A stretch of 64,000 nucleotides of DNA. It comes from Candidatus Bathyarchaeota archaeon (lineage in GTDB: Archaea > Thermoproteota > Bathyarchaeia > 40CM-2-53-6 > DTDX01). The notes under the pieces were generated by a model. It saw only the letters and a list, made by a program, of their open reading frames with translations, was not told the DNA's origin and did not search any database. Every line of letters starts with the position of its first letter. The first letter of the stretch is position 1. The position numbers and the translations under genes were made by a program. Positions 1-64,000 of the stretch are shown piece after piece. The stretch covers positions 1 to 64,000 of the forward strand of contig JAGTRF010000011.1 in the NCBI GenBank assembly GCA_018396775.1, written 5' to 3'.

Positions 1-1
1 T

Positions 2-730
2 TATGAAAAGAAAAGAGTGTTAATTACACCTAGAGGTAAAGATCCAATTTTATGCGGTGTTAGAGGAGAGACGCCTTCCATAGTTCTTAAAGCTTTTAAA
101 ATGCTTGAAATTCATGAAGAAGTTGAAAGATGGGTTATATTTAGAACTAATCAAGGAACAGATATGCATTTAAGAAGAGTAAACTCTATCAGCGAAGTTT
201 CACCTTATCAACCTGTTATAGTTTTAGGTAAGGTGGTTTCTCAACCAAAAACTATTCCTGGAGCACATGTAATTTTTAAATTAAATGATGATACTGGAGA
301 AATTGATTGTGCTGCTTATGAGCCTACTGGAAAATTTAGAAATATAGTTAGAAAATTAATTCCAGGAGATTTAATTGAAGCGGCAGGTGGAGTTCGACAA
401 CCAACAAAAAACTATGGAAGAACAATTAATTTAGAGAAAATAAAGATTTTAAAGTTAACTGAGAAAAACATTTACTTAAACCCTATATGCAAGAATTGCG
501 GAAAAAGAATGGAGTCTTCAGGAAGAAATCAAGATTTTAGATGCAGAAAATGCGGTTTTAAAGCCTCTAAAAAAGAAAAAATAAAAATTAAAGTTGATAG
601 AGATTTAAAAGAGGGCTTATATATGCCCCCGCCTAGAGCACACCGCCATTTAACTAAACCTGAATTAAGGTATGGAAGAGAAAAACATGGGGAATTATTT
701 AAGCTTTTAGAAAAGTGGCATGAACCTTAA
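2..730 (+). CDS. tiaS: TiaS, tRNA(Ile2) agmatidine synthetase, C-terminal part (cut by window start)
   Basis: TiaS attaches agmatine to C34 of the CAU-anticodon tRNA-Ile so that it reads AUA. The frame is open to the left edge, so the N-terminal catalytic part lies outside; about 242 residues are visible against roughly 430 for the family. The visible part starts in a PRG...GVRGE segment, continues through an OB-fold-like stretch (V-I-V-L-G-K ... DDTGEIDC) and a CxxC...CxxC zinc ribbon (CKNCG ... CRKCG), and ends in a basic tail with an HRHLTKP motif, all typical of TiaS. A GTG at position 17 is an internal codon. The gene converges on the PAC2 gene with a 6-bp gap. Confidence 0.88.
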   Translation, partial: YEKKRVLITPRGKDPILCGVRGETPSIVLKAFKMLEIHEEVERWVIFRTNQGTDMHLRRVNSISEVSPYQPVIVLGKVVSQPKTIPGAHVIFKLNDDTGEIDCAAYEPTGKFRNIVRKLIPGDLIEAAGGVRQPTKNYGRTINLEKIKILKLTEKNIYLNPICKNCGKRMESSGRNQDFRCRKCGFKASKKEKIKIKVDRDLKEGLYMPPPRAHRHLTKPELRYGREKHGELFKLLEKWHEP

Positions 731-736
731 AAATTG

Positions 737-1405
737 TTAAAGCTTACGCTTTAAATTTAAAGCTTTAATTAAAAAATTAAAAGTTGATTCTCCAGCTTCT
801 TTATCTAAAATTAAAGATTTACATGGTTTAATAATGCCGATTCCATTTAATATTTTTAATTTAGCTAATCCAAGAAGCACTCCAATGCTTCCTGGAAGCT
901 CACTGCTTCTTAAAATTTTCACTCCAAACTTAGTTAATTTTTTAACTAAACTTTCTGAAGTAGCTACAATATAAATATCCTTAAGGTAATCGCTTGATAA
1001 GGCTGCAACCCCATCTATAACAATTAAACTTTTAATTTTAAATTTTAAACCGAAATTCAAGATTTCGTTAAAAACATTATAGTAAGCTTCAGGTTCTTCA
1101 ATAGAAATTTTAGAGTCGCCAACAACGATTATAAGGTTTGGATTGCAAACACCACTTTCATAGAGCTCCCATTTAGGTAAACTGCAGGTTCCATTATTTT
1201 GAATTAAAGCTTGATCGGGAAAATATGGGCTATAAAACTTTGAGAAAAGCTTAGCTTGACTCCATTCTATAAGCAATCGAGCTGAAACACGACCAACATT
1301 TCCAACTCCAGAAACACCAATTATATAAATTGGATTTTTTACCTTTGGTAAATAATCTAAATGAAGAAAACCTGTTTTATTAAACATTGCAAACTCCTCA
1401 ATCAA
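737..1405 (-). CDS. PAC2-family protein (proteasome-assembly-chaperone-like)
   Basis: A 222-residue protein of the archaeal PAC2 family (COG2047/COG1938 type), related to eukaryotic proteasome assembly chaperone 2. The archaeal function is not firmly known. Family marks are the N-terminal strand and glycine loop (IIGVSGVGNVGRVSARLLIE), LIIVVGDSKI in the middle, LIVIDGVAAL, and the late GSIGVLLGLAKL segment. No signal peptide or membrane segment is present. Its 3' end abuts the end of tiaS on the opposite strand, so the two genes are convergent and not co-transcribed. Family assignment is firm; the role is inferred by homology. Confidence 0.8.
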   Translation of the reverse strand: MIEEFAMFNKTGFLHLDYLPKVKNPIYIIGVSGVGNVGRVSARLLIEWSQAKLFSKFYSPYFPDQALIQNNGTCSLPKWELYESGVCNPNLIIVVGDSKISIEEPEAYYNVFNEILNFGLKFKIKSLIVIDGVAALSSDYLKDIYIVATSESLVKKLTKFGVKILRSSELPGSIGVLLGLAKLKILNGIGIIKPCKSLILDKEAGESTFNFLIKALNLKRKL

Positions 1406-1930
1406 TTAAAAATATAGAGGCGCTTTCTTTTAAATAAAGCGAAGCTTAAATTTCCAGCTATTTACCATTCTTAAAAAGCTTGAAATAATAGGCTTTTACG
1501 AAAAGCTTAAAGCGTAATCAATAGAAAATAAAGAGGCAAACTAGAAATATTCAGAGGAAGAAACAGTAGATAAAGCGATAAAAAGTTAAGCATATGAAAA
1601 TAAAATTGAGTAAACTCAAAAAATTATTAGTGAAAATTGAGCTTGAAAAATAAAAATATTCTAATGGCCTTTTAGAGCTTTTTATAAGCTTAGGTATTAT
1701 TTTATGTGATAAAAGAATTTATAATTGAAAGAGAAAAATTTAAAGAGGTTAATTTTAATTTTTGAAAACTCAAGATGCATCAGCTTACATCTTTGCAATT
1801 GTTAAAAATTAACTTTTCTAGCATTTTAAGGAACCTTATTTCTTGAAAGTTTTCTACAAATTCTTCGTTTTTATCCTATTTCGTTTTCTTCTTCACTGTT
1901 TTTCTAATTCTTTAACTAGCTTTAAAAGTT
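1406..1930. other. gene-free AT-rich stretch
   Basis: Between the PAC2 gene and the hepT stop there is 525 bp of AT-rich sequence with stops in all frames. I see no RNA gene, no repeat and no recognisable gene remnant. It lies at the edge of the toxin-antitoxin and truncated-gene block, so it may be decayed accessory DNA. Confidence 0.5.
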
Positions 1931-2287
1931 TTAAATAATTCCCTGCGACCTTATATTTCGTTTTAACATACTCAAGATTTTTTCTTTGAATTCTGGGATT
2001 TTCTTTTTAACGGTTTCCCAGACCAATTCCAAGTTAACACCAAAATATTCGTGGATTAACTTATCTCTCATACCAGCAATATCTTTCCACGGGATTTGAT
2101 GATGTTTTAATTTTAACTCCTTACTCAAATTCTTTGTTGCCTCACCAATTATCTCAAGTGCCCTTAAAACAGCGTATTGCTTCTCGACATTTTCAAAAAA
2201 TGCTTCTTTGGTTACGCCTTCTATAAATTTCTCTACCTTAGATATGGCATCTAAGATATGTTTTAAATAGGCCTCATCTTTTTTCAT
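1931..2287 (-). CDS. hepT: HepT-like HEPN (DUF86) toxin RNase
   Basis: A 118-residue, mostly helical HEPN protein of the DUF86/HepT family. The RX4HXY motif is intact (R74, H79, Y81 in RDKLIHEYF); in characterised systems R and H form the RNase site and the Tyr is AMPylated by the MntA antitoxin. It begins inside the end of the MntA gene (14-nt overlap), so the pair is co-translated, antitoxin first. The full catalytic motif suggests a working toxin. Family and pairing are directly visible; toxicity in this host is inference. Confidence 0.88.
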   Translation of the reverse strand: MKKDEAYLKHILDAISKVEKFIEGVTKEAFFENVEKQYAVLRALEIIGEATKNLSKELKLKHHQIPWKDIAGMRDKLIHEYFGVNLELVWETVKKKIPEFKEKILSMLKRNIRSQGII

Positions 2288-2609
2288 AAATGACTCGCAT
2301 CTCTCTTTTTACATCCTCTATTATGTAAGGATGAAGAGTGCTAAAAATTCCAAGATCAACCTTTCTCTTAAATATCTTCTTCAATTCATTTTCTATTCTA
2401 ACCAAATCCAAAAGGCTCTTCCCACTATTCTTATCAAACTCAATTGCTATATCAACATCGCTTCCCCTCTTTTGTTCTCCTCTGACAAAGGAGCCGAAGA
2501 TAGCCATAAAAACTATATCGTTCTTCTGGCAAATCTCAAATAGTCTCTCCTTTAATCCTTTTTTCCTCAATTCTTTGGGTAAGTTTTCGATTTCGATTTT
2601 TATGCTCAT
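2274..2609 (-). CDS. mntA: MntA-like minimal nucleotidyltransferase antitoxin
   Basis: A minimal nucleotidyltransferase that should neutralise the overlapping HepT toxin by AMPylation. The signature GSF...GSDVDIAIEF is present (G39-S40, D51, D53 from the chosen start), which is the GSX10DXD motif of MNT enzymes. I place the start at the ATG at 2609 because the upstream in-frame TTG would only add a nine-residue tail outside the family. The gene overlaps hepT by 14 nt, the usual architecture of HEPN/MNT modules. An independent second HEPN/MNT pair lies at 48.3-49.2 kb. Confidence 0.88.
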   Translation of the reverse strand: MSIKIEIENLPKELRKKGLKERLFEICQKNDIVFMAIFGSFVRGEQKRGSDVDIAIEFDKNSGKSLLDLVRIENELKKIFKRKVDLGIFSTLHPYIIEDVKREMRVIYEKR

Positions 2610-2716
2610 GTTGTTATTAACTAACAGACCCCCCAAATTTAAGCCTTTTTCTCATAAAGTTCTCTGAGACTTAAAATTCCTCGGCTAGTTCTGGGATTGA
2701 GTCTGGAGACTCGAAC

Positions 2717-2974
2717 TCATTCTTGCTTTAAAATCGCGTTTAATTTCTCTTCTGGAATTAGCAAGTAGGCTGCGAAGACCTCGGCCTCTCTTTCTTTTCT
2801 TTGAACTTTTAGCTCGTTGAGGAAATCCTTTTCACGAAAATAGTTTGACCTTCTATTCTTATGAAACAGGTGGTGGGCTAAACCGTGAGCAATTAAGTGG
2901 CGCTTCTTATATGGATGTAGATTTGGATCAATCACAATCACTTTTTCATCTTTAATGTACATCTCCTTTAGCAA
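2717..2974 (-). pseudogene. ImmA/IrrE-like (DUF955) metallopeptidase, C-terminal fragment
   Basis: Only 85 residues, covering the zinc-site helix and downstream part of an ImmA/IrrE-family protein. The helix reads HLIAHGLAHHLFH, so the usual HExxH has Gly in place of the catalytic Glu (HGLAH). The later acidic helix with EAEVFAAYLLIP matches the family's third-ligand region. The N-terminal helices of the family are missing; upstream, the sequence runs into the end of the Cas4-like fragment. I read it as a truncated gene joined by deletion. It could instead be a short inactive HGxxH subtype. Confidence 0.6.
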
Positions 2975-3350
2975 ATAATAAAAAGAAAGCTGCTTTGAGC
3001 GTCATGAAGGCATCTAAAATACTATAAAAATTGTTTTTAGATTTAATAAAAAGCATTTCTCTAACATTAACAGGTTTTCCAGAAAATATTTTACGCCAAA
3101 GTTCCTCACGCTTAATAGCGACAGCGTCTTTAAGAAGAAGTTCATGTGCTTTTTTACCTAACTTCATTTCAAGCGTTTCTTCCTCTCCATAAATATATTT
3201 CATTTCAACTTTCTTCTCGCAATAATATTGCTCTGCAACCTTATGAACAGGTATAAACTTCGCTTTAAAACGTAGATTCCCTTCTTCTTGCATAGCAATT
3301 TCTTTAGCTAACTGATTAAAACGTTCAAGGCTATCTTTTAGGTTAACCAT
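2952..3350 (-). pseudogene. Cas4/RecB-like nuclease, N-terminal fragment
   Basis: A 132-residue product whose first ~105 residues resemble the start of archaeal Cas4-like PD-(D/E)XK proteins: a VAEQYYCEKKVEMKY segment with the lone cysteine, then LGKKAHELLL and REELWRKIF. The nuclease core with the Asp, Glu and Lys residues should follow, but the sequence breaks off after about residue 108 and continues into an unrelated hydrophobic tail. It overlaps the ImmA-like fragment by 23 nt in another frame, consistent with a deletion that fused two genes. No CRISPR array or other cas gene is nearby, so this is not evidence of a CRISPR locus. Confidence 0.5.
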
Positions 3351-3554
3351 CTTTTTTACTCTAAAATTCTTACTAATTTCCTAAAAAGTTTTATTAATTA
3401 TTTAAGGTTGTGAAGACTTTTAAAAAATGCCATCCTTCAGCCAAAATAGCCTTCAAGCTTTTTTCATTAACTAAAGTAAACTTTTTAAATAATGGGAAAA
3501 CTTATATTGTTTGGAGCCTTAAAAAGAGGTAAAAATGTAGATTACCTAAAGGCT

Positions 3555-3651
3555 AGCGGGGTGGGGTAGCCAGGTTAACCCGCAGGGCTCATAAAGCTTA
3601 AAGGCTTAAGAAACCCTGAGATCGGACGTTCGAATCGTCCCCCCGCTACCA
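3555..3651 (+). tRNA. initiator tRNA-Met (CAT) with a 19-nt intron at 37/38
   Basis: All stems fold by eye: acceptor 3555-3561 with 3641-3647, D-stem GGGT/ACCC, anticodon stem CAGGG/CCCTG, T-stem GGACG/CGTCC. The anticodon CAT is at 3590-3592. The A1-T72 pair and the three G-C pairs next to the anticodon loop are the archaeal initiator signature. The loop is interrupted by 3594-3612, at the canonical 37/38 site. CCA is encoded at 3649-3651 and a T tract follows. Confidence 0.9.
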
Positions 3652-3784
3652 ACTTTTTTAAAGTCAAATTAACGCTGTGAAAAATATTATAAAACTTTAT
3701 ATTAAACCTTATTTTAATATCCTCACTTTCTGAAGCTTTAAAAGAAGTTTTCGTTAAATAGCTACTCCTGCGAGGATTTCTAAA

Positions 3785-5704
3785 TTGAATAAAAATAATA
3801 AGGAAGGGGAATCTTTAAAGCGTGAAGTAGGCTGGTTTGGATCTTTTTGTATGGGTTACGCTGATGTAGGAGCGGATATTTATGTTGCTATAGGGTTGGT
3901 GGCTTATTACGCGGCTGGAGCATCTCCAATAGCTTTTTTAATTGCTTCTATAACCTATATTTGCACTGGGTTAGCTTACGCTGAGTTAGCTTCAATTTAC
4001 CCTTATGCTGGTGGAGCTCAAATTTACGCTATGAAAGCTTTTAACGATTTTGCAGGGTTTATAGCTGGGTGGGCGGTGATGCTTGATTACACAGTTGACA
4101 TAACTTTATTTTCTTTAGCTTCAGCAGGTTATTTAAGCTTCTTTTTCCCATGGTTAAAAAACTCTTATTTAACTTTAAGCATTTTTAATGAAATATTTCA
4201 AATAGGACATATTAATTTAATGGCTTTAATGCTAGTTTTAATGTTGTTAGCGATTAACATAATTGGAATAAAAGAATCTTCAGTTTTTAATGAAGCTTTA
4301 GTTTCTTTAGATTTAATTGTTGAAGCAGTTATTTTAGTTTTCGGTTTTGCTTTAGCGTTTAACTTTTATTTTTTCTTAAAGCAAATAATGATTCTTGGAG
4401 CACCTTTAACTTTATCTAACATTTTTTACATTAAAGATTTAAATGTTAATTCCCAAAATTTTATTTATGGCGTTACATTAGCTATGACTTCTTATATAGG
4501 GATAGAGTCTATAGCTCAAGCTGCTGAAGAAACTGTTAGACCATATAAATGGATTCCTATAGCTAACAAATTATCTATTTTATCGGTAATGGTTTTTGCG
4601 GTAGGTTTATCTACGCTTAGCGTTGGAATTATGCCTTGGAATGTTTTAGCTGAAGCTAGAGAGGATCCTATGGCAGCTTTAGCTCATGCTATACCGATAA
4701 TTGGAAAGTTTATTTCGCCTATTGTAGCTTTAACAGGAGTCGCTATATGCCTTGTTTCAACAAACACAGGCGTTATAGGTGTTTCAAGAGTTACTTTTTC
4801 TATGGGCAGATTTAAACTTATGCCAGAATTTTTCCATAAAGTTCATCCAAGATTTAAAACACCATATTTAACGATAATTATTTTCGGATCAATTGGAGGC
4901 TTAATGGTTTTTCTAGGTGATTTAAGATTAATTGCAGATTTATACAATTTTGGAGCTTTACTTTCATATATAATAGTTAACTTATGTTTGATTATTCTTA
5001 GAAATGTTGAATCTGAAGTTTATAGACCTTGGAAAACTCCTGGAGAATTAAAGCTTAAAATTAAAGGAAAAAATATAATTATACCTTTAATTGGTTTAAT
5101 AGGCTTTATTTCATGCTTAATTATTTGGAGTTTAGTTTTAATTTACCATAGAGAAGGACGAATTTTAGGTGTAGCTTGGCTTTTAATAGGAATAATTCTT
5201 TTTTACTTTTATAGAAAAATGTTAAAAATGCCTGTTTTATCTAAGGAAGGGGGGAAGCTTGTTAAACCAAGCGGTTACATGATTAATGCTTTAGTGCTTG
5301 TTAGAACGCCTGAAGATTATGAAGATGTCGCTAAAGCTATAAAAGAATCTTTAGACAAAAGATTTAAGATTACTTTATTAACAATTCTTGACCCTGAATC
5401 TTTTGGATTAAGAAGAGATTATGTAAAAGATTACAAAGAACTTTTAATGCTTAAAAAAGAGTCTTGGATTGAGCTTCAAAACTTAGCTAAAAAACTTTCG
5501 GAATTTGGTTTTGAATGCAAAGTTAAATTAGAGGTTGGAGGCGTAGAACGTGTGTTGCTAGATGAAATTGAAAAAAACGATTTAATAGCTTTAATAAAAA
5601 GAAAAACTGTTAAAGAAGAGCTGGAGAAAGAGAGAGAAGATTCAGCATATGCAATATTATCTAAATGCTGTCCAGGTAAATTAGTTGTTATAAGGAGGGT
5701 TTAA
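3785..5704 (+). CDS. APC-superfamily amino acid permease with C-terminal UspA-like domain
   Basis: A 639-residue membrane transporter. Residues 1 to about 475 form roughly 12 hydrophobic segments of the APC (amino acid-polyamine-organocation) superfamily, with the early glycine-rich stretch and the conserved EE(T)VRPYKWIP region near residue 250. Residues ~495-639 form a soluble UspA-like alpha/beta domain, a combination common in archaeal and bacterial permeases, probably for nucleotide-linked regulation. The start is a TTG, with GAGG about 10 nt upstream. The next two genes follow with a 1-nt gap and an overlap, and encode a RAM domain and another UspA. Substrate is not deducible beyond an amino acid or amine. 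Confidence 0.88.
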   Translation: MNKNNKEGESLKREVGWFGSFCMGYADVGADIYVAIGLVAYYAAGASPIAFLIASITYICTGLAYAELASIYPYAGGAQIYAMKAFNDFAGFIAGWAVMLDYTVDITLFSLASAGYLSFFFPWLKNSYLTLSIFNEIFQIGHINLMALMLVLMLLAINIIGIKESSVFNEALVSLDLIVEAVILVFGFALAFNFYFFLKQIMILGAPLTLSNIFYIKDLNVNSQNFIYGVTLAMTSYIGIESIAQAAEETVRPYKWIPIANKLSILSVMVFAVGLSTLSVGIMPWNVLAEAREDPMAALAHAIPIIGKFISPIVALTGVAICLVSTNTGVIGVSRVTFSMGRFKLMPEFFHKVHPRFKTPYLTIIIFGSIGGLMVFLGDLRLIADLYNFGALLSYIIVNLCLIILRNVESEVYRPWKTPGELKLKIKGKNIIIPLIGLIGFISCLIIWSLVLIYHREGRILGVAWLLIGIILFYFYRKMLKMPVLSKEGGKLVKPSGYMINALVLVRTPEDYEDVAKAIKESLDKRFKITLLTILDPESFGLRRDYVKDYKELLMLKKESWIELQNLAKKLSEFGFECKVKLEVGGVERVLLDEIEKNDLIALIKRKTVKEELEKEREDSAYAILSKCCPGKLVVIRRV

Positions 5705-5705
5705 A

Positions 5706-5966
5706 ATGCTTATAATTTTAAATATATTTGTTGAGCAAAAAAAAGGCGATAAAGTAGTTAAAGAACTTTCTAAATTACCGGAAATAAAGGATGTTTATGA
5801 AGTTGTTGGAGAATGCGATTTAATAGCTTTAGCTTCAGTTAACGATATGAATGAGTTTAGAGAATTTTTAAAGAATAAAGCTTTAAGCATTAAAGGCGTG
5901 AAAACCGCTGTAACAATGGTTGTTTCTCACATTCATAAAAGAGATGGAAAAATTGCATATGAATGA
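5706..5966 (+). CDS. stand-alone Lrp/AsnC ligand-binding (RAM) domain protein
   Basis: An 86-residue protein consisting only of the RAM (regulation of amino acid metabolism) domain of Lrp/AsnC regulators, without a DNA-binding HTH. The pattern I-L-N-I-F-V ... GD-K-V ... LPEIKDVYEVVGECDLIALA ... GVKTAVTMVVSH is characteristic. Such proteins sense amino acids and may bind partners or full-length Lrp proteins. It starts 1 nt after the permease stop and overlaps the UspA gene by 8 nt, so a role in controlling or sensing the permease substrate is a reasonable inference. Confidence 0.82.
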   Translation: MLIILNIFVEQKKGDKVVKELSKLPEIKDVYEVVGECDLIALASVNDMNEFREFLKNKALSIKGVKTAVTMVVSHIHKRDGKIAYE

Positions 5967-6402
5967 AGAATATCATGAAGCAATGGTGCTGCTTCCTATA
6001 TCAACTTTTATAGATGAAGAAAGATTGATTAAAGCTTTGCATGCTCTTTCAATTTTTCAAAAGCTTAAAGTAGTTTTATTTCATGTTGTAGAGCTTAAAA
6101 GCAGAACTTCCCCTGTTGAAGCGGAATTTTTCAGAAAACATATAGATGAAGCTAAAAAATTTCTTGGCAAAATTAAAGATTGGTTAACAAATCAAGGATA
6201 TGAAGCTTTAATTAAAGTTGTTGTTGCGAGAAGTATTGCTGAAGGAATAACTTATGAAGCTAATTCTGGAGACTACCATATAGTTATTATGATGAAGAGG
6301 AAAGCTAGAAGAGGCGTTAAAAAAATTTTTCATAAAAGCATAAGCGAAGCTGTAATAAAGCATGTTAAAAAACTTGTTTTAATTATTCCAACAGATTTTT
6401 AG
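5959..6402 (+). CDS. UspA-like universal stress protein domain
   Basis: A soluble ~147-residue alpha/beta protein of the UspA fold: an early strand (MVLLPISTF), a central VVLFHVVELK strand, and a late IVIMM strand and helix. The ATP-binding G2XG9G(S/T) loop is degenerate (around KRKARRGVKK), so ATP binding is doubtful. I use the ATG at 5959, 8 nt before the preceding stop; an ATG at 5944 is an alternative. It forms a three-gene unit with the permease and the RAM protein, and resembles the permease's own C-terminal domain. Confidence 0.75.
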   Translation: MNEEYHEAMVLLPISTFIDEERLIKALHALSIFQKLKVVLFHVVELKSRTSPVEAEFFRKHIDEAKKFLGKIKDWLTNQGYEALIKVVVARSIAEGITYEANSGDYHIVIMMKRKARRGVKKIFHKSISEAVIKHVKKLVLIIPTDF

Positions 6403-6463
6403 AAGCTTTTTAACGTTTATATTAGACGTTATATAAGGTTTTATAAACTTGAGGCGTTTAAAA

Positions 6464-6658
6464 ATGCCTGCTGAAATATTTAGTATTGAAGAATTCATTA
6501 AGTTAAGCGATTCTGCGTTAGAGTGTAGAGTAAAAAGAACTAAAGGAGTTGTTAAGCTTAAGTTAAGAACTAAAAAAAAGCTTTATACAATTAAGCTGAA
6601 GGAAAGCGAAGCTGAAGAAGCTTTAAAAAAAGTTAAATGTCCAATTGTTGAAGTTTAA
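6464..6658 (+). CDS. rpl38e: ribosomal protein L38e
   Basis: A 64-residue basic protein matching eukaryotic/archaeal L38e of the large subunit: MPAEI..IEEFI near the start, the VKLKLRTKKKLYTIKL strand pair and the closing helix. The ATG at 6464 begins exactly where the family begins; an upstream TTG would add five residues. L38e occurs in only some archaeal lineages (Thermoproteota, Korarchaeota and relatives), which supports a TACK-type host. It meets the sulfur-carrier gene tail to tail with a 4-nt overlap of the stops. Confidence 0.85.
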   Translation: MPAEIFSIEEFIKLSDSALECRVKRTKGVVKLKLRTKKKLYTIKLKESEAEEALKKVKCPIVEV

Positions 6659-6927
6659 CCGCCATGCACCACTGGTACAATTGCTACTTCACTTCCATCC
6701 TTAACTAAAGTATTCAATTTGTTTAAAGCAGAAGCTTCAATTCCATCCACAAATATTACGCAATTGCCTGAAGATTCTAAAGCATTTTTAAACTCTTCTT
6801 TACCGATTAATTCAATAAGTTTTTTTAGAATAGTGTTCAATTCAACCTCTTTTTCAATTTTAATTTCTATAATTTTATTTCCTGCAAGCTTTTCTAAGCT
6901 TCCAAAAAGCTTAACGTTAACAACCAT
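6655..6927 (-). CDS. MoaD/ThiS/SAMP-like ubiquitin-fold sulfur carrier
   Basis: A ~90-residue beta-grasp protein ending in Gly-Gly (VVHGG). In this family the C-terminal GG is adenylated by an E1-like enzyme and either thiocarboxylated for molybdopterin, thiamine or tRNA thiolation, or joined to lysines (SAMP). The pattern VKLFGSLEKLAG near the start and the VAIVPVVHGG end are MoaD-like. I chose the ATG at 6927; a GTG at 6939 would overlap the SerK-like gene stop by 4 nt and is an alternative. It is the last gene of the S17e/SerK operon. Family is clear; which pathway it serves is not. Confidence 0.8.
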   Translation of the reverse strand: MVVNVKLFGSLEKLAGNKIIEIKIEKEVELNTILKKLIELIGKEEFKNALESSGNCVIFVDGIEASALNKLNTLVKDGSEVAIVPVVHGG

Positions 6928-6935
6928 AATTTGCT

Positions 6936-7790
6936 TCACTTAAAAAGAAATATTTCTTCTTCATATCGTCTTCCTTCAAATAATGAGCCGGGTGAAATTC
7001 TTTCAATTTTTCTTTTAGAAAGAAAATCGGTTAAAAGCTTGTTAGCTTCTTCAAGAGAAATAGATTCATCTTTAAGCCATTTTAAAGGAACGTTAATTTC
7101 CATTGGTCTAGCTGGAATAACATGCCTAGTTACTTTATGCGGGAACACTAAACCTTTTAAACTAAAATTTATTACATCTTCTTTACTTACAGGTGGAACA
7201 GCCATAACCATTTCTATAAAACCTTTTAAAAGCTTGTTTTCCGCATCAAATTCAGTTTCATACTCAACTTTTCCTCCAAATTTAATAAGCGTGCCTTCAA
7301 TCAATTTAACGATTTCATAAGCTTTTTTTAAGCTTCCAAGCCACTTAATTGAAGAGCATTTATTTCGCGTTAAAAAGATGGTTGAAGATTGCTTATTTAA
7401 TAAAGCTTCTTTAGCATCTTTAAAACTTAATTCAATTAAATTAAGGTTAAGCTTTAAAGCTTCGTTTCGAACAACTTCAATTAAGCTTTCATCATTAAAG
7501 GTTCTATACCATACGCCAACCTTTATTAATGGATTAAAGTAATCAAGCAGGCATACAGGCATTCTAATGCAGCCTACTTTTTTAGCTGCTTCAACCCTAT
7601 GCATTCCATCTAAAACCACAAAAGAGCCTTTATCTACAATAACAGGATTTTTAATTACTTCTTTTTCAAGTATTGATGAAGCTATTTCATCTACAAGCGT
7701 TGGAATAGTTTCTTCATGCAAATGAAGCTTATTTATAGGGGCTAAAGAAATTTTTATTTCAAGATTTTTTGAAGCAATTTTAAAATTCAA
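6936..7790 (-). CDS. SerK-like free-serine kinase (ParB/Srx fold)
   Basis: A 284-residue ParB/sulfiredoxin-fold protein resembling Thermococcus SerK, the ADP-dependent L-serine kinase that makes O-phosphoserine for cysteine synthesis. Matching landmarks: HEET with Glu26, VVLDGMHRVEAAKKVG with Asp61 and His64, the LLDYF...VGVWYRTF segment, and a C-terminal VFPHKVTRHVIPARP stretch paralleling the kinase's end. As I recall, the first three correspond to SerK's catalytic Glu30, Asp69 and His72. No parA or chromosome-partition neighbour is present, which argues against a ParB role. It overlaps the upstream helical gene by 4 nt. ADP versus ATP use cannot be told from sequence alone. Confidence 0.75.
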   Translation of the reverse strand: MNFKIASKNLEIKISLAPINKLHLHEETIPTLVDEIASSILEKEVIKNPVIVDKGSFVVLDGMHRVEAAKKVGCIRMPVCLLDYFNPLIKVGVWYRTFNDESLIEVVRNEALKLNLNLIELSFKDAKEALLNKQSSTIFLTRNKCSSIKWLGSLKKAYEIVKLIEGTLIKFGGKVEYETEFDAENKLLKGFIEMVMAVPPVSKEDVINFSLKGLVFPHKVTRHVIPARPMEINVPLKWLKDESISLEEANKLLTDFLSKRKIERISPGSLFEGRRYEEEIFLFK

Positions 7791-8203
7791 TTTTTATCCC
7801 TTTTGCTAAAACTAAATCTTTCTAAAGCTTCTTTAACTATAGTTGAGGAGGCTTCAAGAGTTTTTTCAGCTAAAACCAGAATTTTATCTTTTCCAAGGTT
7901 AAATTGAGGATCAACAGTTTTTTTAACTAAAATGTTTATTTTCTCCATAAGCCTAATGAAAGGCTCTTTTCGCAAAGCATTTTTAACTAAAGCTTCTTCA
8001 ATAGCATATTCTATTACGGTCGGCTCTCCCAAAGCGTATTGAAGAGCTAATTGAGCTTTCCTCATTGAAATTGCAGAAAGCTCTTTCACAAGCTCTATAG
8101 AATCGCATTCTTTAGCTAAAGAAAGATCAGCTTCAGCTTCTCTTAAATACCTTAAAGCCCAGCTTTTCATGAATTCATCTAAAATTGAGAATTCAAAAAC
8201 CAA
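7787..8203 (-). CDS. conserved helical protein, HEPN-like
   Basis: A 138-residue all-helical protein. The central part (RYLREAEADLSLAKE ... SMRKAQLALQYALG) looks like the first half of HEPN/COG2250-type four-helix proteins, but I see no RX4-6H RNase motif. It sits 20 bp after rps17e and overlaps the SerK-like gene by 4 nt, so it is surely co-expressed with them. A binding partner or regulator of the kinase is possible, but nothing in the sequence shows it. The assignment to HEPN is tentative. Confidence 0.5.
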   Translation of the reverse strand: MVFEFSILDEFMKSWALRYLREAEADLSLAKECDSIELVKELSAISMRKAQLALQYALGEPTVIEYAIEEALVKNALRKEPFIRLMEKINILVKKTVDPQFNLGKDKILVLAEKTLEASSTIVKEALERFSFSKRDKN

Positions 8204-8223
8204 TTTAATTTTTTTACTCCTTT

Positions 8224-8451
8224 TTAATCTGGTTCAGGAGCGGTTGTTAAAGCAGCTTTTCTTTTCTCTTCAATTCTCTTTAAATTTGATATATAACCTG
8301 CAATTTTATTTCTTAATTTTTTTCCATAAACATCTATAAGCTGCGCTACAATCTTCTTGTTTTCTTCAAAGCTGGTTGTAAACGCGTTAGGGTTAGCAGC
8401 TAACAATTCTTTAGCAGCTTTTTTAATTACGCGAGTTCTAACTTTCCCCAA
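8224..8451 (-). CDS. rps17e: ribosomal protein S17e
   Basis: A 75-residue basic small-subunit protein with the S17e pattern: MGKVRTRVIKKAAKELL at the start, then SFEENKKIVAQL and KKLRNKIAGYISNLKR. Length and ATG start match archaeal S17e. It is the first gene of a leftward operon (S17e, helical protein, SerK-like kinase, sulfur carrier). The divergent histone gene starts 187 bp away, leaving room for both promoters. Confidence 0.92.
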   Translation of the reverse strand: MGKVRTRVIKKAAKELLAANPNAFTTSFEENKKIVAQLIDVYGKKLRNKIAGYISNLKRIEEKRKAALTTAPEPD

Positions 8452-8637
8452 AACATTACCACCAATAATTTAAATAACTGTTTAAATTCAATATTTCTCT
8501 ATTTTAAATCTTTCTTTTTTGAGTTTATTTATTTTCTTGTTAATTTTGCATGTTTCCATTTAAATTTTAGCTTAAAAGCCTTAAAAACAAGCTTTTAAGC
8601 TTCTTATTATTTTTAAACTAAGAATAGGGCGTTTTCC

Positions 8638-8859
8638 ATGGAGAAAAAAGAAATTTCAACAGCAACTATTCACAGATTAATATTAAAGGGGGGAGCAGCT
8701 AGAGTAGGCGATGACGCTGTTGAAGAATTAAGAAAGATTCTTGAAGATTTAGCGGTTAAAATAGGTAGAGGAGCTTGGGAAATAGCAGTTTATGGTAAAA
8801 GAAAAACTGTTAAAGCTGGGGATGTTCGATTAGCAGCTAGAAGATTTATTAAGGAGTGA
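8638..8859 (+). CDS. archaeal histone
   Basis: A 73-residue single histone fold protein that wraps DNA as dimers or longer multimers. Landmarks: AARVGDDAVEELRKILEDLA (helix 2) and the end GKRKTVKAGDVRLAARRF with the RKT loop and the Asp-Val that cap the fold. A short N-terminal extension (MEKKEIST) precedes helix 1. Histones are missing from most Sulfolobales and related orders, so this narrows the host within the TACK group. It is transcribed alone, divergent from rps17e and ahead of the thermosome gene. Confidence 0.93.
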   Translation: MEKKEISTATIHRLILKGGAARVGDDAVEELRKILEDLAVKIGRGAWEIAVYGKRKTVKAGDVRLAARRFIKE

Positions 8860-8900
8860 AGCGATAAACTTTAAAGGAAGAATTTCAATTTACAAAATTA

Positions 8901-8974
8901 AAGTATAAAAACCACTTAGATAAAACAGATTACGCATTAAAAATATAAGATTTTATATTTAATTTTTGGAGGTG
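8901..8974 (+). promoter_or_regulatory. probable promoter and strong ribosome-binding site of the thermosome gene
   Basis: A TATA-like AAGTATAAAA lies at 8901-8910 in the histone-thermosome gap, and GGAGGTG at 8968-8974 ends 8 nt before the ATG at 8983. The Shine-Dalgarno match is the strongest of those checked and fits a highly translated gene. The TATA call is by position and composition only. Confidence 0.5.
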
Positions 8975-8982
8975 AAAGTTAA

Positions 8983-10611
8983 ATGGCATATCTTGCTGGT
9001 CAACCAATCTTGATACTGAAGGAGGGAACCAGCAGAAGAAAAGGTAAAGACGCTCAAAAAGCAAATATAACTGCTGCTAGAATTGTCGCTGAAAGTGTAA
9101 AAACTACGCTTGGCCCTAGAGGCATGGATAAAATGCTTGTTGACAGCCTTGGAGATGTTACTATTACTAATGATGGGGCTACTATTCTTGATGAGGTTGA
9201 TGTTCAGCATCCAGCAGCTAAAATGATGGTTGAAGTAGCTAAAACACAAGATAATGAAGTAGGCGATGGAACAACAACAGCCGTAGTATTAGCAGGAGAA
9301 CTGCTAAAATATGGAGAAGAACTTTTAAATGAGAATATTCATCCTACGATTATTGTTGGCGGCTATAAGAAAGCTGCTGAAAAAGCTATAGAAGTTCTTA
9401 ATGAAATAGCTGTTCCAATAGATCTTAACGATAGAGAAACTCTTAAGAAAATTGCTTTAACTTCAATGCGCAGCAAAAGCATTGTAGGCGCTGGAGATCA
9501 CTTAGCTGAAATAGCTATAGATGCTGTTAAACAAGTAGCTGAAAAAAGAGGAGAAAGCTACTATGTTGACATAGATAACATTCAATTAATTAAGAAAGAG
9601 GGAAAAAGCATTTTTGACACAGAGTTAATTAAAGGCATAATTATAGATAAAGAAGTTGTTCATCCAGGAATGCCTAAAAGAATTGATAATGCTAAAATAG
9701 CCTTGTTAGATGCCCCATTAGAAATAGAGAAAACTGAGATAAGCGCTGAAATAAGAATTAGAGACCCAACTCAAATGAAAGCTTTTCTAGATGAAGAAAC
9801 AAGAATGATGAAAGCGATGGTTGAGAAAATCGTTAAAACTGGAGCAAATGTTGCACTTTGCCAGAAAGGAATTGACGATATGGCTCAGCATTTCTTAGCT
9901 AAAGAAGGAATAATGGCGGTTAGAAGAATAAAGAAGTCAGATATGGAGAAGCTTGCTAGAGCAACAGGTGGAAAAATTGCTACAAACCTAGATGATCTTA
10001 AATCTTCAGATTTAGGCGAATGCAAGCTAGCTGAAGAAAGAAAAATTGGAGACGACAAAATGGTTTTCATTCAAGGATGCAAAGATCCTAAATCTGTAGC
10101 TATATTGATTAGAGCTGGATTAGAAAGGCTTGTTGATGAAGCTGAAAGATCTTTAACCGACGCTTTATCTGTGATAGCAGATGTTTACGAGAAAAACAAG
10201 ATTGTAGCTGGTGGAGGAGCTGTTGAAGCTGAGGTTGCTAAAAGATTAAGAGACTACGCTGCTAAAGTTGGAGGTAGAGAACAATTAGCTATAGAGGCTT
10301 TCGCTAAATCTTTAGAGGTTATTCCAAAAGCTTTAGCTGAAAACTCAGGGTTAGATTCAATAGATATAATGGTTTCACTTAAAGCAGCTCATGAAAACCC
10401 TGAAGGAAAATGGATGGGCGTTGACGTTTTCACAGGCAAAATAGAAGATATGATGAGTGAAGGCGTGATAGAACCTGTTAAAGTTAAAGAGCAGGCTATT
10501 AAATCAGCTGTTGAAGCTGCATCGATGATTCTTAGAATAGATGATGTTATAGCTGCAGCTAAGCCGCCGCCGACTCCACCGCCAAGAAAAGGCCCTGGTG
10601 AAATGGAGTAA
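8983..10611 (+). CDS. thsA: thermosome subunit (group II chaperonin)
   Basis: A 542-residue ATP-driven protein-folding chaperonin subunit that forms a two-ring cytosolic complex. Landmarks: [16 protein letters not shown], the nucleotide loop NDGATILDE and [15 protein letters not shown], the apical domain between about residues 210 and 370, and the closing equatorial domain with GGGAVE and GLDSIDIMV. The C-terminal tail ends in Pro-rich [16 protein letters not shown] instead of the common Gly-Gly-Met repeats. Only one thermosome gene is in the window, so ring composition is open. A clear hairpin terminator follows. Confidence 0.96.
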
Positions 10612-10618
10612 CAAAATT

Positions 10619-10663
10619 AAAAAGGTAAATTTTTTAATTAACCTTTTTATTTTTCTTATTTTT
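10619..10663 (+). terminator. hairpin plus T tracts after the thermosome gene
   Basis: AAAAAGGT at 10619-10626 pairs perfectly with ACCTTTTT at 10641-10648, followed by two further T runs up to 10663, immediately before tRNA-Glu. This separates thermosome transcription from the tRNA gene. Confidence 0.6.
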
Positions 10664-10665
10664 GG

Positions 10666-10799
10666 GCTCCGGTAGTATAGCCCGGTTAAACATAAGCCGA
10701 AAGTATGGCGGGCTCTCGATTTTAAAAAAGGAGAAACCCGTCGACGCGGGTTCAAAAGCAAAGGGTTTCCTTTTGCTGAAAATCCCGCCCGGAGCACCA
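10666..10799 (+). tRNA. tRNA-Glu (CTC) with three apparent introns
   Basis: Acceptor GCTCCGG (10666-10672) pairs with CCGGAGC (10789-10795), A73 is 10796 and CCA 10797-10799. The anticodon stem is 10708-10712 with 10737-10741 and the CTC anticodon is 10715-10717. The T-stem GCGGG (10746-10750) pairs with CCCGC (10784-10788). The 134-nt gene exceeds a mature 78-nt tRNA by 56 nt. This is explained by inserts of 13 nt (about 10695-10707, near position 26/27), 17 nt (10719-10735, at 37/38) and 26 nt inside the T-loop (about 10757-10782). Removing all three leaves a normal TTCAAAT T-loop. Exact splice sites are uncertain by a few bases. Confidence 0.8.
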
Positions 10800-10824
10800 A
10801 TTTTTAAAGGAGAAAGCGTTTAAA

Positions 10825-11475
10825 ATGCTTGAAATTGACGAGAAAATAATCCTGCTTTTAGATGAAGTTAAAGCTAAAACAGGAAAAAGCTTATCTTTAA
10901 TTCCGAGAAGCAATCTACCGGTTAGAGCTAGTTTAATTGAAGAAGCCAACCGAAAAAAGATAACAATTCAGTATTCACCAGAAAAATGTGAGCCTGGAGA
11001 TTTAGCTTATGAATTGCTTAGAGCCATCCAATTAAACGATAAAGAATGGCTTAATGCAACCTCTGATTTAAAAACAAATAATGAAGCTAAAAAATGGATT
11101 AAAACTTTAGTTTATATGCCTTGGATTCTCTTCGAGTTAAAGCGTAGAGGATTAACTTTAAAAGGAATTTTGCTTGATAATTTTGAAGTTAATTTAGAGT
11201 ATTTAAAAGAGGAGGAGTCGCCTTACTGTCATATAGAAGATTTGAACCTTAGATTAATTTTTTCAGCAGTAAATTATGCTTTTTACCTTTTAACTAAAAG
11301 CGAAGTTGATTATGGTGAAAAAGGAACGGTTTATGAAGAACTTTATAAAATGAAGGACCCTAAAGCTTTAAAGCTTGGAGAAGAAACAGCGAAAATTATA
11401 GAGAAAAATAAATGCTTAACGCCTATAGAAGCTAAAAACGCTTTAAAAGAAATCTTTTCGCTAGTGAAAATTTAA
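10825..11475 (+). CDS. conserved protein of unknown function
   Basis: A 216-residue soluble protein that I do not recognise. It has an alpha/beta start (ILLLDEVKAKTGKSLSLIP) and a mostly helical second half, no signal peptide, no membrane segment and no cysteine cluster. An AAAGGAG ribosome-binding site precedes the ATG by about 10 nt, and codon use looks like that of the host genes around it, so it is a real gene. It lies alone between tRNA-Glu and tRNA-Leu on the same strand. No function can be proposed. Confidence 0.7.
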   Translation: MLEIDEKIILLLDEVKAKTGKSLSLIPRSNLPVRASLIEEANRKKITIQYSPEKCEPGDLAYELLRAIQLNDKEWLNATSDLKTNNEAKKWIKTLVYMPWILFELKRRGLTLKGILLDNFEVNLEYLKEEESPYCHIEDLNLRLIFSAVNYAFYLLTKSEVDYGEKGTVYEELYKMKDPKALKLGEETAKIIEKNKCLTPIEAKNALKEIFSLVKI

Positions 11476-11517
11476 TATTCACTATACATCTAAAATTTAT
11501 AAAGCCATTTTCTTAAA

Positions 11518-11620
11518 GCGGGGGTTGCCAAGTTAGGTCAAAGGCGCAGGGCTTAGGATGATATACGCATAGGAAACCCTGTCCCGTAGGGGTTCGTGGG
11601 TTCGAATCCCACCCCCCGCA
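11518..11620 (+). tRNA. tRNA-Leu (TAG) with an 18-nt intron; integration target
   Basis: Acceptor GCGGGGG (11518-11524) pairs with CCCCCGC (11613-11619), discriminator A is 11620. The anticodon stem CAGGG/CCCTG encloses anticodon TAG at 11554-11556. An intron occupies 11558-11575 at the 37/38 site. The long variable arm and the T-arm GTGGG TTCGAAT CCCAC fit a class II leucine tRNA. CCA is not fully encoded (CC then T). Its last 16 bases plus two following Cs recur at 19269-19286, marking it as an attachment site. Confidence 0.92.
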
Positions 11621-11622
11621 CC
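11605..11622 (+). repeat. attachment-site core, tRNA end
   Basis: AATCCCACCCCCCGCACC overlaps the T-loop, T-stem and acceptor 3' strand of tRNA-Leu plus two bases beyond. It is identical to 19269-19286, in the same orientation, 7.66 kb away. The tRNA gene stays intact on this side. Confidence 0.85.
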
Positions 11623-11678
11623 TTTTTACCGGTAAAATTTAAGTAGCGGTTTTACCTTGTTCTTTATTGGCGTCTTTC

Positions 11679-12215
11679 ATGAAGGCCGTTAGAGGTAAGA
11701 GTGAAACTATTAAGGATAAGGACCGTTTATGTTTATTTACCTTCTTTAGAAATGGTTGAGGATTGGAAGCGTAAAAGGCTGAGAAGGCTGGAGTTTCGCT
11801 TTCAAAGTTTATCGTCGACCGCGTCGAGGACTCTATTAGGCGTGATGAAGGAGAGGAGGGTTATTTAACTCGTGTTGAATTGATTAAAAAAGTTAAGGCT
11901 GCGGAAGATGAGTTAAAAAAAGCTTCATGAAGAAAATAGGCTTTTTAAAAGGCTTGTTGAAAACTTGGATAATGAGCTTAAACGTTATAGGGTCCAGCCA
12001 TTTCTTGAGGAGGCGTTTGAAGGCGTTAGAAGGTTTGATAAGGAGCTTGTTGAACTGCTTAAAAAGGAAAAAGAGTGTACAGTGAAGAAGAGATTCTAAC
12101 GCATTTAAACATAGATTCATCTGACGTGGAGCTTGTTAAGGCTGTATCAAAGCAGCTTAAAGCTTGGGAATCCTATGGACTGGTAAAGTACAGAGGAGAA
12201 GTTGGAGATGGATAA
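11679..12215 (+). pseudogene. broken RHH/coiled-coil/winged-helix plasmid-type protein
   Basis: Reading through at least three frame changes gives one coherent protein. An RHH-like start (TVYVYLPSLEMVEDWK, then KAEKAGVSLSKFIVDRVE) is followed by a charged coiled coil (LTRVELIKKVKAAEDELKK; LHEENRLFKRLVENLDNELK) and a C-terminal winged-helix-like end (YSEEEILTHLNI ... LKAWESYGLVKYRGE). Shifts lie near 11725, 11775, 11925 and 12080. Its last codons overlap the integrase start, so it was the upstream partner of the integrase, a position often taken by DNA-binding proteins of archaeal mobile elements. The exact family is not recognised. Either pseudogenisation or sequencing indels could cause the breaks. 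Confidence 0.65.
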
Positions 12216-13140
12216 AGTAAAATTGATTCAAGATTATTAACAGCTTTTATGAGGACTGTAAACTTAAAGGTATGACTGAAGAAAGTGTAAGAAAATACAT
12301 TTCTAGCATAAAAATGTTAATATTGTTTTTGGAGAGTAAGGGCTTAAACGTATTCGATGTTAATTTCCATGTGCTTAAAGATTTCCTGCACTATATGGTT
12401 TATAATAGAGGAGCTAAACATAAAACTGTTGAGAATCATTTTTCAGCACTTTCAGCATTCTACGATTACTTAGCGTTTGAAGGAGTAATGAATAGTAATA
12501 TTGTGCTACCGTTTAGAAGAAGGTATCTTAACGCTACAAGAATGACTATGGTGACCCACAGAGAAAACTGCTTAACATTGAGGAAATGTTAAAACTCATT
12601 AACTCAATTATCGATCCTAGAGATAAGGCAATCGCTATTCTATTTGCTAAGACTGGAATTAGGCGTAGCGAATTATTGAGAATCGATGTGAATGATATAA
12701 ATTGGGAAGAATACTCAATAACGCTTAAGCCTACACCTAAAAGAAGCAATAGGCTTGTGTTCTTTGATGATGAATGCGCCTTAACGCTTAAGAGATGGCT
12801 TAAAGTTAGGGAGAAATTGAATCCACCAACAAAAGCATTATTCGTAAGCTATCGGAGTTTGCGTAGGCTTGATAGAAACGGCTTATACACCGCCATAGTG
12901 AAGTATGCGAAACGCTTAGGCTTTCATAACCCAAATTCACCAAGGTTGGAGGATCATTTTGGACTACATTGTTTCAGGCATTGGTTCACGACATGGCTTT
13001 TAAGAAATGGAACGCCGAGGGAGTATGTGAAGGAGCTTAGAGGCGATAAACGCTATGAAGCTATAGACATATATCATCACATAGACCGAGAAGAACTAAG
13101 AAAGGCTTATTTAGCATGCATACCTAAACTAGGAATATAA
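12208..13140 (+). pseudogene. tyrosine recombinase (integrase), frameshifted
   Basis: An XerA/phage-type integrase of about 300 residues in three pieces. Codons 12208 to about 12230 give MDKVKLIQ. A second frame gives the SAM-like core-binding domain (SFYEDCKLKGMTEESVRKYISSIK ... NHFSALSAFYDYL). After a shift near 12531 a third frame gives the catalytic domain. The catalytic residues are present: Arg in KTGIRRSELL, HCFRHWFTTWLL carrying H-x-x-R, the second His region in YEAIDIYHHID, and a Tyr in the same segment (the pattern is DIYHHI). It is next to the tRNA att core and should have catalysed integration there. As it stands it cannot be made full length without frameshifting. Confidence 0.82.
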
Positions 13141-13908
13141 AGATTGACTCAATATGTTTTAGTGCCATCATTCGTCATAGCTATAAAGTAGCCCCTACCA
13201 TAAATAGATGGATGCTTTTTAATTGCTTTTTTATAAGTCTAAAATGCATTTTTTCAAGCAAATATGAAGGCCTATAAAGCCAATATAAACATGGAGGTGA
13301 TTAATGCTAAGCTAAAAAAAAGCAAAATAGGAAAAGCCAAAATTGTTCAAACAATCTTCCATCTCACATCAATCATCTAGTCATCTTAATGGAGGAAAGA
13401 AGAATTAAAATCGCAAAGAAGGTTTTTGAAGAAAATGTAGATTGGAAGAAAATCCTTAATAATGCATGTTTGGAGTAATTATGAACCACCACCAGCTTTC
13501 GCAGGTAGCTTTCTGTTTCAATGATTAGACTTAATTCCTACTCACCCATGGTGGAGGTCTCCTTCGAATGAAGCTGTTTCGATGAACCCCATATGGAAGG
13601 CGGGTCTCAATTTCAATAGGCGTAAATTCAGCCTGTCCCATGTTTACTAAAGGATAAATGTGAAGATGGAAGAAATATAAGCTTTTTGGCTTTCAACCCA
13701 GCTTTTGCAAGGGGCTTCTCGCGATATAGTTAAAATTAATTTTTATGACGTAAAACATTTATACATAAATTTAGATATACATAATTTAAAAATAGATTTT
13801 ATTACTTGAGTAATAAATTGATGTATCTTTTTGCATAAGTTTCCGTTTTACATGCTTCCTTCTAAAATTTAAAAAATTTTTGTCATATTAGTGAAAATTA
13901 AAAATTCT
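13141..13908. other. gene-poor stretch inside the element, with small remnants
   Basis: Between the integrase and the ATPase gene. A 38-codon frame at 13264-13380 (starts MKAYKANINMEVINAKLKK) and a ~30-codon frame from about 13391 (MEERRIKIAKKVFEENVDW) look like antitoxin-sized remnants, without support. 13481-13641 on the minus strand holds a TnpB-tail-like relic, listed separately. From 13700 on the sequence is very AT-rich with no feature that I can recognise. Confidence 0.5.
13481..13641 (-). mobile_element. relic of an IS200/IS605-family TnpB 3' end
   Basis: On the minus strand, 13641 down to about 13540 encodes MGQAEFTPIEIETR followed by a shifted frame SSKQLHSKETSTMGE and a stop. This resembles the low-complexity TPVEIE-type tail of archaeal TnpB proteins. 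It is followed by GGAATTAAGTCTAATC, ATTGAAACAGAAAGC and a hairpin-like AGCTACC...GGTGGTGGTTCAT ending at 13481, much like the right end/omega-RNA region of such elements. The nuclease body is gone. The call rests on remembered family patterns, not alignment. Confidence 0.4.
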
Positions 13909-16014
13909 TTATATTGTTATTTTGTATGGTGTGTATGGTTTTCCTGTTCCTTTGAAGAATTTTGTTGAGAATTCATAGTATAAAAGTCTTAGGGCTTGAA
14001 TCATTACTACCATCATTTCTAGGGTTAATGAGAATAGGTTTAGGAATATTAAGCCTAATCCTATTCCTAAAGCTGGGTTTGCATGCATAAGCTCAGCTAC
14101 AACAAGCGCGAAAGCTGCATGAGCTATACAGAAGCCTGCTATTCTAGCGTAGCTTAGCATATTGGCTAAGGAGCTTATTAAAGTTTCGATTAAAACGCCT
14201 AAACTCATTGTGGCGCCTTCCTTCGTTAATATAGGTTTTAAAGCTATAGCTATAACGCCTATAATCGTTAAAACTAAACTCCAGTGTTTTAAAACATTCA
14301 TTTTAAGTTCTGGAAAAGTTAAAACGCCTGGTATAACCGTTATGCCTAGGAAATGAAAAGCCGTGAATACTATGCCTAGGAAGGTTATTAAGCCTGCTAA
14401 ACCTTTTTCGCTTAATAAAGCTTCCATATACTCTTTAGCCTTCAAATAGTTTTTGATGCTTAAAGCTAAAGCTAAAATTATTTGCGTTATACCGAAGAAT
14501 ATAGCTATTTTAATAAGCCAAACAACATTACTAGGTGTTTTAACCCAGCCTGGGATAAGCCCAGGCCATAAAGGTTTAACCTCTAAAAGAAAGAATTCAC
14601 CAGCAAGTAAACCGAAAACCATAGCTGATAAACCTAAACCTATCATAAGTTTACCTAACTTAGCAAAATTTAAACCCATAACGTTACGTTTTAAAACAAA
14701 ACCAAACAATAAACCTAAACTTAAAATAATTAAGCCTTGCCCAAAATCAGGAAACATAACCCCAAACATTGTAACCCAAAGAATAGTGCTTATAATTGTT
14801 GGATCAGCTTCTTCATGACTTGGATAACCATACTGCCTTGTTAAAACTTCATAAACCTTAAAAAGCTTAGGATTCTCCATAACAGTAGGTACATCCTCAT
14901 CTGGTAAAGGATCATCGTAATAAAAGAATATGCTGCCTCCAACTTCCTTGTTTAAACTTTCAAGGTGAGCATTTAAACTCTTAATTTTATTTTCAGGAAT
15001 CCATCCTTGAAGGACAACCATCATCCTGCTTCTCAGTAGATTGGATTGAGCTGAATAAATATTCAAAGAATAGATAATAATAGGTTCTAGAGAAAGTAGA
15101 TCTTCCTTTAATTTATGAAGCTTATCCTCAAGCCTTTTAGCTTCTTCATCTATCCATATTAAGTCTTCCTCTACTTTGCCTGGCAACCCTTGAGGTAAAT
15201 TAAACTCTTTAAACTCGATTGTATTTAAAAGTTCTTCAATGTATGGCTTAAACTCTGTTAATCCTGTTATATAAATGAAGGTTTCTTTAGAGGAAATTGG
15301 AGCTTCTTTAAATGCGATGCTTTTATAATTTTTAAGCGTAAGCCTAAAGAAAGGCATAAGCTGAGTCTTAGCTATTCCAGCTTTAGCGAAAATGTGACCA
15401 AACATTCCTATATTCTCAGGATTAATTTTTTGAGCTTTAAGTATTTGAAGCGCAGGTTTAGCATCTTTAAGCAGCTTCAATCTCTCTACTGTTGTTCTAA
15501 TTTTTTCTTCTAAAGAAGAAGTTATTTCTTTAAGCTCTTCTATTGAAGAGATGTACAACTCACTTGTTGAGTTTTTACTGTATTCTATGGATTTTGTTTC
15601 TTCAGGCTTAATTAATTGTATAGTCTTCCTTGGCCAGTAGGGAAGCGCCGGTCCTCCAACGCTTAATTTCTCTTTTGGTTTTACACTCTTCATTTTTTTA
15701 ATAGCATTATATGAAGGCCCCTTGGCAGTTAAAGTGCTTTCTTCCATTTTTTCAAAAACCAAGCGTTCGTTAGTATGAGCTAGAGGTTTGCTTGCTTTTT
15801 CAGGTTCCTCAATTAATTTTTTTAAAGTATGTAAGCGCTCATATAAAGCTTCATACTCTCTTATTTCTTTTGAGGTTACCTCTTTAAATCCTATAAATTC
15901 TTTTTCATTAAGCTTTCTTAATTGAATAACCCCTAATTTACCTAAACGATCAAGAAGCTTTTTTTCATTATTAATTAAAGTGATTATCGTTAATTTTTTT
16001 ACTGGAATTATCAT
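13909..16014 (-). CDS. ntpI: V/A-type ATP synthase subunit I (a subunit)
   Basis: A 701-residue membrane subunit of the archaeal A1Ao ATPase, forming the stator half-channels for ions next to the K ring. Residues 1 to about 340 are cytosolic with long coiled coils (after MIIPVKKLTIITL). Residues ~370-690 hold seven or more membrane segments, with the conserved GVMFPDFGQG and SLANMLSYARIAGFCIAHAAFA (the essential Arg in YARI) and LLYYEFSTKFFKGTGKPYTPY at the end. The ATG at 16014 matches the family start; a longer frame to 16245 overlaps the divergent PhoU gene and is artefactual. The other ATPase subunit genes are not in this window. The gene sits, intact, between att repeats and among pseudogenes. 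Confidence 0.92.
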   Translation of the reverse strand: MIIPVKKLTIITLINNEKKLLDRLGKLGVIQLRKLNEKEFIGFKEVTSKEIREYEALYERLHTLKKLIEEPEKASKPLAHTNERLVFEKMEESTLTAKGPSYNAIKKMKSVKPKEKLSVGGPALPYWPRKTIQLIKPEETKSIEYSKNSTSELYISSIEELKEITSSLEEKIRTTVERLKLLKDAKPALQILKAQKINPENIGMFGHIFAKAGIAKTQLMPFFRLTLKNYKSIAFKEAPISSKETFIYITGLTEFKPYIEELLNTIEFKEFNLPQGLPGKVEEDLIWIDEEAKRLEDKLHKLKEDLLSLEPIIIYSLNIYSAQSNLLRSRMMVVLQGWIPENKIKSLNAHLESLNKEVGGSIFFYYDDPLPDEDVPTVMENPKLFKVYEVLTRQYGYPSHEEADPTIISTILWVTMFGVMFPDFGQGLIILSLGLLFGFVLKRNVMGLNFAKLGKLMIGLGLSAMVFGLLAGEFFLLEVKPLWPGLIPGWVKTPSNVVWLIKIAIFFGITQIILALALSIKNYLKAKEYMEALLSEKGLAGLITFLGIVFTAFHFLGITVIPGVLTFPELKMNVLKHWSLVLTIIGVIAIALKPILTKEGATMSLGVLIETLISSLANMLSYARIAGFCIAHAAFALVVAELMHANPALGIGLGLIFLNLFSLTLEMMVVMIQALRLLYYEFSTKFFKGTGKPYTPYKITI

Positions 16015-16130
16015 TTTCCTACACTCTCTGTTAAAATATTTATTTATAGAAAAATTTAAATATATCCTATTTAAAATATATTTAAGTAAATATTTAAAGA
16101 AATAAGTAATTACTAAAATGTGAGTAAAAT
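16015..16130. promoter_or_regulatory. divergent promoter region between ntpI and the AbrB-PhoU gene
   Basis: These 116 bp are almost pure A/T, with repeated TTTAAATAT-like boxes around 16060-16100 that could serve as TATA elements for both directions. The PhoU-type gene starts at GTG 16131, within a repeated ATGTGAG motif. The AbrB domain of the rightward product could bind this region (autoregulation), but that is inference. Confidence 0.45.
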
Positions 16131-17186
16131 GTGAGAGTTGTGGAAAAACGCAAAATTCAGCTTGTAGGAAAATCAACTTTAACAGTTTCTTTACCAAATG
16201 CCTGGGTAAAGAAGCTTGACTTAAAAAAAGGCGATTTCGTATCAATAATCATGGAGAATAACAGTTCACTAACTATACTTAAAAGCTCCGAATCTTTAGA
16301 AGCTCCAAAAACTTGCTTAATTAATTCCGATATATATCAAGAAAAGGAATCTATTAAAAGACTCATAATAGCTGACTACGTTAATGGCTTTGATATAATT
16401 AAAGTTATCTCGAGTAAGAGAATTGGTAATAACGTCATTCAAGCAATTCGTGAAGCAGAATCTAGGTTAATAGGGTTAAATGTAGTTGAGGAAACACCCT
16501 CATGCGTAACACTTCAATGTTCTATAAACCTTGCATCATTTCCAATTGATGTAGTAATTCGCCGGCTTTACATGATATTCTTGATAATGCTGGATGGAGT
16601 GATTCAAGCTTTAAAAGATTTAAATTTAGAATTAGTTGAAGAAACTAAGCAAAGGGAATACGAAGCCAATAGAATGTATCTATTAATTTTAAGGCTTTTG
16701 AATGAAGCTCAAAAAATTGGTATAAGCGGTGTTGAAGATGTCTTAACTATAACCATAGTTGCAAGCGCTTTAGAAAGAATGGCTGATTGGGCTAATAAAA
16801 TAGCTGAAGAAATTGAAAAAATAGAAGAAGAAGGCATAGAAGTAAGCGAGAAAACAAAGAATACAATAGAAAATTACTACAAGAGAATAAGGGAATTAAG
16901 CGAAAAAGCCATAAAAAGCATAATGAACAATGATGCAAATTTAGCGAATACTCTAATAAACAATTTTAAAGGAGGCTTGGATACAGAAGCTTACAGCATA
17001 ATTAGAGATATCCCTACTTCAACTTTTGAGGCTTGCTTGCTAGGACGAGTGATTTGGAATTTGCAAAGAATTGGAGAAATAATCGTTACCATAGCTGAAG
17101 CAGCTATCGATAAAGCTGTAAGGAAAGAGTTCTCCATAATTAAATTACCTGAGTTTAATGCAGATTTAAAGGAATTAACCATTTGA
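16131..17186 (+). CDS. AbrB-domain PhoU-family protein
   Basis: A 351-residue cytosolic protein. Residues ~4-50 form a SpoVT/AbrB swapped-hairpin DNA-binding domain (KRKIQLVGKSTLTVSLPNAW ... LDLKKGDFVSI). The rest contains two PhoU-type three-helix segments (about 115-205 and 210-335), including AERMADWANKIAEEIEKIEE and the late LERVIWNLQRIGEIIVTIAE-like repeat (here LGRVIWNLQRIGE). This AbrB-PhoU architecture is common in archaea and is linked to phosphate or metal-ion homeostasis. It is divergent from ntpI with a shared promoter region, and no pst transporter gene is nearby. Start GTG at 16131. Its direct target is unknown. Confidence 0.85.
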   Translation: MRVVEKRKIQLVGKSTLTVSLPNAWVKKLDLKKGDFVSIIMENNSSLTILKSSESLEAPKTCLINSDIYQEKESIKRLIIADYVNGFDIIKVISSKRIGNNVIQAIREAESRLIGLNVVEETPSCVTLQCSINLASFPIDVVIRRLYMIFLIMLDGVIQALKDLNLELVEETKQREYEANRMYLLILRLLNEAQKIGISGVEDVLTITIVASALERMADWANKIAEEIEKIEEEGIEVSEKTKNTIENYYKRIRELSEKAIKSIMNNDANLANTLINNFKGGLDTEAYSIIRDIPTSTFEACLLGRVIWNLQRIGEIIVTIAEAAIDKAVRKEFSIIKLPEFNADLKELTI

Positions 17187-17450
17187 AGCTTCAAGAAAGG
17201 CGACTAAATCTTGGCTATAACCTTTAGAAGAGCCTATAATTATGCATGCTACTGCTACTACCACCCATACAAAAATCATAGGATAGACTCATTCTCCTTT
17301 TGGATTAGTTCTTTTTGAATTGCATCTACAAAGCTCACACTCTCCGCTTGCAAGTTTACTCCATTAAACCATACACTAAGTTGATCTATGTTACCCAATT
17401 AGTTTTTTATCTTAATAGTTATAGTTATGATAAATTAGAGGTGAGTGTTT

Positions 17451-17814
17451 TTGAGACCTATAGTTTGGGGCTTCATACTGATGATGGTTGGTGGAGTATT
17501 CTGGGTTATGTTTAGCGTTCTTGCAGCCTTTGAAGAACTTGCCGATGAAGCTGGTATTCTCATCGCTTTATCTCTTCGGCATGTTATTCTTCTTTAGCCT
17601 TCCTGTTACAATCGTTATAGAAGTTGTAAATTGGGTTAGGCGGAGGAAGAGAAAACAGATTCAAGCCGTAGCCAAGGCTGAAGACAAAGAAGTGGTGACA
17701 CCTTCCATACCGAGCGTTGCGAAGCCCAAGTACTGCATGAAGTGCGGAATTGAGCTTAAGCTCTTGAGCGAGACTGGGAAGACGATTTGTCCTAAATACA
17801 GTAGAATCTATTAG
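17451..17814 (+). pseudogene. frameshifted small membrane protein with C-terminal zinc ribbon
   Basis: GAGGTGAG precedes a TTG start giving LRPIVWGFILMMVGGVFWVM ... EELADEAGI. Near 17560 the frame shifts and continues as LFGMLFFFSLPVTIVIEVVNW, RRRKRKQ and a half zinc ribbon (YCMKCGIELKLL ... TICPKY), whose last cysteine is missing. Two membrane segments and a zinc ribbon are a common layout for archaeal mobile-element proteins. Broken frame and damaged ribbon indicate decay. Confidence 0.6.
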
Positions 17815-17838
17815 CTGCTAGAGCATGAGGTAGTTAGT

Positions 17839-18638
17839 TTGTTGAGGAAAACATTAGCTTTACCTATCTTGCTCTTATTGTTATTAGACTTTATGCTTTT
17901 TAACCAACCTACCATGGGTGCTGTGAATGCAAGCGCAAGAGTTGTAAATGATAGATGGTACCTGGATGTTGATGACCACCCAATAGTCATTGAAGAGGTT
18001 GAAAACACTGGAGATGTGGCTTTGAGGGAGGTTAAGGGAGTTCTCCTAATTCACTAAGTTCCTTGACGAAATTAGCAAGGATACTTGGACTATTCAAATC
18101 TGGTCTCCTAAAGTAGTTACCTGGATTTAAGGCGCCTTTCCGTGACTGGATCCTTGTTTTTGGAGACTTCTTAGGTTACGAGGTTAAAGGTGTAACATTT
18201 ACAATAGGGGAATCCAAACCATTAAGGCTTGAGGTTTTAACGATGGAGACCTACGAGGATGAGGCTGGCTGTCTCCATATAATGGGTGAAATAAAGAACA
18301 ATGAGGGAATGGATGTTTGGGGCCTCACCACGGTTAGAGTGTTTTACGATAAAGAAGGGGAGATTGCAGTTACGAAGCCAAACTATATAAGCTCGAAAAT
18401 TCGTAGTGGAGGAATCGGTAGGTATGATGCCCTCATGGAGCCGACTGATATGAACCAAAAACCTTTTATAGATTATTACGCTATTATAGTTGAATCTTAT
18501 TACTACAATATGATCGCGGAGTTTCCGCATGTAATGGTAGCTATGCTGAATGCTCTAGGAATTGCGCTAACCACTTTGGGAGAGCATAAATATCATTTAA
18601 AGCCTAGTTATAGGACTTCTTTAAAGACTCAAGGTTAA
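17839..18638 (+). pseudogene. frameshifted secreted or membrane protein with FxLYD-like domains
   Basis: The first frame (17839-18057) has a signal-like start (LALPILLLLLLDFMLF) and then RVVNDRWYLDVDDHPIVIEEVENTGD. After two frame changes near 18057 and 18130 it resumes as RDWILVFGDFLGYEVKGVTFTI and then LTMETYEDEAGCLHIMGEIKNNEG ... TTVRVFYDKEGEI. That is the FxLYD-type beta-domain pattern, followed by a C-terminal hydrophobic segment. One original protein of about 260 residues explains the pieces. It follows the zinc-ribbon pseudogene closely and shares its less AT-rich base composition. Confidence 0.6.
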
Positions 18639-18945
18639 GAATGAACCTACTACTCAAAATTGAGAGTTAATAAATTTATATAGAAAAATCATTAAAGAAG
18701 AGGGAGTATTTAGGAGAGTTTCCCTAAATGATGTGCATCTCTTCCGGTTTTTAAGAAACTAACGTCTGAAAAGTACTCTATACAAATTGAAGAGACGTTC
18801 ACATTAAATTTGTTTCGCCATAATGAAGTGACATAACTCTAACAATAAAATTGAGGTATTAAAGAGTCTTTAGAATTCTTTTTGCTTATTCCAAATTTAT
18901 GCTTCACGATATTGAAAAGCTCTTTTTTCAAATGTCTAAGATGAT
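18639..18945. other. gene-free stretch in the element
   Basis: 307 bp without a supportable coding frame, RNA or repeat. Part of it (about 18700-18780) may be further decayed coding sequence, but I cannot identify it. Confidence 0.4.
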
Positions 18946-19191
18946 GTGTTGGAAGCATCCAGTATAATCAATGAAGAATGGATAAGTATCGCGAGCGAAG
19001 TCAGCAACATGATTAAACAATCTTCGCTTATAGAATTATATGAGAAGGTTCGTGAAGCGACATCTCCAGAATATCGCTCAATCTTAACGCTGCTGGAAGG
19101 TTTTGAAAGGTTTTCAAAAAGCCTAGATAAGGAGCCTAAAATACTCTCCCACATAATCAAAGAACTCGAATTAAAGGCTCGAAAAGAGTGA
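18946..19191 (+). CDS. small helical protein, last gene before the distal att copy
   Basis: An 81-residue acidic/helical product (MLEASSIINEEWISIASEVSN ... LELKARKE) with no membrane segment or recognised motif. It ends 77 bp before the att repeat at 19269. A start upstream of 18946 is blocked by stops, so it may be the C-terminal fragment of a longer decayed gene. Nearly every accessory gene in this element is broken, so its status is doubtful. Confidence 0.35.
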   Translation: MLEASSIINEEWISIASEVSNMIKQSSLIELYEKVREATSPEYRSILTLLEGFERFSKSLDKEPKILSHIIKELELKARKE

Positions 19192-19268
19192 GCAGTACTC
19201 AGCAATTTGCTCTAAGTGTTTTGTCAACATTAAAATATTAGAATATTTTACCAGTAAATTTAAGCTGA

Positions 19269-19286
19269 AATCCCACCCCCCGCACC
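19269..19286 (+). repeat. attachment-site core, distal copy (tRNA-Leu 3' fragment)
   Basis: Exact copy of 11605-11622, same orientation, isolated from any tRNA structure: upstream bases do not continue the T-arm. This is what integration into a tRNA 3' end leaves behind at the far junction. Host-type genes resume immediately after it. Confidence 0.85.
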
Positions 19287-19385
19287 ATTTTACTATCATT
19301 AAAATTAAGTTTTTAAAGCAAGCATTCCTTAAAATTTAGTTCTAACTTTATATGTTTAAATGAAAAATTGGAGAGATGTAAAAAT

Positions 19386-19970
19386 ATGTTTAAAGCTTCA
19401 TGGATTAAGTCTTCATTGTTTTTAGGGGCAATTTTTATTATTTTAGGATTAATGGCAATTTTTATTTTGAAAGTTTTTAATTTTAATAGTTTACACTTTT
19501 TCTTAAATGTGAAGATTTTTGTTGAAAGATATGGTTTTATAGGAATCTTTCTTGCAGCTATTCTTGCTGGGACAATTGTACCTTTGGGAAGCCCAGCTTT
19601 AGTTACTGCTGTGGCATCTTTTGGGCTTCACCCAATAAATCTCGCTTTAGTTGCAGCTGTTGGATTTACAATAGGTATGGTAATTAATTATGCGTTAGCT
19701 TATAATTTAGGGGAACGTTATGTTATAAAGAAAATTGGTGTAGAGAAGTTTAAGGAAATTTCATATCTTTGGATGAAGCGGGGTTGGGTTCTTTATATAA
19801 TATTTGGGTTTATTCCAGCTTTACCAATAGAGTTTTTATCTTTCTTCTGCGGGCTTCTTAAAATGCGATTTAACATTTTCTTAATTTTAACTTTTATACC
19901 AAGATTTATTGTTTTCATAATTTTAGCGTATTTTGGAGAACGGTTAGGTGAATGGCTTAAAATCGTATAA
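19386..19970 (+). CDS. VTT/DedA-like (SNARE-associated) membrane protein
   Basis: A 194-residue protein with about five or six membrane segments of the VTT family (TVP38/DedA type; proposed lipid scramblase or transporter). Family landmarks are LAAILAGTIVPLGSPALVTAVASFG, the reentrant IPALPIEFLSFFCGLLKMRF loop and the closing segment. I use the ATG at 19386, 11 nt after GGAGAG; a TTG at 19368 is possible but overlaps that site. It is the first intact gene after the distal att copy and begins the host-like rightward stretch. Confidence 0.75.
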   Translation: MFKASWIKSSLFLGAIFIILGLMAIFILKVFNFNSLHFFLNVKIFVERYGFIGIFLAAILAGTIVPLGSPALVTAVASFGLHPINLALVAAVGFTIGMVINYALAYNLGERYVIKKIGVEKFKEISYLWMKRGWVLYIIFGFIPALPIEFLSFFCGLLKMRFNIFLILTFIPRFIVFIILAYFGERLGEWLKIV

Positions 19971-20165
19971 AATTATATTAGTTTCACCGCAGAAAAATGG
20001 TTTTCTTTAAATCAATTTAAAATTTAGAACAATAATATTTTATCGAAAAATAAGGTTTTTTAAAAGCGTAGGGAGTGAAAGGCTAATAGTGCGTAATACA
20101 TGGAAATATTTATTTGTAGATTTTTACGTAATGATTTTTAAATTTTTGATTTATAAGGTGGGATT

Positions 20166-21332
20166 TTGAAGCTTAAAGGTAAAGAAGCTTATGTTAGCAT
20201 TTTTCTTTTAGGGATTGTAAGTTTAATGGGGGATATTGTTTATGAAGGGGCGCGAGGTGTAATTCCAGATTACCTTAAGTTTCTTGGGGTTTCAGCTTTT
20301 ATTGTAGGGTTTATTGCAGGGTTTGGAGAGTTTTTAGGTTATGCAGTAAGATTGATAAGCGGAGTTTTAGCGGATGCAACTCGAGCTTACTGGTTTTTCA
20401 TGTTTCTAGGTTATGGTTTAATATTTTCGATTCCAGCTTTAGGATTTACTAACGCTTGGAAAATAGTTGTTGCGCTTGTTTTAATTGAAAGGCTTGGAAA
20501 AGCGTTTAGATCTCCTTCAAGAGACACTATATTATCTATTGTAAGTAAAGGTGTAGGAGCAGGTAAAGCTTTTGGGTTTCATGAGTTTTTAGATCAAATT
20601 GGAGCTGTTTCTGGACCTATTATTGTATCAGCTTTAATGTTTTACAGCCATAATAACTATAGCTTAACTTTCAGTTTTCTTTTGCTACCTTTTTTAGCTC
20701 TTTTAACAGCTTTAATTTATGCTTATAAAAATGTTAAAACTTTAACATTTACTGAGTTAAAAACCTTTATAAACAAGGAAAATGTAAAGCTTGAAAAATC
20801 TTTTCACATATATACGCTAGCAGTTGTATTAAATACTGTTGGGCTTATTCCAGCTTCTCTTATACTTTATAAAGCTTCAATTATTGTTCAACCTATGAAT
20901 AAGCAATGGGTTACACCATTAATTTATTTATTGATTCAAGGAGTTGACGCTTCTATAGCTTTACTTGCAGGATACTCATATGATAGATTTGGAGTTAAAA
21001 CTTTAATTTTACCATTTATTCTTTCATTTTTTCCATCAACGCTCACAATGGTTAATTTTGGGTTAAATTCTATTATAGTTGCAGCTATATTTTTTGGTGT
21101 TGTGCTTGGAATGCAAGAATCAATTTATCGAGCTGCAGTTTCAGGGTTTGCACCAATTTCAGCTAGAGGTAAAGCGTATGGAATTTTTAATACAGCTTAT
21201 GGGATAGGATTTATTTTAAGTGGAACAATATATGGTTTAATGATTGATTTAAATGCGCCATTTACTTTAATAGTTATGTTTGCAGGTTTAATGCAAGCTT
21301 TAGCAACAATTATTTTATTAAAGATTCATTAA
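20166..21332 (+). CDS. major facilitator superfamily transporter
   Basis: A 388-residue, roughly 12-segment MFS permease. The first segments read SIFLLGIVSLMGDIVYEGARGVIP, and the loop 2-3 region has GVLADATRAYW. RLGKAFRSPSRDTILS resembles a subgroup often annotated as resistance or drug-efflux proteins in archaea. A TTG start at 20166 follows AAGGTGGG by about 5 nt. It converges on the giant secreted-protein gene with a 7-bp gap. Substrate and direction of transport are unknown. Confidence 0.85.
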   Translation: MKLKGKEAYVSIFLLGIVSLMGDIVYEGARGVIPDYLKFLGVSAFIVGFIAGFGEFLGYAVRLISGVLADATRAYWFFMFLGYGLIFSIPALGFTNAWKIVVALVLIERLGKAFRSPSRDTILSIVSKGVGAGKAFGFHEFLDQIGAVSGPIIVSALMFYSHNNYSLTFSFLLLPFLALLTALIYAYKNVKTLTFTELKTFINKENVKLEKSFHIYTLAVVLNTVGLIPASLILYKASIIVQPMNKQWVTPLIYLLIQGVDASIALLAGYSYDRFGVKTLILPFILSFFPSTLTMVNFGLNSIIVAAIFFGVVLGMQESIYRAAVSGFAPISARGKAYGIFNTAYGIGFILSGTIYGLMIDLNAPFTLIVMFAGLMQALATIILLKIH

Positions 21333-21339
21333 GCAAAAT

Positions 21340-24300
21340 CTAGTTTTTCTTTTTGTTTAATTTTTTAATAAAACTCATGAATATTAAGGTTGAGAATGCT
21401 AAAACAATTAATTCACGGTTTAAATTGAACTCTGGAATATTAAATTCAACAGGCTTTAATAAAAAGTAATAGTATATTTCCGATCCTTCTGAAACATTTA
21501 TAACTATTGATTCAGGTCTCAACCCTTCTTCTATTATGTTAATTGTATATGTTCCAGCAGGAAGATACATTTCAAATCTTCCATCCCAACTAAATATGCT
21601 ATAAATTTCATTTTCTGTTTTAGCTTCGATTAAAACCCAACTTGCAACCCTGCTCTCACCATAAACATTAAGAAATGTTATCAAACCATTTAAGTAGCCT
21701 CTTTGATCTAAACCTACAATTATTGATTTTTCTTCACCAAGCATAGCGTTAGGTATTGTTATAGGCTCCTTTAACTCAAATGGTCCTAAATGATTGTATG
21801 GAAGGAGAAACGTTAATTGGGTTAAGTGGGTTTCACCTTGAAGCAAAGCTGGTGTTGGAGGATAAAATTTTGATGAATAATACCAGTTTACAAGCTCAAT
21901 AACAATTTTCCAATTTCCATTATATGAACCGCCTAAAGGTTGAATGGAATTTCCCCAAACTCCATGATCAAATGAGAAACGAGTTAAACGTCTTAAAGCT
22001 TCAGTTAAACTTGGGTCAGAATAACTAAATAATCCTGCTAAACGTTTATATTCAACTATTTGAGTGCCAGCAGGTATGGGGGGTGTAGAGCCGCCGGATA
22101 AACTGATTTTTTTACCATCAGCAAAGAATCCTGCATTACCAATTGATAAAGCGGCCCCAGCATCAAGCGAAGTTGAAGCAGCCGCCACAAGCATATCATT
22201 ATCATCATATATTCTGAGTCTCATAGACATGTTGTATGGTAAAGATGTTAAAACACCTTCTTTTCTAAAAACTATTGTAACATCAAATTCTACTCCTTTA
22301 ATTAATTTTATATTAAGATCTGAAATGCTTCCCATTTTTACATAAACAATTTCCTTACCTAAATCTCCGATTGAACGCACTCCTTCCTGTACATAACCGT
22401 ATGACCAGCATGTTATAGCATAGAAGCCGGGATAAAACGCTACAGTAGATTTAAAACTTAAATCTCTATAAATCATTGAGCTATATAAGAAACCTGCATG
22501 AGCTAATTGTTGAATGAAAATATTTGTTATTAAACTTTTATCTGGAGATGGAGAAAATCTTAAAGGTAAGTCTGGACCAATTCTCTCTAGAATTGTTGAA
22601 CCGTTTGTTATAAGCATGCTTGCTTTAGAACCAAATGTTAACCGCCAATTAAGCCATGGAATAGTTGAATACATAGAGTTTGCTATTGGAAGCCTCCATA
22701 CATGATTAATTGAATCCCAGAAGTATATTGCATCTGAAAAGCTTTTTGAAGCTAAATCGTAAACTAATATAGATACAGGCGCTTTATCCCACGCCCATTG
22801 AATAGCTATAGGTGGTTTTTGCCAATCTATAGAGTTTACTGTGACGTTTATTCCCCCTCCTTTATACATGTGGGTGCTTAAATAAACTTCTCCGCTTAAA
22901 GATGTAGAAAATCTTAATGGTTGATCTAAATCTTCAAGATTTAAGGCTGGAGACTCAGCTTGAATATAACCTCTCATATAAACTCTAAGCATATAAGAAC
23001 CTGGATGTAACCCATAATCTCTTAACCCACGATACTTAAATAAGGAGTATTTAACGCCAGCTCTTGGATCAGGGTAAGGCATAGAACCTGCCATTCCAAT
23101 ACCGTTAATAAGAATTGAAATTTGCGAGGAAGTTGATGGAACATATGTAAAATTAAAAGCTGATAAAGAATAATCTTCACTTAAAACCTCAGTTATAAGA
23201 ATCCTTCCAGGATCTGGGCCACCAATAGCTTCATCAATAATTGATCCGGGGGTAGAATGAAAATGAACAGTAACGTTTATAACGCTTGAAATGAAGAGAT
23301 CCATTTGAATTGAAATATCGCTTAAATCTTCATCAATATAAAAGTAAACATCTTTAAATGTTCCTGAAACATCGGATTGAATATAACCGGTTACAAAAGC
23401 TCTAATGAAGTAGCCTCCAGGTTTTAATCCATCTATCCAAGTCGCGAAAACTTGCGGAACCATACCGCTAAGCTTTGTTGGAACACCATAAAAACCTTCT
23501 TGACCAAATTGAAACCTGAAAAAATTAATTCCTGAACCTAACTCTGTAACTGAATCTAAATTACCTTTAGGGTCAACCCACCATGCTTGCGCTGGACCAA
23601 CACCATTAAAAACACCAAATGGATCGTTGAAAGGAGAGGGAGAAGTATAGGTATAATAGCTTACCGGGCCTTCCCATGGGAAAGCAACTAATTTAGGTTT
23701 ATTCGGTGCAGCTAACCCGCTTGAACCAAAAATGACGTTACCTTTAACATAGCTTGTATAAGGTGCATGCGTAAGATTTAATGGCGAAAAACATTCGATA
23801 TTTGATTCCAAATAATTATCGCTGTTATATATGGCTATGCTTATGGGAAGTTGAGTTCGCCAAGGAGTTAAGCCTGAAGGGGTTTTAGAAAAAATTGTTC
23901 CAGAAACTTGAGTTCCAGGATTCAAGTATATATCTAGGTTTAAGGATTGAGCTTTTTCAATTTTTATTCCTTCAGCTACTTTTTGTTCTGGGTATCCTGC
24001 TGCGCTAGCGTAAATGGTGTAAGTGCCTGGGGCTACACCTTCAATCTCGAAGTGCCCTTTAGCAGATGCGTTAAAGTATCCTCTAGCTTCAACATGCCTA
24101 CCCTCAGCCGTAACGCCTACAGCCCTAACAACGCCTGGTAATTGAATCGGTAATCCGTAGAGCTTTGAATCGCATTTACCACCATGTTTGATTGTGCCAT
24201 AGATTATACCTGGGTTTTGATCCCCTTTAACAAGCACTATAGGCCAATTTTCTATAGGCATAGCGTTGCTTATTAATGAGCTGCTGCTTTGGCTTTTTAT

Positions 24301-25080
24301 GGGATAAATATCTCCAAGGAAAATTTTAAAAAGGTATTTTCCAGCTATCGAAGGAGCTTTAATTTGGTTTATTCTAATATAATACCATTCACTCCATTCT
24401 CGTTCAGGAGTGAATTCTAAACCTTTTCCTGAAGCTTCTATCCTTATAAGCCACCATCCTGGAGCAAAGGGATCATTCATATCAGCTTTAGTAACTAATA
24501 TACGTCCATAGTCATCTGTTAAAGTTGTTACTATATTTGAGCTATCGCCTTCCATCCAGTTTATTCTACCGAAAGGCTCAAAACCATCTTGAAGAAGCTC
24601 CCCATTCTTATCAACAATTGGAGCAGGAATATATATAGATATGTTTTTAAAACGGAAGGTAGGCGTTAGGTTTTCTGGTGTAATAAAAGCTTTAGGCTGA
24701 GAAAAGTTTATAGCTATTATAAAATCTCCAACGCTGTCTTGATCTATAGTTGAAGCTAAAATAGCTCCTTCAGGCGAGTAAGAGCATGTGGCTAATTGGG
24801 TAGGAGACTCGAATGTTTCAAATGGAGATTGATACCCAGGTGGAAGATTTAAATTGTTTAAATATGTTTTAACCCCGCTTCCAGGCCAAAGATAAGCTAA
24901 TGGACCGGGCACATGAGCGGTTCCAAAAGAGTTGCTTGGGTTTAATTCATGATCATCAACCCTAAAGAATGGGGGAGAACCTGATATTTTACCTAAAGTT
25001 GTATGAGCTGAAATCGATGAAGATTGAAGAATGAAGAAAAGTAGAAAAAAAGTTAAGAAAGATGCTGGTTTTTTATACAA
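21340..25080 (-). CDS. very large secreted protein with carboxypeptidase-regulatory-like domains and C-terminal anchor
   Basis: 1246 residues. An N-terminal signal segment (SFLTFFLLFFILQSSSISA) directs export. Several beta-sandwich modules follow: a carboxypeptidase-regulatory-like domain near residues 330-390 (YFNASAKGHFEIEGVAPGTYTIYA) and another near 1160-1205 (RFEMYLPAGTYTINI). The C-terminus is FNIPEFNLN, one hydrophobic segment and a basic tail KKLNKKKN, similar to PEF-CTERM sorting tails. It is the last gene of an operon that also encodes an ABC ATPase, an ABC permease and a COG1361-type surface protein. A cell-surface role is clear; the ligand or enzymatic activity is not recognised. 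Confidence 0.78.
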   Translation of the reverse strand: MYKKPASFLTFFLLFFILQSSSISAHTTLGKISGSPPFFRVDDHELNPSNSFGTAHVPGPLAYLWPGSGVKTYLNNLNLPPGYQSPFETFESPTQLATCSYSPEGAILASTIDQDSVGDFIIAINFSQPKAFITPENLTPTFRFKNISIYIPAPIVDKNGELLQDGFEPFGRINWMEGDSSNIVTTLTDDYGRILVTKADMNDPFAPGWWLIRIEASGKGLEFTPEREWSEWYYIRINQIKAPSIAGKYLFKIFLGDIYPIKSQSSSSLISNAMPIENWPIVLVKGDQNPGIIYGTIKHGGKCDSKLYGLPIQLPGVVRAVGVTAEGRHVEARGYFNASAKGHFEIEGVAPGTYTIYASAAGYPEQKVAEGIKIEKAQSLNLDIYLNPGTQVSGTIFSKTPSGLTPWRTQLPISIAIYNSDNYLESNIECFSPLNLTHAPYTSYVKGNVIFGSSGLAAPNKPKLVAFPWEGPVSYYTYTSPSPFNDPFGVFNGVGPAQAWWVDPKGNLDSVTELGSGINFFRFQFGQEGFYGVPTKLSGMVPQVFATWIDGLKPGGYFIRAFVTGYIQSDVSGTFKDVYFYIDEDLSDISIQMDLFISSVINVTVHFHSTPGSIIDEAIGGPDPGRILITEVLSEDYSLSAFNFTYVPSTSSQISILINGIGMAGSMPYPDPRAGVKYSLFKYRGLRDYGLHPGSYMLRVYMRGYIQAESPALNLEDLDQPLRFSTSLSGEVYLSTHMYKGGGINVTVNSIDWQKPPIAIQWAWDKAPVSILVYDLASKSFSDAIYFWDSINHVWRLPIANSMYSTIPWLNWRLTFGSKASMLITNGSTILERIGPDLPLRFSPSPDKSLITNIFIQQLAHAGFLYSSMIYRDLSFKSTVAFYPGFYAITCWSYGYVQEGVRSIGDLGKEIVYVKMGSISDLNIKLIKGVEFDVTIVFRKEGVLTSLPYNMSMRLRIYDDNDMLVAAASTSLDAGAALSIGNAGFFADGKKISLSGGSTPPIPAGTQIVEYKRLAGLFSYSDPSLTEALRRLTRFSFDHGVWGNSIQPLGGSYNGNWKIVIELVNWYYSSKFYPPTPALLQGETHLTQLTFLLPYNHLGPFELKEPITIPNAMLGEEKSIIVGLDQRGYLNGLITFLNVYGESRVASWVLIEAKTENEIYSIFSWDGRFEMYLPAGTYTINIIEEGLRPESIVINVSEGSEIYYYFLLKPVEFNIPEFNLNRELIVLAFSTLIFMSFIKKLNKKKN

Positions 25081-25115
25081 AGGTTATTTAAGCACCTCTT
25101 TAAGTTTTAAAGGCG

Positions 25116-26378
25116 TTAAGAAGACTTCTTGAAGCTGAATCCTTTACGCTTAATAATAAAGCTTAAAACTGCGATTGCTGCGATTGCTAAAACCACAGCT
25201 ATAATAACCATTGAGTACCTCCATTTAACATTTATAACTATTGGTAAGTTATCATTAAGATTGTAAAATTCATCTTGTATCCATTCGATTCTTAAATCTA
25301 CTGTGTAACTGTTTGGCGGTGTTTTTCCATCTATATCCACTAGGAAGAATGCTGTTTTAGATTCTCCAGGGTTAATTGTTCCTAAGAAGTCAGTTAAAGT
25401 TCCTGAAAAATAGTTTCCAGCTAAAAGCTTTACCCTTACAGATTCAGCTTTAACGCTTCCATTGTTTTTTAATGTTATTTTAAAAGCTACTCCTAAATCT
25501 CCAGCTTGAAAAGATGTTGGTTTAGCTTCAATTATTGTGAATGAAGCTTTTTCAGCTATTGTAAAGCTTATTAAACCTATTAAATACTTATTTGATTCTT
25601 CAAAAGCGTATAAGCTTAATGGATAATTTCCAGGTTTAGCTTTTTCATTTATATCTATTAAAAAGCGGGCTTGCGCTACTTGGCTTGATCGAATAGTTCC
25701 TATAAAAGCTTCATTAGAGCCTGTTGAAGATGCTTTGAAAGGTTCATTAAGCTCAAGGAAAACTTTAAGATTATTAACTGAGCCTAAACCAGAGTTAATT
25801 ATGAAAACTGTTAAAGCTACTTGCATATTCCCTGGATAAACTTTTGGAGGATTTGTAGATACGCTTTGAATATGAAGCTCCCCCTTCCAAATAGGTACAT
25901 CAACATAAATTGTTTCAGTTGTTTCGCTTAGCATTCTTGCACTTCTATAAGTTAATTTAAAAAGCAGTTTATAAACGCCTTCACTTGCGTTTTGAACGAT
26001 ATTAAGCGTATATTGAAATGTAAAGCTTCTACCTGCCGCTATATCTCCTGCAACTTTAGTAACTGAATCGATTAAATGCTTCTCGCTATTAGAATAGTAT
26101 TCGCAAGTAAATGGAGATTGAAGCATTAAAGTACCTTTAACATCTCTTGCAAAATCGTCTCCAGCATTAACTACAATTATTGAAAGTGTAGCTCCTTTAT
26201 CGCCTGGGCTAGCTGTTAACGGGATAGCGGGGTTTACACCCCAATAAACACTTGAAACAACAAGCTTTGGAACACCAACTTGTGCTTTAACCATTGAACC
26301 ATTTAAAATTAAGGATGCTAAAGCAATCGTTAAAACTAAAATTCTTAAAAACTTAAATTTTAACAATTTACTTTTCAC
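25116..26378 (-). CDS. COG1361-like surface protein with CARDB/NEW3-type repeats
   Basis: A 420-residue membrane-anchored extracellular protein: signal segment at residues 10-32, about three tandem beta domains of the CARDB/NPCBM-like COG1361 family, and one C-terminal membrane segment with a basic tail. The repeating phrase is N-x-G followed ~40 residues later by a hydrophobic F/Q-x-L/V strand; copies include GDDFARDVKGTLML, GLGSVNNLKVFLEL and NNGSVKAESVRVKL. It overlaps the ABC permease gene by 4 nt, so it acts with the transporter, perhaps as an extracellular partner, as in other archaeal operons of this type. Confidence 0.8.
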   Translation of the reverse strand: MKSKLLKFKFLRILVLTIALASLILNGSMVKAQVGVPKLVVSSVYWGVNPAIPLTASPGDKGATLSIIVVNAGDDFARDVKGTLMLQSPFTCEYYSNSEKHLIDSVTKVAGDIAAGRSFTFQYTLNIVQNASEGVYKLLFKLTYRSARMLSETTETIYVDVPIWKGELHIQSVSTNPPKVYPGNMQVALTVFIINSGLGSVNNLKVFLELNEPFKASSTGSNEAFIGTIRSSQVAQARFLIDINEKAKPGNYPLSLYAFEESNKYLIGLISFTIAEKASFTIIEAKPTSFQAGDLGVAFKITLKNNGSVKAESVRVKLLAGNYFSGTLTDFLGTINPGESKTAFFLVDIDGKTPPNSYTVDLRIEWIQDEFYNLNDNLPIVINVKWRYSMVIIAVVLAIAAIAVLSFIIKRKGFSFKKSS

Positions 26379-27580
26379 CTCGTTAAAGCTTTTCTAAAGA
26401 GTGGGATTGAAATACTTAAAGTTATAATCGAATAAAGCAAAAGAACAATTATATCAAAGCTTATTTGGTTAAAGCTGGCATTTAAAACTATTACTTTTCT
26501 TAATCCATCAGCTGTATAATAAAGCGGCATAATTTTACCTATTACTTGAAGCCATTTTGGAAGCTGCTCTATAGGAAATAAGATATTGCAAATAAACATC
26601 GATGGGATTTGAAGAAGCATTATTAAAGTCATCGCTGTTTCTTGCTCGGGAGCCATTGTTGTTGCAATTATTCCAATTCCTATAAAGCTTGAAACCCCTA
26701 AAAGCATTATAAGCGTCATTAAAAGAAAGCTTCCATAAACTTTAACTCCAAAAAAAGCTATTGATATACCTAAAACCATAAAAGCTTGAATCATTCCTCT
26801 AACTGTTTGAGCTAAAACTTTACCTGTTATTATAGCGTAGCTGGATATTGGAGCAACAAGAATTCCATCTAATGTTCCCTGCTCTTTTTCTCGAGCTATA
26901 GCAGCAGCTAAACCTGAAAGCGTTCCCATAATTATATTTAAAGCCATAAAACCTGGCGCTAAAAATTCAAATGAGCTAGTTGTCCCAGCTATTAAATTTC
27001 TTCTTTCAATGCTTATAGGTTCAGATATAAAGCTTGCTTTAACTTGCTCGTTAATGCTTATGAGAAAAGAAGTTGAAATTCCACTTGAAATCATTTTAAA
27101 AAGCATTGAGATCTCAGAGTAGACTGCTGATGAAAGCTGAGGGCTTGTATCATCCATTGTAACAATAATTACAGCTTGAGTATTAGATTTTAAAGCTTTT
27201 GTAAACCCGTTTGGTATAACAATAACGCCTTTTAATTCTCCTGAAACAATTTTCTCTCGAGCAGCTTCAAAGCTTGAAAAATCTTTAACTTTTAAAAGTC
27301 CAGTTGAAGCAGAAAGTTGTTTAAATTGATCAGCAATATTATAAGCAAGTTCACCGCCATCCTCTACAACTATTCCAATTGGAACGCTAGAGTAGGGTGA
27401 AGATATTTTACCTGAGTAAACGTTGCTTGTTCCAACCGTTGGAAACATAAAACCAAATAAAAACATTAAAATAACAGGAAATGTTAAGAAGGCTATAAAA
27501 AGCATTTTCATTCTCCAAAAATATAAAAGATCTTTAAAAGCTATATCTAAAGATGCTTTAACGTTATTTGAGAAGCTCAT
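26375..27580 (-). CDS. ABC-2 type transporter permease
   Basis: A 401-residue ABC-2 membrane protein. It has one N-terminal membrane segment (MLFIAFLTFPVILMFLFGFMFP), a large extracytoplasmic domain of about 150 residues, then five C-terminal segments with the conserved AREKEQGTLDGILVAPIS amphipathic motif before segment 3. It follows the ATPase gene after 2 nt. Together they form an exporter; the divergent PadR gene suggests regulation by a toxic compound or stress. Substrate unknown. Confidence 0.9.
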   Translation of the reverse strand: MSFSNNVKASLDIAFKDLLYFWRMKMLFIAFLTFPVILMFLFGFMFPTVGTSNVYSGKISSPYSSVPIGIVVEDGGELAYNIADQFKQLSASTGLLKVKDFSSFEAAREKIVSGELKGVIVIPNGFTKALKSNTQAVIIVTMDDTSPQLSSAVYSEISMLFKMISSGISTSFLISINEQVKASFISEPISIERRNLIAGTTSSFEFLAPGFMALNIIMGTLSGLAAAIAREKEQGTLDGILVAPISSYAIITGKVLAQTVRGMIQAFMVLGISIAFFGVKVYGSFLLMTLIMLLGVSSFIGIGIIATTMAPEQETAMTLIMLLQIPSMFICNILFPIEQLPKWLQVIGKIMPLYYTADGLRKVIVLNASFNQISFDIIVLLLYSIITLSISIPLFRKALTR

Positions 27581-27582
27581 TT

Positions 27583-28371
27583 TTAAATCCTTCCCATAAC
27601 ACCTATGCGCATATTGTTTGAAGTTGAATCTCTAAGGGTTCTTCCAGTAAGCTCAAGAAAAACTTCATGGAGAGAAGAACAATTGTATTTTCTCTTAAGG
27701 TTTTCTGACGTGTCTAAATCTATTATTTTTCCATGATCAATTATACCAACCTTATCTGAAAGTTTTTCAGCTTCCTCCATTATATGTGTTGTTAAAACTA
27801 TTGTTTTCCCAGTTTCCTTAAGCTCTTTTATTAATTCTCTAATGAATTGAACGCTTTGTGGATCAAGCATAGTTGTAGGCTCATCTAGAAACAAGATTTT
27901 AGGATTATGAATTAAACCTCGAATAATATTTAATCTTTGACGCATACCACTTGAATAGCCACCTACAGGAAAATCTTTAAATTTAGTTAAAAGAACCATA
28001 TCAAGCAATTCTTTAATTCTCTCTTCAAGCTGCTCTCCTCTTAATCCATAAAGCTTACCAAAAAACTTAAGGTTTTCAACAGCTGTTAACTGTGGATATA
28101 AAATAAGTTTTTCAGCTACAAGACCAATAACTCTTCTAACCTGCTCAGCTTGCTTAACTATATCGTAGCCTCCAACAATAGCTGTTCCTTCGGTTGGTTT
28201 AGTAAGCGTGCAAAGCATTCTTATGGTGGTGCTTTTTCCAGCACCATTAGGTCCTAGAAAACCGAATATTTCACCTCCCTTAACCTCAAAATTTATATGA
28301 TCAACAGCTGTGAAGCCGTTAAATCTTTTAGTTAAATTCTTAGCGATTATCAATGAATCCATTTTAATCAA
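27583..28371 (-). CDS. ABC transporter ATP-binding protein
   Basis: A 262-residue ABC ATPase with all motifs: Walker A GPNGAGKSTT, Q-loop region, signature YSSGMRQRL, Walker B ILFLDEPT and the TTHIMEEAE switch His, as in the DrrA/CcmA subgroup that energises ABC-2 exporters. First gene of the leftward four-gene operon. The ATG at 28371 is only 23 bp from the start of the divergent PadR gene; a second in-frame ATG three codons later (M4) is possible. Confidence 0.93.
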   Translation of the reverse strand: MIKMDSLIIAKNLTKRFNGFTAVDHINFEVKGGEIFGFLGPNGAGKSTTIRMLCTLTKPTEGTAIVGGYDIVKQAEQVRRVIGLVAEKLILYPQLTAVENLKFFGKLYGLRGEQLEERIKELLDMVLLTKFKDFPVGGYSSGMRQRLNIIRGLIHNPKILFLDEPTTMLDPQSVQFIRELIKELKETGKTIVLTTHIMEEAEKLSDKVGIIDHGKIIDLDTSENLKRKYNCSSLHEVFLELTGRTLRDSTSNNMRIGVMGRI

Positions 28372-28394
28372 CCGTTAAGCTTTTATATATAGCA
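28372..28394. promoter_or_regulatory. compact bidirectional control region (ABC operon / PadR)
   Basis: Only 23 bp separate the two annotated starts. They contain the self-complementary TTTTATATATA at about 28381-28391, which could act as a TATA box in either direction. A promoter this close implies leaderless or overlapping transcripts, or a later PadR start. A PadR operator here would control both units. Confidence 0.4.
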
Positions 28395-28991
28395 ATGCGA
28401 TATAAGAGATTGAATAAGGAATATAAAAGTTTTGTGGTTAAATTGAGCTCCAAAACAGTAGCTTGGATTAAAGAAGTTTATAAAGGGTATTTAAGGTTGG
28501 TAATTTTAATGCTTCTAACTAAAAAGCCTATGCATGGATATGAGATAATGAATGAGGTTGAAGCTAGAACGCTTGGGTTTTGGAGACCAACCGCAGGTGG
28601 GGTATATCCGCTTTTAAAAAAGATGGAGAAGAAGAAGGAAGTAAAAAGTAAATGGATAAAAATATCTAAAAGAGATAGAAAAATTTATGAGATAACTGTT
28701 AATGGGAAAAGAAAGCTTCAAAACGCTTTAAAAAAACAAGAAATGCTAACTAATACTTTAAACGGGTTATGCACAGAATTTTTAACAGAAATTTTAGAGG
28801 TTAAACCTCAATTAAAACTTAAGCCGTTATCGTTGTTTCAAAATATTCTTCCGTTAGAAAATTTAAAACCGAAAACTGGTGAAGAAAAGAAGAGAATTTT
28901 ATTAACTTTAAAATCTGGGATGGAGGAAGCTCTTGAAGCAACGCAAGAAATTCTTGATAAAATAAATCAAAAGTTAAATCAAATAGAATGA
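28395..28991 (+). CDS. PadR-family transcriptional regulator
   Basis: A 198-residue regulator. The winged helix spans residues ~33-100 (LRLVILMLLTKKPMHGYEIMNEVE ... GGVYPLLKKMEKKKEVKSKW ... KIYEITVNGKRKL), the PadR hallmark. The C-terminal half is helical and probably forms the dimer. About 30 residues upstream of the domain are unusual, and the true start may be a GTG near 28434. Divergent from the ABC exporter operon, which is its likely target, as for many PadR repressors of drug exporters. Confidence 0.88.
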   Translation: MRYKRLNKEYKSFVVKLSSKTVAWIKEVYKGYLRLVILMLLTKKPMHGYEIMNEVEARTLGFWRPTAGGVYPLLKKMEKKKEVKSKWIKISKRDRKIYEITVNGKRKLQNALKKQEMLTNTLNGLCTEFLTEILEVKPQLKLKPLSLFQNILPLENLKPKTGEEKKRILLTLKSGMEEALEATQEILDKINQKLNQIE

Positions 28992-29028
28992 AACAGGTTT
29001 AATTTAGAATATAAAATTGAAGGGAAGC

Positions 29029-29589
29029 TTATTTTACAACTCCTATAGGGAGAATTTCTTTGTTATAAGCCTCATTTATAACTTCAGCTATAGCTAAATA
29101 GATTGCGCTGAAACCGCAGAAAACACCTTCAATACCCGCAACTCTAGTAACAATTGGTATATATAAGCCTACAACTAAGAGGAAGAATAAAACCGCTAGA
29201 GAAATGAACACTGTTTGAAGAGCTTTATTGCGTTTTAAAGTTGCTAAACTCATTAAGGCTGTGAATAAACCCCATAGAAAGAAGTAAGCAGCTAAGCTTG
29301 CTCTTTCAGGTGGAATAGTCCAACCAAGCCTTGGGAAAACTAAAAGAAAAACCAAAGATAACCAAAATAAGCCATAGGATGAAAAGGCTGCTGTTCCAAA
29401 AGTGTTCCCTTTTTTAAACTCCATTACTCCAGCTATTATTTGCGCTAAACCGCCATAAAAAATTCCCATAGCTAAAATCATGCTTCCTAAACCATATAAC
29501 CCTATATTATGCAAGTTTAAAAGAACAGTAGTCATTCCGAAGCCCATTAAACCTAAAGGCGCGGGATTAGCATATTTAACTTCACTCAA
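29029..29589 (-). CDS. acetate uptake transporter (GPR1/FUN34/SatP family)
   Basis: A 186-residue protein with six membrane segments. The NPAPLGLMGFGMTT motif near the N-terminus is the family signature (NPAPLGL), and the GGLAQIIAGVMEFKKGNTFGTAAFSSYGLFWLS stretch matches the second half of segments 2-3. These proteins import acetate and other short carboxylates with protons. Transcribed alone, divergent from the DapB-like dehydrogenase gene. Acetate is the usual substrate; other short acids are possible. Confidence 0.88.
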   Translation of the reverse strand: MSEVKYANPAPLGLMGFGMTTVLLNLHNIGLYGLGSMILAMGIFYGGLAQIIAGVMEFKKGNTFGTAAFSSYGLFWLSLVFLLVFPRLGWTIPPERASLAAYFFLWGLFTALMSLATLKRNKALQTVFISLAVLFFLLVVGLYIPIVTRVAGIEGVFCGFSAIYLAIAEVINEAYNKEILPIGVVK

Positions 29590-29707
29590 CTGTCGCTTCG
29601 CCTCTTTATTAATTGAAGAACTTTAGTTTTAAGAAAAGCATCTTTATAAATTTTTCGGAAGTAATGTAACATAAAGCTTTATATGGCTAATCCTTAAATT
29701 TTTTATT

Positions 29708-30694
29708 ATGAGCATTCATGTTGCAGTTTATGGTTTAGGCTATATAGGAGCTTTAATTGCTAAAGCTGCTTTAACTAAGAGAAATGTTAAATTGGTTGCT
29801 GGAATAGATGTGGATTTAAGTAAAGTTGGCAAGGATTTAGGAGAAGCTTTAAATTTAAATAGGAAGCTTGGAGTAAAAGTTGCGCATGATGATGAAGCTG
29901 AAAAAATTTTAAGCGAAACTAAACCTCAAATAGTTCTTCATTCAACATTAACTCACTTAAATGAAGTGTACCCTCAATTAATTAAATGCATTAAAGTTAA
30001 AGCTAACGTTATTTCCACAGCTGAGACATTATCTTATCCATGGTATAGGCATCCTAAGCTCGCATCTTTAATAGATGAAGAAGCGAAAAAAACAGGAGTT
30101 TCAATCCTTGGAACAGGCGTTAATCCAGGATTTATTTTTGATTCTCTCCCAGCTTTCTTAACATCTACATGCGTTAAAGTAGATGGAATTCACATAATTA
30201 GATCTATAAATGCTGCTTTGCGAAGATATTCCTTTCAAAAAAAGTATGGGTTAGGCATGAGTGTAGAAGAATTTAAAACTAAAGCGTTAGGTCATACAGG
30301 TTACGCTGAATCAATACTTTTATTAGCTTCAATAATAGGGGTTAATATAGATAAAATTAAAGAAAACCAAGAACCTATATTAGCAAAGGAAAATCTGACG
30401 ACAGAATATTTTAACATAAATCCTGGACAAGTATGCGGTGTAAAAGGTTATGGATTTGGATATGTTAATGGAAAAGAGTTTATTAAGCTTGAGTTGATAG
30501 CAGCTGTAAATCAAAAAGACTTTGATGAAATAATAATTGATGGAGAGCCGCCGCTTAAATGGAGAAATGAATATGGAACTTCAGGCGATATCGCTACAGC
30601 AGCAATGATTGTAAATATGATTCCTAAAGTTTTAAAAGCGCCTAAAGGCTTAATAACAATGAAAGAATTCATCCCATCAATCTCTTTAATTTAA
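29708..30694 (+). CDS. 2,4-diaminopentanoate-dehydrogenase-like NAD(P)-binding protein
   Basis: A 328-residue dihydrodipicolinate-reductase-type oxidoreductase. The N-terminal Rossmann motif is AVYGLGYIG, followed by IDVDLSKVGKDLGE, STAETLSYPW, GTGVNPGFIFDSLP and the end SGDIATAAMIVNMIP ... APKGLITM. This matches 2,4-diaminopentanoate dehydrogenase (Ord) of ornithine fermentation and related amine dehydrogenases. A TATA-like TTTATAT lies about 35 bp upstream. It precedes, by 32 bp, a GSA-aminomutase-like gene on the same strand. The ornithine pathway's other genes (oraSE, ortAB) are not here, so the substrate may differ. Confidence 0.78.
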   Translation: MSIHVAVYGLGYIGALIAKAALTKRNVKLVAGIDVDLSKVGKDLGEALNLNRKLGVKVAHDDEAEKILSETKPQIVLHSTLTHLNEVYPQLIKCIKVKANVISTAETLSYPWYRHPKLASLIDEEAKKTGVSILGTGVNPGFIFDSLPAFLTSTCVKVDGIHIIRSINAALRRYSFQKKYGLGMSVEEFKTKALGHTGYAESILLLASIIGVNIDKIKENQEPILAKENLTTEYFNINPGQVCGVKGYGFGYVNGKEFIKLELIAAVNQKDFDEIIIDGEPPLKWRNEYGTSGDIATAAMIVNMIPKVLKAPKGLITMKEFIPSISLI

Positions 30695-30726
30695 AGAAGC
30701 TTCTAGCTTAAATAGGGTGTAAAAGG

Positions 30727-32028
30727 GTGAAACAGATTATTTTTAATAAACGTTCAAAAGAACTTTTTGAAGAAGCGAAAAAATTTCTTCCAGGTGGAGT
30801 TACTTACGCGATAAGATATTTTGAACCTTACCCGTTTTACGTTGTTAAAGCTAAAGGAAGCAGAATTTGGGATGTTGATGGAAATGAGTATATAGATTTT
30901 TGGATGGGGCATGGAGCTATAGTTACCGGGCATATGCATGAACCTATAATAAATGCTTTAAAAGAGCAGTTAGAATATGGTTTTCATTTCGGCTGGTGTA
31001 ACGAGTGGGAAGTTAAATGGGCTAAAGCTGTTTGCAAATGGTTTTCCACAGACATGGTTAGACCTACTAACAGTGGAACTGAAGCAAACATGTATGCGGT
31101 TAGATTGGCTAGAGCTTATACAGGAAAAGTTAAAGTTGGAAAGTTTGAGGGAGGGTGGCATGGAGGATACGATGGCCTTCACAAATCAGTTAATTACCCA
31201 TATGATAAACCTGCATCCCTCGGGTTAACTGAAGATTCAATAAAAAATATTGTGACCCTTCCATATAACGATTTAGAAGGCGTATATAAAAAGGTGAAGA
31301 GGGAGGAGTTGGCTTGCATAATAGTTGAGCCTGTAATGGGAGCAGGTGGTTTTATACCTGCTGAAAAAGAGTTTTTGAAGGGACTTAAAGAATTATGCGA
31401 GGATAAAGATGCTTTATTGATATTTGATGAGGTAATAACAGGTTTTAGGTTTTTTAAAGGCGCGCAACATTTTTATAATGTAAGGCCAGATTTAACCACT
31501 TTAGGTAAAGCTGTTGGCGGTCAATATTTTCCAGGGGCAGGCGCGTTTTGCGGTAAAGCTGAAGTAATGGAGAAGCTGAATCAAATAAAAAATAAAAATT
31601 TTTGGGAAAGAGTTTTTCATGGCGGAACCTACACTGGAAATGCTTTAACAATGAGAATGGGTTACGAGTTAATAACAGATTTGGAGAATAAAGGAGTTAA
31701 CTTTTATAACAAAATAGATAAATTGGGGGAAGAAATTAGAAGCGGATTAAAAAACATTTTTGAAGAGGGAAGAGTTAAAGCATATGTTACAGGGTTAAAC
31801 TCTTTATTCGCTATTCACTTTACAAACAAAAAACCAATAGATGGTTTAACAGCTGAAATAACAAAGGATAAAGATTTAACAAGAAAATTGTTTGAGTTTA
31901 TGATTAATAATGGGGTTGCTTATCTTACACCTTTAACGCCTCACCTTTTTCTTTCTTCAGCGCATACAAATAAGGATAAAGAAAAATTTTTATCTTTAGT
32001 TGAAGAATTCATCAGTAGAAAAACATAA
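30727..32028 (+). CDS. class III aminotransferase, glutamate-1-semialdehyde aminomutase-like
   Basis: A 433-residue PLP enzyme of fold type I. Landmarks: LPGGVTYAIRYFEPYPFYVVKAKGSRIWDVDGNEYIDFWMGHGA, STDMVRPTNSGTEANMYAVRLARAYTGK, the cofactor Asp in LLIFDEVITGFRF and the Schiff-base Lys in TLGKAVGGQYFPGAGAFCGK, as in HemL. No other tetrapyrrole gene is nearby, and the partner is a diamino-acid-dehydrogenase-like protein. An aminotransferase or aminomutase on an amino-acid catabolic intermediate is therefore at least as likely as haem synthesis. GTG start at 30727. Confidence 0.85.
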   Translation: MKQIIFNKRSKELFEEAKKFLPGGVTYAIRYFEPYPFYVVKAKGSRIWDVDGNEYIDFWMGHGAIVTGHMHEPIINALKEQLEYGFHFGWCNEWEVKWAKAVCKWFSTDMVRPTNSGTEANMYAVRLARAYTGKVKVGKFEGGWHGGYDGLHKSVNYPYDKPASLGLTEDSIKNIVTLPYNDLEGVYKKVKREELACIIVEPVMGAGGFIPAEKEFLKGLKELCEDKDALLIFDEVITGFRFFKGAQHFYNVRPDLTTLGKAVGGQYFPGAGAFCGKAEVMEKLNQIKNKNFWERVFHGGTYTGNALTMRMGYELITDLENKGVNFYNKIDKLGEEIRSGLKNIFEEGRVKAYVTGLNSLFAIHFTNKKPIDGLTAEITKDKDLTRKLFEFMINNGVAYLTPLTPHLFLSSAHTNKDKEKFLSLVEEFISRKT

Positions 32029-32174
32029 TTATACTTTTTTGTAAGATATATAAGGGGAGCTATCATTAATAAATTTTTATCTAGTGTTTCTCGCTTTTAT
32101 GCAATTTCCCATTCTTTATATATGAATAGATGGGAACAATCTTTATAATTGAATTGTTAAGACTTAAAATATTT

Positions 32175-33059
32175 TTAACCGAGAACTTTTTGTATTAAGG
32201 TTGGATATTTTAATCCTGTTCCAGTTATTACGCAGCAGACTTTATCTTTCTTCTTTAAGTTTAAGTGATTTAGGGCAGCTATAGATACTGCTGCAGCTGG
32301 TTCAACGATTAGCCCTTGTTTAATTAAGTTTATCATAGCTTGTTTTATCTCTTCATCTGAAACTTTAACTATGGTTCCATTACTTTCCTTTATTATTTGA
32401 GTTAATTTTGGTTCCTCTAAATGAGAGAAACCTTTTATACTATGGGCTATTTTTGTTTCAGGCGCTATAGCTGCTACAAGCTTTGCTTTTACATGCTCTT
32501 TTTTAAGCCCCATTCCTACACCAACTAGCAACGTTCCATTATTAGTTGGACATATAACAATTGTTGGTTTTAGTTTTTTAGCTATTTCTCTTCCAATATA
32601 AGAGTTTCCGATTAATTTAGCTTGACAAGAACCTGCATTTGCATTATACACTTTTCTTTTAGCGATAAATTTCATTGAAGCTTTAAAACTATCGATAAAA
32701 CTTCCTTTAATTATATGAAGTTTAGGTTTAAACAATTTAATTAACTTAATTTTTTCTTCAGGTGTATCTGAACCAATAAATATATGTGCTTGAAAACCAA
32801 ATCTATAGGCATAAGCTGAAATTGAAATTGCTGCATTTCCAGTACTGCAACAAGCAAGCTCGTTATATCCCTTCTTTTTCATATCTAAGATTACAGCAGC
32901 ACTTTCTCGATCTTTATGGGTGCCTGTAAAATTAAATAATTCAAGTTTAGCATAAATTGAGCAATTATATTGTTCACTTTCTTGTTTTAACTTTATTAAA
33001 GGAGTATTCCATACCGGTTTTTCATAAAGAAAGTTAAGATTAACCTTTAAATCATTCAT
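32175..33059 (-). CDS. threonine-synthase-like PLP enzyme (fold type II)
   Basis: About 294 residues, shorter than usual threonine synthase because the N-terminal zinc-ribbon or extension is missing. Landmarks: WNTPLIKL, the Schiff-base Lys in FTGTHKDRES, CCSTGNAAISISAYA for cofactor phosphate contact, and the end VITGTGLKYPT. This is closest to threonine synthase/threonine dehydratase-type enzymes. I use the ATG at 33059 over a GTG at 33071. It lies 22 bp after the phosphoesterase gene, as the last member of a five-gene leftward unit. Near a threonine-degradation pair, so synthesis and breakdown are both possible. Confidence 0.75.
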   Translation of the reverse strand: MNDLKVNLNFLYEKPVWNTPLIKLKQESEQYNCSIYAKLELFNFTGTHKDRESAAVILDMKKKGYNELACCSTGNAAISISAYAYRFGFQAHIFIGSDTPEEKIKLIKLFKPKLHIIKGSFIDSFKASMKFIAKRKVYNANAGSCQAKLIGNSYIGREIAKKLKPTIVICPTNNGTLLVGVGMGLKKEHVKAKLVAAIAPETKIAHSIKGFSHLEEPKLTQIIKESNGTIVKVSDEEIKQAMINLIKQGLIVEPAAAVSIAALNHLNLKKKDKVCCVITGTGLKYPTLIQKVLG

Positions 33060-33093
33060 TAAAACTATCACTGAAGAATCTTAAATACTGTAA

Positions 33094-34053
33094 TTATCCA
33101 GATGTGAGTAGAAAATCTTTAATCTTGCCTTTTTCTAAATCAACTATTACTCCACGCAATATACCATCTTGATATTCGCTTCCTGGGTTAATGCATACAG
33201 TTCGACCTATCCTATGTACTCCTTTAGATTCATGTATATGACCGTGAAGGCCTAAAAGAGGTTGATATTTTTCAATTGCAGATCTTACTGCTTTACTTCC
33301 TACAGGTTCCATTTCAGGTCTTCCCGCTGTCACTTTGATTTTAAATTGCTCATCCAACTTTGGCGCTGTATCTAATCCTGAATTATATGGTGGAGCATGA
33401 AAATTGAAAATACAATTTTTTACGTCCTTAACCGAAGAAATCATTTTCTCAATTTTTTCATTTAATTTTTCTTCAGGTATATCTCTGGGACAATTCCATG
33501 GAGTTATATTCGCGTATCCAGTGCTAATCATTTCATATTCATTATTTACTTCTATAACTTTCCCCTCAGGGTTGATTATGTAATTTGATTCTTCTAATAC
33601 CTGATCAATATCTAACCTATCATCGTTACCAGGCATAATGAAGCATTTGATTCCAGTTTCTTTTAGCTTTTCCTCAGCTAATTTCAACCATTCTCTTACG
33701 TTTTCTTTCATTAATTCAGAAAAGAGTTTATCTCTTTTATCTACATTATTTTCTAAATCTTCTTTTTCTTTTGAACTACATAAATAAACATAGTACCCGC
33801 TGTTTCTGATTTCTCCTACAATTTTATTTAACTCTTCTTCTGAGGAGGGGTTAAACATCTTTCCTAAATATTTAATTGTAAAACTACCGTTTTCATGTTT
33901 AACTATTGGGATTATAGCTTTTCCTGTTATATCCCCTCCAAGTAGTAATATGTTTGCTTTATAAAATTTTCCTGCACCAATAAATTTTTTAAAGCATATT
34001 TCTGAACCGTGTATATCGCTTGAAAAAAATATTCTTATTTTCAATAAAATCAC
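33094..34053 (-). CDS. calcineurin-like metallophosphoesterase
   Basis: A 319-residue phosphoesterase. All metal motifs are visible in order: SSDIHGS (D-x-H), LLGGDIT (GD), MPGNDDRL (GND), NFHAPPYNSGLD (H) and LHGHIHESKG (GHxH), then CINPGSEYQDG. The GTG start overlaps the preceding gene by 4 nt. It could act on nucleotides, phospho-metabolites or a phosphoprotein; the 4-nt overlap with a nucleotidyltransferase-fold protein suggests that the two work together. Confidence 0.9.
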   Translation of the reverse strand: MILLKIRIFFSSDIHGSEICFKKFIGAGKFYKANILLLGGDITGKAIIPIVKHENGSFTIKYLGKMFNPSSEEELNKIVGEIRNSGYYVYLCSSKEKEDLENNVDKRDKLFSELMKENVREWLKLAEEKLKETGIKCFIMPGNDDRLDIDQVLEESNYIINPEGKVIEVNNEYEMISTGYANITPWNCPRDIPEEKLNEKIEKMISSVKDVKNCIFNFHAPPYNSGLDTAPKLDEQFKIKVTAGRPEMEPVGSKAVRSAIEKYQPLLGLHGHIHESKGVHRIGRTVCINPGSEYQDGILRGVIVDLEKGKIKDFLLTSG

Positions 34054-34823
34054 CTAATTACTTCTTCTACTTCCTGATACCAGATTTTTTTCGTACCTAT
34101 TCTAGCCCTCATTTTCCATTTTAAAGTTTTAGGATGCTCTTCAATAACTTTAAGCATTTTATCTAAATTTTGTTTTACATGATCCTTATATGATGTTGAC
34201 ATGATGTTAAACGTGCTTTCTTCCATATATTTTTTTATTTTATCAATATTAAGAGTAACTGTATAATAGAAGCCCCAATCGTCAGATAATAGTTTAGCTA
34301 TATGGTTAATATTTATAGCATCATGGTCATTATCTCCAATTTCATGTTCCATTAATAAAATTATCAAATCTTTTACATCCTTTATTGTAAGTTTAACTAT
34401 CTGCATTTTAGTTAAGAATAATTCTGCAAGTGGAAGCGTAGGATAATCTATTTCTAAACGCTCTTTGAAATCGATTTCATGACACATTGAAAGTTTATCT
34501 AGGAATACGTCTACTAATCGATTGTTTTCTTCATCAAAAAAGAATCTTCTAAATTTTAATGCATCCCCCATCATAACGCTTAAGTAGCGTTTTTGCGTAT
34601 ATCCTAATTCTTCAAAAATCTTTACAATTTCTTTAGAATGTTTTGCATAAGCAGCGAAGTCTATATCGGTTAATTCTCTGCCTAAAGATTTATGAAGCTC
34701 CACGTATTTAGGGCAATGAATCCTAATGGCGGTAGCTCCAAGAACCCTTATAGGTATTCCTTTTTCTTTTCCGTACTCAATTACTCTTAAGACTTCTTTA
34801 ATATGATCTGAAAGAGGCTTCAT
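34050..34823 (-). CDS. nucleotidyltransferase-fold protein (AbiEii/DUF1814-like)
   Basis: A 257-residue protein with the pattern of the nucleotidyltransferase fold: IRVLGATAIRIHCP, then RELTDIDFAAYAKHSKEI with an acidic D-x-D-like pair (TDIDF), and a third strand RLVDVFLDKLSMCHEIDF. The first motif has GATA instead of GGxA/GS. AbiEii-type toxins share these features, but this gene lies inside a metabolic operon with no antitoxin partner, so a metabolic or modification role is more likely. It follows the C45 gene by 7 bp. Confidence 0.6.
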   Translation of the reverse strand: MKPLSDHIKEVLRVIEYGKEKGIPIRVLGATAIRIHCPKYVELHKSLGRELTDIDFAAYAKHSKEIVKIFEELGYTQKRYLSVMMGDALKFRRFFFDEENNRLVDVFLDKLSMCHEIDFKERLEIDYPTLPLAELFLTKMQIVKLTIKDVKDLIILLMEHEIGDNDHDAININHIAKLLSDDWGFYYTVTLNIDKIKKYMEESTFNIMSTSYKDHVKQNLDKMLKVIEEHPKTLKWKMRARIGTKKIWYQEVEEVIR

Positions 34824-34830
34824 TTTATTA

Positions 34831-36195
34831 TTACCTCCATTTAATGGAAAATAATGTCCATGGATATGGTATAATATCTTCTAAATAATTTTCTTGCCAT
34901 TTAAATTCGCTGTGCTGTTTAAGAAATTCTTTTGCTTTAAACGGTATTTCGCAAGCTGGCCCCCAATGCGCCCACATAGAACCTTTGATTGCTAACTCGC
35001 TTGCTGTAACTTTAGCATCAACCGCTCCAAAAGGTTCAAATGGATTACATCTCCACTCTAGGAAACCTCTTGGATCAAATTCAACATGACCGCAAATTGA
35101 GCATGCAGAAGGGTTTTCTTTATTTTGAGTTATATCAAAGTGATCGGAAATAATCTTTTTAGCAGCATCCACATTTAATCTACCTTGATATTCTTCCATT
35201 AATTGCTTTAATCTATAATATCTTGCTAGAGGAGATTTATTAAGGTTAGTATAATCGAATGTTGTTTCTTGACGCACTTCATTATTAATAGCTATATTTG
35301 ATCCTATAAAATATCCATTAATTTTTCGTTCAGTTGCCCATTTAAATGCTCCAAGTTCAAGCCAACCAATTTCATTAGTTTTTACATCTCCAATTAAATA
35401 ATCATTTGCCCATCCGCCGTTATTTTTCGTTATCATAATATTAATCCATTCATCAATAGAATCTGAGTATTGAAGCGCTTTTCTACATCTTACAAAGTAT
35501 GGTGTACCTTCAGGATTAAATTTTGTTGCTCCAGTTATTGTAGTTTCTGCAATAATAAGCCCAGCATCGTTAATATCCCAATCTATAGTAGAGCCGCCAA
35601 TTGCTCCAGGCCAAGTTTGAAAAAGCATTTTATGACCTTTTTCAGGAGTAATATCCATGATTACATTATAACCAACGCCTATAATGTATGAAAACCAAGT
35701 GTTATGAGCTAAAATAATTTTCCCATCTTCAGTAGCATTTCCGGTAGCAATAAAGGCGCTGCAATGAGGTTCTCTTCGCTTATTTTTATTTTGCTCATTT
35801 CCTTTACATTCTTTTGAAGTATGATATGATAAAACATCACCATATCCATTAATAAATAAAATATCATTTAATGTTATATAATTAAATCCACGGCTGTTCA
35901 ATCCAGTTAAAATCCCATGAATTTCTTCTTTATATTCATCAGGAGTTTTATCCCAGCATATTTTTTCAGCAGTAGTTAAGAAGTAACTCCATGGTTTTTC
36001 ATAAATTTTCTCAACATAAAGCCTTGTTCTCTTGATGTTAGATGCAATTTCGTTAGCTAACCAATATCCATGCTGAAAACCTACTTGAAATGGTGAACCG
36101 CAAAGGTGAATTTTAATCCATCCATTAACATCTAAACGATGTGAATTCATAAGTAAATGTTGAATCTCTTTGTCGCCTAGTAGATTTGGTTTCAT
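34831..36195 (-). CDS. C45-type Ntn-hydrolase (acyltransferase/amidase, phospholipase B-like)
   Basis: A 454-residue protein. GSPFQVGFQHGYWLANEI near the start and the segment HCSAFIATGNATEDGKIILAHNTWF near residue 140 match the C45 acyl-CoA:6-APA acyltransferase / phospholipase-B-like families. The Cys in HCSAF is expected to become the N-terminal nucleophile after self-cleavage. Later landmarks are GGSTIDWDINDAGLIIAETTI and NDYLIGDVKTNEIGWLE. No signal peptide is obvious, so it is probably cytosolic. In family members the reaction is transfer or hydrolysis of an N-acyl group. Next to an amino acid permease and a PLP enzyme, an N-acyl amino acid or peptide substrate is plausible. Confidence 0.75.
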   Translation of the reverse strand: MKPNLLGDKEIQHLLMNSHRLDVNGWIKIHLCGSPFQVGFQHGYWLANEIASNIKRTRLYVEKIYEKPWSYFLTTAEKICWDKTPDEYKEEIHGILTGLNSRGFNYITLNDILFINGYGDVLSYHTSKECKGNEQNKNKRREPHCSAFIATGNATEDGKIILAHNTWFSYIIGVGYNVIMDITPEKGHKMLFQTWPGAIGGSTIDWDINDAGLIIAETTITGATKFNPEGTPYFVRCRKALQYSDSIDEWINIMITKNNGGWANDYLIGDVKTNEIGWLELGAFKWATERKINGYFIGSNIAINNEVRQETTFDYTNLNKSPLARYYRLKQLMEEYQGRLNVDAAKKIISDHFDITQNKENPSACSICGHVEFDPRGFLEWRCNPFEPFGAVDAKVTASELAIKGSMWAHWGPACEIPFKAKEFLKQHSEFKWQENYLEDIIPYPWTLFSIKWR

Positions 36196-36263
36196 TTTAC
36201 ATTTACCTTTAAATCTTCAATAATTAATAAAATAGTTAAAAAAAATAAGAGGTTTAAAGTATA

Positions 36264-37892
36264 TTATTCAGGAGGAATGCTTGCATGTGCAAGTTCTACT
36301 GGAATGCCCTTTGTTTTATGATATAGATAGGATATATAGTATATTACTGGGGCAATCACGAAAGTTATGATTGTGGTTCCGATGTAAAGCAAATCTATAG
36401 CGCCATAAATTGCAGGGTTAATTGAAGCAGCAGCAATATAAATTGAAATTGGTATTGAAATTGCGGAAATAATGCTTACCACTGGTATACCAGCGATTTT
36501 AGATTTTGCAATACTAGGTGCAGCTTCAAATATGTCTTTTCTTTTCCAAGGATATATTATTCCTGCGATAGCTACTATTATCATGCCGATCCACCAAGCT
36601 AGAATTGAGTAAAGGAACCATTTTAGTGCAGTTGTGTATATGTACAACACGTTCATAATAAAGGATATTATCCAAGTCACTAATATTGCCATGTATGGAG
36701 AGTGACGACGTTCATCAACTGCTGATAGTTTTGCTGGTAAAATTCTATCAAAAGACCAAGCGAATATGTTTCGTACACTAGATAAGAATAATCCCATGGC
36801 CGCTCCAAAAGCTCCAAAAGCAAAGGTTATGCAGAAGAGGGGGGGTAAGTATGGATTACTAGTAGCAAACATTGAAAGAATGCTTCCTAATGGTTCGATT
36901 GGAAATATATCCCAATAATATGAATGGCCATTAATATCGAGGTATGCTAAGCTGTTAATGAATACAGCACCTAGAGTTTTATCGTATAACATATACAATC
37001 CAAAGGCTGTAAAGCCAAAAAGGAATAAAGCACCAAGAATGGAGATTATTTGGGATTTAACGACTCCCTTAACCTCACCAGCAATATATGCGGAGTTTGT
37101 GTACCCCAAGAAGTTTAGAGTGGTATATGTCGTTGCGAAGCCAGTAACTCCAAGACCCACCGGTAATGCTGCAGCAACATCCCATCCCTCACTTTTAGCG
37201 GTATTAATTACCCCCTCAAAGGTAAACTTTCCATCGGTAAGCAGCGCCATTCTATCAGCGAATACTCCTGCTCCATTTAACATAACTGCTGCCCAAATTG
37301 CTAAACCAATATACCCTATAACGATAGATACCCATTCAGATCTAAATTCCCATTTAGAACCGAGATATGATAGAACCCCCATTATGATTAAAATAATGGT
37401 GCTGATGAGAAATTTGGGGTTTGGAGATAGTATAAAGTTGCTTATGTCGATGTATGCGGAGTTTCCAGTCATCATTCCATATGTATAAAATATTGGTGCT
37501 ATTCCCCATTCAGTAATCCATGAAGCGAATGGCCCAGCCCAGCTTAACAATATTAGTGTGATATACCAATTTACTGTAAAGCCTAATGCAGGGTGCAGTA
37601 TTCGGCTGACCCACACATAATCTCCTCCTGATCGAGGCATAGTAACGGAAAGAAGCACGTACATTAAACCGTTTGGAATCATCATCAATATAGCAAGTAG
37701 CGCTGAAAGAGGCATATAAACGCCAGGTCCGAATAAACCTACAGCCCACATTTGATATACCCATGGCCAATATATACCTGGAATTAAAATGCACATCACC
37801 AACGCGTCCCAAGCGCTTATTGTTCTGGCCAACCCTGAAGCTTTTCTTACGAAAATTTCACCAGGTGTCATTTTACAGTACTCCTTTAACAT
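36264..37892 (-). CDS. APC-superfamily amino acid permease
   Basis: A 542-residue transporter with about 12-14 membrane segments. The start (ASGLARTISAWDALVMCILIPG) and the MPRSGGDYVWVSRILHP motif in segment 2-3 are the APC signature. It has no C-terminal UspA domain, unlike the permease at 3.8 kb. It is the first gene of a leftward unit (permease, C45 hydrolase, nucleotidyltransferase-fold, phosphoesterase, PLP enzyme). The gap to the next gene is 68 bp. The 255 bp upstream separate it from the divergent HTH regulator, its likely controller. Substrate: amino acid or derivative, not further defined. Confidence 0.88.
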   Translation of the reverse strand: MLKEYCKMTPGEIFVRKASGLARTISAWDALVMCILIPGIYWPWVYQMWAVGLFGPGVYMPLSALLAILMMIPNGLMYVLLSVTMPRSGGDYVWVSRILHPALGFTVNWYITLILLSWAGPFASWITEWGIAPIFYTYGMMTGNSAYIDISNFILSPNPKFLISTIILIIMGVLSYLGSKWEFRSEWVSIVIGYIGLAIWAAVMLNGAGVFADRMALLTDGKFTFEGVINTAKSEGWDVAAALPVGLGVTGFATTYTTLNFLGYTNSAYIAGEVKGVVKSQIISILGALFLFGFTAFGLYMLYDKTLGAVFINSLAYLDINGHSYYWDIFPIEPLGSILSMFATSNPYLPPLFCITFAFGAFGAAMGLFLSSVRNIFAWSFDRILPAKLSAVDERRHSPYMAILVTWIISFIMNVLYIYTTALKWFLYSILAWWIGMIIVAIAGIIYPWKRKDIFEAAPSIAKSKIAGIPVVSIISAISIPISIYIAAASINPAIYGAIDLLYIGTTIITFVIAPVIYYISYLYHKTKGIPVELAHASIPPE

Positions 37893-38147
37893 TCTTTAAT
37901 TTAATCTCCTTTTTAATCGTCAATATTTTATCTTGACAAATTATTTATAAAGCTTTCGGTTATATAAAAGATATTGATAGTATAACAATATTCCCTCTAC
38001 TTTGCTCAATTTTATATGAAAATTTTAGTTAATATATTTATGTTTAACGATGGAAACTAACATGAAAATTTATATGAAGAAGTTTTAAATATATCTTTAA
38101 TAAAAAATCATAATGTAATACTACTGTTTAAAATATAGGGAGAAAAT

Positions 38148-38612
38148 ATGAGTTTACATAACGGGTATCTTACTAATCGTCAATTCAATATATGGAATAT
38201 GTTGCGAGAGGGTCTTTCGCAAAGTGAGATAGCTAGAAGGTTAAATATTACTCGTCAAGCGGTTAATCAAATGATTAGTTCGATTCCAGAAAAGATTACT
38301 ATGGCTTTAATGGATGCTGCTAAACTTAATAGAATAGAGCCCCGCTACATAGATAATAAAAAAGGGATATTATTTGGTTGGAGTATAGATTTTCAAACTG
38401 AAGTAATAATCGCGTTAAACTCTGAAGGCTTACAGATATGGTATCAACATAACCTTGGAAACTGCAAAATTTGCCCAAATAAAAGAGAATGCAAAAGAAA
38501 CCTTTTAAAAAATGCAAAAAATTTAGGGATAACCCTTAAGTGGAGGGAGAGAAGATTATCCCCTTCAAAACTGTCAAGTTTAATATTTTCAAAAATTAAA
38601 GCAGAAAGTTAG
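38148..38612 (+). CDS. HTH regulator with C-terminal Cys-cluster sensor (Tfx/LuxR-like HTH)
   Basis: A 154-residue protein. The HTH spans residues ~8-45 (LTNRQFNIWNMLREGLSQSEIARRLNITRQAVNQ), similar to the Tfx family. Residues ~65-100 form a small beta domain, and residues 106-115 carry C-x2-C-x5-C (CKICPNKREC), which could bind zinc or an iron-sulfur cluster. Start ATG at 38148 after a GGGAG site. It faces the permease/C45 operon and precedes the convergent SDR, so regulation of the amino-acid island by redox or metal state is a reasonable guess. Confidence 0.72.
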   Translation: MSLHNGYLTNRQFNIWNMLREGLSQSEIARRLNITRQAVNQMISSIPEKITMALMDAAKLNRIEPRYIDNKKGILFGWSIDFQTEVIIALNSEGLQIWYQHNLGNCKICPNKRECKRNLLKNAKNLGITLKWRERRLSPSKLSSLIFSKIKAES

Positions 38613-38798
38613 TTATATAACTCATAAAAAGCTTGATTAAATAAAAATTTAGCATTTTACATTCTTCTATTTAAGGCTTCTTTCAGTAGGCTGATAATTA
38701 AGATAGAACATAAACTAAAAGATTAAACACTATAATTTATGAGGTGAACAGTTGTTTATAAGAAAAATGTTAATTAACAGTTAATGATCATTTTTATA

Positions 38799-39566
38799 TT
38801 ATTGTGCGGTGAACCCTCCATCTATGGGGATAGCGGCTCCCGTTATATAAGAAGAATCATCAGATGCTAGGAATAATACAAGTTTAGCTATTTCTTCAGG
38901 CGTTGCCATACGCCCTATTGGTTGAAGCTGAGCCATTTTAACTCTCTGTTCTTCCATCTTATGCGGATCGCCTTCTCCCCAGAGTTCAATTTCTTTTTCC
39001 ACCATTTCAGTAAAAACATTTGCAGGGCATATACAGTTGACTCTAATATTTTTTGTAGCATATTCAAGAGCAACAGACTTTGTAAATGTAACGATAGCCC
39101 CTTTCGTAGCGCAGTAAGCTGAATAATAGGGGGTTCCAGTTAATCCATATATAGATGATGTATTTATAATGCTTCCCCCGCCACTCTTCAACATTTCAGG
39201 AATTGCAAACTTAGTAACTAGAAATACCCCCTTCAAATTTATATCAATAATTTCATTCCAATCTTTCTCTTCCATTTCTGCAACGCTTCCCACCTTTACT
39301 ATTCCTGCATTATTAAATAGAATATCTAATTTACCATATTTTTCAACTGTTAAATAAACCATTTTTTTAGCATCAGATTCTTTAGAAACATCACCTTGAA
39401 TATAAATGACTTCACCACTTATTTTTTTCATAGCTTTTTCTCCTCTCTCTCGATCCCTTCCTACAATTGCTACTTTAGCTCCTTCCTTTGTAAATAATGA
39501 TGCAGTAGCAAAACCTATTCCTGATGTGCCCCCAGTAATTAAAGCAACTTTATTTTTCAATTTCAT
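38799..39566 (-). CDS. short-chain dehydrogenase/reductase
   Basis: A 255-residue classical SDR. Landmarks: TGGTSGIGFATA (cofactor loop), NNAGIV, the catalytic Ser in INTSSIYG and Y-x3-K in YSAYCATKGA, and IPIDGGF near the end. The Arg in VGRDRERGE after strand 2 favours NADP(H). It resembles the FabG group, but substrate cannot be deduced. It is in the same direction as the alcohol dehydrogenase, TDH and KBL genes upstream, with gaps of 87 bp and more, so they may be one loose transcription unit. Confidence 0.88.
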   Translation of the reverse strand: MKLKNKVALITGGTSGIGFATASLFTKEGAKVAIVGRDRERGEKAMKKISGEVIYIQGDVSKESDAKKMVYLTVEKYGKLDILFNNAGIVKVGSVAEMEEKDWNEIIDINLKGVFLVTKFAIPEMLKSGGGSIINTSSIYGLTGTPYYSAYCATKGAIVTFTKSVALEYATKNIRVNCICPANVFTEMVEKEIELWGEGDPHKMEEQRVKMAQLQPIGRMATPEEIAKLVLFLASDDSSYITGAAIPIDGGFTAQ

Positions 39567-39653
39567 TTTTTACCCTCTTTTCAACAAGTTTCTAGAGAGT
39601 ATCCAATATAAAGATGCTTAAATTACGCGTTTTACTATTTAGCTGCAACTATT

Positions 39654-40688
39654 TTATGGTTCCAGTACAATTCTAACAGGATTTCCTATTCTCTCGTTAA
39701 GAATTTGAACAGCTTTATTCACATCTTTTAGTGGTAACTTGTGACTTACAACGTTCGATAAGTTAAACTGTCCATTTTCAATAAATTTGATTACCTGCGG
39801 AATTTCAGATTTAAGATGGTCTTGAGGACTCATTAACTTAATTTCACGAGTCATTACTTCATCTACGAAAGAGATGGGAACATTATCAAAGCACATACCT
39901 ACTATAACGGCTTTCCCTCCTTTTCTAACACAAGCGATTACATTTTTGATTGTATCAACTAATCCAATTACTTCAAAGCCAACATCAACACCGCCATCCG
40001 TTATATTAAGAACTTGTTTAACTGGATCTTCTTCTTTTGGATTAATTGTAGCTGTAGCCCCCATTTCTCTAGCCAGCTTTAGTTTTGCATTTTCAATATC
40101 TACAGCTATTATTTCTGTAGCTCCAAAGATTTTAGCCCATTGCACGACATTAATTCCCACTCCTCCAAGCCCATAGACAAGAACCATATCACCTGCAGAG
40201 ACTTGAGCAAGTTTCATAGCATGATATGACGTCATTGCAGCGCAGTTCATAATAGCGCCTTCCGGAAAGCCGATATTACGTGGAAGCTTATGAACATGAC
40301 GTTGGGGAACAACAATTTTCTCTGTCCAAGCTCCATCAAAATTCACAGCCATAACTTTAAAGTTATCGCATAAATTATCCTTGCCGACTGAACAATATTT
40401 ACATGTACCGCAACTAAGTACGTAATCTGCTCCAACACGATCACCAAGCTCAACCTTCTTTACATTCTTACCTTTTTCAGCTACGACGCCTGAGAGTTCA
40501 TGACCTAAAGTTATTGGAGGAGGTTTTGCAGGAGGAAATACACCATTAATGGTATGTAAATCAGAGTGACAAACGCCAGCAGCTTTTATCTCTATTAATA
40601 CATCATCATCTCCTAATTCTGGAAGCGATACTTCTTCAAGCCTTAGGGGTTTATGCGGCTCATAAAAACGGGCTGCTAATACTTTCAT
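39654..40688 (-). CDS. zinc-dependent alcohol dehydrogenase (MDR family)
   Basis: About 344 residues. Catalytic-zinc ligands are in GVCHSDLH and TLGHE. The structural zinc cluster has all four cysteines (SCGTCKYCSVGKDNLC), and the Rossmann motif is VYGLGGVGINVVQ with IAVDIENAKL (Asp, so NAD is favoured). The start is the ATG at 40688; a start at 40700 would add four residues. It could oxidise an alcohol or an amino acid: MDR threonine dehydrogenases share this fold. Since an SDR-type threonine dehydrogenase lies next door, I leave the substrate open. Confidence 0.88.
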   Translation of the reverse strand: MKVLAARFYEPHKPLRLEEVSLPELGDDDVLIEIKAAGVCHSDLHTINGVFPPAKPPPITLGHELSGVVAEKGKNVKKVELGDRVGADYVLSCGTCKYCSVGKDNLCDNFKVMAVNFDGAWTEKIVVPQRHVHKLPRNIGFPEGAIMNCAAMTSYHAMKLAQVSAGDMVLVYGLGGVGINVVQWAKIFGATEIIAVDIENAKLKLAREMGATATINPKEEDPVKQVLNITDGGVDVGFEVIGLVDTIKNVIACVRKGGKAVIVGMCFDNVPISFVDEVMTREIKLMSPQDHLKSEIPQVIKFIENGQFNLSNVVSHKLPLKDVNKAVQILNERIGNPVRIVLEP

Positions 40689-40963
40689 AAAAATCACCAT
40701 CTTTAGTAACTTAGATCAGGGCATCCCCCTTAAAAGTTTTTCGATTGTATTATTAAAAACTTAAAAAAATTAAAAAAATATGAATAAGTTAGTATAAGAC
40801 TAAAGAAAAACTGATTGAAAACTAAAAGAATTAAAAAATGAGTAATGAATAACGGTAAGTTAAATTATGGGAAACTTTTTTAATTTTGTAAAAAAAGGTA
40901 TTCTGAGGCGTATAATTTGAGAATAATATTATCATCTCTTATTTTTACATATTGATGGAAATT

Positions 40964-41917
40964 TTAATCATAAAATTTCTTTTGCTTCAACTTTTTAATC
41001 ATATCCTCTACAACTTTATTAAGCTCGTTAAATTCAGGTTTCCAATTCCATTCTTCTCTGGCGATAGAGTCGTCTAAAGATTTAGGCCAAGAATCTGCTA
41101 TAATTTGCCTATAATCTGGTTTATATTCACATGAAAAAGTAGGAATAAACTTTTTAATAGCTTCTTCTAATTCGCCTGCAGAAAAACTCATAGCATTTAC
41201 GTTAAAAACCCTATGTTTTAACTTCGAATCCTCTACCTTTGACAAATCTATTAACGCTTTAATAGCATCTGGCATATACATAATAGGTAGAATTGTATCT
41301 TTTCGTACGAAGCAAATGTAATTTTTTCCTTCTATAGCTGCATAAAACATTTCAACAGAGTAATCGGTTGTGCCTCCTCCAGGTTTGGTTTCACTACTAA
41401 TTATTCCAGGAAATCTTACGCATCGAAAATCAACACCGTATTTTTTGAAATAATAATTTCCTAATAATTCTTCACAAACTTTAGTAATTCCATACATAGT
41501 TTCTGGAGACATAACTGTGTCATTAGGCGTATTAAATTTAGGAGCATCTTGACCAAACACCGCTATAGAGCTCGCTGCCATAAGCTTTAATTTATATTTT
41601 CTTGCAACTTCAAGAATATTATAAAAACCATTCATGTTAATTTCATAACATAATTGAGGGTTTTGTTCGCCAACAGCTGATAAAACTGAAGCTAAATGAT
41701 ATATTGTTTCAACATCATTATCCATAACTATCTTAGCTAACTGTTCTTTATCCATAATATTTAAATAATAAAATGGACCGGAATTACGCAACTCTTTAGT
41801 TGGTTTTGTAACATGTCCTGTCGCTATAACTGCATTTTTTCCATATAAATTTCTAAGCGCTGGAACCAATTCGCTTCCAATTTGGCCGCAAGCACCAGTT
41901 ACAAGTATATTACCCAT
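40964..41917 (-). CDS. tdh: L-threonine 3-dehydrogenase, SDR (epimerase-like) type
   Basis: A 317-residue extended SDR that oxidises threonine to 2-amino-3-ketobutyrate. It matches this TDH type rather than sugar epimerases: GACGQIGSELVPALR, IYHLASVLSAVGEQNP, AASSIAVFG, PETMYGITKVCEELL (Y-x3-K), FRCVRFPGIIS followed by GGGTTDYSVEMFYAA, and LPIMYMPDAIKAL. KBL, which uses the unstable product, is encoded 24 bp upstream on the same strand, so the two form a functional pair. Cytosolic, NAD-dependent. Confidence 0.9.
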   Translation of the reverse strand: MGNILVTGACGQIGSELVPALRNLYGKNAVIATGHVTKPTKELRNSGPFYYLNIMDKEQLAKIVMDNDVETIYHLASVLSAVGEQNPQLCYEINMNGFYNILEVARKYKLKLMAASSIAVFGQDAPKFNTPNDTVMSPETMYGITKVCEELLGNYYFKKYGVDFRCVRFPGIISSETKPGGGTTDYSVEMFYAAIEGKNYICFVRKDTILPIMYMPDAIKALIDLSKVEDSKLKHRVFNVNAMSFSAGELEEAIKKFIPTFSCEYKPDYRQIIADSWPKSLDDSIAREEWNWKPEFNELNKVVEDMIKKLKQKKFYD

Positions 41918-41941
41918 TTAAAGCTTGCTCCATTAAAGTTT

Positions 41942-43147
41942 TTATTTAATTATTCCAAGTTTTTTACCGCATTTCTCTAATACTTCAATAGCTTTATCCA
42001 ATTGCTCTTTAGTATGCTCACTACATAATTGAATTCTTACCCTGGCTTTACCTTTAGCTACCATAGGATAAAATATTGGTAAAACGAATATACCTTCCTC
42101 CCAAAGTAATCTAGCGAATTCTTTAGCTTTCTCGCTTTCTCCACAAATTATTGGAATAATTGGTGTTTCAGTATTGCCTGTATCAAACCCTAAATCTTTT
42201 ACAGCTTTTAAAAAGTATTCTCTATTCCTCCAAAGCCTTTTAACTCTTTCAGGTTCATTTTCTAAAACATCTATGGCAGCTATACAAGCCGCTGCTACCC
42301 CTGGAGGAAGGGCGCCGGATAACAAGAAGGTGCGAGCTTTATTATAAAGGAAGGCACGAATTTCGTTGCTTCCACATGAAATATGACCGCCAACTACTCC
42401 AAAAGCTTTACTGAAAGTCCCCATTTCTAAATGAATCTCATCTCGACCAAGACCAAAATGGTTTACAATTCCTCTTCCATTTTCGCCTAGTACACCTTCT
42501 CCATGAGCATCATCAACATAAACGCCAGCGCCATATTCTTTAGCTATCTTAGCGATTTCAGGTAAAGGTGCGATATCACCATCCATGCTAAAGACACCGT
42601 CTGTTAAAATCCATATATGGTTATATGAAGGTTTATGGTTTTCAACTTCCTCTAAAACTCTAGCTAAATCATTTATGTCTTTATGTTTATATACTACACG
42701 ATCTGCATGACTTAATCTAACACCATCAATTATGCTACCGTGATTAAGCTCATCTGAAACATAAAGATCACCTTTACCGCAAAGCTGTGGAATAACACCT
42801 TCATTAACCATGTAACCTGTTTGAAAAGTTAATGATGCAGGCGCATCCTTAAATTTAGCTATTCGCTTATCTAATTCTTCATGTAAGCTCATATTGCCTG
42901 AAATTGATCTATCGCTTCCAGCTCCAGCGCCATACTTTTTAGTTGCACTTATCATAGCGTCTACAACTTTAGGATGAGTTGATAAATTTAAATAATTGTT
43001 AGCGCAAAGCATAAGAACTTTTTTTCCATTCACTTTACATATAGGTTGACTTGCGGTTTGAAGTTCTTTAAGCTCCCAATTTAATTGCTCCTTAACTAAA
43101 CGATTATATTCCTCCACCATATATTGCGTTGGATGTCTTTTAATCAT
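41942..43147 (-). CDS. kbl: 2-amino-3-ketobutyrate CoA ligase (glycine C-acetyltransferase)
   Basis: A 401-residue PLP enzyme of the alpha-oxoamine synthase family, cleaving 2-amino-3-ketobutyrate with CoA to glycine and acetyl-CoA. Landmarks: LMLCANNYLNLSTHPKVV, SGNMSLHEELDKRIA, TGYMVNEGVIPQL, VDDAHGEGVLGENGRGI and the Schiff-base Lys in GTFSKAFGVVGGHIS. Length and ATG start agree with KBL. Pairing with the SDR-type TDH immediately downstream separates it from the related BioF and ALAS enzymes. Confidence 0.92.
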   Translation of the reverse strand: MIKRHPTQYMVEEYNRLVKEQLNWELKELQTASQPICKVNGKKVLMLCANNYLNLSTHPKVVDAMISATKKYGAGAGSDRSISGNMSLHEELDKRIAKFKDAPASLTFQTGYMVNEGVIPQLCGKGDLYVSDELNHGSIIDGVRLSHADRVVYKHKDINDLARVLEEVENHKPSYNHIWILTDGVFSMDGDIAPLPEIAKIAKEYGAGVYVDDAHGEGVLGENGRGIVNHFGLGRDEIHLEMGTFSKAFGVVGGHISCGSNEIRAFLYNKARTFLLSGALPPGVAAACIAAIDVLENEPERVKRLWRNREYFLKAVKDLGFDTGNTETPIIPIICGESEKAKEFARLLWEEGIFVLPIFYPMVAKGKARVRIQLCSEHTKEQLDKAIEVLEKCGKKLGIIK

Positions 43148-43356
43148 TTAACTCACCATAAATTTCCTTTATTTTTTATTAACCTTAACATATTTAAATC
43201 TTACTTTTTTTTAAATTTTTGAACTTTTTTCTTAATTTTTTTAAGCTTAGTAACGGTTTTAAGTAGGTAACCTTAAAATATAAGCCTTGATAATTTTACT
43301 TTGATGAAGATGGAGGCTTTTATTTTACTGAAAATAAAAGGGAGACTAGAAGCATT

Positions 43357-43539
43357 ATGAAGGAAGATTCAAAATTTAATTATGTTGAACGAGTATATAA
43401 TATTGCGGGAAATAGAGATGTTTTAATTAAGGTTAAAATAGAGAAGCGGGATGAGTTGAAAGATTTAATAAATAAAATTCGTTCTATGGATAATATTTTA
43501 GAGATAACTTCCCATATAACGCTTTCCCGTTATAAGTAG
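43357..43539 (+). CDS. very small RAM (Lrp/AsnC ligand-binding) domain protein
   Basis: A 60-residue protein: ERVYNIAGNRDVLIKVKIEKRDELKDLINKIRSMDNILEITSHI is the second half of a RAM domain, lacking the first strand and helix. It is divergent from kbl by 209 bp. It could be a sensor subunit for the threonine genes, or a shortened remnant of an Lrp-family gene. The pattern of hydrophobic and charged residues is intact, which favours a working gene. Confidence 0.55.
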   Translation: MKEDSKFNYVERVYNIAGNRDVLIKVKIEKRDELKDLINKIRSMDNILEITSHITLSRYK

Positions 43540-43746
43540 AATTGAAAAACAAATTTTGAAAGTTAACTGCTATGCTTAACTATTGTTGAAAACTCGGGTT
43601 TTAACCATTTGTTTTTGGAATATAACCAAATTTTTCCTTAATTGTAAATACCACTAAAATAGTGTTTGTATAAATAACGTATTTAGATACTTTTATGCTT
43701 ATTCGCATTAACTGCTTTGCAAGTTTTTATTATTATAATAATTGAG

Positions 43747-44499
43747 TTATTTGTAGGCTTTAACGCTGAGGCTTAATATTTTTCCAGTTAATTTCTCATT
43801 CATTCCAGGTTCATAATATGGTTTTTCAGAAACTATTGTTATATCTTTAAAACCTACTTTCTTTATGGTTTTTAGATAATCATGTTTTTCCATGGCTCCA
43901 GCGATGCAATCAGCCCAAGCATCAAGATTTTTCTTGATTTCTTCAGGTAATTCCCCGCTGGTAACTAAATCTGAAATTATTAATCTGCCGCCAGGTTTTA
44001 AAACTCTATAGGCTTCTTTAAAAGCTTTCAATTTATCAATGCAAAGGTTTATAACGCAATTGCTTATTACAACATCAACTGAGTTATCTTCGATTGGTAA
44101 ATTTTCTATTTCTCCAAGCTTAAATTCCACGTTTTTATAACCGTATTTTTTAGCGGTTTTTCTAGCTTTTTTAACCATTTCTTTAGTCATGTCAACGCCT
44201 ATAGCTAAGCCTTTAGAGCCGACTTTTTTTGATGCTAAGAAAACATCTATTCCAGCGCCTGAGCCTAAATCTAAAACTGTTTCTCCTTCTTTTAATTCTG
44301 CTAGAGCTGTGGGGTTTCCGCAGCCAAGTCCCATGAAAGCTTCTGGAGGAGCATGCGCTAACTCTTCTTCAGAATACCCTATAAGCTTAGCTTGAGTTAA
44401 AGGATCCTCTATAGAAGCGCAAGAGCAGCAGCATTCATTTTTTTCAACGATTTGAGAATACTTTTTTTGGATGTAACTTTTTATTTTCTCTTCTTCCAA
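43747..44499 (-). CDS. arsM: arsenite methyltransferase
   Basis: A 250-residue SAM-dependent methyltransferase that methylates As(III). An N-terminal Cys cluster (Cys23, 24, 25, 27 in CCCSC) is followed by MGLGCGNP (Cys60), the SAM motif VLDLGSGAGID, ISNCVINL (Cys148) and WADCIAGA (Cys198). Cys60, 148 and 198 match the three arsenite-binding cysteines of known ArsM. No arsR or arsB gene is adjacent, and it is transcribed alone. Some archaeal members of this group have other substrates, but the full Cys set supports arsenic. Confidence 0.9.
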   Translation of the reverse strand: MEEEKIKSYIQKKYSQIVEKNECCCSCASIEDPLTQAKLIGYSEEELAHAPPEAFMGLGCGNPTALAELKEGETVLDLGSGAGIDVFLASKKVGSKGLAIGVDMTKEMVKKARKTAKKYGYKNVEFKLGEIENLPIEDNSVDVVISNCVINLCIDKLKAFKEAYRVLKPGGRLIISDLVTSGELPEEIKKNLDAWADCIAGAMEKHDYLKTIKKVGFKDITIVSEKPYYEPGMNEKLTGKILSLSVKAYK

Positions 44500-44676
44500 T
44501 TTTTTTACATCCTTAATTTTTTATAAAAAGCATGTTAAGGTGATATAACAGCATTATATAAGCTTTTTGCTTGATTTTAAATTTGCAATAAATTTTTAAA
44601 AGCATTAGTTAAAACTGATTACAAAACGCTTAGATTCCATAAAATTTTAAATAAAACCATTTGTTGAGTAAAGCTT

Positions 44677-45849
44677 ATGAATTATGAAGTTGAGCTGCTT
44701 GAAAAGCTTATTTCTATAGATACAGATGTAAATAAGAAAACAGGTTATATTGAAATGTCTAATTTTCTGGAGAAAGAATGCGAAAACCTTGGGTTAAACG
44801 TTAAGGTTTATGATGGATATAGCGTAGCGAAAGATGGGTTTCCAAGGCCTAACATAGCAGCCTTATTAAATATGAACGCTAAGAAGACTTTAATGTTGGT
44901 TTCTCATTATGATGTTGTCCCACCTGGAGAGGGTTGGAGCTTTAACCCTTTTAAACCAATTAGAAGAGGGGACTTAATATTTGGTAGAGGAGCAGCTGAT
45001 AATAAAAGCGCTATTGCAGCAGCTTTAGGAATAGTTAAAAAAGTTAAAGAAGCTAAAAGAAATCTTCTATTATTGTTTACTTGCGATGAAGAAGTGGGTG
45101 GAGCTGCTGGTTTAGGTTACTTAATAAATGAAGCGGGATTAAAAGCTGATGAAGCGCTTATAATGGATTCAGGTTATGAAGCGGTTTATATAGGTGCTAG
45201 CGGAATTTTAACTGGAGAAATAAAGGTTAAAGGAGTTCAAGGTCATGCAGGTTACCCGTTTAAAGCTGTAAACCCAATATATCCGCTTGCTAAATTAATT
45301 GAGAGGCTAGAGGAATTCTCTATTTTAAGGGAAAAGAAAGTATCTAAGCTTCCGGCGCCTCCAGATTCCCCGAAACCTTATGTTTGGGGAAGATTCAGCG
45401 TAACTGTTTTAAAAGCTGGAGAAAAATCAAATATTATACCTGGAGAAGCAAAAGCTATTTTTGATCTTAGGCTTATTCCAGAAGAAAATGTTGAAGAAGC
45501 AAAAAAAGAATTTTTTATGTATTTAGAGAAGATTAGCAGCGAGTTAAATGTGAAAACTGAATTAACTAGCTTTAATGGTGGAGGAAACTATTATACTGAT
45601 GTTAATCACCCGTTTGTCAAAAACTTTAAGAAAACAGTGGAAAAAGTTATGAATAAAAAAGTTCCTTTAGCAGCTGAGCTTGGAGGAAATGATGGAAGAT
45701 ACACAAGCGCTAAAAATATTCCAACTATTTGTTTTGGTCCAATAGCTAAAGATAGTAGATTTCATGGAGTGGATGAATTCATTAGAATAAAAGACGTGTT
45801 AACAATTAGAGATGCTGTATTAAGTTATATAGTTGAAGATGCTGAGTAA
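44677..45849 (+). CDS. M20-family metallopeptidase/deacylase (ArgE/DapE-like)
   Basis: A 390-residue cytosolic di-zinc amidohydrolase. Metal ligands can be placed: His in SHYDVVPPGEGW, Asp in GRGAADNKSAIAAAL, Glu-Glu in FTCDEEVGGAAG, then Asp in LIMDSGYE and His in FHGVDEFI. The dimerisation domain occupies residues ~180-290 (GVQGHAGYPFKAVNPI). Family members cleave N-acyl amino acids, succinyl-diaminopimelate or dipeptides. The exact substrate is not given by neighbours; a link to the C45 hydrolase as another amino-acid-releasing enzyme is conjecture. Confidence 0.88.
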   Translation: MNYEVELLEKLISIDTDVNKKTGYIEMSNFLEKECENLGLNVKVYDGYSVAKDGFPRPNIAALLNMNAKKTLMLVSHYDVVPPGEGWSFNPFKPIRRGDLIFGRGAADNKSAIAAALGIVKKVKEAKRNLLLLFTCDEEVGGAAGLGYLINEAGLKADEALIMDSGYEAVYIGASGILTGEIKVKGVQGHAGYPFKAVNPIYPLAKLIERLEEFSILREKKVSKLPAPPDSPKPYVWGRFSVTVLKAGEKSNIIPGEAKAIFDLRLIPEENVEEAKKEFFMYLEKISSELNVKTELTSFNGGGNYYTDVNHPFVKNFKKTVEKVMNKKVPLAAELGGNDGRYTSAKNIPTICFGPIAKDSRFHGVDEFIRIKDVLTIRDAVLSYIVEDAE

Positions 45850-45939
45850 AATAAAGTATGGTATTATTAAAAAAATTAGCGTCTAAAGTTGTGGGTAAAA
45901 TTTATATTTAGGGGATAATTTCATAAATTTGGGATAAAA

Positions 45940-46185
45940 ATGGCTATAGTTAAAATCGATGAAAGAGGAAGAATGAGTATTCCAAAAAAAATGGGGATTA
46001 AAAGCACTAAAGCGATAATTATACCTGCTGGATCATTTTTTGTAACTATTCCATTACCAATAATCCCACATCAATATGCAAGTTCATGGCTTACATCAAA
46101 GCGGGAAAGGGTAGAATTAAAAGCGTTAGCTGAAAAATCTGCATTAGAAGATGCTGTGAAAAGAGAAGGGAGAAGACAAATTTGA
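45940..46185 (+). CDS. vapB: VapB-like antitoxin, SpoVT/AbrB type
   Basis: An 81-residue protein with an N-terminal AbrB hairpin (VKIDERGRMSIPKKMGI) and a C-terminal helix that would block the toxin active site. The VapC gene follows with a one-base stop/start overlap (TGATG). A TATA-like TTTATATTTAGG lies about 40 bp upstream. It should repress its own promoter and neutralise VapC. Confidence 0.82.
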   Translation: MAIVKIDERGRMSIPKKMGIKSTKAIIIPAGSFFVTIPLPIIPHQYASSWLTSKRERVELKALAEKSALEDAVKREGRRQI

Positions 46186-46598
46186 TGATTGAAACGGATT
46201 TGCTATACGCTTTTGTTAAAAAGGAAGATGGGATGAAGGATGTTGCTGATAAAATTGTAAAAAAGATTGTTAATGGAGAGTTTGGGACTGTTTACGCTTC
46301 TAGAGAATGCCTTCATGAGCTTTACTATGTTTCAAAAGAAGAAGGGATTAGCTTAGATGAGTATATATTTAGAGCTGCAACAATAACAGCTATAGAAAAT
46401 TTAAAGTTTTTAGAAACAACATATGAGATAGATTTGCTGGCATTAACATTAATGAGACAATATAATATGAAGTCAATTTTTGACGCTTATTATGCTGCAA
46501 CAGCTTTAAACCAAGTTGAAGATCATACGATAATTTCAACGGATAATGTATATGATGTAATACCTGGATTAATAAGAATTGATCCTAAAAAACTTTAA
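46185..46598 (+). CDS. vapC: VapC-like PIN-domain toxin
   Basis: About 137 residues of PIN fold. Acidic residues of the active site: D4 in MIETDLLYAF, E in CLHELYYVS, D in MKSIFDAYYAATAL and D in IISTDNVYD. The start is the ATG at 46185 overlapping the antitoxin stop. Expected to cleave tRNA or rRNA when free of its antitoxin. A rare gene order for the area: an ABC exporter gene starts 36 bp downstream on the same strand. Confidence 0.85.
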   Translation: MIETDLLYAFVKKEDGMKDVADKIVKKIVNGEFGTVYASRECLHELYYVSKEEGISLDEYIFRAATITAIENLKFLETTYEIDLLALTLMRQYNMKSIFDAYYAATALNQVEDHTIISTDNVYDVIPGLIRIDPKKL

Positions 46599-46634
46599 TT
46601 ATTAATGGCAATAGGTAGAATTAGAAGACTAAAA

Positions 46635-47543
46635 ATGACTTATACAATTTTAGCTGAAGAATTAACAAAAGAGTTTAATGGGTTTTTAGCTGTTAATCAT
46701 ATAAACTTTAAGATTAAGGAAGGAGAAATCTTCGGTTTTCTTGGACCTAACGGCGCAGGTAAAACAACCACTATGAGAATGATTCAAGGAGTTTCTCCAA
46801 AAACTTCCGGAAACTTAAAAGTGAAGAATATGGAGGTTGAGGAGCATCCTAGAGAAGTGAAAAAAATTTTAGGGATTTTACCTCAAGAAAACAATCTTGA
46901 TCCTGATTTCACTGTGTTTAAAAACTTGATTGTTTACGCTAGGTACTATGATGTCTCTCGAAAAGAAGCTGAAAAACGTGCTTTAAGCTTGTTAAAGCTT
47001 GTTCATCTTGAGGAAAGAAAAGATTTTTCAATCGATAAGCTTTCAGGTGGAATGAAAAGAAGATTAATGCTAGCTAGAGCTTTAATAAATAACCCTGAAA
47101 TATTGATTTTAGATGAACCTACAACAGGTTTAGATCCTCAAGCTAGGCATTTAATATGGGATAAAATTAAAGGTTTAAAGCGTGAAGGCGTTACGATCGT
47201 GTTGACTACACATTATATGGAGGAGGCTGCGCAGCTATGCGATAATCTAGTTATAATGGATTTTGGAAGAATTATCGCTGAAGGAAAACCTCAAGAATTA
47301 ATTTCAAAGCATATCGGGGTTAAGGTTTTAGAGGTTGATAGCAAACCTGAAGTGTTAAATTACCTTTTAGAGGTGGGAGAGAAATTTGAGCAGTTTAGCG
47401 ATAGAATATGCATATTTACAAGAAAACCAGAGGAATTAATGAATGAAATTACGCGAAAAATTAAGCTTGAAAAAACTGTAGTTAGAGAAGCTTCTTTAGA
47501 AGATGTTTTTCTTAAGCTTACAGGTAGAGGTTTAAGAGATTGA
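46635..47543 (+). CDS. ABC transporter ATP-binding protein (DrrA-like)
   Basis: A 302-residue ABC ATPase with Walker A GPNGAGKTTT, the Q-loop LPQEN, signature LSGGMKRRL, Walker B ILILDEPTTGLDP and switch TTHYMEEA. The C-terminal ~80 residues form the DrrA-type regulatory tail, ending in EASLEDVFLKLTGRGLRD. I use the ATG at 46635; a more distant ATG at 46605 would add ten residues that the family lacks. The permease gene overlaps it by 4 nt. Confidence 0.93.
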   Translation: MTYTILAEELTKEFNGFLAVNHINFKIKEGEIFGFLGPNGAGKTTTMRMIQGVSPKTSGNLKVKNMEVEEHPREVKKILGILPQENNLDPDFTVFKNLIVYARYYDVSRKEAEKRALSLLKLVHLEERKDFSIDKLSGGMKRRLMLARALINNPEILILDEPTTGLDPQARHLIWDKIKGLKREGVTIVLTTHYMEEAAQLCDNLVIMDFGRIIAEGKPQELISKHIGVKVLEVDSKPEVLNYLLEVGEKFEQFSDRICIFTRKPEELMNEITRKIKLEKTVVREASLEDVFLKLTGRGLRD

Positions 47544-48325
47544 AAAATTATTTTAAAATTCCTAATGTTTCATATAGGGTTTGGAAAGTTTGGCTTAGAA
47601 ATAAAGATGCATTTATGAAAACAGCTAAAGCAAATTTTATTGTTCCATTTTTAGAGCCTATTCTTTATCTTTTAGCTTTTGGGTTTGGGTTAGGGTTTTA
47701 TATAGGGGAGATTAACGGTGTTTCTTATCCAGTTTTTATAGCTCCAGCTTTAATTTGCATTTCAATAATGAATTCAGCTTTTTTTGAGTGTACATACGGT
47801 TCTTTCGTAAGAATGTATTATCAAAAAACTTTTGATGCTATAATAGCTACGCCTTTAAATATTGATGAAGTAATTTTTGGAGAGATTTTATGGGGTTCCA
47901 CTAAAAGCGTTATAAATGCTTCTATGATGCTTTTAGTTGTTTCAATTTTTCGTTTAGTTAAGCTTCCAGATTCAATTCTTATAATTCCTTTAGCCTTTAT
48001 AGTTGGGTTTACTTTTTCAACAATCGCCATGTGTTTTACAGCCATATCTCCGACAATAGACTCTTTTAATTATCCAACCTTCCTATTTATTACTCCAATG
48101 GTTTTTTTAAGTGGAACATTTTTTCCTTTATCTATACTCCCTAAGCTAATTCAGTTCATATCTTTCGCTATATTCCCTTTAACTCATGCGCTTTATATTT
48201 CAAGAGAGTTAACTACAGGAGCTTTAGAGCCCCGAAGCATATTAAGCTTAATATGGCTTACAACGGTTGGGGCAATATTATTAATTCTTTCTATAAACTT
48301 GATGAGGAAAAGGCTTATAGTTTAA
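47540..48325 (+). CDS. ABC-2 type transporter permease
   Basis: A 261-residue membrane protein with six segments of the ABC-2/DrrB type: ANFIVPFLEPILYLLAFGFGLG near the start, the TFDAIIATPLNIDEVIFGEILWG amphipathic motif, and VFLSGTFFPLSILPKLIQ before the last segments. TTG start at 47540, overlapping the ATPase stop. No large extracellular domain, so it belongs to a different subgroup from the permease at 26-27 kb. It probably exports a lipid, drug or polysaccharide. Confidence 0.9.
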   Translation: MKNYFKIPNVSYRVWKVWLRNKDAFMKTAKANFIVPFLEPILYLLAFGFGLGFYIGEINGVSYPVFIAPALICISIMNSAFFECTYGSFVRMYYQKTFDAIIATPLNIDEVIFGEILWGSTKSVINASMMLLVVSIFRLVKLPDSILIIPLAFIVGFTFSTIAMCFTAISPTIDSFNYPTFLFITPMVFLSGTFFPLSILPKLIQFISFAIFPLTHALYISRELTTGALEPRSILSLIWLTTVGAILLILSINLMRKRLIV

Positions 48326-48349
48326 TTAAAGATGTTTACTTTCATTGTT

Positions 48350-48784
48350 TTATTCGATATAACCTAAATGCTTTAAAATTTTTTCTGAAATTTTTAAAGC
48401 TTCATATGCCATGCTAAGCGCTTTTTCTGCTTTATGTTTATCGTATAACTGCGTTGGAGTAATTCCTTTTAAAGTGATGCCATAGCTGGTTCTGCCATGC
48501 TCTGGCGCAAGCGTTTCAACTATTTTAATTAATTTGTTAACTTCATTTTGAAGTTTATTAGGAATGTTACTAATGATTTCTTTTAACTCGCTTGAAGGAT
48601 CATGGCTCCAACTTGGAAGATGAAAATGTGCAATTACAGTTTTTGCAGCGTTTTCTGCAGCAAGCTGCGATGCTTGAACAACACCAGGCCAATCCTCTGC
48701 TTGAAATCTTTTAATAGCTGAATTTAAATGTTCTTTAGCTAATTCTCGTCTATATTTTACTTCATCTTCAGGATTTATTTCCAT
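48350..48784 (-). CDS. HEPN-domain protein of a HEPN/MNT pair
   Basis: A 144-residue helical protein of the COG2250/HEPN type: KYRRELAKEHLNSAIKRFQAEDWPGVVQASQLAAENAAKTVIAHF is the first half, and KHKAEKALSMAYEALKISEKIL the second. I see no RX4HXY motif like that of the HepT at 1.9 kb, so this is a different HEPN subgroup and may not be an RNase by the same motif. It starts 1 nt after the nucleotidyltransferase stop. Confidence 0.78.
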   Translation of the reverse strand: MEINPEDEVKYRRELAKEHLNSAIKRFQAEDWPGVVQASQLAAENAAKTVIAHFHLPSWSHDPSSELKEIISNIPNKLQNEVNKLIKIVETLAPEHGRTSYGITLKGITPTQLYDKHKAEKALSMAYEALKISEKILKHLGYIE

Positions 48785-48785
48785 A

Positions 48786-49244
48786 TTAAATTTTCAACTC
48801 TATTTTTTGGCCAGGTTTAGGAAGCTTCCAAAAATAGTATTTCCCGATTTTTTTTCGCTTAATTCCTTTAGCTCTTAATTCATTTTTAACTTTTAATATA
48901 AAATTAAGAAGCTTACCATATTTATCGTAAAGAATAATAGCATCATATATGATGTTAAGATATAAAGATGAAGCTTTTTTAACGTTAAAAAAGCTTGAAT
49001 AATCCATATCTAAGATAGTTAAGTTTTCATGAGGAAAATACTTTGAAAACGTTTTATAAATATGCAGGTAGATATCTTCAACATTAAGGTTTTCCCATAA
49101 AATAAGTAAATCTATATCGCTTTCTTCATCTCTTTCTTTTCTTGCAATCGATCCAAAAAGAAGGACTCCAGCTATAAAACTGTTTTCTAAAGCGATTTCA
49201 GCAATTTTATCCTTTAAAGCATTTAAATCTTTTATTTTCATCAT
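48786..49244 (-). CDS. minimal nucleotidyltransferase (MNT) of a HEPN/MNT pair
   Basis: A 152-residue protein with the motif LLFGSIARKERDEESDIDLLILW (G31-S32, D43, D45), the GSX10DXD active site. About 100 further residues contain a helical region and a basic C-terminus (KKIGKYYFWKLPKPGQK). Two adjacent ATGs are possible starts; the outer one is used here. Co-transcribed with the HEPN gene. Partner of a putative toxin-antitoxin or effector module. Confidence 0.85.
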   Translation of the reverse strand: MMKIKDLNALKDKIAEIALENSFIAGVLLFGSIARKERDEESDIDLLILWENLNVEDIYLHIYKTFSKYFPHENLTILDMDYSSFFNVKKASSLYLNIIYDAIILYDKYGKLLNFILKVKNELRAKGIKRKKIGKYYFWKLPKPGQKIELKI

Positions 49245-49349
49245 TCACAACTTTATTAACTCAGTTCTTAATAAGATTTATGAATAAAGGTTTCTAGCGT
49301 TTGCATAAAGATTTATACTTTTAGTATTGAAAAGGGAAAAGCTTATTTG

Positions 49350-49748
49350 TTAAATTGGGATTACTGGTATGTTAAGTTTTTTAGCTATTTTTATTTGTTT
49401 TTCATCTAGCGAGCATAGATTAGCTCCTTTGTTAATAGCTAAAGCTAAATATAGCGAATCGTATATGGTTATTCCATGGTTTACCGAGATTTCTAAAGCT
49501 TTTTCAATAAGCTCATCTTCATGGATTTTCATGATGTTTTCTGAAAAAAGCGTTTTTAAAGCTTTGAACTTAAGCTTTACATCATTAAGCCCGATAAGCT
49601 TTTTAATGTAAGCTTTCCATATAGCGTTGCTTACCTCTTTAATAGCATGATCAACAGTAAAAGCGTTTTTAAGAATTTTCGTATAATTTTTCCAGTTTTC
49701 TTCTTTAAGAATGAAAGCGGAAATTAATGAAGCATCAACCACTATCAC
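49350..49748 (-). CDS. vapC: VapC-like PIN-domain toxin
   Basis: A 132-residue PIN protein. Active-site acids: D5 in MIVVDASLISAFIL, E in HAIKEVSNAIWKA, D in GITIYDSLYLALAI and D in LCSLDEKQIKIA. It overlaps the antitoxin gene by 14 nt, and ends at a clear stop 100 bp before the MNT gene start. Unlike the pair at 46 kb, its antitoxin lacks an AbrB domain. Confidence 0.87.
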   Translation of the reverse strand: MIVVDASLISAFILKEENWKNYTKILKNAFTVDHAIKEVSNAIWKAYIKKLIGLNDVKLKFKALKTLFSENIMKIHEDELIEKALEISVNHGITIYDSLYLALAINKGANLCSLDEKQIKIAKKLNIPVIPI

Positions 49749-49965
49749 GATCTTCCCTCACAGATAAACTTGAAAAACCTTTAGGGACAGGTTTTGTTGT
49801 CTCTATCATCGCGATCACTTTTTTTATATTTTCTTCAGCTTCCTCTATTCTAATTCTTTCCTCAATAAAGTTTCTTAATTCTTTAGGCCAATTTACTTTA
49901 TCTTTAAGTTTATCCATTTTCTCTTTAACTTCATTCGAAACTTTTACTGCAACAATCTTATTCAT
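49735..49965 (-). CDS. vapB: VapB-like antitoxin, RHH (CopG) type
   Basis: A 76-residue protein: a ribbon-helix-helix start (MNKIVAVKVSNEVKEKMDKLKD), a helix (WPKELRNFIEERIRIEEAEENIKKVIAMIE) and a short tail ending in Ser-Gly that would wrap the toxin. The upstream gap has the AT-rich TTTAATATTAAG palindromic motif near 49985-50020, repeated, which is a candidate operator for the pair. Confidence 0.78.
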   Translation of the reverse strand: MNKIVAVKVSNEVKEKMDKLKDKVNWPKELRNFIEERIRIEEAEENIKKVIAMIETTKPVPKGFSSLSVREDRDSG

Positions 49966-50029
49966 TTCTTCATCAAACTTAATATTAAATATATATTTAA
50001 ACCTTATGTTTAATATTAAGTTAAACTAA

Positions 50030-50967
50030 TGAAAATTAATTAGTTTAACTTAATCACTTAATTCAAACTTCAAGGTTTTACCCTACGAAAGTAATGTGAT
50101 TTGTAAGAGGAATGTTTTTAAGTGAAATGGGGGATAGTAAAGAAGTTTGAGATATAGTTTAAAAGGTATGTCAAAAGATGCTTATGAAAGAAGAAAGAAG
50201 TTTATAGTCATTATTGAATTTGATTCTTATATGAAGAAAGAGTTAGATTTAGGAGTTAAAATTGAAGCAAGAGAAAACAACGGAAACCTTCTGAATTCTC
50301 TTTTTCCACTAGATAAACCTATAGAATCTTATTGATTTGTTATTCAACCATTTACATTAATATAATTGAGTTGTAGTCGCCTTAAAACTGAAGCTATTAT
50401 TTACAGTAATGACGTTTTTGAGGGGGGGAGGGGGGTCCCCTCCATATGAAAAGCTTATTGATTTTTGATTTTCTTTGATTTTTTAAGCCTTTTTGAATTT
50501 AAACTTTTGATTTTTTTGATTTTCACTTAAAAATCAAAAAAGTGCTTAAAAGACACTCTTTTTTGAAATATCATGATAAAATGGCGAAAATACTGATTTT
50601 CACGCATTTAAATGAAGAACTGAAAAAATAGAATAGCGTGTGGTTGCTAAAAATTCAAGGGGACAAAAGACAGCTTTTCAAGCTGTCGAAGCCATTCAAC
50701 TTCAGCTAGAGAAAAACCCGGATTGTTGAAGTGAAGGGGTTTTAATTTTGTCACCTAAAAATTATACTTGTTTAACATTTCTAAAAGGTTTTATCAATTT
50801 TTGAGAAGCCGAGTTTTGAATGTTTAGCATTCCAAAATTAATTGAAGCTGTTTTTACTAGTAAAACAATCGATGATTTAAACAATTCTAATCAAAATTTA
50901 AATCCTTTTTTAAGAAGTAAATTTGAAAATGGAAAAATAAGCTTTAATGAGCGGAAATATGAAGTTT
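50030..50967. other. decayed intergenic region next to tRNA-Met
   Basis: About 940 bp without a convincing gene. A 62-codon frame at 50147-50335 (MRYSLKGMSKDAYERRKKF) has no match I recognise. 50427-50443 is a G-rich hairpin. 50450-50570 repeats TTTGATTTT several times with an inverted-repeat core. 50641-50733 reads as a coding scrap (VAKNSRGQKTAFQAVEAIQL, then QLEKNPDC, stop) and contains a perfect 8-bp hairpin (GACAGCTT / AAGCTGTC, 50669-50687). The part next to the tRNA 3' end could be remains of an integrated element, but I see no integrase and no second tRNA 3' copy. Confidence 0.5.
50427..50443. repeat. G-rich perfect hairpin
   Basis: GGAGGGG GGT CCCCTCC forms a 7-bp stem of mostly G-C pairs, preceded by a further run of five or more Gs (from 50422). 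In DNA this AT-rich it is conspicuous. It could be a terminator-like RNA hairpin, a G-quadruplex or the end of a lost mobile element. Confidence 0.5.
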
Positions 50968-51064
50968 TGGTGCCGGGGGCGGGATTTGAACCCGCGACCT
51001 CTGGATTATGAGTCCAACGCTTTAGCCTTAAAAAGTTTTCTGGCCAAGGCTGAGCTACCCCGGC
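50968..51064 (-). tRNA. elongator tRNA-Met (CAT) with a D-loop insert
   Basis: On the minus strand: acceptor GCCGGGG (51064-51058) pairs with CCCCGGC, A73 is 50971, and CCA 50970-50968 is encoded. The anticodon stem TTGGA/TCCAG holds loop CTCATAA; the T-arm is GCGGG TTCAAAT CCCGC. The D-arm is too long: an extra stretch of about 18 nt lies between GCTCAGCC and AAGC, flanked by the inverted repeat AGCCTT/AAGGCT. Removing ~18 nt leaves a normal 76-nt tRNA. The GCCGGGG acceptor favours elongator Met; Ile2 (TiaS target) is the alternative CAT species. Confidence 0.85.
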
Positions 51065-51195
51065 TTAATTTTTAAATAATATTATAGAGTTTTATAAGGG
51101 TTTTTGCTTTTAAAAAATTTTGCAAAGTTTATTTACTTCTTTAAAGCATTATAATAGTTGAGGGAAGGGTTATTTTTAAATAGGGAAGCTTAAAA

Positions 51196-52995
51196 ATGAG
51201 CTTGAAAATTGTTCCTGATACTTCAATTATTATAGATGGAAAAATATCGAAGATGCTTGAGAAAGGGGAATTAAATGACGTTGAACTTATTATTCCAGTT
51301 GCTGTTTTAGATGAGCTTCAAGCTCAAGCTTCTAAAGGTAAAGAACCTGGTTTTATAGGGCTTAATGAACTTAAAAAAATTAGAGAAGTTTGCGAAAAGA
51401 AAAATATTTTAATAAGGTTTTTAGGTGAAAGACCAAGCTTAGAGGATATAAAGCTTGCTAGATCAGGTCGGCTTGATGCTTTAATAAGAGATGTAGCTAA
51501 AAAAGAGAACGCTATTCTTTATACAGCTGATTATGTTCAAGCTTTAGTAGCGGAAGCTGAAGGGGTTAAAGCTAAGCATTTCCCTGCTGAAGTTAAAGCT
51601 GTAAGCCTTAGCTTTGAAAAGTTTTTTACGCCAGATACTTTAAGCCTTCATTTAAAAGAGAATGTCTCACCTTTAGCTAAAAGAGGGGTTCCAGGAAAAT
51701 TTACTTTAACCATTGTTAGAGATAAACTTTGCAGTAGAGAGGAGCTGGAGCAAATAATAAAGGAGATTTCTGAAGTTGCTAGAGCTGATGAAGAATCTTC
51801 TATTGAAATTAATAGAGCAGGCGCTTTAGTTATTCAATTAAGAAATTATAGAATAGCTATAGCTAGACCACCATTTTCTGATGGTTTAGAAGTAACAATT
51901 GTAAGGCCTGTTGTAAAGCTTACTTTAGAAGATTATAAGCTTTCAAATAGGCTTATTCAAAGGTTAAGGGAGAAGGCTGAAGGAATTTTAATTGCTGGAC
52001 CACCAGGCTCTGGAAAAACAACTTTAGCTTCTTCTTTAGCTGAGTTTTATGAAAACCAGGGGAAGATAGTTAAAACTTTAGAGTCGCCTAGAGATTTGCA
52101 AGTTGGCCCAGAAATCACTCAATATGGTCCTTTAGAAGGGAGCTTTGAAAAAACAGCTGAAATTCTTCTTTTAGTTAGACCAGATTACTCGATTTTTGAT
52201 GAAGTTAGAAAAACAGGAGACTTTAAAGTTTTTGTTGATATGCGTTTAGCTGGAGTAGGGATGGTGGGGGTTGTTCACGCTAGCGACGCTATAGATGCTA
52301 TTCAAAGATTTATGACTAGAGTAGAGTTAGGGATGATTCCTCATATTATAGATACAGTAATATTTGTGAAGGATGGTGAAGTGAAGAAGGTTTATGAATT
52401 AAACTTAACTGTTAAGGTTCCTTCAGGAATGGTTGAAGAGGATTTAGCTAGACCAGTTGTTGAAGTTAAAGATTTTGAAACTGGAAGAGTTGAATATGAA
52501 ATCTACACTTTTGGAGAAGAAAATGTTGTTGTTCCAGTAACTTCAACTAAAGAATCTTCTATAAAACGATTAGCTGAAGAAAGAATTCTTCAAGAAATTG
52601 AAAGGTTTGATGAAAATGCTGAAGTTGAAGCTGTTTCAGAGAATAGGGTTGTGGTTAAAGTTGATAATAAGATTATTCCAAAGCTTATTGGTAAAAATGG
52701 TTCAGTTATATCGGCGATAGAAAAGAAGCTTGGGGTTCATATAGATGTTGAACCTAAAGTGCCTTCTTTAGGTGAGGAAGCGGATTACGAGTTGAGAGAG
52801 GCGGGAAACGCTTTAGAATTTCAATTTAATAAAAGAATGAAGGGGGAAACCGCAAATTTTTATATAAATAATAAGTTTTTATTTTCAGCTACTATAGGAA
52901 AAAAGGGAAATATTAAAGTAGCTAAAGAATCGGATGTGGGGAAAGAATTGCTTAAAGCTCTTTTAGAAAAGAAAAACATTAAAATATTTGTTTAA
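51196..52995 (+). CDS. PINc-ATPase-KH protein (archaeal conserved)
   Basis: A 599-residue cytosolic protein with three parts: a PIN/PINc domain at residues 1-125 (VPDTSIIIDGKI, LDELQAQASKGKEPGF, LDALIRDVAKKENAILYTADY), a PilT/VirB11-like ATPase at about 240-420 (Walker A AGPPGSGKTTLASS, ASDAIDAIQRF, and LVRPDYSIFDEVRKTGDF) and a KH domain near 490-540 (IPKLIGKNGSVISAIEKKLG). The set is widespread in archaea and probably acts in RNA processing or decay; the exact substrate is unknown. It precedes adk by 16 bp. Confidence 0.88.
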   Translation: MSLKIVPDTSIIIDGKISKMLEKGELNDVELIIPVAVLDELQAQASKGKEPGFIGLNELKKIREVCEKKNILIRFLGERPSLEDIKLARSGRLDALIRDVAKKENAILYTADYVQALVAEAEGVKAKHFPAEVKAVSLSFEKFFTPDTLSLHLKENVSPLAKRGVPGKFTLTIVRDKLCSREELEQIIKEISEVARADEESSIEINRAGALVIQLRNYRIAIARPPFSDGLEVTIVRPVVKLTLEDYKLSNRLIQRLREKAEGILIAGPPGSGKTTLASSLAEFYENQGKIVKTLESPRDLQVGPEITQYGPLEGSFEKTAEILLLVRPDYSIFDEVRKTGDFKVFVDMRLAGVGMVGVVHASDAIDAIQRFMTRVELGMIPHIIDTVIFVKDGEVKKVYELNLTVKVPSGMVEEDLARPVVEVKDFETGRVEYEIYTFGEENVVVPVTSTKESSIKRLAEERILQEIERFDENAEVEAVSENRVVVKVDNKIIPKLIGKNGSVISAIEKKLGVHIDVEPKVPSLGEEADYELREAGNALEFQFNKRMKGETANFYINNKFLFSATIGKKGNIKVAKESDVGKELLKALLEKKNIKIFV

Positions 52996-53011
52996 AGGGG
53001 AGGAATTAAAA

Positions 53012-53665
53012 ATGATTATTGTGCTTTTAGGGCCGCCAGGTTCAGGAAAAGGAACCTACGCCTCTATATTAACTAAAAAACTTAAAATTCCGCATATTTC
53101 AACTGGAGATTTAGTTAGAGAGGAGATTAAAGCTGGAACAAAGCTTGGGAAAGAAGCGGCAGAGCATGTTAATCGAGGAGAGCTTATTCCAGACGAGAAA
53201 ATTCTTGAAATTTTAAAAAATAGAGTTTCTAAACTTGATTGCGTTAAAGGCTTTATTTTAGATGGATACCCGAGAACTCTTAAGCAAGCTGAAGACTTGA
53301 ATAAAGCAGCAAATGTTAACATTGTAGTAAACTTGAATGTTCCAGATGAAGTTATTATTGAACGGTTGGCTTATAGGCTTACATGCAAGAATTGTGGAGC
53401 TATATATAATGAGAAGACTTTAAAACCTAAAAAAGCTGGGGTTTGCGATAAATGTGGAGGCTCATTATATAAACGGGAAGATGATAAACCTGAAGTAATA
53501 AAAGAAAGATTAAAAGTTTATAGAGAGAAAACTCAACCTTTAATAGATTTCTATAAAAAGAAAAATTTGCTTGTTGAGGTTAAAACTGAAAAAGCTGATG
53601 CTTCACCTGAAGAAGTTGCCAATAAAGTTTTAAAGCTTATTAATGAAAAATTAAAGTTTAATTAA
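53012..53665 (+). CDS. adk: adenylate kinase, zinc-lid long form
   Basis: About 217 residues. It interconverts AMP + ATP and 2 ADP. Walker A LGPPGSGKGTYAS, the AMP site STGDLVREEI, and DGYPRT. The LID domain (CKNCG ... CDKCGG) has four cysteines that bind zinc, as in long bacterial-type Adk; the trimeric archaeal AdkA type is different. ATG at 53012 follows GGGGAGG by 6 nt. Same strand as the PINc-ATPase gene and probably co-transcribed. Confidence 0.94.
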   Translation: MIIVLLGPPGSGKGTYASILTKKLKIPHISTGDLVREEIKAGTKLGKEAAEHVNRGELIPDEKILEILKNRVSKLDCVKGFILDGYPRTLKQAEDLNKAANVNIVVNLNVPDEVIIERLAYRLTCKNCGAIYNEKTLKPKKAGVCDKCGGSLYKREDDKPEVIKERLKVYREKTQPLIDFYKKKNLLVEVKTEKADASPEEVANKVLKLINEKLKFN

Positions 53666-53677
53666 AAATTTTATTTT

Positions 53678-54235
53678 TTAAATTCTATCGAAATAAATGT
53701 TTTTTCCTTTAGCTGATATAGGTATTCCCATTATTACAGATGAGTTTGATATAAGGTTAAGGCGAGTTGCAGCTGTGCCTATTCTATACATTATTCGATT
53801 ATCAACATTAAGAATGCTTGCTGTTTTAACAGCTGAGCTTAAAGCTATTCCTAAATCTAAAGCTTTAAAAACACATGTGGGACCAGTAAAATCTAACCCT
53901 TTAGTTTTTTCAGCTTTCTCAAATTCTTCGCATGTTTTAAAGCCGCATGCACCGCAGTTTAACCCAAACTTTTTTGTTCCTTCAACCCCTATTAAAACAA
54001 CAGCTGAAGAATCTTTAACGTTTTTAGCATCTCTTATAAATCCTTGAATTTTCCTTTCTTCACCGATTTTAATCATTTCTTCAGCCAGCTTATCTTTTTC
54101 TTCACCATAAACAATTAATATGTGAATATCGTCTTTTCCACCTGATTTAGGAGCTGTTCTAGCTGAGACAGCCATAAGCTTAGCGGCATGAATTAAACCT
54201 TCAAATTCAGCTTCACCACTTTTAATTATAGGCAA
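53678..54235 (-). CDS. DUF2148 ferredoxin-like protein
   Basis: A 185-residue protein of the DUF2148 family. The Cys cluster is CGACGFKTCEEF followed by GPTC, a four-cysteine motif that may bind an iron-sulfur cluster. N-terminal part (AAKLMAVSARTAPKSGGKDDI) resembles the nitroreductase-like start of such proteins. No membrane segment. Family function is unknown; it is common in anaerobes. It converges on adk with 12 bp between stops. Confidence 0.82.
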   Translation of the reverse strand: MPIIKSGEAEFEGLIHAAKLMAVSARTAPKSGGKDDIHILIVYGEEKDKLAEEMIKIGEERKIQGFIRDAKNVKDSSAVVLIGVEGTKKFGLNCGACGFKTCEEFEKAEKTKGLDFTGPTCVFKALDLGIALSSAVKTASILNVDNRIMYRIGTAATRLNLISNSSVIMGIPISAKGKNIYFDRI

Positions 54236-54324
54236 AACTTTTCACCTCTAAAAAATTATAAATAAAATTATACTTTTAAAATATTTTTTATATAAACAGT
54301 TTTAAAAATATTTAAAATAAGAGT

Positions 54325-56649
54325 TTATTTATGGTTTAAAATTGCGGTTGGTATGATTAAGGCTGAAATCGTGATAGAGGCTATTGAAGCTAAAGTTAAC
54401 CCTAAATAACTTGAGTAGATAAGGGATATTATTAAAGATAAAGCTAAAACCCCAATTATTAATGTTAAATGCTTAAATTTTAATGTTTTTCGAGTTTTCT
54501 TTTTAATTAAATAAAGCGTTAAAAAGGTTATTGGCGTAAAGTATATTAAGCCTATTAAAAAGCTTGAGGTTATTGCTGAAGCTAAATTAGCTAGAAAAGG
54601 ATTAAAAATTAAGCTTTGCGCTATAATTATCGCAGTTAACTTTGATAATTTAAATGGGTAAAGTAAAGCTTCATATAAAACGTTTAGCGAGAAGGTTTTC
54701 GGGAAACTTAATGAAGATTTTAATGGAACGCTTAAGCTTATTTCAGGAAACTTAGCTTCTAAAGAAGCTTCATTCTTCGCGTACACGCCTGTAATTGTAT
54801 CTGTTTCTTTAATTTTTAACGGGGAGGAAGCGTTTCCTGTTAAACTGCTTCGCCAAAACTTAAATTCATAAATGTTTAATCCTTCAAAAAATATTTTTGG
54901 TGAAACATCAAATTCAACTATTGAGTTTTCATCAACCCATTCTGAATGGTTAAATGGAACTGTATAATTATAGATTTTATTGTTAACGGTTAACTCGATT
55001 TTAGTTCCATTTGATAAACCTTCAATTGTAAAGAAGATTTTCTTTTGAATTTTCCATGAAGCAGTTAAATTTTTAGGTGAATCCATTAAAACTTCAATTG
55101 AAGATTCAGAGCTGTTAATTGACCCTATCCAACTTGAAAATAAAGCTTTAGTTCCATTTCCATAATCTATAACAGGGTTTACTGAAACTTGAACTTTAGA
55201 GTTTTCATTATACCATCCTGAGGGGTTAAAGCTTAACTCTAAAGATTCAACTTTAAGAAAATATTGAAGCTTATATAAAGCTGTTAAGCTTATGCTATTG
55301 TTTAAATAAAATGTTTTCGGGTTATTTTTGTCGCCGTCGCTCCAACCTGAGAAAACAGCTTTAACATCTGGTTTTACATATATTTCTTTAGAAGCTTCAA
55401 TTGTATGGTTTCCAATTCTAACTGTAACATTAATCAATCCTTTAGAGTCTGCAAGGAAAGGTTTATTATCTATTTTAATTGTTGCGTTGGGGTAGCTTGC
55501 GTTAACTGTTAAATTAACGTAAATAGGTTTTCCAGTTCTATCAACTCTAACTAAATAAGTTGAGTTTAAAGCAGATAAAACTTCAATTGTTAATTTAGAG
55601 GCTTGAAAAATATCTCCAGGCTTTAAAGCTGCATCATTTAATGTTTCAGTTTCAGGATGCGCGTCTATAACTTTAAGAATTCCTTTTCCATCAACTTTAG
55701 ATTCATTAACATAAAAAATTAATACGCCTTCATCAGGTAAATATTTATCGAAGCCTGTTTTCGCTCTAGCCTCAATTAAATAATAAGTTTTATTTGTTAA
55801 GGGAATTTTAATTGCATGAATATTTGATTGAGATAAAGCTTCATGAGCTGTAAGCTTAAATATTTTTTCAAAACCATCTTTAACTTCAATAATATTGTTT
55901 TCCGGAATGCATCCTAATTGAAGCTTACTCCAAGCTGATGGGTGAACAGGCGTTGAACCATTGTTAGCCCATAACCCATGAGCCATTAAATCCCATTCAC
56001 CTACATAATCATCATAACCTTCTGAAGTAATTTTTTCAATGTTATAAAGCCTTGGTAAACCAAATGTTCTTGCTAAATAATGCGCGTAAGGCCCTAAAGG
56101 ATCAAGTTCAGCTAAGCATAAAACTCCAAAACCTAATTTTCCCTCCATAGTTGTTACAGGATATTTGTTTCCTTTAGAGCTGAAGGAGGTTATGTCATTA
56201 GGGTTTCCAGATTTATCTTGATTGTCGCCTGCATGAACCACCATTATATATTGATAGTTTCTAAAATCTACATCTTTATCAGCAGCTTTAACAGCGTCTG
56301 AAATTAAGGATTCAAGCTTTTCTCTTCCTGAACCATAATATTTAACGCTTTTTAAAGTATACCAAACTGGTGTAACATCACCTATTAAAGTTATATTTCC
56401 ATAAGAAACTTCTTTAAAGTATTCATTAAGCTTATTGAAGACTAAATCTTTAATTTCATCTTGAGTTTTAACATTTTCTAAATCTCTAAATTTAACTAAA
56501 ATAACGATGATGGATTGTGGACCTGATGTTATACGGGAATTAATGGAGCTGGTTGAGCTTAAATCAACAGCTTTAACTAATGCGATTGAAGCTGATAAAA
56601 AACAGGTTGAAATTAAAAGCGTTAAAAATAATATTGAAGCTTTCTTCAT
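54325..56649 (-). CDS. secreted M6-like protein with destroyed zinc site (pseudo-peptidase)
   Basis: A 774-residue protein: signal segment at residues 5-28, an M6-type peptidase-like domain (~45-330) and C-terminal beta repeats (Y-L-K-V-E-S-L ... W-F-N-E/N style, ~370-640) and about four membrane segments at the end. Where its paralogue at 57.2 kb has the YAHEFSHLLGLPDLY zinc site, this protein reads YAHYLARTFGLPRLY, so the Glu and second His are replaced. The later WDLMAHG turn is kept. It cannot be a normal zinc peptidase; it may bind peptide or act with the intact paralogue. The ATG at 56649 gives the signal peptide. Confidence 0.85.
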   Translation of the reverse strand: MKKASILFLTLLISTCFLSASIALVKAVDLSSTSSINSRITSGPQSIIVILVKFRDLENVKTQDEIKDLVFNKLNEYFKEVSYGNITLIGDVTPVWYTLKSVKYYGSGREKLESLISDAVKAADKDVDFRNYQYIMVVHAGDNQDKSGNPNDITSFSSKGNKYPVTTMEGKLGFGVLCLAELDPLGPYAHYLARTFGLPRLYNIEKITSEGYDDYVGEWDLMAHGLWANNGSTPVHPSAWSKLQLGCIPENNIIEVKDGFEKIFKLTAHEALSQSNIHAIKIPLTNKTYYLIEARAKTGFDKYLPDEGVLIFYVNESKVDGKGILKVIDAHPETETLNDAALKPGDIFQASKLTIEVLSALNSTYLVRVDRTGKPIYVNLTVNASYPNATIKIDNKPFLADSKGLINVTVRIGNHTIEASKEIYVKPDVKAVFSGWSDGDKNNPKTFYLNNSISLTALYKLQYFLKVESLELSFNPSGWYNENSKVQVSVNPVIDYGNGTKALFSSWIGSINSSESSIEVLMDSPKNLTASWKIQKKIFFTIEGLSNGTKIELTVNNKIYNYTVPFNHSEWVDENSIVEFDVSPKIFFEGLNIYEFKFWRSSLTGNASSPLKIKETDTITGVYAKNEASLEAKFPEISLSVPLKSSLSFPKTFSLNVLYEALLYPFKLSKLTAIIIAQSLIFNPFLANLASAITSSFLIGLIYFTPITFLTLYLIKKKTRKTLKFKHLTLIIGVLALSLIISLIYSSYLGLTLASIASITISALIIPTAILNHK

Positions 56650-56772
56650 TGTTTTTCGCCTTTTTCTTAAAGCGTTTCAAATCTGGTTTAAGAAAGGTAT
56701 TAAGTTGTTTTAAAAGAAGCTAGCTAACTTAACGCGTTAAAACTTTAAGCGATTTAAAGCTTTAATGAAAAT

Positions 56773-57213
56773 TTAACCTTTTATTTTTCTTTTTTTAAGG
56801 ATTAAAAGCGTTGTTAAAATAGCTAAGCTTAGAACGGCTAATGTATAAGCGTTAAACTCTGGGATAGGTTCACCGCTTTGCTCTAAAACAAAATCTAAAG
56901 AAGTGTCTGAACCGTTAGAAACAATTATGGTAGCGTTTCTTTGCTTATAACCTGGATGCTCAACTATTAATGTGAAAGAACCTGTTGGAAGATACATTTC
57001 ATAGAAGCCATTCATGCTGTAAGCTACTTCAATTACTTCTCCATTTTCTAAAGCTGTAATTGAAGCCCAGCTTAATGGAGTAAGCGTATTATCTATTGTA
57101 AAACCGTATATATAACCGCTAACTCTTCCGCCTCCAACAGCGGTTAACCCTTCAATAGTTAAAGCTGAAAAAATAATTAATAAAATTAATGGGTAAAAGA
57201 GTTTTTTAACCAA
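56773..57213 (-). CDS. small surface protein with carboxypeptidase-regulatory-like domain and PEF-CTERM-like tail
   Basis: A 146-residue protein: signal segment 5-27, one beta-sandwich domain of the carboxypeptidase-regulatory type (GGRVSGYIYGFTIDNTLTPL ... NGFYEMYLPTGSFTLIVEHPGYK), and a tail IPEFN, one membrane segment and KKRKIKG. This tail recalls archaeal PEF-CTERM/archaeosortase signals, and the same IPEFN occurs in the giant protein at 21-25 kb. It lies between the two M6-type genes, in the same direction, 35 bp after the larger. Confidence 0.8.
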   Translation of the reverse strand: MVKKLFYPLILLIIFSALTIEGLTAVGGGRVSGYIYGFTIDNTLTPLSWASITALENGEVIEVAYSMNGFYEMYLPTGSFTLIVEHPGYKQRNATIIVSNGSDTSLDFVLEQSGEPIPEFNAYTLAVLSLAILTTLLILKKRKIKG

Positions 57214-57248
57214 TTTAAATCCTCTTTAACCGTTTTCACTTTAATTAA

Positions 57249-60200
57249 TTAATTTGCTTTAGAGTAAATTAAGTTTTTCGCAAAATTAATTGTATAAATA
57301 TAGAGTAGTAAAGGAGAAAAAGTTAATGTTGCTAATACTAAAAGGCTTGAAGAAGCTTTCATAACTAGTGAATTTTGGAGAGCTTCAGCTGAAACTATTA
57401 AAATAAAGCTTAAAAACCATAAGGATAAACTTAAACGCTTTAAAGCTTTTGTTAAATCGCGTTTAACTATAAAAATGCTTAAAGGTAAAGCTAACGGCGT
57501 TAAATATGTTAAACCTATTAAAGCGCTTGCTAAAACTCCTGAAGCTATCACAGCTAATTCAGGATTAAAGCTTAAAAATGAATAGAAAATTTTAGTTAAA
57601 TGAAGAATTAATAGCAGCGGGTAAAGAATAATTTTGAAAGCTTCTTTAAGCTTAATGTTTAAATCTATAGCTTCAGCGATTTTAGGGCTAAAGCTGTAAT
57701 ACCAAGCGTTAAAAACTTTCATAAAGTTTTTTCCAGCGAATGTAGCCATAACTTCTTTATCTCTAAAGCTTCTTAGAAAGCTTACTTCTGGAGAAAGCTC
57801 TGAACCATATGTGGCTGTAGCAATTAAGCATCCGAAAGCTTCCCTATAAACAACTGTTATATTTTTCGGGGAATCTAAATTAAATACACTATCAACTTTA
57901 TTTCCTTTTTCATCTCTCCAACAATCGAATACATATCTTGTTAAAGATGAAGAAATAGTTTTTGTAGCGTTTAAGCTTATTTCACTATTTGAGTCAAACC
58001 AATAGTTATAAATAAATGGGATAGTAGCATTAAACTCTTGGTTATTTAATGAAATTGTTATTGATGTTCCATTTGGTAAACCTGAAGCTGATAAAATAAG
58101 CTTAAATTGAGTTTTCCATTTAGCTTCTATAGTTTTAGGTGAATCCATTAATATTGAGCCTGAAGCTTCAGTTGAGTTTAAATCGCCGATCCAACCTTCA
58201 AAAACTCTTTTTGTTCCATTCGTGAATTCTAAATATTTTTGAATAGAGTAATTTGCGATACTATTATGCGTATACCAATCTTCACCTTCAGGTTCACCGT
58301 ATAAAGATTCAATTTTTAAGTAATGCTCTATTCTCCAAGAAGCTTCTATAGTTTTAGGTGAATCCATTAATATTGAAGCGTTTAACGCGTTAGAGTTTAA
58401 ATCGCCTTTCCAACCGATAAAAGTTTTTCTAGTTCCGTTCTCAATTATTAAGGGTTGAGAAACAAATATGTAGGCTAAATCACCTTCATTATACCAGCCT
58501 CCACCTGAGATGAAGCCTAAAGTTGATTTAACCTCAAGATAATATTGCCTCAACCATTTAGCTGAAATTTTATATGGATGCGTTACAGTTAAACTTAATT
58601 CTGTAGAGTTAGAGTTTACATCACCACTCCAACCGATAAATATTAACCTAGTTTTTCTATCTTGCGAAGTAAATGGGGTTTCAGCTTTAATTAAAGCTAA
58701 ATCACCTTCATTATACCAGCCTCCACCTGAAACTGAACCGCCTCCAGCATCAATTGAAACTTTAAATTGTCTTCGATAATTCGCTGATAAAAAGCAATCT
58801 TTGCTTACTTTTAATATTTTAGGGTTAGCTGAGTCACCGTCGCTCCAACCTGCGAAAACAACTTTTTCCTCGTTGCTTAAGCTAACCGCTTTTTCAACTT
58901 CAATAGTTAAAGTAGCGTTTAAAGCTGTTAATTTAACTTCTCCAATAGCATCAGGTGTATAGCTTGTTCCATTAACTTTTACAGTTAAATTTTCAGGAAC
59001 TTTAATTACAATTATAAAGCCGACATCAACTTCTTTTGAAGCGTAATTATTGCTCCAATCCATATCTATTCCTGAAGAGCTTAACTCTATTTTAGCTTCA
59101 ATATTATGTTTTCCGCTTTCAGGTTTCCATTGGGTGGAAATTTCTTTAGATTCTCCTCTAGCTAAAGAGGAAATTTTAACTTTTTCGTATAAACTGTTAT
59201 CTATATAAAAGTTTACGTAAAAATTATTAGCGGTTTTAAAACCCTTATTCACAACTATAACTTTTATTGTTGTTGTTTCATTAATTTTCGGGGGGTAAGG
59301 ATTAATTGTTAACTCTTGAATTGCTATATCAGGAGCTGGAGTTGAGCTTCCAACCATAATTGTATAGGATGAATTTTCATGTTTTGAAAGAATTTTTATT
59401 GAAAACTCGTTTTTAGAATCGATGAATGTTTCTCCAACTTGAAAAGCTGCATCATCTAAGGTTGATGTTTCAGGATGCGAGTCTTGAATTTTAACTATTC
59501 CTCCACCTGACCCAGCGTTATCGTTAATTAAGCTTATTAAAACTCCTTCGTTTGGTAAAGCTGCGTCAAAACCTATTTTAGCTCTAACTTCAATTAAATA
59601 ATATCTATAGCTTGAAATTGAAATTTTTAAAGCTTGATAACCTTCGCTTGGAACTTCAATTGGGTTAAGAGTCGCGTTAACTCTAGATCCTAAACCAATT
59701 GTTAAAACTTTAGATTCTTCAATCCATTTAAATTTTATTTTACCCCAAGCAGTGTAATGAGCTGGACTTGAGCCTGGTGGATTCCCATTCCAACAGCCTC
59801 TATCCATTAAATCCCAGTTTCCAACCGGCCTAGATTGACTGCTATAAATATATAAATCTGGTAAACCTAATAAATGAGAGAATTCATGAGCGTAAACTCC
59901 TAAAGGTACAGCGCCTTGAGCTTCAGTTTCTGGAACTATAGCTGCAGAGCTATAGCTCCAATTATCATTTGTTTTAAAGGTTATTCCCATGATGTAAGTT
60001 ATTGACCAAATATCTCTTGGGTTTTTGCTTGATTCCTGCCCGTTTCCAGCGTGAACAACCATTAAATACCTGTAACCTGAAAAATTCACTTGTTTATCAA
60101 CAGCTTTAATAGCGTCTTGAATTAAATTCCAAGTATCTGGGAAACCATCGTTATTTCCATCATCAGGTTTTAATCCATCTCTTCCATAATAAATCATTGT

Positions 60201-60566
60201 ATGATTTAATTTAACCCAACCGAATACTTCGGTTTCAGCCCAAACTTTTCCAAAAGAGGATTCCCTAAAATAATTATTCATTTTATTAAAGTCGTCTTTT
60301 AATTCATCAATTGATCTTGTGTGATTATAATCTGAAAACTCCACAGCTATTACAGCAAGCTTTAATGATCCAGCTTCAGGTATATTAGAGAAGTTTAAGT
60401 TTTGGGTAAAACTGTAATCTTTGCTAATGTTTAAAGGGGGAGCAGAATAATATTGATATTTAAGGTTATAATTAAAATTTGAAGCGTTTACTTGAGTTAA
60501 AGGAGGGGGAAGAAAAAAGATTAAAAGAGAAAAGAAAATAACTGTTTTAAGCTTTATGAAGCTCAC
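57249..60566 (-). CDS. secreted M6-family metalloprotease with CARDB, InlB-like repeats and CFI-box membrane tail
   Basis: 1105 residues. The signal segment (VIFFSLLIFFLPPPLTQVNA) is followed by an M6 (immune-inhibitor-A-like) peptidase domain at ~65-390 with zinc site HEFSHLLGLPD and WDLMDRG. Then come a CARDB domain at ~405-515 and about four repeats with GGGWYNEGDLA ... F-x-GW-x-GD-x-NS. Last are the CFI-box (GCLIATATYGSELSPEVSFL, with RSFRD) and roughly five membrane segments. Cell-surface protease anchored by its C-terminus. It is followed by the small PEF-CTERM-like protein and the inactive paralogue, probably as one operon. Confidence 0.9.
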   Translation of the reverse strand: MSFIKLKTVIFFSLLIFFLPPPLTQVNASNFNYNLKYQYYSAPPLNISKDYSFTQNLNFSNIPEAGSLKLAVIAVEFSDYNHTRSIDELKDDFNKMNNYFRESSFGKVWAETEVFGWVKLNHTMIYYGRDGLKPDDGNNDGFPDTWNLIQDAIKAVDKQVNFSGYRYLMVVHAGNGQESSKNPRDIWSITYIMGITFKTNDNWSYSSAAIVPETEAQGAVPLGVYAHEFSHLLGLPDLYIYSSQSRPVGNWDLMDRGCWNGNPPGSSPAHYTAWGKIKFKWIEESKVLTIGLGSRVNATLNPIEVPSEGYQALKISISSYRYYLIEVRAKIGFDAALPNEGVLISLINDNAGSGGGIVKIQDSHPETSTLDDAAFQVGETFIDSKNEFSIKILSKHENSSYTIMVGSSTPAPDIAIQELTINPYPPKINETTTIKVIVVNKGFKTANNFYVNFYIDNSLYEKVKISSLARGESKEISTQWKPESGKHNIEAKIELSSSGIDMDWSNNYASKEVDVGFIIVIKVPENLTVKVNGTSYTPDAIGEVKLTALNATLTIEVEKAVSLSNEEKVVFAGWSDGDSANPKILKVSKDCFLSANYRRQFKVSIDAGGGSVSGGGWYNEGDLALIKAETPFTSQDRKTRLIFIGWSGDVNSNSTELSLTVTHPYKISAKWLRQYYLEVKSTLGFISGGGWYNEGDLAYIFVSQPLIIENGTRKTFIGWKGDLNSNALNASILMDSPKTIEASWRIEHYLKIESLYGEPEGEDWYTHNSIANYSIQKYLEFTNGTKRVFEGWIGDLNSTEASGSILMDSPKTIEAKWKTQFKLILSASGLPNGTSITISLNNQEFNATIPFIYNYWFDSNSEISLNATKTISSSLTRYVFDCWRDEKGNKVDSVFNLDSPKNITVVYREAFGCLIATATYGSELSPEVSFLRSFRDKEVMATFAGKNFMKVFNAWYYSFSPKIAEAIDLNIKLKEAFKIILYPLLLILHLTKIFYSFLSFNPELAVIASGVLASALIGLTYLTPLALPLSIFIVKRDLTKALKRLSLSLWFLSFILIVSAEALQNSLVMKASSSLLVLATLTFSPLLLYIYTINFAKNLIYSKAN

Positions 60567-60709
60567 ACCTTCATCTCCTTTTTAAGCCTTTAAGGTTTAT
60601 AAGCTTAAAGAGAAGAGATAAAATGTTTAAGAAGCATGAAGAAATCATTTAAAAGCTTTTACATATATGAAAATTTACATAAATAATTGAATGTTAAACA
60701 GGTAAATAG

Positions 60710-61951
60710 GTGAAAGCTTTAATGAATGCGGCGAAGAAGAGATTTTTAACTATAGCAGGCTTAGGTTTCATGGTTAAAATTTTACTAGCAGCTTTAACAG
60801 CTTGGAGCTACGAGTTTATTTTTTTAGTTAAAGCTGCTTCAATCAGGTTTGAAGCTGATAAATTGAATGCAGCTCCCTGGATTAAATTAGGGAATATGCT
60901 TTATAAGCTTTGGTTGATTTTGCCGATTGAGCATCCATCTTTAGATAAATGGTTGATTCGATTAGAGGTTTTTCCAGAAAGCTTTGAAGGCTTCCTTTTA
61001 GTTTTCATTCTTAAGCTTCCAATTTTAATTATGGATGTTTTATGCGCGTTTTTAATTTATAAAATTGCTGAAGCTTTAAATAAGGATAAAGCTTCAACAG
61101 CTTTAATGGCTTGGATGCTTAATCCATATGTGGTTTTAACAGCTGAAATGATCGGCTCTAACGATTTAATGCTGGTTTTCCTTGTTTTGCTTTCAGTTTG
61201 TCTTGTTTTAAAGGGTAAAAGCTTTTTAAGCTGTTTTCCTTTAATGGCTGGAGTTGCCTTTAAGCTTTACCCAATTTTAGCAGCGCCTGTTTTAGCGGTT
61301 TACATGTTTAAAAAAGATTTAAAAAAGAATTTAATGTTTTTAGCTTTAAGCGTTGTAATAGGGGTTTTTCTTTATAATTTTTGGTTAAAGAAAGCTGGCT
61401 TAAATTTTGAGTTTACGCTGCTTAACTATAACCCGTTAACTTTTCAAGCTTCAGAAATGTTTTTTAGCCAGTATACAGCTAGAGTTGGTTTAAGCGTTGC
61501 TTCAGCCACTGTTTATGCTTTATTAATTTTTGATTATTGGCAAAATGATAAAACTGAAGCTTTGATTACAAAAGGTTTGCTAGGATTTCTTTTAGCTTAC
61601 TTTGCTTTCTTTAATTGGTGGCCTCAATACTTGCTTATTTTAACTGCATTTCTAGCTTTAGATTATGCTGAAAATAAAAAGTATTTTTACGCTGTTTTAA
61701 CTTCAGCTTTTCTTATGGAGCTTGTTTACTTTGAGTTTGCTACTGAACAAAGCTTCTTCTTCATTTATAATTACGTTGAATGGATGCGTAAAGCTTCTTC
61801 AGCTTTAATCAAGTTTAAATCAAATATTGCTTCAGAAGTGGTTTTAGGACCTTTGCTTAGAAGCTTATACGCGGTTTTAAGCTTGATTTACGCTTCAAAA
61901 ATATTTTTTAATTTTGCATCTTTAAAGCTTAAAAAATTAAGCTTAAATTAA
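60710..61951 (+). CDS. GT-C-type polytopic glycosyltransferase-like protein (first of a tandem pair)
   Basis: A 413-residue protein with about 10 membrane segments. The pattern AWMLNPYVVLTAEMIGSNDLMLVFLVLLSV, then MAGVAFKLYPILAAPVLAVYMFKKD, resembles GPI-mannosyltransferase/DUF2029-like GT-C enzymes that use lipid-linked sugars and act outside the membrane. An early acidic loop motif is not definite. Divergent from the M6 operon by 143 bp. GTG at 60710 (an ATG at 60722 is possible). The next gene follows by 11 nt and is a paralogue. Confidence 0.72.
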   Translation: MKALMNAAKKRFLTIAGLGFMVKILLAALTAWSYEFIFLVKAASIRFEADKLNAAPWIKLGNMLYKLWLILPIEHPSLDKWLIRLEVFPESFEGFLLVFILKLPILIMDVLCAFLIYKIAEALNKDKASTALMAWMLNPYVVLTAEMIGSNDLMLVFLVLLSVCLVLKGKSFLSCFPLMAGVAFKLYPILAAPVLAVYMFKKDLKKNLMFLALSVVIGVFLYNFWLKKAGLNFEFTLLNYNPLTFQASEMFFSQYTARVGLSVASATVYALLIFDYWQNDKTEALITKGLLGFLLAYFAFFNWWPQYLLILTAFLALDYAENKKYFYAVLTSAFLMELVYFEFATEQSFFFIYNYVEWMRKASSALIKFKSNIASEVVLGPLLRSLYAVLSLIYASKIFFNFASLKLKKLSLN

Positions 61952-61962
61952 AGGCGTTTAAA

Positions 61963-63234
61963 ATGCTTGATCGAAAAACTTTATTTTTAATTGTTTTAGC
62001 TTTAAGCATTAAAGGTTTTTTAGCTTTAATAACTCCTAGAAGCTTTGATTTCATAAATATAGCGTATATGGGTAGTTTTAAAGCTTTCAAGCTTCCATCT
62101 TTAACACCTTATTTTTTTACAGCTTTATTAATGAATTTACCTTTTAGGCTTTGGCTTTTAATACCTATATCTCACCCGCCTGTAACCAGCTTTTTAAAAC
62201 ACGGTTTTTTCACCACTACATTTGAAGCTTTTCTTTATATGGCTATGATGAAAATACCTATGATTATTTTTGATGGGTTAACAGGTTTAATGATTTATAA
62301 AATTGTTAAGTTTAATGCTTCAAGAAGCGCAGCTTTAACAGCTGCTTGGCTTTGGTTTTTCAACCCTTACTTAACGATTGCTATAGAAATGGATGGAACA
62401 ATAGATGTTGTAAGCGTTTTCTTTGCTTTAGCCAGCCTTTATTTTTTTATTAAAGAAAAATTTGGGTTAAGCGGGGTTTTGTTAACGATTGGAGCTGTAG
62501 CAAGGTTTTGGCCTTTAGCTTTAATACCGTTTTATTTGATTATTTTAGCTGGTAAAAAAGCTTGGAGAAACCTTATAGCTTTTATATTAAGTTTTTCAAT
62601 AACAATTTTAGCATTTATAACGTCTATAGCTTTAATTAAAGGTTTAAAAGTTTTTCAAGAGTTATCCGCTATGTTAATTTCTTATGCTGCTCAACATGAG
62701 TTTAAATGGTTTTTAGGCTTTAATATTTCAGGCTGGGGTTGGCGAATCAGCATAGGCTTAGTAAGCCTTTTATACATTTTTCAAGCTTTTTTAACGTTTA
62801 AATTTTGGAGGAAAGATTTGAAAGCTATTTTAAACTGTGGTTTTTTAATTTTATTAGCTTTTACAGCTTTCGCTTATTGGAACAGGTATTATACAATTTG
62901 GGTGACGCCTTTATTGATTATAGATTATGCATTAAATAATGCAGCTCAACATAAAAAAGAATTAAATTATAAAGTTTTATTTATTTTATTTTGGGTTGGT
63001 TTAGCTTTATTTAATTTTTCATTATGGTGGATTCCACCGCTTTTCTTTATTTACCCTTATACAAACTGGCTTTTACGCTTAGATGCTGTTTTTAAAGCTT
63101 TTGGAACTCAAGAAACTTCAAGCCTTTTAATCCCAACTTTTGGAAGATCTATTTCAGCTGCTTCAGCTTTAATATATTTTATGAAAGTTAATTTTAGAGG
63201 CTTTAAAAAGGAATATAAAAATATTTTTACTTAA
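61963..63234 (+). CDS. GT-C-type polytopic glycosyltransferase-like protein (second of a tandem pair)
   Basis: A 423-residue multi-membrane protein with the same layout as its upstream neighbour: WLWFFNPYLTIAIEMDGTIDVVSVFFALASL, then LLTIGAVARFWPLALIPFYLIILAG. The equivalent of NPY...E is kept in both, hinting at a shared acceptor or donor. Probably co-transcribed with the first gene. Together they may build a surface or N-linked glycan for the nearby secreted proteins, which is inference from position. Confidence 0.72.
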   Translation: MLDRKTLFLIVLALSIKGFLALITPRSFDFINIAYMGSFKAFKLPSLTPYFFTALLMNLPFRLWLLIPISHPPVTSFLKHGFFTTTFEAFLYMAMMKIPMIIFDGLTGLMIYKIVKFNASRSAALTAAWLWFFNPYLTIAIEMDGTIDVVSVFFALASLYFFIKEKFGLSGVLLTIGAVARFWPLALIPFYLIILAGKKAWRNLIAFILSFSITILAFITSIALIKGLKVFQELSAMLISYAAQHEFKWFLGFNISGWGWRISIGLVSLLYIFQAFLTFKFWRKDLKAILNCGFLILLAFTAFAYWNRYYTIWVTPLLIIDYALNNAAQHKKELNYKVLFILFWVGLALFNFSLWWIPPLFFIYPYTNWLLRLDAVFKAFGTQETSSLLIPTFGRSISAASALIYFMKVNFRGFKKEYKNIFT

Positions 63235-63683
63235 ATTTTCATATAAAGCATTCTTTAGCTTTATCTTCAGCATGATGTAACAATCATTAGTTTATCAAAT
63301 TTTTTTCAGTAAGCTTTCTTATAAAAATCGGTTGTTCTTTTAAATGTTGTTACATCTGATTGCCTTATATACGAGGCTATATTTCGCTTGAATAACAGTA
63401 AACATAAGTTTTTCATCATAACTACTTTGATAAACCTTTTAAAGCTTTTCTAAAGCCTTCTTCATTATAATCTGCTTTTTTTAATTTTTATAATCGCTTT
63501 AACTTTTAAGAAGTATTAAAAGCCATAGTTCACTTCTATCTGCGAAAGCTTAAAAATATCAAATAGCTGTTGCATTCAATAAAACTTGATAACTGTTTTT
63601 TTTAAGCTATAAAACTTTGGAATAACCAGTAGTATAAATAAGAGAAGTCTAATTTATAATGTTTATTTATTTCACTAAATTGT
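63235..63683. other. gene-free stretch with an inverted repeat
   Basis: 449 bp of AT-rich sequence without a coding frame or RNA that I can support. GATGTAACA at 63274-63282 and its complement TGTTACATC at 63348-63356 form an inverted repeat 65 bp apart, too weak to be called an element end. Confidence 0.45.
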
Positions 63684-63998
63684 TTAGATAAACCTTTTCA
63701 AAAGATGCTCATGAGTTATTAGATTATCAACTTTAAAATTATTTCGCAATAGAAAGTTCTTAAACTCTTCATCTATTGTAAGAAATAACATATCGTTCTC
63801 AATTGATGTTGCATAAAGAAGGTTATCTATGTTATCTCTATGTCCTAGCATCCTTAATTTAAATGCTAATTTAACAGAGTTTGATGTTGGTGTAAGCCAT
63901 TTATAAAATTCTGAGTCTAGAAGGGATTTAACAGCTATATCTATTATATTTTCTATATCCCTTCTTAAACGTTCTTTCTCTTTGCATATTTTACCCAT
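63684..63998 (-). CDS. PIN-domain protein, C-terminal part (cut by window end)
   Basis: The 104 visible residues have the second half of a PIN domain: KLAFKLRMLGHRDNIDNLLYATSIENDMLFLTIDEEFKNFL contains the Asp residues (HRDNIDNLLYA and TIDEEF) of the third and fourth active-site positions. The first Asp, with its strand, is absent because the frame stays open through the right edge; the ATG at 63998 is probably internal. No antitoxin gene is visible. Likely a VapC-type toxin or a related RNase. Confidence 0.75.
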   Translation of the reverse strand: MGKICKEKERLRRDIENIIDIAVKSLLDSEFYKWLTPTSNSVKLAFKLRMLGHRDNIDNLLYATSIENDMLFLTIDEEFKNFLLRNNFKVDNLITHEHLLKRFI

Positions 63999-64000
63999 TA

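Follow-up and report, generated by a model that had tools for sequence, protein, structure and literature searches.

The conserved unit of a leftward five-gene operon in a 64,000-nucleotide stretch of a Candidatus Bathyarchaeota genome (the window) is a triad of a permease, a minimal nucleotidyltransferase (NTase) and a metallophosphoesterase (MPE), and not a five-gene pathway. The triad almost certainly constitutes a functional module, and it suggests an undescribed control of archaeal uptake. We favor a reading, to which we assign a probability of roughly 40%, in which NTase and MPE would act as a reversible nucleotidylylation switch on the permease tail. To our knowledge, post-translational control of archaeal amino-acid uptake is largely unknown.

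The operon and its gene products

The five genes and the short elements discussed below are laid out as follows.

37941..37960, minus strand: BRE/TATA-like promoter element ACCGAAAGCTTTATAAATAA, a direct sequence reading that amounts to consensus resemblance only
36264-37892, minus strand: permease of the APC superfamily (AA_permease_2), 542 aa, heading the operon
37824..37853, minus strand: N-terminal permease motif FVRKASGLAR, residues 14-23, with Ser19 as the always-hydroxyl position
36267..36278, minus strand: C-terminal permease tail motif IPPE, residues 539-542
34831-36195, minus strand: C45/PLB-type Ntn-hydrolase precursor (C45), 454 aa
34050-34823, minus strand: NTase, minimal pol-beta-type nucleotidyltransferase, 257 aa
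33094-34053, minus strand: MPE, calcineurin-like metallophosphoesterase, 319 aa
32175-33071, minus strand: PALP, fold-type II PLP enzyme of the threonine synthase/dehydratase kind, 298 aa

An earlier, sequence-only reading had described five leftward genes separated by -4 to 68 bp, and all the open reading frames were found where it placed them, with intergenic gaps of 68, 7, -4 and 22 bp in the order permease, C45, NTase, MPE, PALP. The five genes are confirmed as a real operon. Their grouping is not due to chance, for more than 20 families show NTase, MPE and permease in each other's company. A TATA/BRE-like sequence, CCGAAAGCTTTATAAAT, can be read about 50-70 nt upstream of the permease gene. 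Translation of the permease may start at an ATG inside the reading frame, near 37871, preceded by a Shine-Dalgarno sequence AAGGAG of its own.

The gene identities proposed earlier proved essentially correct, as judged by profile searches and, for the NTase fold, by an AlphaFold model. The permease scores 72.9 bits against the Pfam profile AA_permease_2 (PF13520; cut-off 27), which places it in the APC superfamily, and it belongs to a subfamily tied to MPE and NTase. The MPE reaches 29.8 bits against Metallophos (PF00149; cut-off 21.5) and no NCBIfam profile at cut-off. Its calcineurin-like nature is borne out by the metal-binding set DxH, GD, GNxD, H and GHxH, conserved in 31 sequences; D13xH15, N143D144, H219 and H270xH272 are invariant and D41 nearly so. 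The AlphaFold model of the MPE (pLDDT 95) matches aq_1956 (2yvt; E 2e-13), TT1561 (E 1e-9), MPPED2 and Rv0805 in Foldseek searches. The protein lies as close to nucleotide phosphodiesterases as to a protein-directed enzyme, an observation that counts against modification of the tail.

The NTase was recognizable from its structure. It matched no curated profile at cut-off, falling outside NTP_transf_5 (PF14907) with 17.4 bits against the required 31.2, and a sequence search of the PDB returned spurious matches only. An AlphaFold model (pLDDT 92.6) confirmed the pol-beta NTase fold, on which the DxD and third carboxylate that define the superfamily are present: the invariant residues are D53xD55, D105 and K148D149xxD152, with D53, D55 and D105 shared across 32 sequences. 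Neither the NTase nor the MPE family was found to have a name in the curated libraries. The best PDB matches of the NTase model in Foldseek are ANT(2'')-Ia, LnuA and MenT1. These closest single-domain folds act on small molecules (ANT, LnuA) or on tRNA (MenT) and not on proteins, which likewise speaks against the tail as target.

The presence of MenT1 among the top fold matches points to a further explanation: the NTase could be a stress enzyme of the MenT/AbiEii type that modifies tRNA and would regulate growth upon failure of uptake. Three of the 32 members also match AbiEii, but weakly and below the cut-off. This explanation is very improbable, for no cognate antitoxin gene recurs beside the NTase, many Sulfolobaceae stably keep a single copy, and the gene is co-inherited with MPE and permease. 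A toxin-antitoxin system of the type IV MenT/AbiEii kind was likewise rejected, as the recurrent neighbors are MPE and permease and no antitoxin is among them.

The remaining two gene products score above curated cut-offs. The C45 protein belongs with C45_proenzyme (NF040521; 135.6 bits, cut-off 85) and also matches Phospholip_B (58.1 bits, cut-off 27), and it was not detected by the AAT profile PF03417. Cys145, which stands in an HCSAFIATG context in both C45 paralogues, is the probable autoprocessing nucleophile. The PALP protein scores 183 bits against PF00291 (cut-off 35) and stays far below the cut-off of every threonine synthase equivalog (123 vs. 266 bits at best); Lys53 is its probable PLP lysine.

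Recurrence of the triad and its variable cargo

The host genome contains three complete triads, namely that of the window and two others (G000:C6 near 69-73 kb and G000:C2 near 39-43 kb), as well as one locus, L185, at which permease and MPE stand without an NTase. Multiple NTase copies are found across the order, with several loci in the host (one of them decayed), five in the sister genome and six in G007. Of the 106 NTase genes in the phylum-wide sample, 65 lie no more than 5 kb from an MPE, and such linked genes occur in 22 of the 24 Thermoproteota families that carry the NTase. When 75 NTase loci were sampled, 53 had both MPE and permease inside this distance. The exceptions to linkage are the Sulfolobaceae-like families f41 and f70, most of f43 and ten genes of f34; several of the latter fall just past the 5-kb cut. 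In the Sulfolobaceae, one main NTase serves as the counterpart in trans of several MPEs and several motif-bearing permeases. The sequence-only reading had staked its proposal on conservation of the neighborhood, to be given up if homologous genes never clustered in other genomes; for the core genes, such clustering is observed.

Co-occurrence extends beyond linkage. Among 398 genomes, the NTase is present in 92, the MPE in 93 and both in 91 (hypergeometric value 1e-86, a figure that ignores phylogeny). In the sole NTase-only genome, G225, the NTase is a fragment. The two MPE-only genomes are G282 and G375, and close relatives of G282 carry a divergent 358-aa NTase adjoining the MPE. The permease subfamily, delimited at E up to 1e-60, occurs in 95 of the 398 genomes, 91 of which have the MPE; all three genes are found together in 89.

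Two plasmids carry close relatives of the MPE, a third giving merely a weak partial match, and no relative was found in the viral contigs searched. A Halobellus limi plasmid bears a triad with 45% (MPE), 34% (NTase, annotated as hypothetical) and 27% (APC permease) identity, in addition to an iron alcohol dehydrogenase and an aldehyde dehydrogenase. In Thermomicrobium roseum, a plasmid encodes a permease, an MPE of 42% identity and a nitrilase-related product, but not this NTase. There, in a search that covered the plasmid only, the permease retains the motif and has an MPE but no such NTase, which counts against the tail-modification reading.

The other two genes of the operon behave differently. 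The one close relative of C45 is a paralogue with 48% identity in the same genome (G000:C6:88400), near a permease ending in EIPAE, and outside this operon C45 stands near a permease of the subfamily at just one further locus of the host genome, L058. PALP recurs at L061 of the sister genome, where a 63% identical orthologue adjoins MPE and NTase. Immediately after it come the orthologues of window genes 40964 and 41942, whose products read as an SDR and a BioF/Kbl acyltransferase; from this neighborhood we infer a threonine/glycine link. Because C45 recurs only at L058 and PALP at L061, the two look like local, substrate-specific cargo added to the triad. Other loci carry different cargo: an FmdA/AmdA amidase, an MTTB (MttB-type) methyltransferase and MtrH, a class IV aminotransferase together with an FGGY kinase, an iron alcohol dehydrogenase, a luciferase-like monooxygenase, and an enolase-superfamily enzyme. 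The earlier proposal that NTase and MPE catalyze successive steps of one pathway is not supported by this comparison, as the two occur together with permeases whose other neighbors are enzymes of unrelated chemistry; a linear adenylylation-dephosphorylation pathway was rejected for that reason.

Permease tails and partner matching

Both termini of APC-type permeases are expected to be cytosolic, and in the module permeases both carry a signature. Directly ahead of the first membrane helix lies F-x-R-x-[AST]-[ST]-G-L-x-R, with the core form R-x-[AST]-[ST]-G-L-x-R, and -IPPE constitutes the extreme C-terminus. In a 16-genome sample, 63 of 66 linked permeases carried the N-terminal motif, whereas the 17 that are truly unlinked all lacked it; two rows first classed as unlinked proved to be linked but cut by contig or locus ends. 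Position 19 is a serine (42) or a threonine (21) in all 63 matched motifs. Across 51 triads, R16, G20, L21, R23, P540 and P541 are among the most conserved permease residues; P540 is invariant and P541 is kept in 47. The N-terminal motif could also be a docking or trafficking signal instead of an acceptor.

A strict tie of the motif to an adjacent MPE was ruled out by the Sulfolobaceae, in which unlinked motif permeases are present with NTase and MPE elsewhere in the same genome. The claim was recast for this reason: the association holds at the level of the genome, and not strictly by adjacency. The four genomes that have the permease subfamily without MPE and NTase all encode a motif-less permease (L220-L223), so that the tail motif is absent where both enzymes are missing. 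An unlinked permease paralogue in G187 (L219) also lacks the N-terminal motif. Motif-less permeases branch at two distinct points within the motif-bearing group of the permease tree. Three label changes are needed, and none of 500 shuffles gave a number as low; the topology implies at least two putative losses of the motif. One of the motif-less permeases, L221, forms a long branch and is encoded close to a contig start. The small number of such loss events, about two, weighs against the tail-modification reading.

The resemblance of the motif to basophilic kinase sites brings up another kind of switch, in which a separate kinase would phosphorylate the RRASGLVR-like tail, the MPE would be the phosphatase, and the NTase would serve some other role, such as sensing or modification of the MPE. 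Protein phosphatases are indeed members of the MPE superfamily, and the Thermomicrobium plasmid shows that permease and MPE can go together without this NTase. However, no kinase gene was recognized among the recurrent neighbors that were clustered and scanned, and the near-perfect co-occurrence of NTase and MPE would be left unexplained, making phosphorylation of the tail an improbable account.

Mean identity over the 51 triads is about 41% for the NTase, 44% for the MPE and 26% for the permease. Mantel correlations mix in species phylogeny, and a within-genome shuffle test was used instead, on genomes holding several triads. In 383 comparisons, the nearest MPE and the nearest permease came from one and the same triad 247 times, against 170 expected, and none of 301 shuffles reached 247. 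Agreement of the NTase with MPE or permease was at chance (124 vs. 148 and 136 vs. 145). Because of this excess on the one hand and its absence for the NTase on the other, each MPE is matched to its own permease, while the NTases look interchangeable.

Two further explanations bear on this pattern. In the first, the product of the NTase would be a small nucleotide messenger, built from NTPs or from the imported compound; the MPE would destroy it, and permease tails or another protein would sense it. Interchangeable NTases suit a shared messenger; phosphodiesterases (MPPED2, Rv0805 and the Ap4A hydrolase SapH) are fold neighbors of the MPE, and a cyclic dinucleotide synthase is, weakly, among those of the NTase. 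Yet a diffusible signal should render a copy at each locus needless, as it would the several adjacent NTase copies of one genome and the matching of MPEs to individual permeases, and no receptor gene recurs. We regard such a messenger as unlikely, if still a credible contender.

In the second, the NTase would nucleotidylate and thereby trap the imported compound, much as ANT/Lnu enzymes treat antibiotics, and the MPE would free it, or its phosphate, ahead of the cargo enzymes; the linear pathway proposed earlier is a special case of this scheme. The closest NTase folds, ANT(2'')-Ia and LnuA, do modify small molecules, and matching of MPE to permease would suit an MPE tuned to the import. Such matching would also arise with an MPE whose target is the substrate being imported, which counts against modification of the tail. 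The NTase of a pathway enzyme pair should nonetheless track the substrate, and it does not track the permease; it is also more conserved than the permease (41% vs. 26%), though the cargo implies chemically different imports. The tail motifs and their loss would find no explanation. We regard handling of the substrate as slightly less likely still than a messenger.

The proposed switch and known systems

Nucleotidylylation of the tail is favored because a shared motif, a matched MPE and an exchangeable NTase fit a writer and an eraser: this partner pattern is what a writer of the shared motif and a permease-specific eraser should produce. In the proposed mechanism, the permease would import an amino-acid-like compound, and the NTase would transfer a nucleoside monophosphate to the cytosolic permease tail, where the best candidate acceptor is the always-hydroxyl Ser/Thr of R-x-[AST]-[ST]-G-L-x-R. 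The MPE that goes with this particular permease would take the nucleotide off again, and the NTase/MPE pair would act as a reversible switch setting uptake. In the window, C45 may strip the acyl group from the imported compound, leaving a free amino acid for the PALP enzyme to process. More tentative still is the broader proposal of an ancient archaeal system that would reversibly attach nucleotides to the N-terminal tails of an entire APC transporter subfamily by means of a dedicated NTase and MPE.

If true, this system would be the first known case in which a transporter is gated directly by a covalently attached nucleotide. With its spread over more than 20 Thermoproteota families, a candidate modification site and tractable hosts, the module makes control of archaeal uptake testable. 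It also gives a context to two protein families without names in curated libraries, and provides a marker for uptake-and-catabolism cassettes of uncultured archaea.

The combination had seemed unfamiliar from described pathways, and the literature search likewise yielded no description of the triad arrangement in the searchable literature, most subscription journals being outside its scope. We know of no system that joins a transporter to a dedicated NTase and a dedicated phosphoesterase. The parts are members of known superfamilies, and the combination appears to be new. The window C45 shares the CSAF nucleophile motif with C45/phospholipase B-like Ntn-hydrolases but differs in its APC-permease operon context. 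The structures nearest to the MPE, aq_1956 (2yvt) and TT1561, were deposited as hypothetical proteins, and the module MPE is longer. ANT(2'')-Ia and LnuA, small single-domain NTases that are the nearest PDB folds (E 4e-4 and 7e-4), share only 10-15% identity with the module NTase, at a TM-score of 0.41-0.43 on the query; the latter differs in its long conserved C-terminal helices and sits with a permease and an MPE, not as a resistance gene. MenT1/AbiEii resembles it in fold (E 9e-4) and in the KDxxD motif, whereas the module NTase has no antitoxin partner and is conserved across families with transport genes.

The closest functional likeness may be to GlnD and GlnE, which reversibly nucleotidylylate PII and glutamine synthetase, PII in turn gating AmtB. 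Those enzymes are also pol-beta NTases, and the reversible nucleotidylylation they carry out controls nutrient uptake or assimilation; the triad is known from genomic and sequence evidence. GlnD and GlnE carry the removing activity in a fused or second domain and act on a soluble protein, whereas the triad has a single-domain NTase of 257 aa and a separate calcineurin-like MPE as the proposed eraser, both encoded beside the gene of a transporter.

Variant forms of the module

At the family f47 loci L186, L187 and L188, genes follow an operon-like order of MTTB methyltransferase, permease, metallophosphoesterase (MPE) and divergent nucleotidyltransferase-fold protein (NTase), the complete set being present in L186 and L187. 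This NTase, of 355–358 aa, replaces the usual form at these loci. A usual and a divergent NTase occur together at L072, L075, L080 and L081, which also encode a 301–304 aa protein that matches nothing in Pfam and appears to contain membrane segments; its counterpart is apparently split over two adjacent genes at L077 and relatives. Two MPE genes lie in tandem at L228 (genome G342, 7766–9961), near a permease gene of opposite orientation whose product bears the N-terminal R-x-[AST]-[ST]-G-L-x-R motif.

Another protein with apparent membrane segments, of 207–262 aa, recurs near the module (L065, L068, L076, L141, L142, L148 and L151) and is possibly its fourth partner; the one member scanned, from L068, had no Pfam match.

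A decayed copy in the host genome

G000:C7:79266-79883 (about 4767-5384 of L060): decayed NTase copy, several stop codons

Neither MPE nor permease stands beside this remnant, which is a module copy dying out in the host genome.

Genes flanking the operon

29708-32028, convergent to the operon: adjoining 2,4-diaminopentanoate dehydrogenase-like and glutamate-1-semialdehyde-aminomutase-like class III aminotransferase genes
38799-43147, operon's strand, upstream: SDR, zinc alcohol/threonine dehydrogenase-like, epimerase-fold dehydrogenase and BioF/Kbl acyltransferase genes

The convergent pair, both members of which score under equivalog cut-offs, may serve diamino acid catabolism, and the upstream genes may constitute a threonine degradation set.
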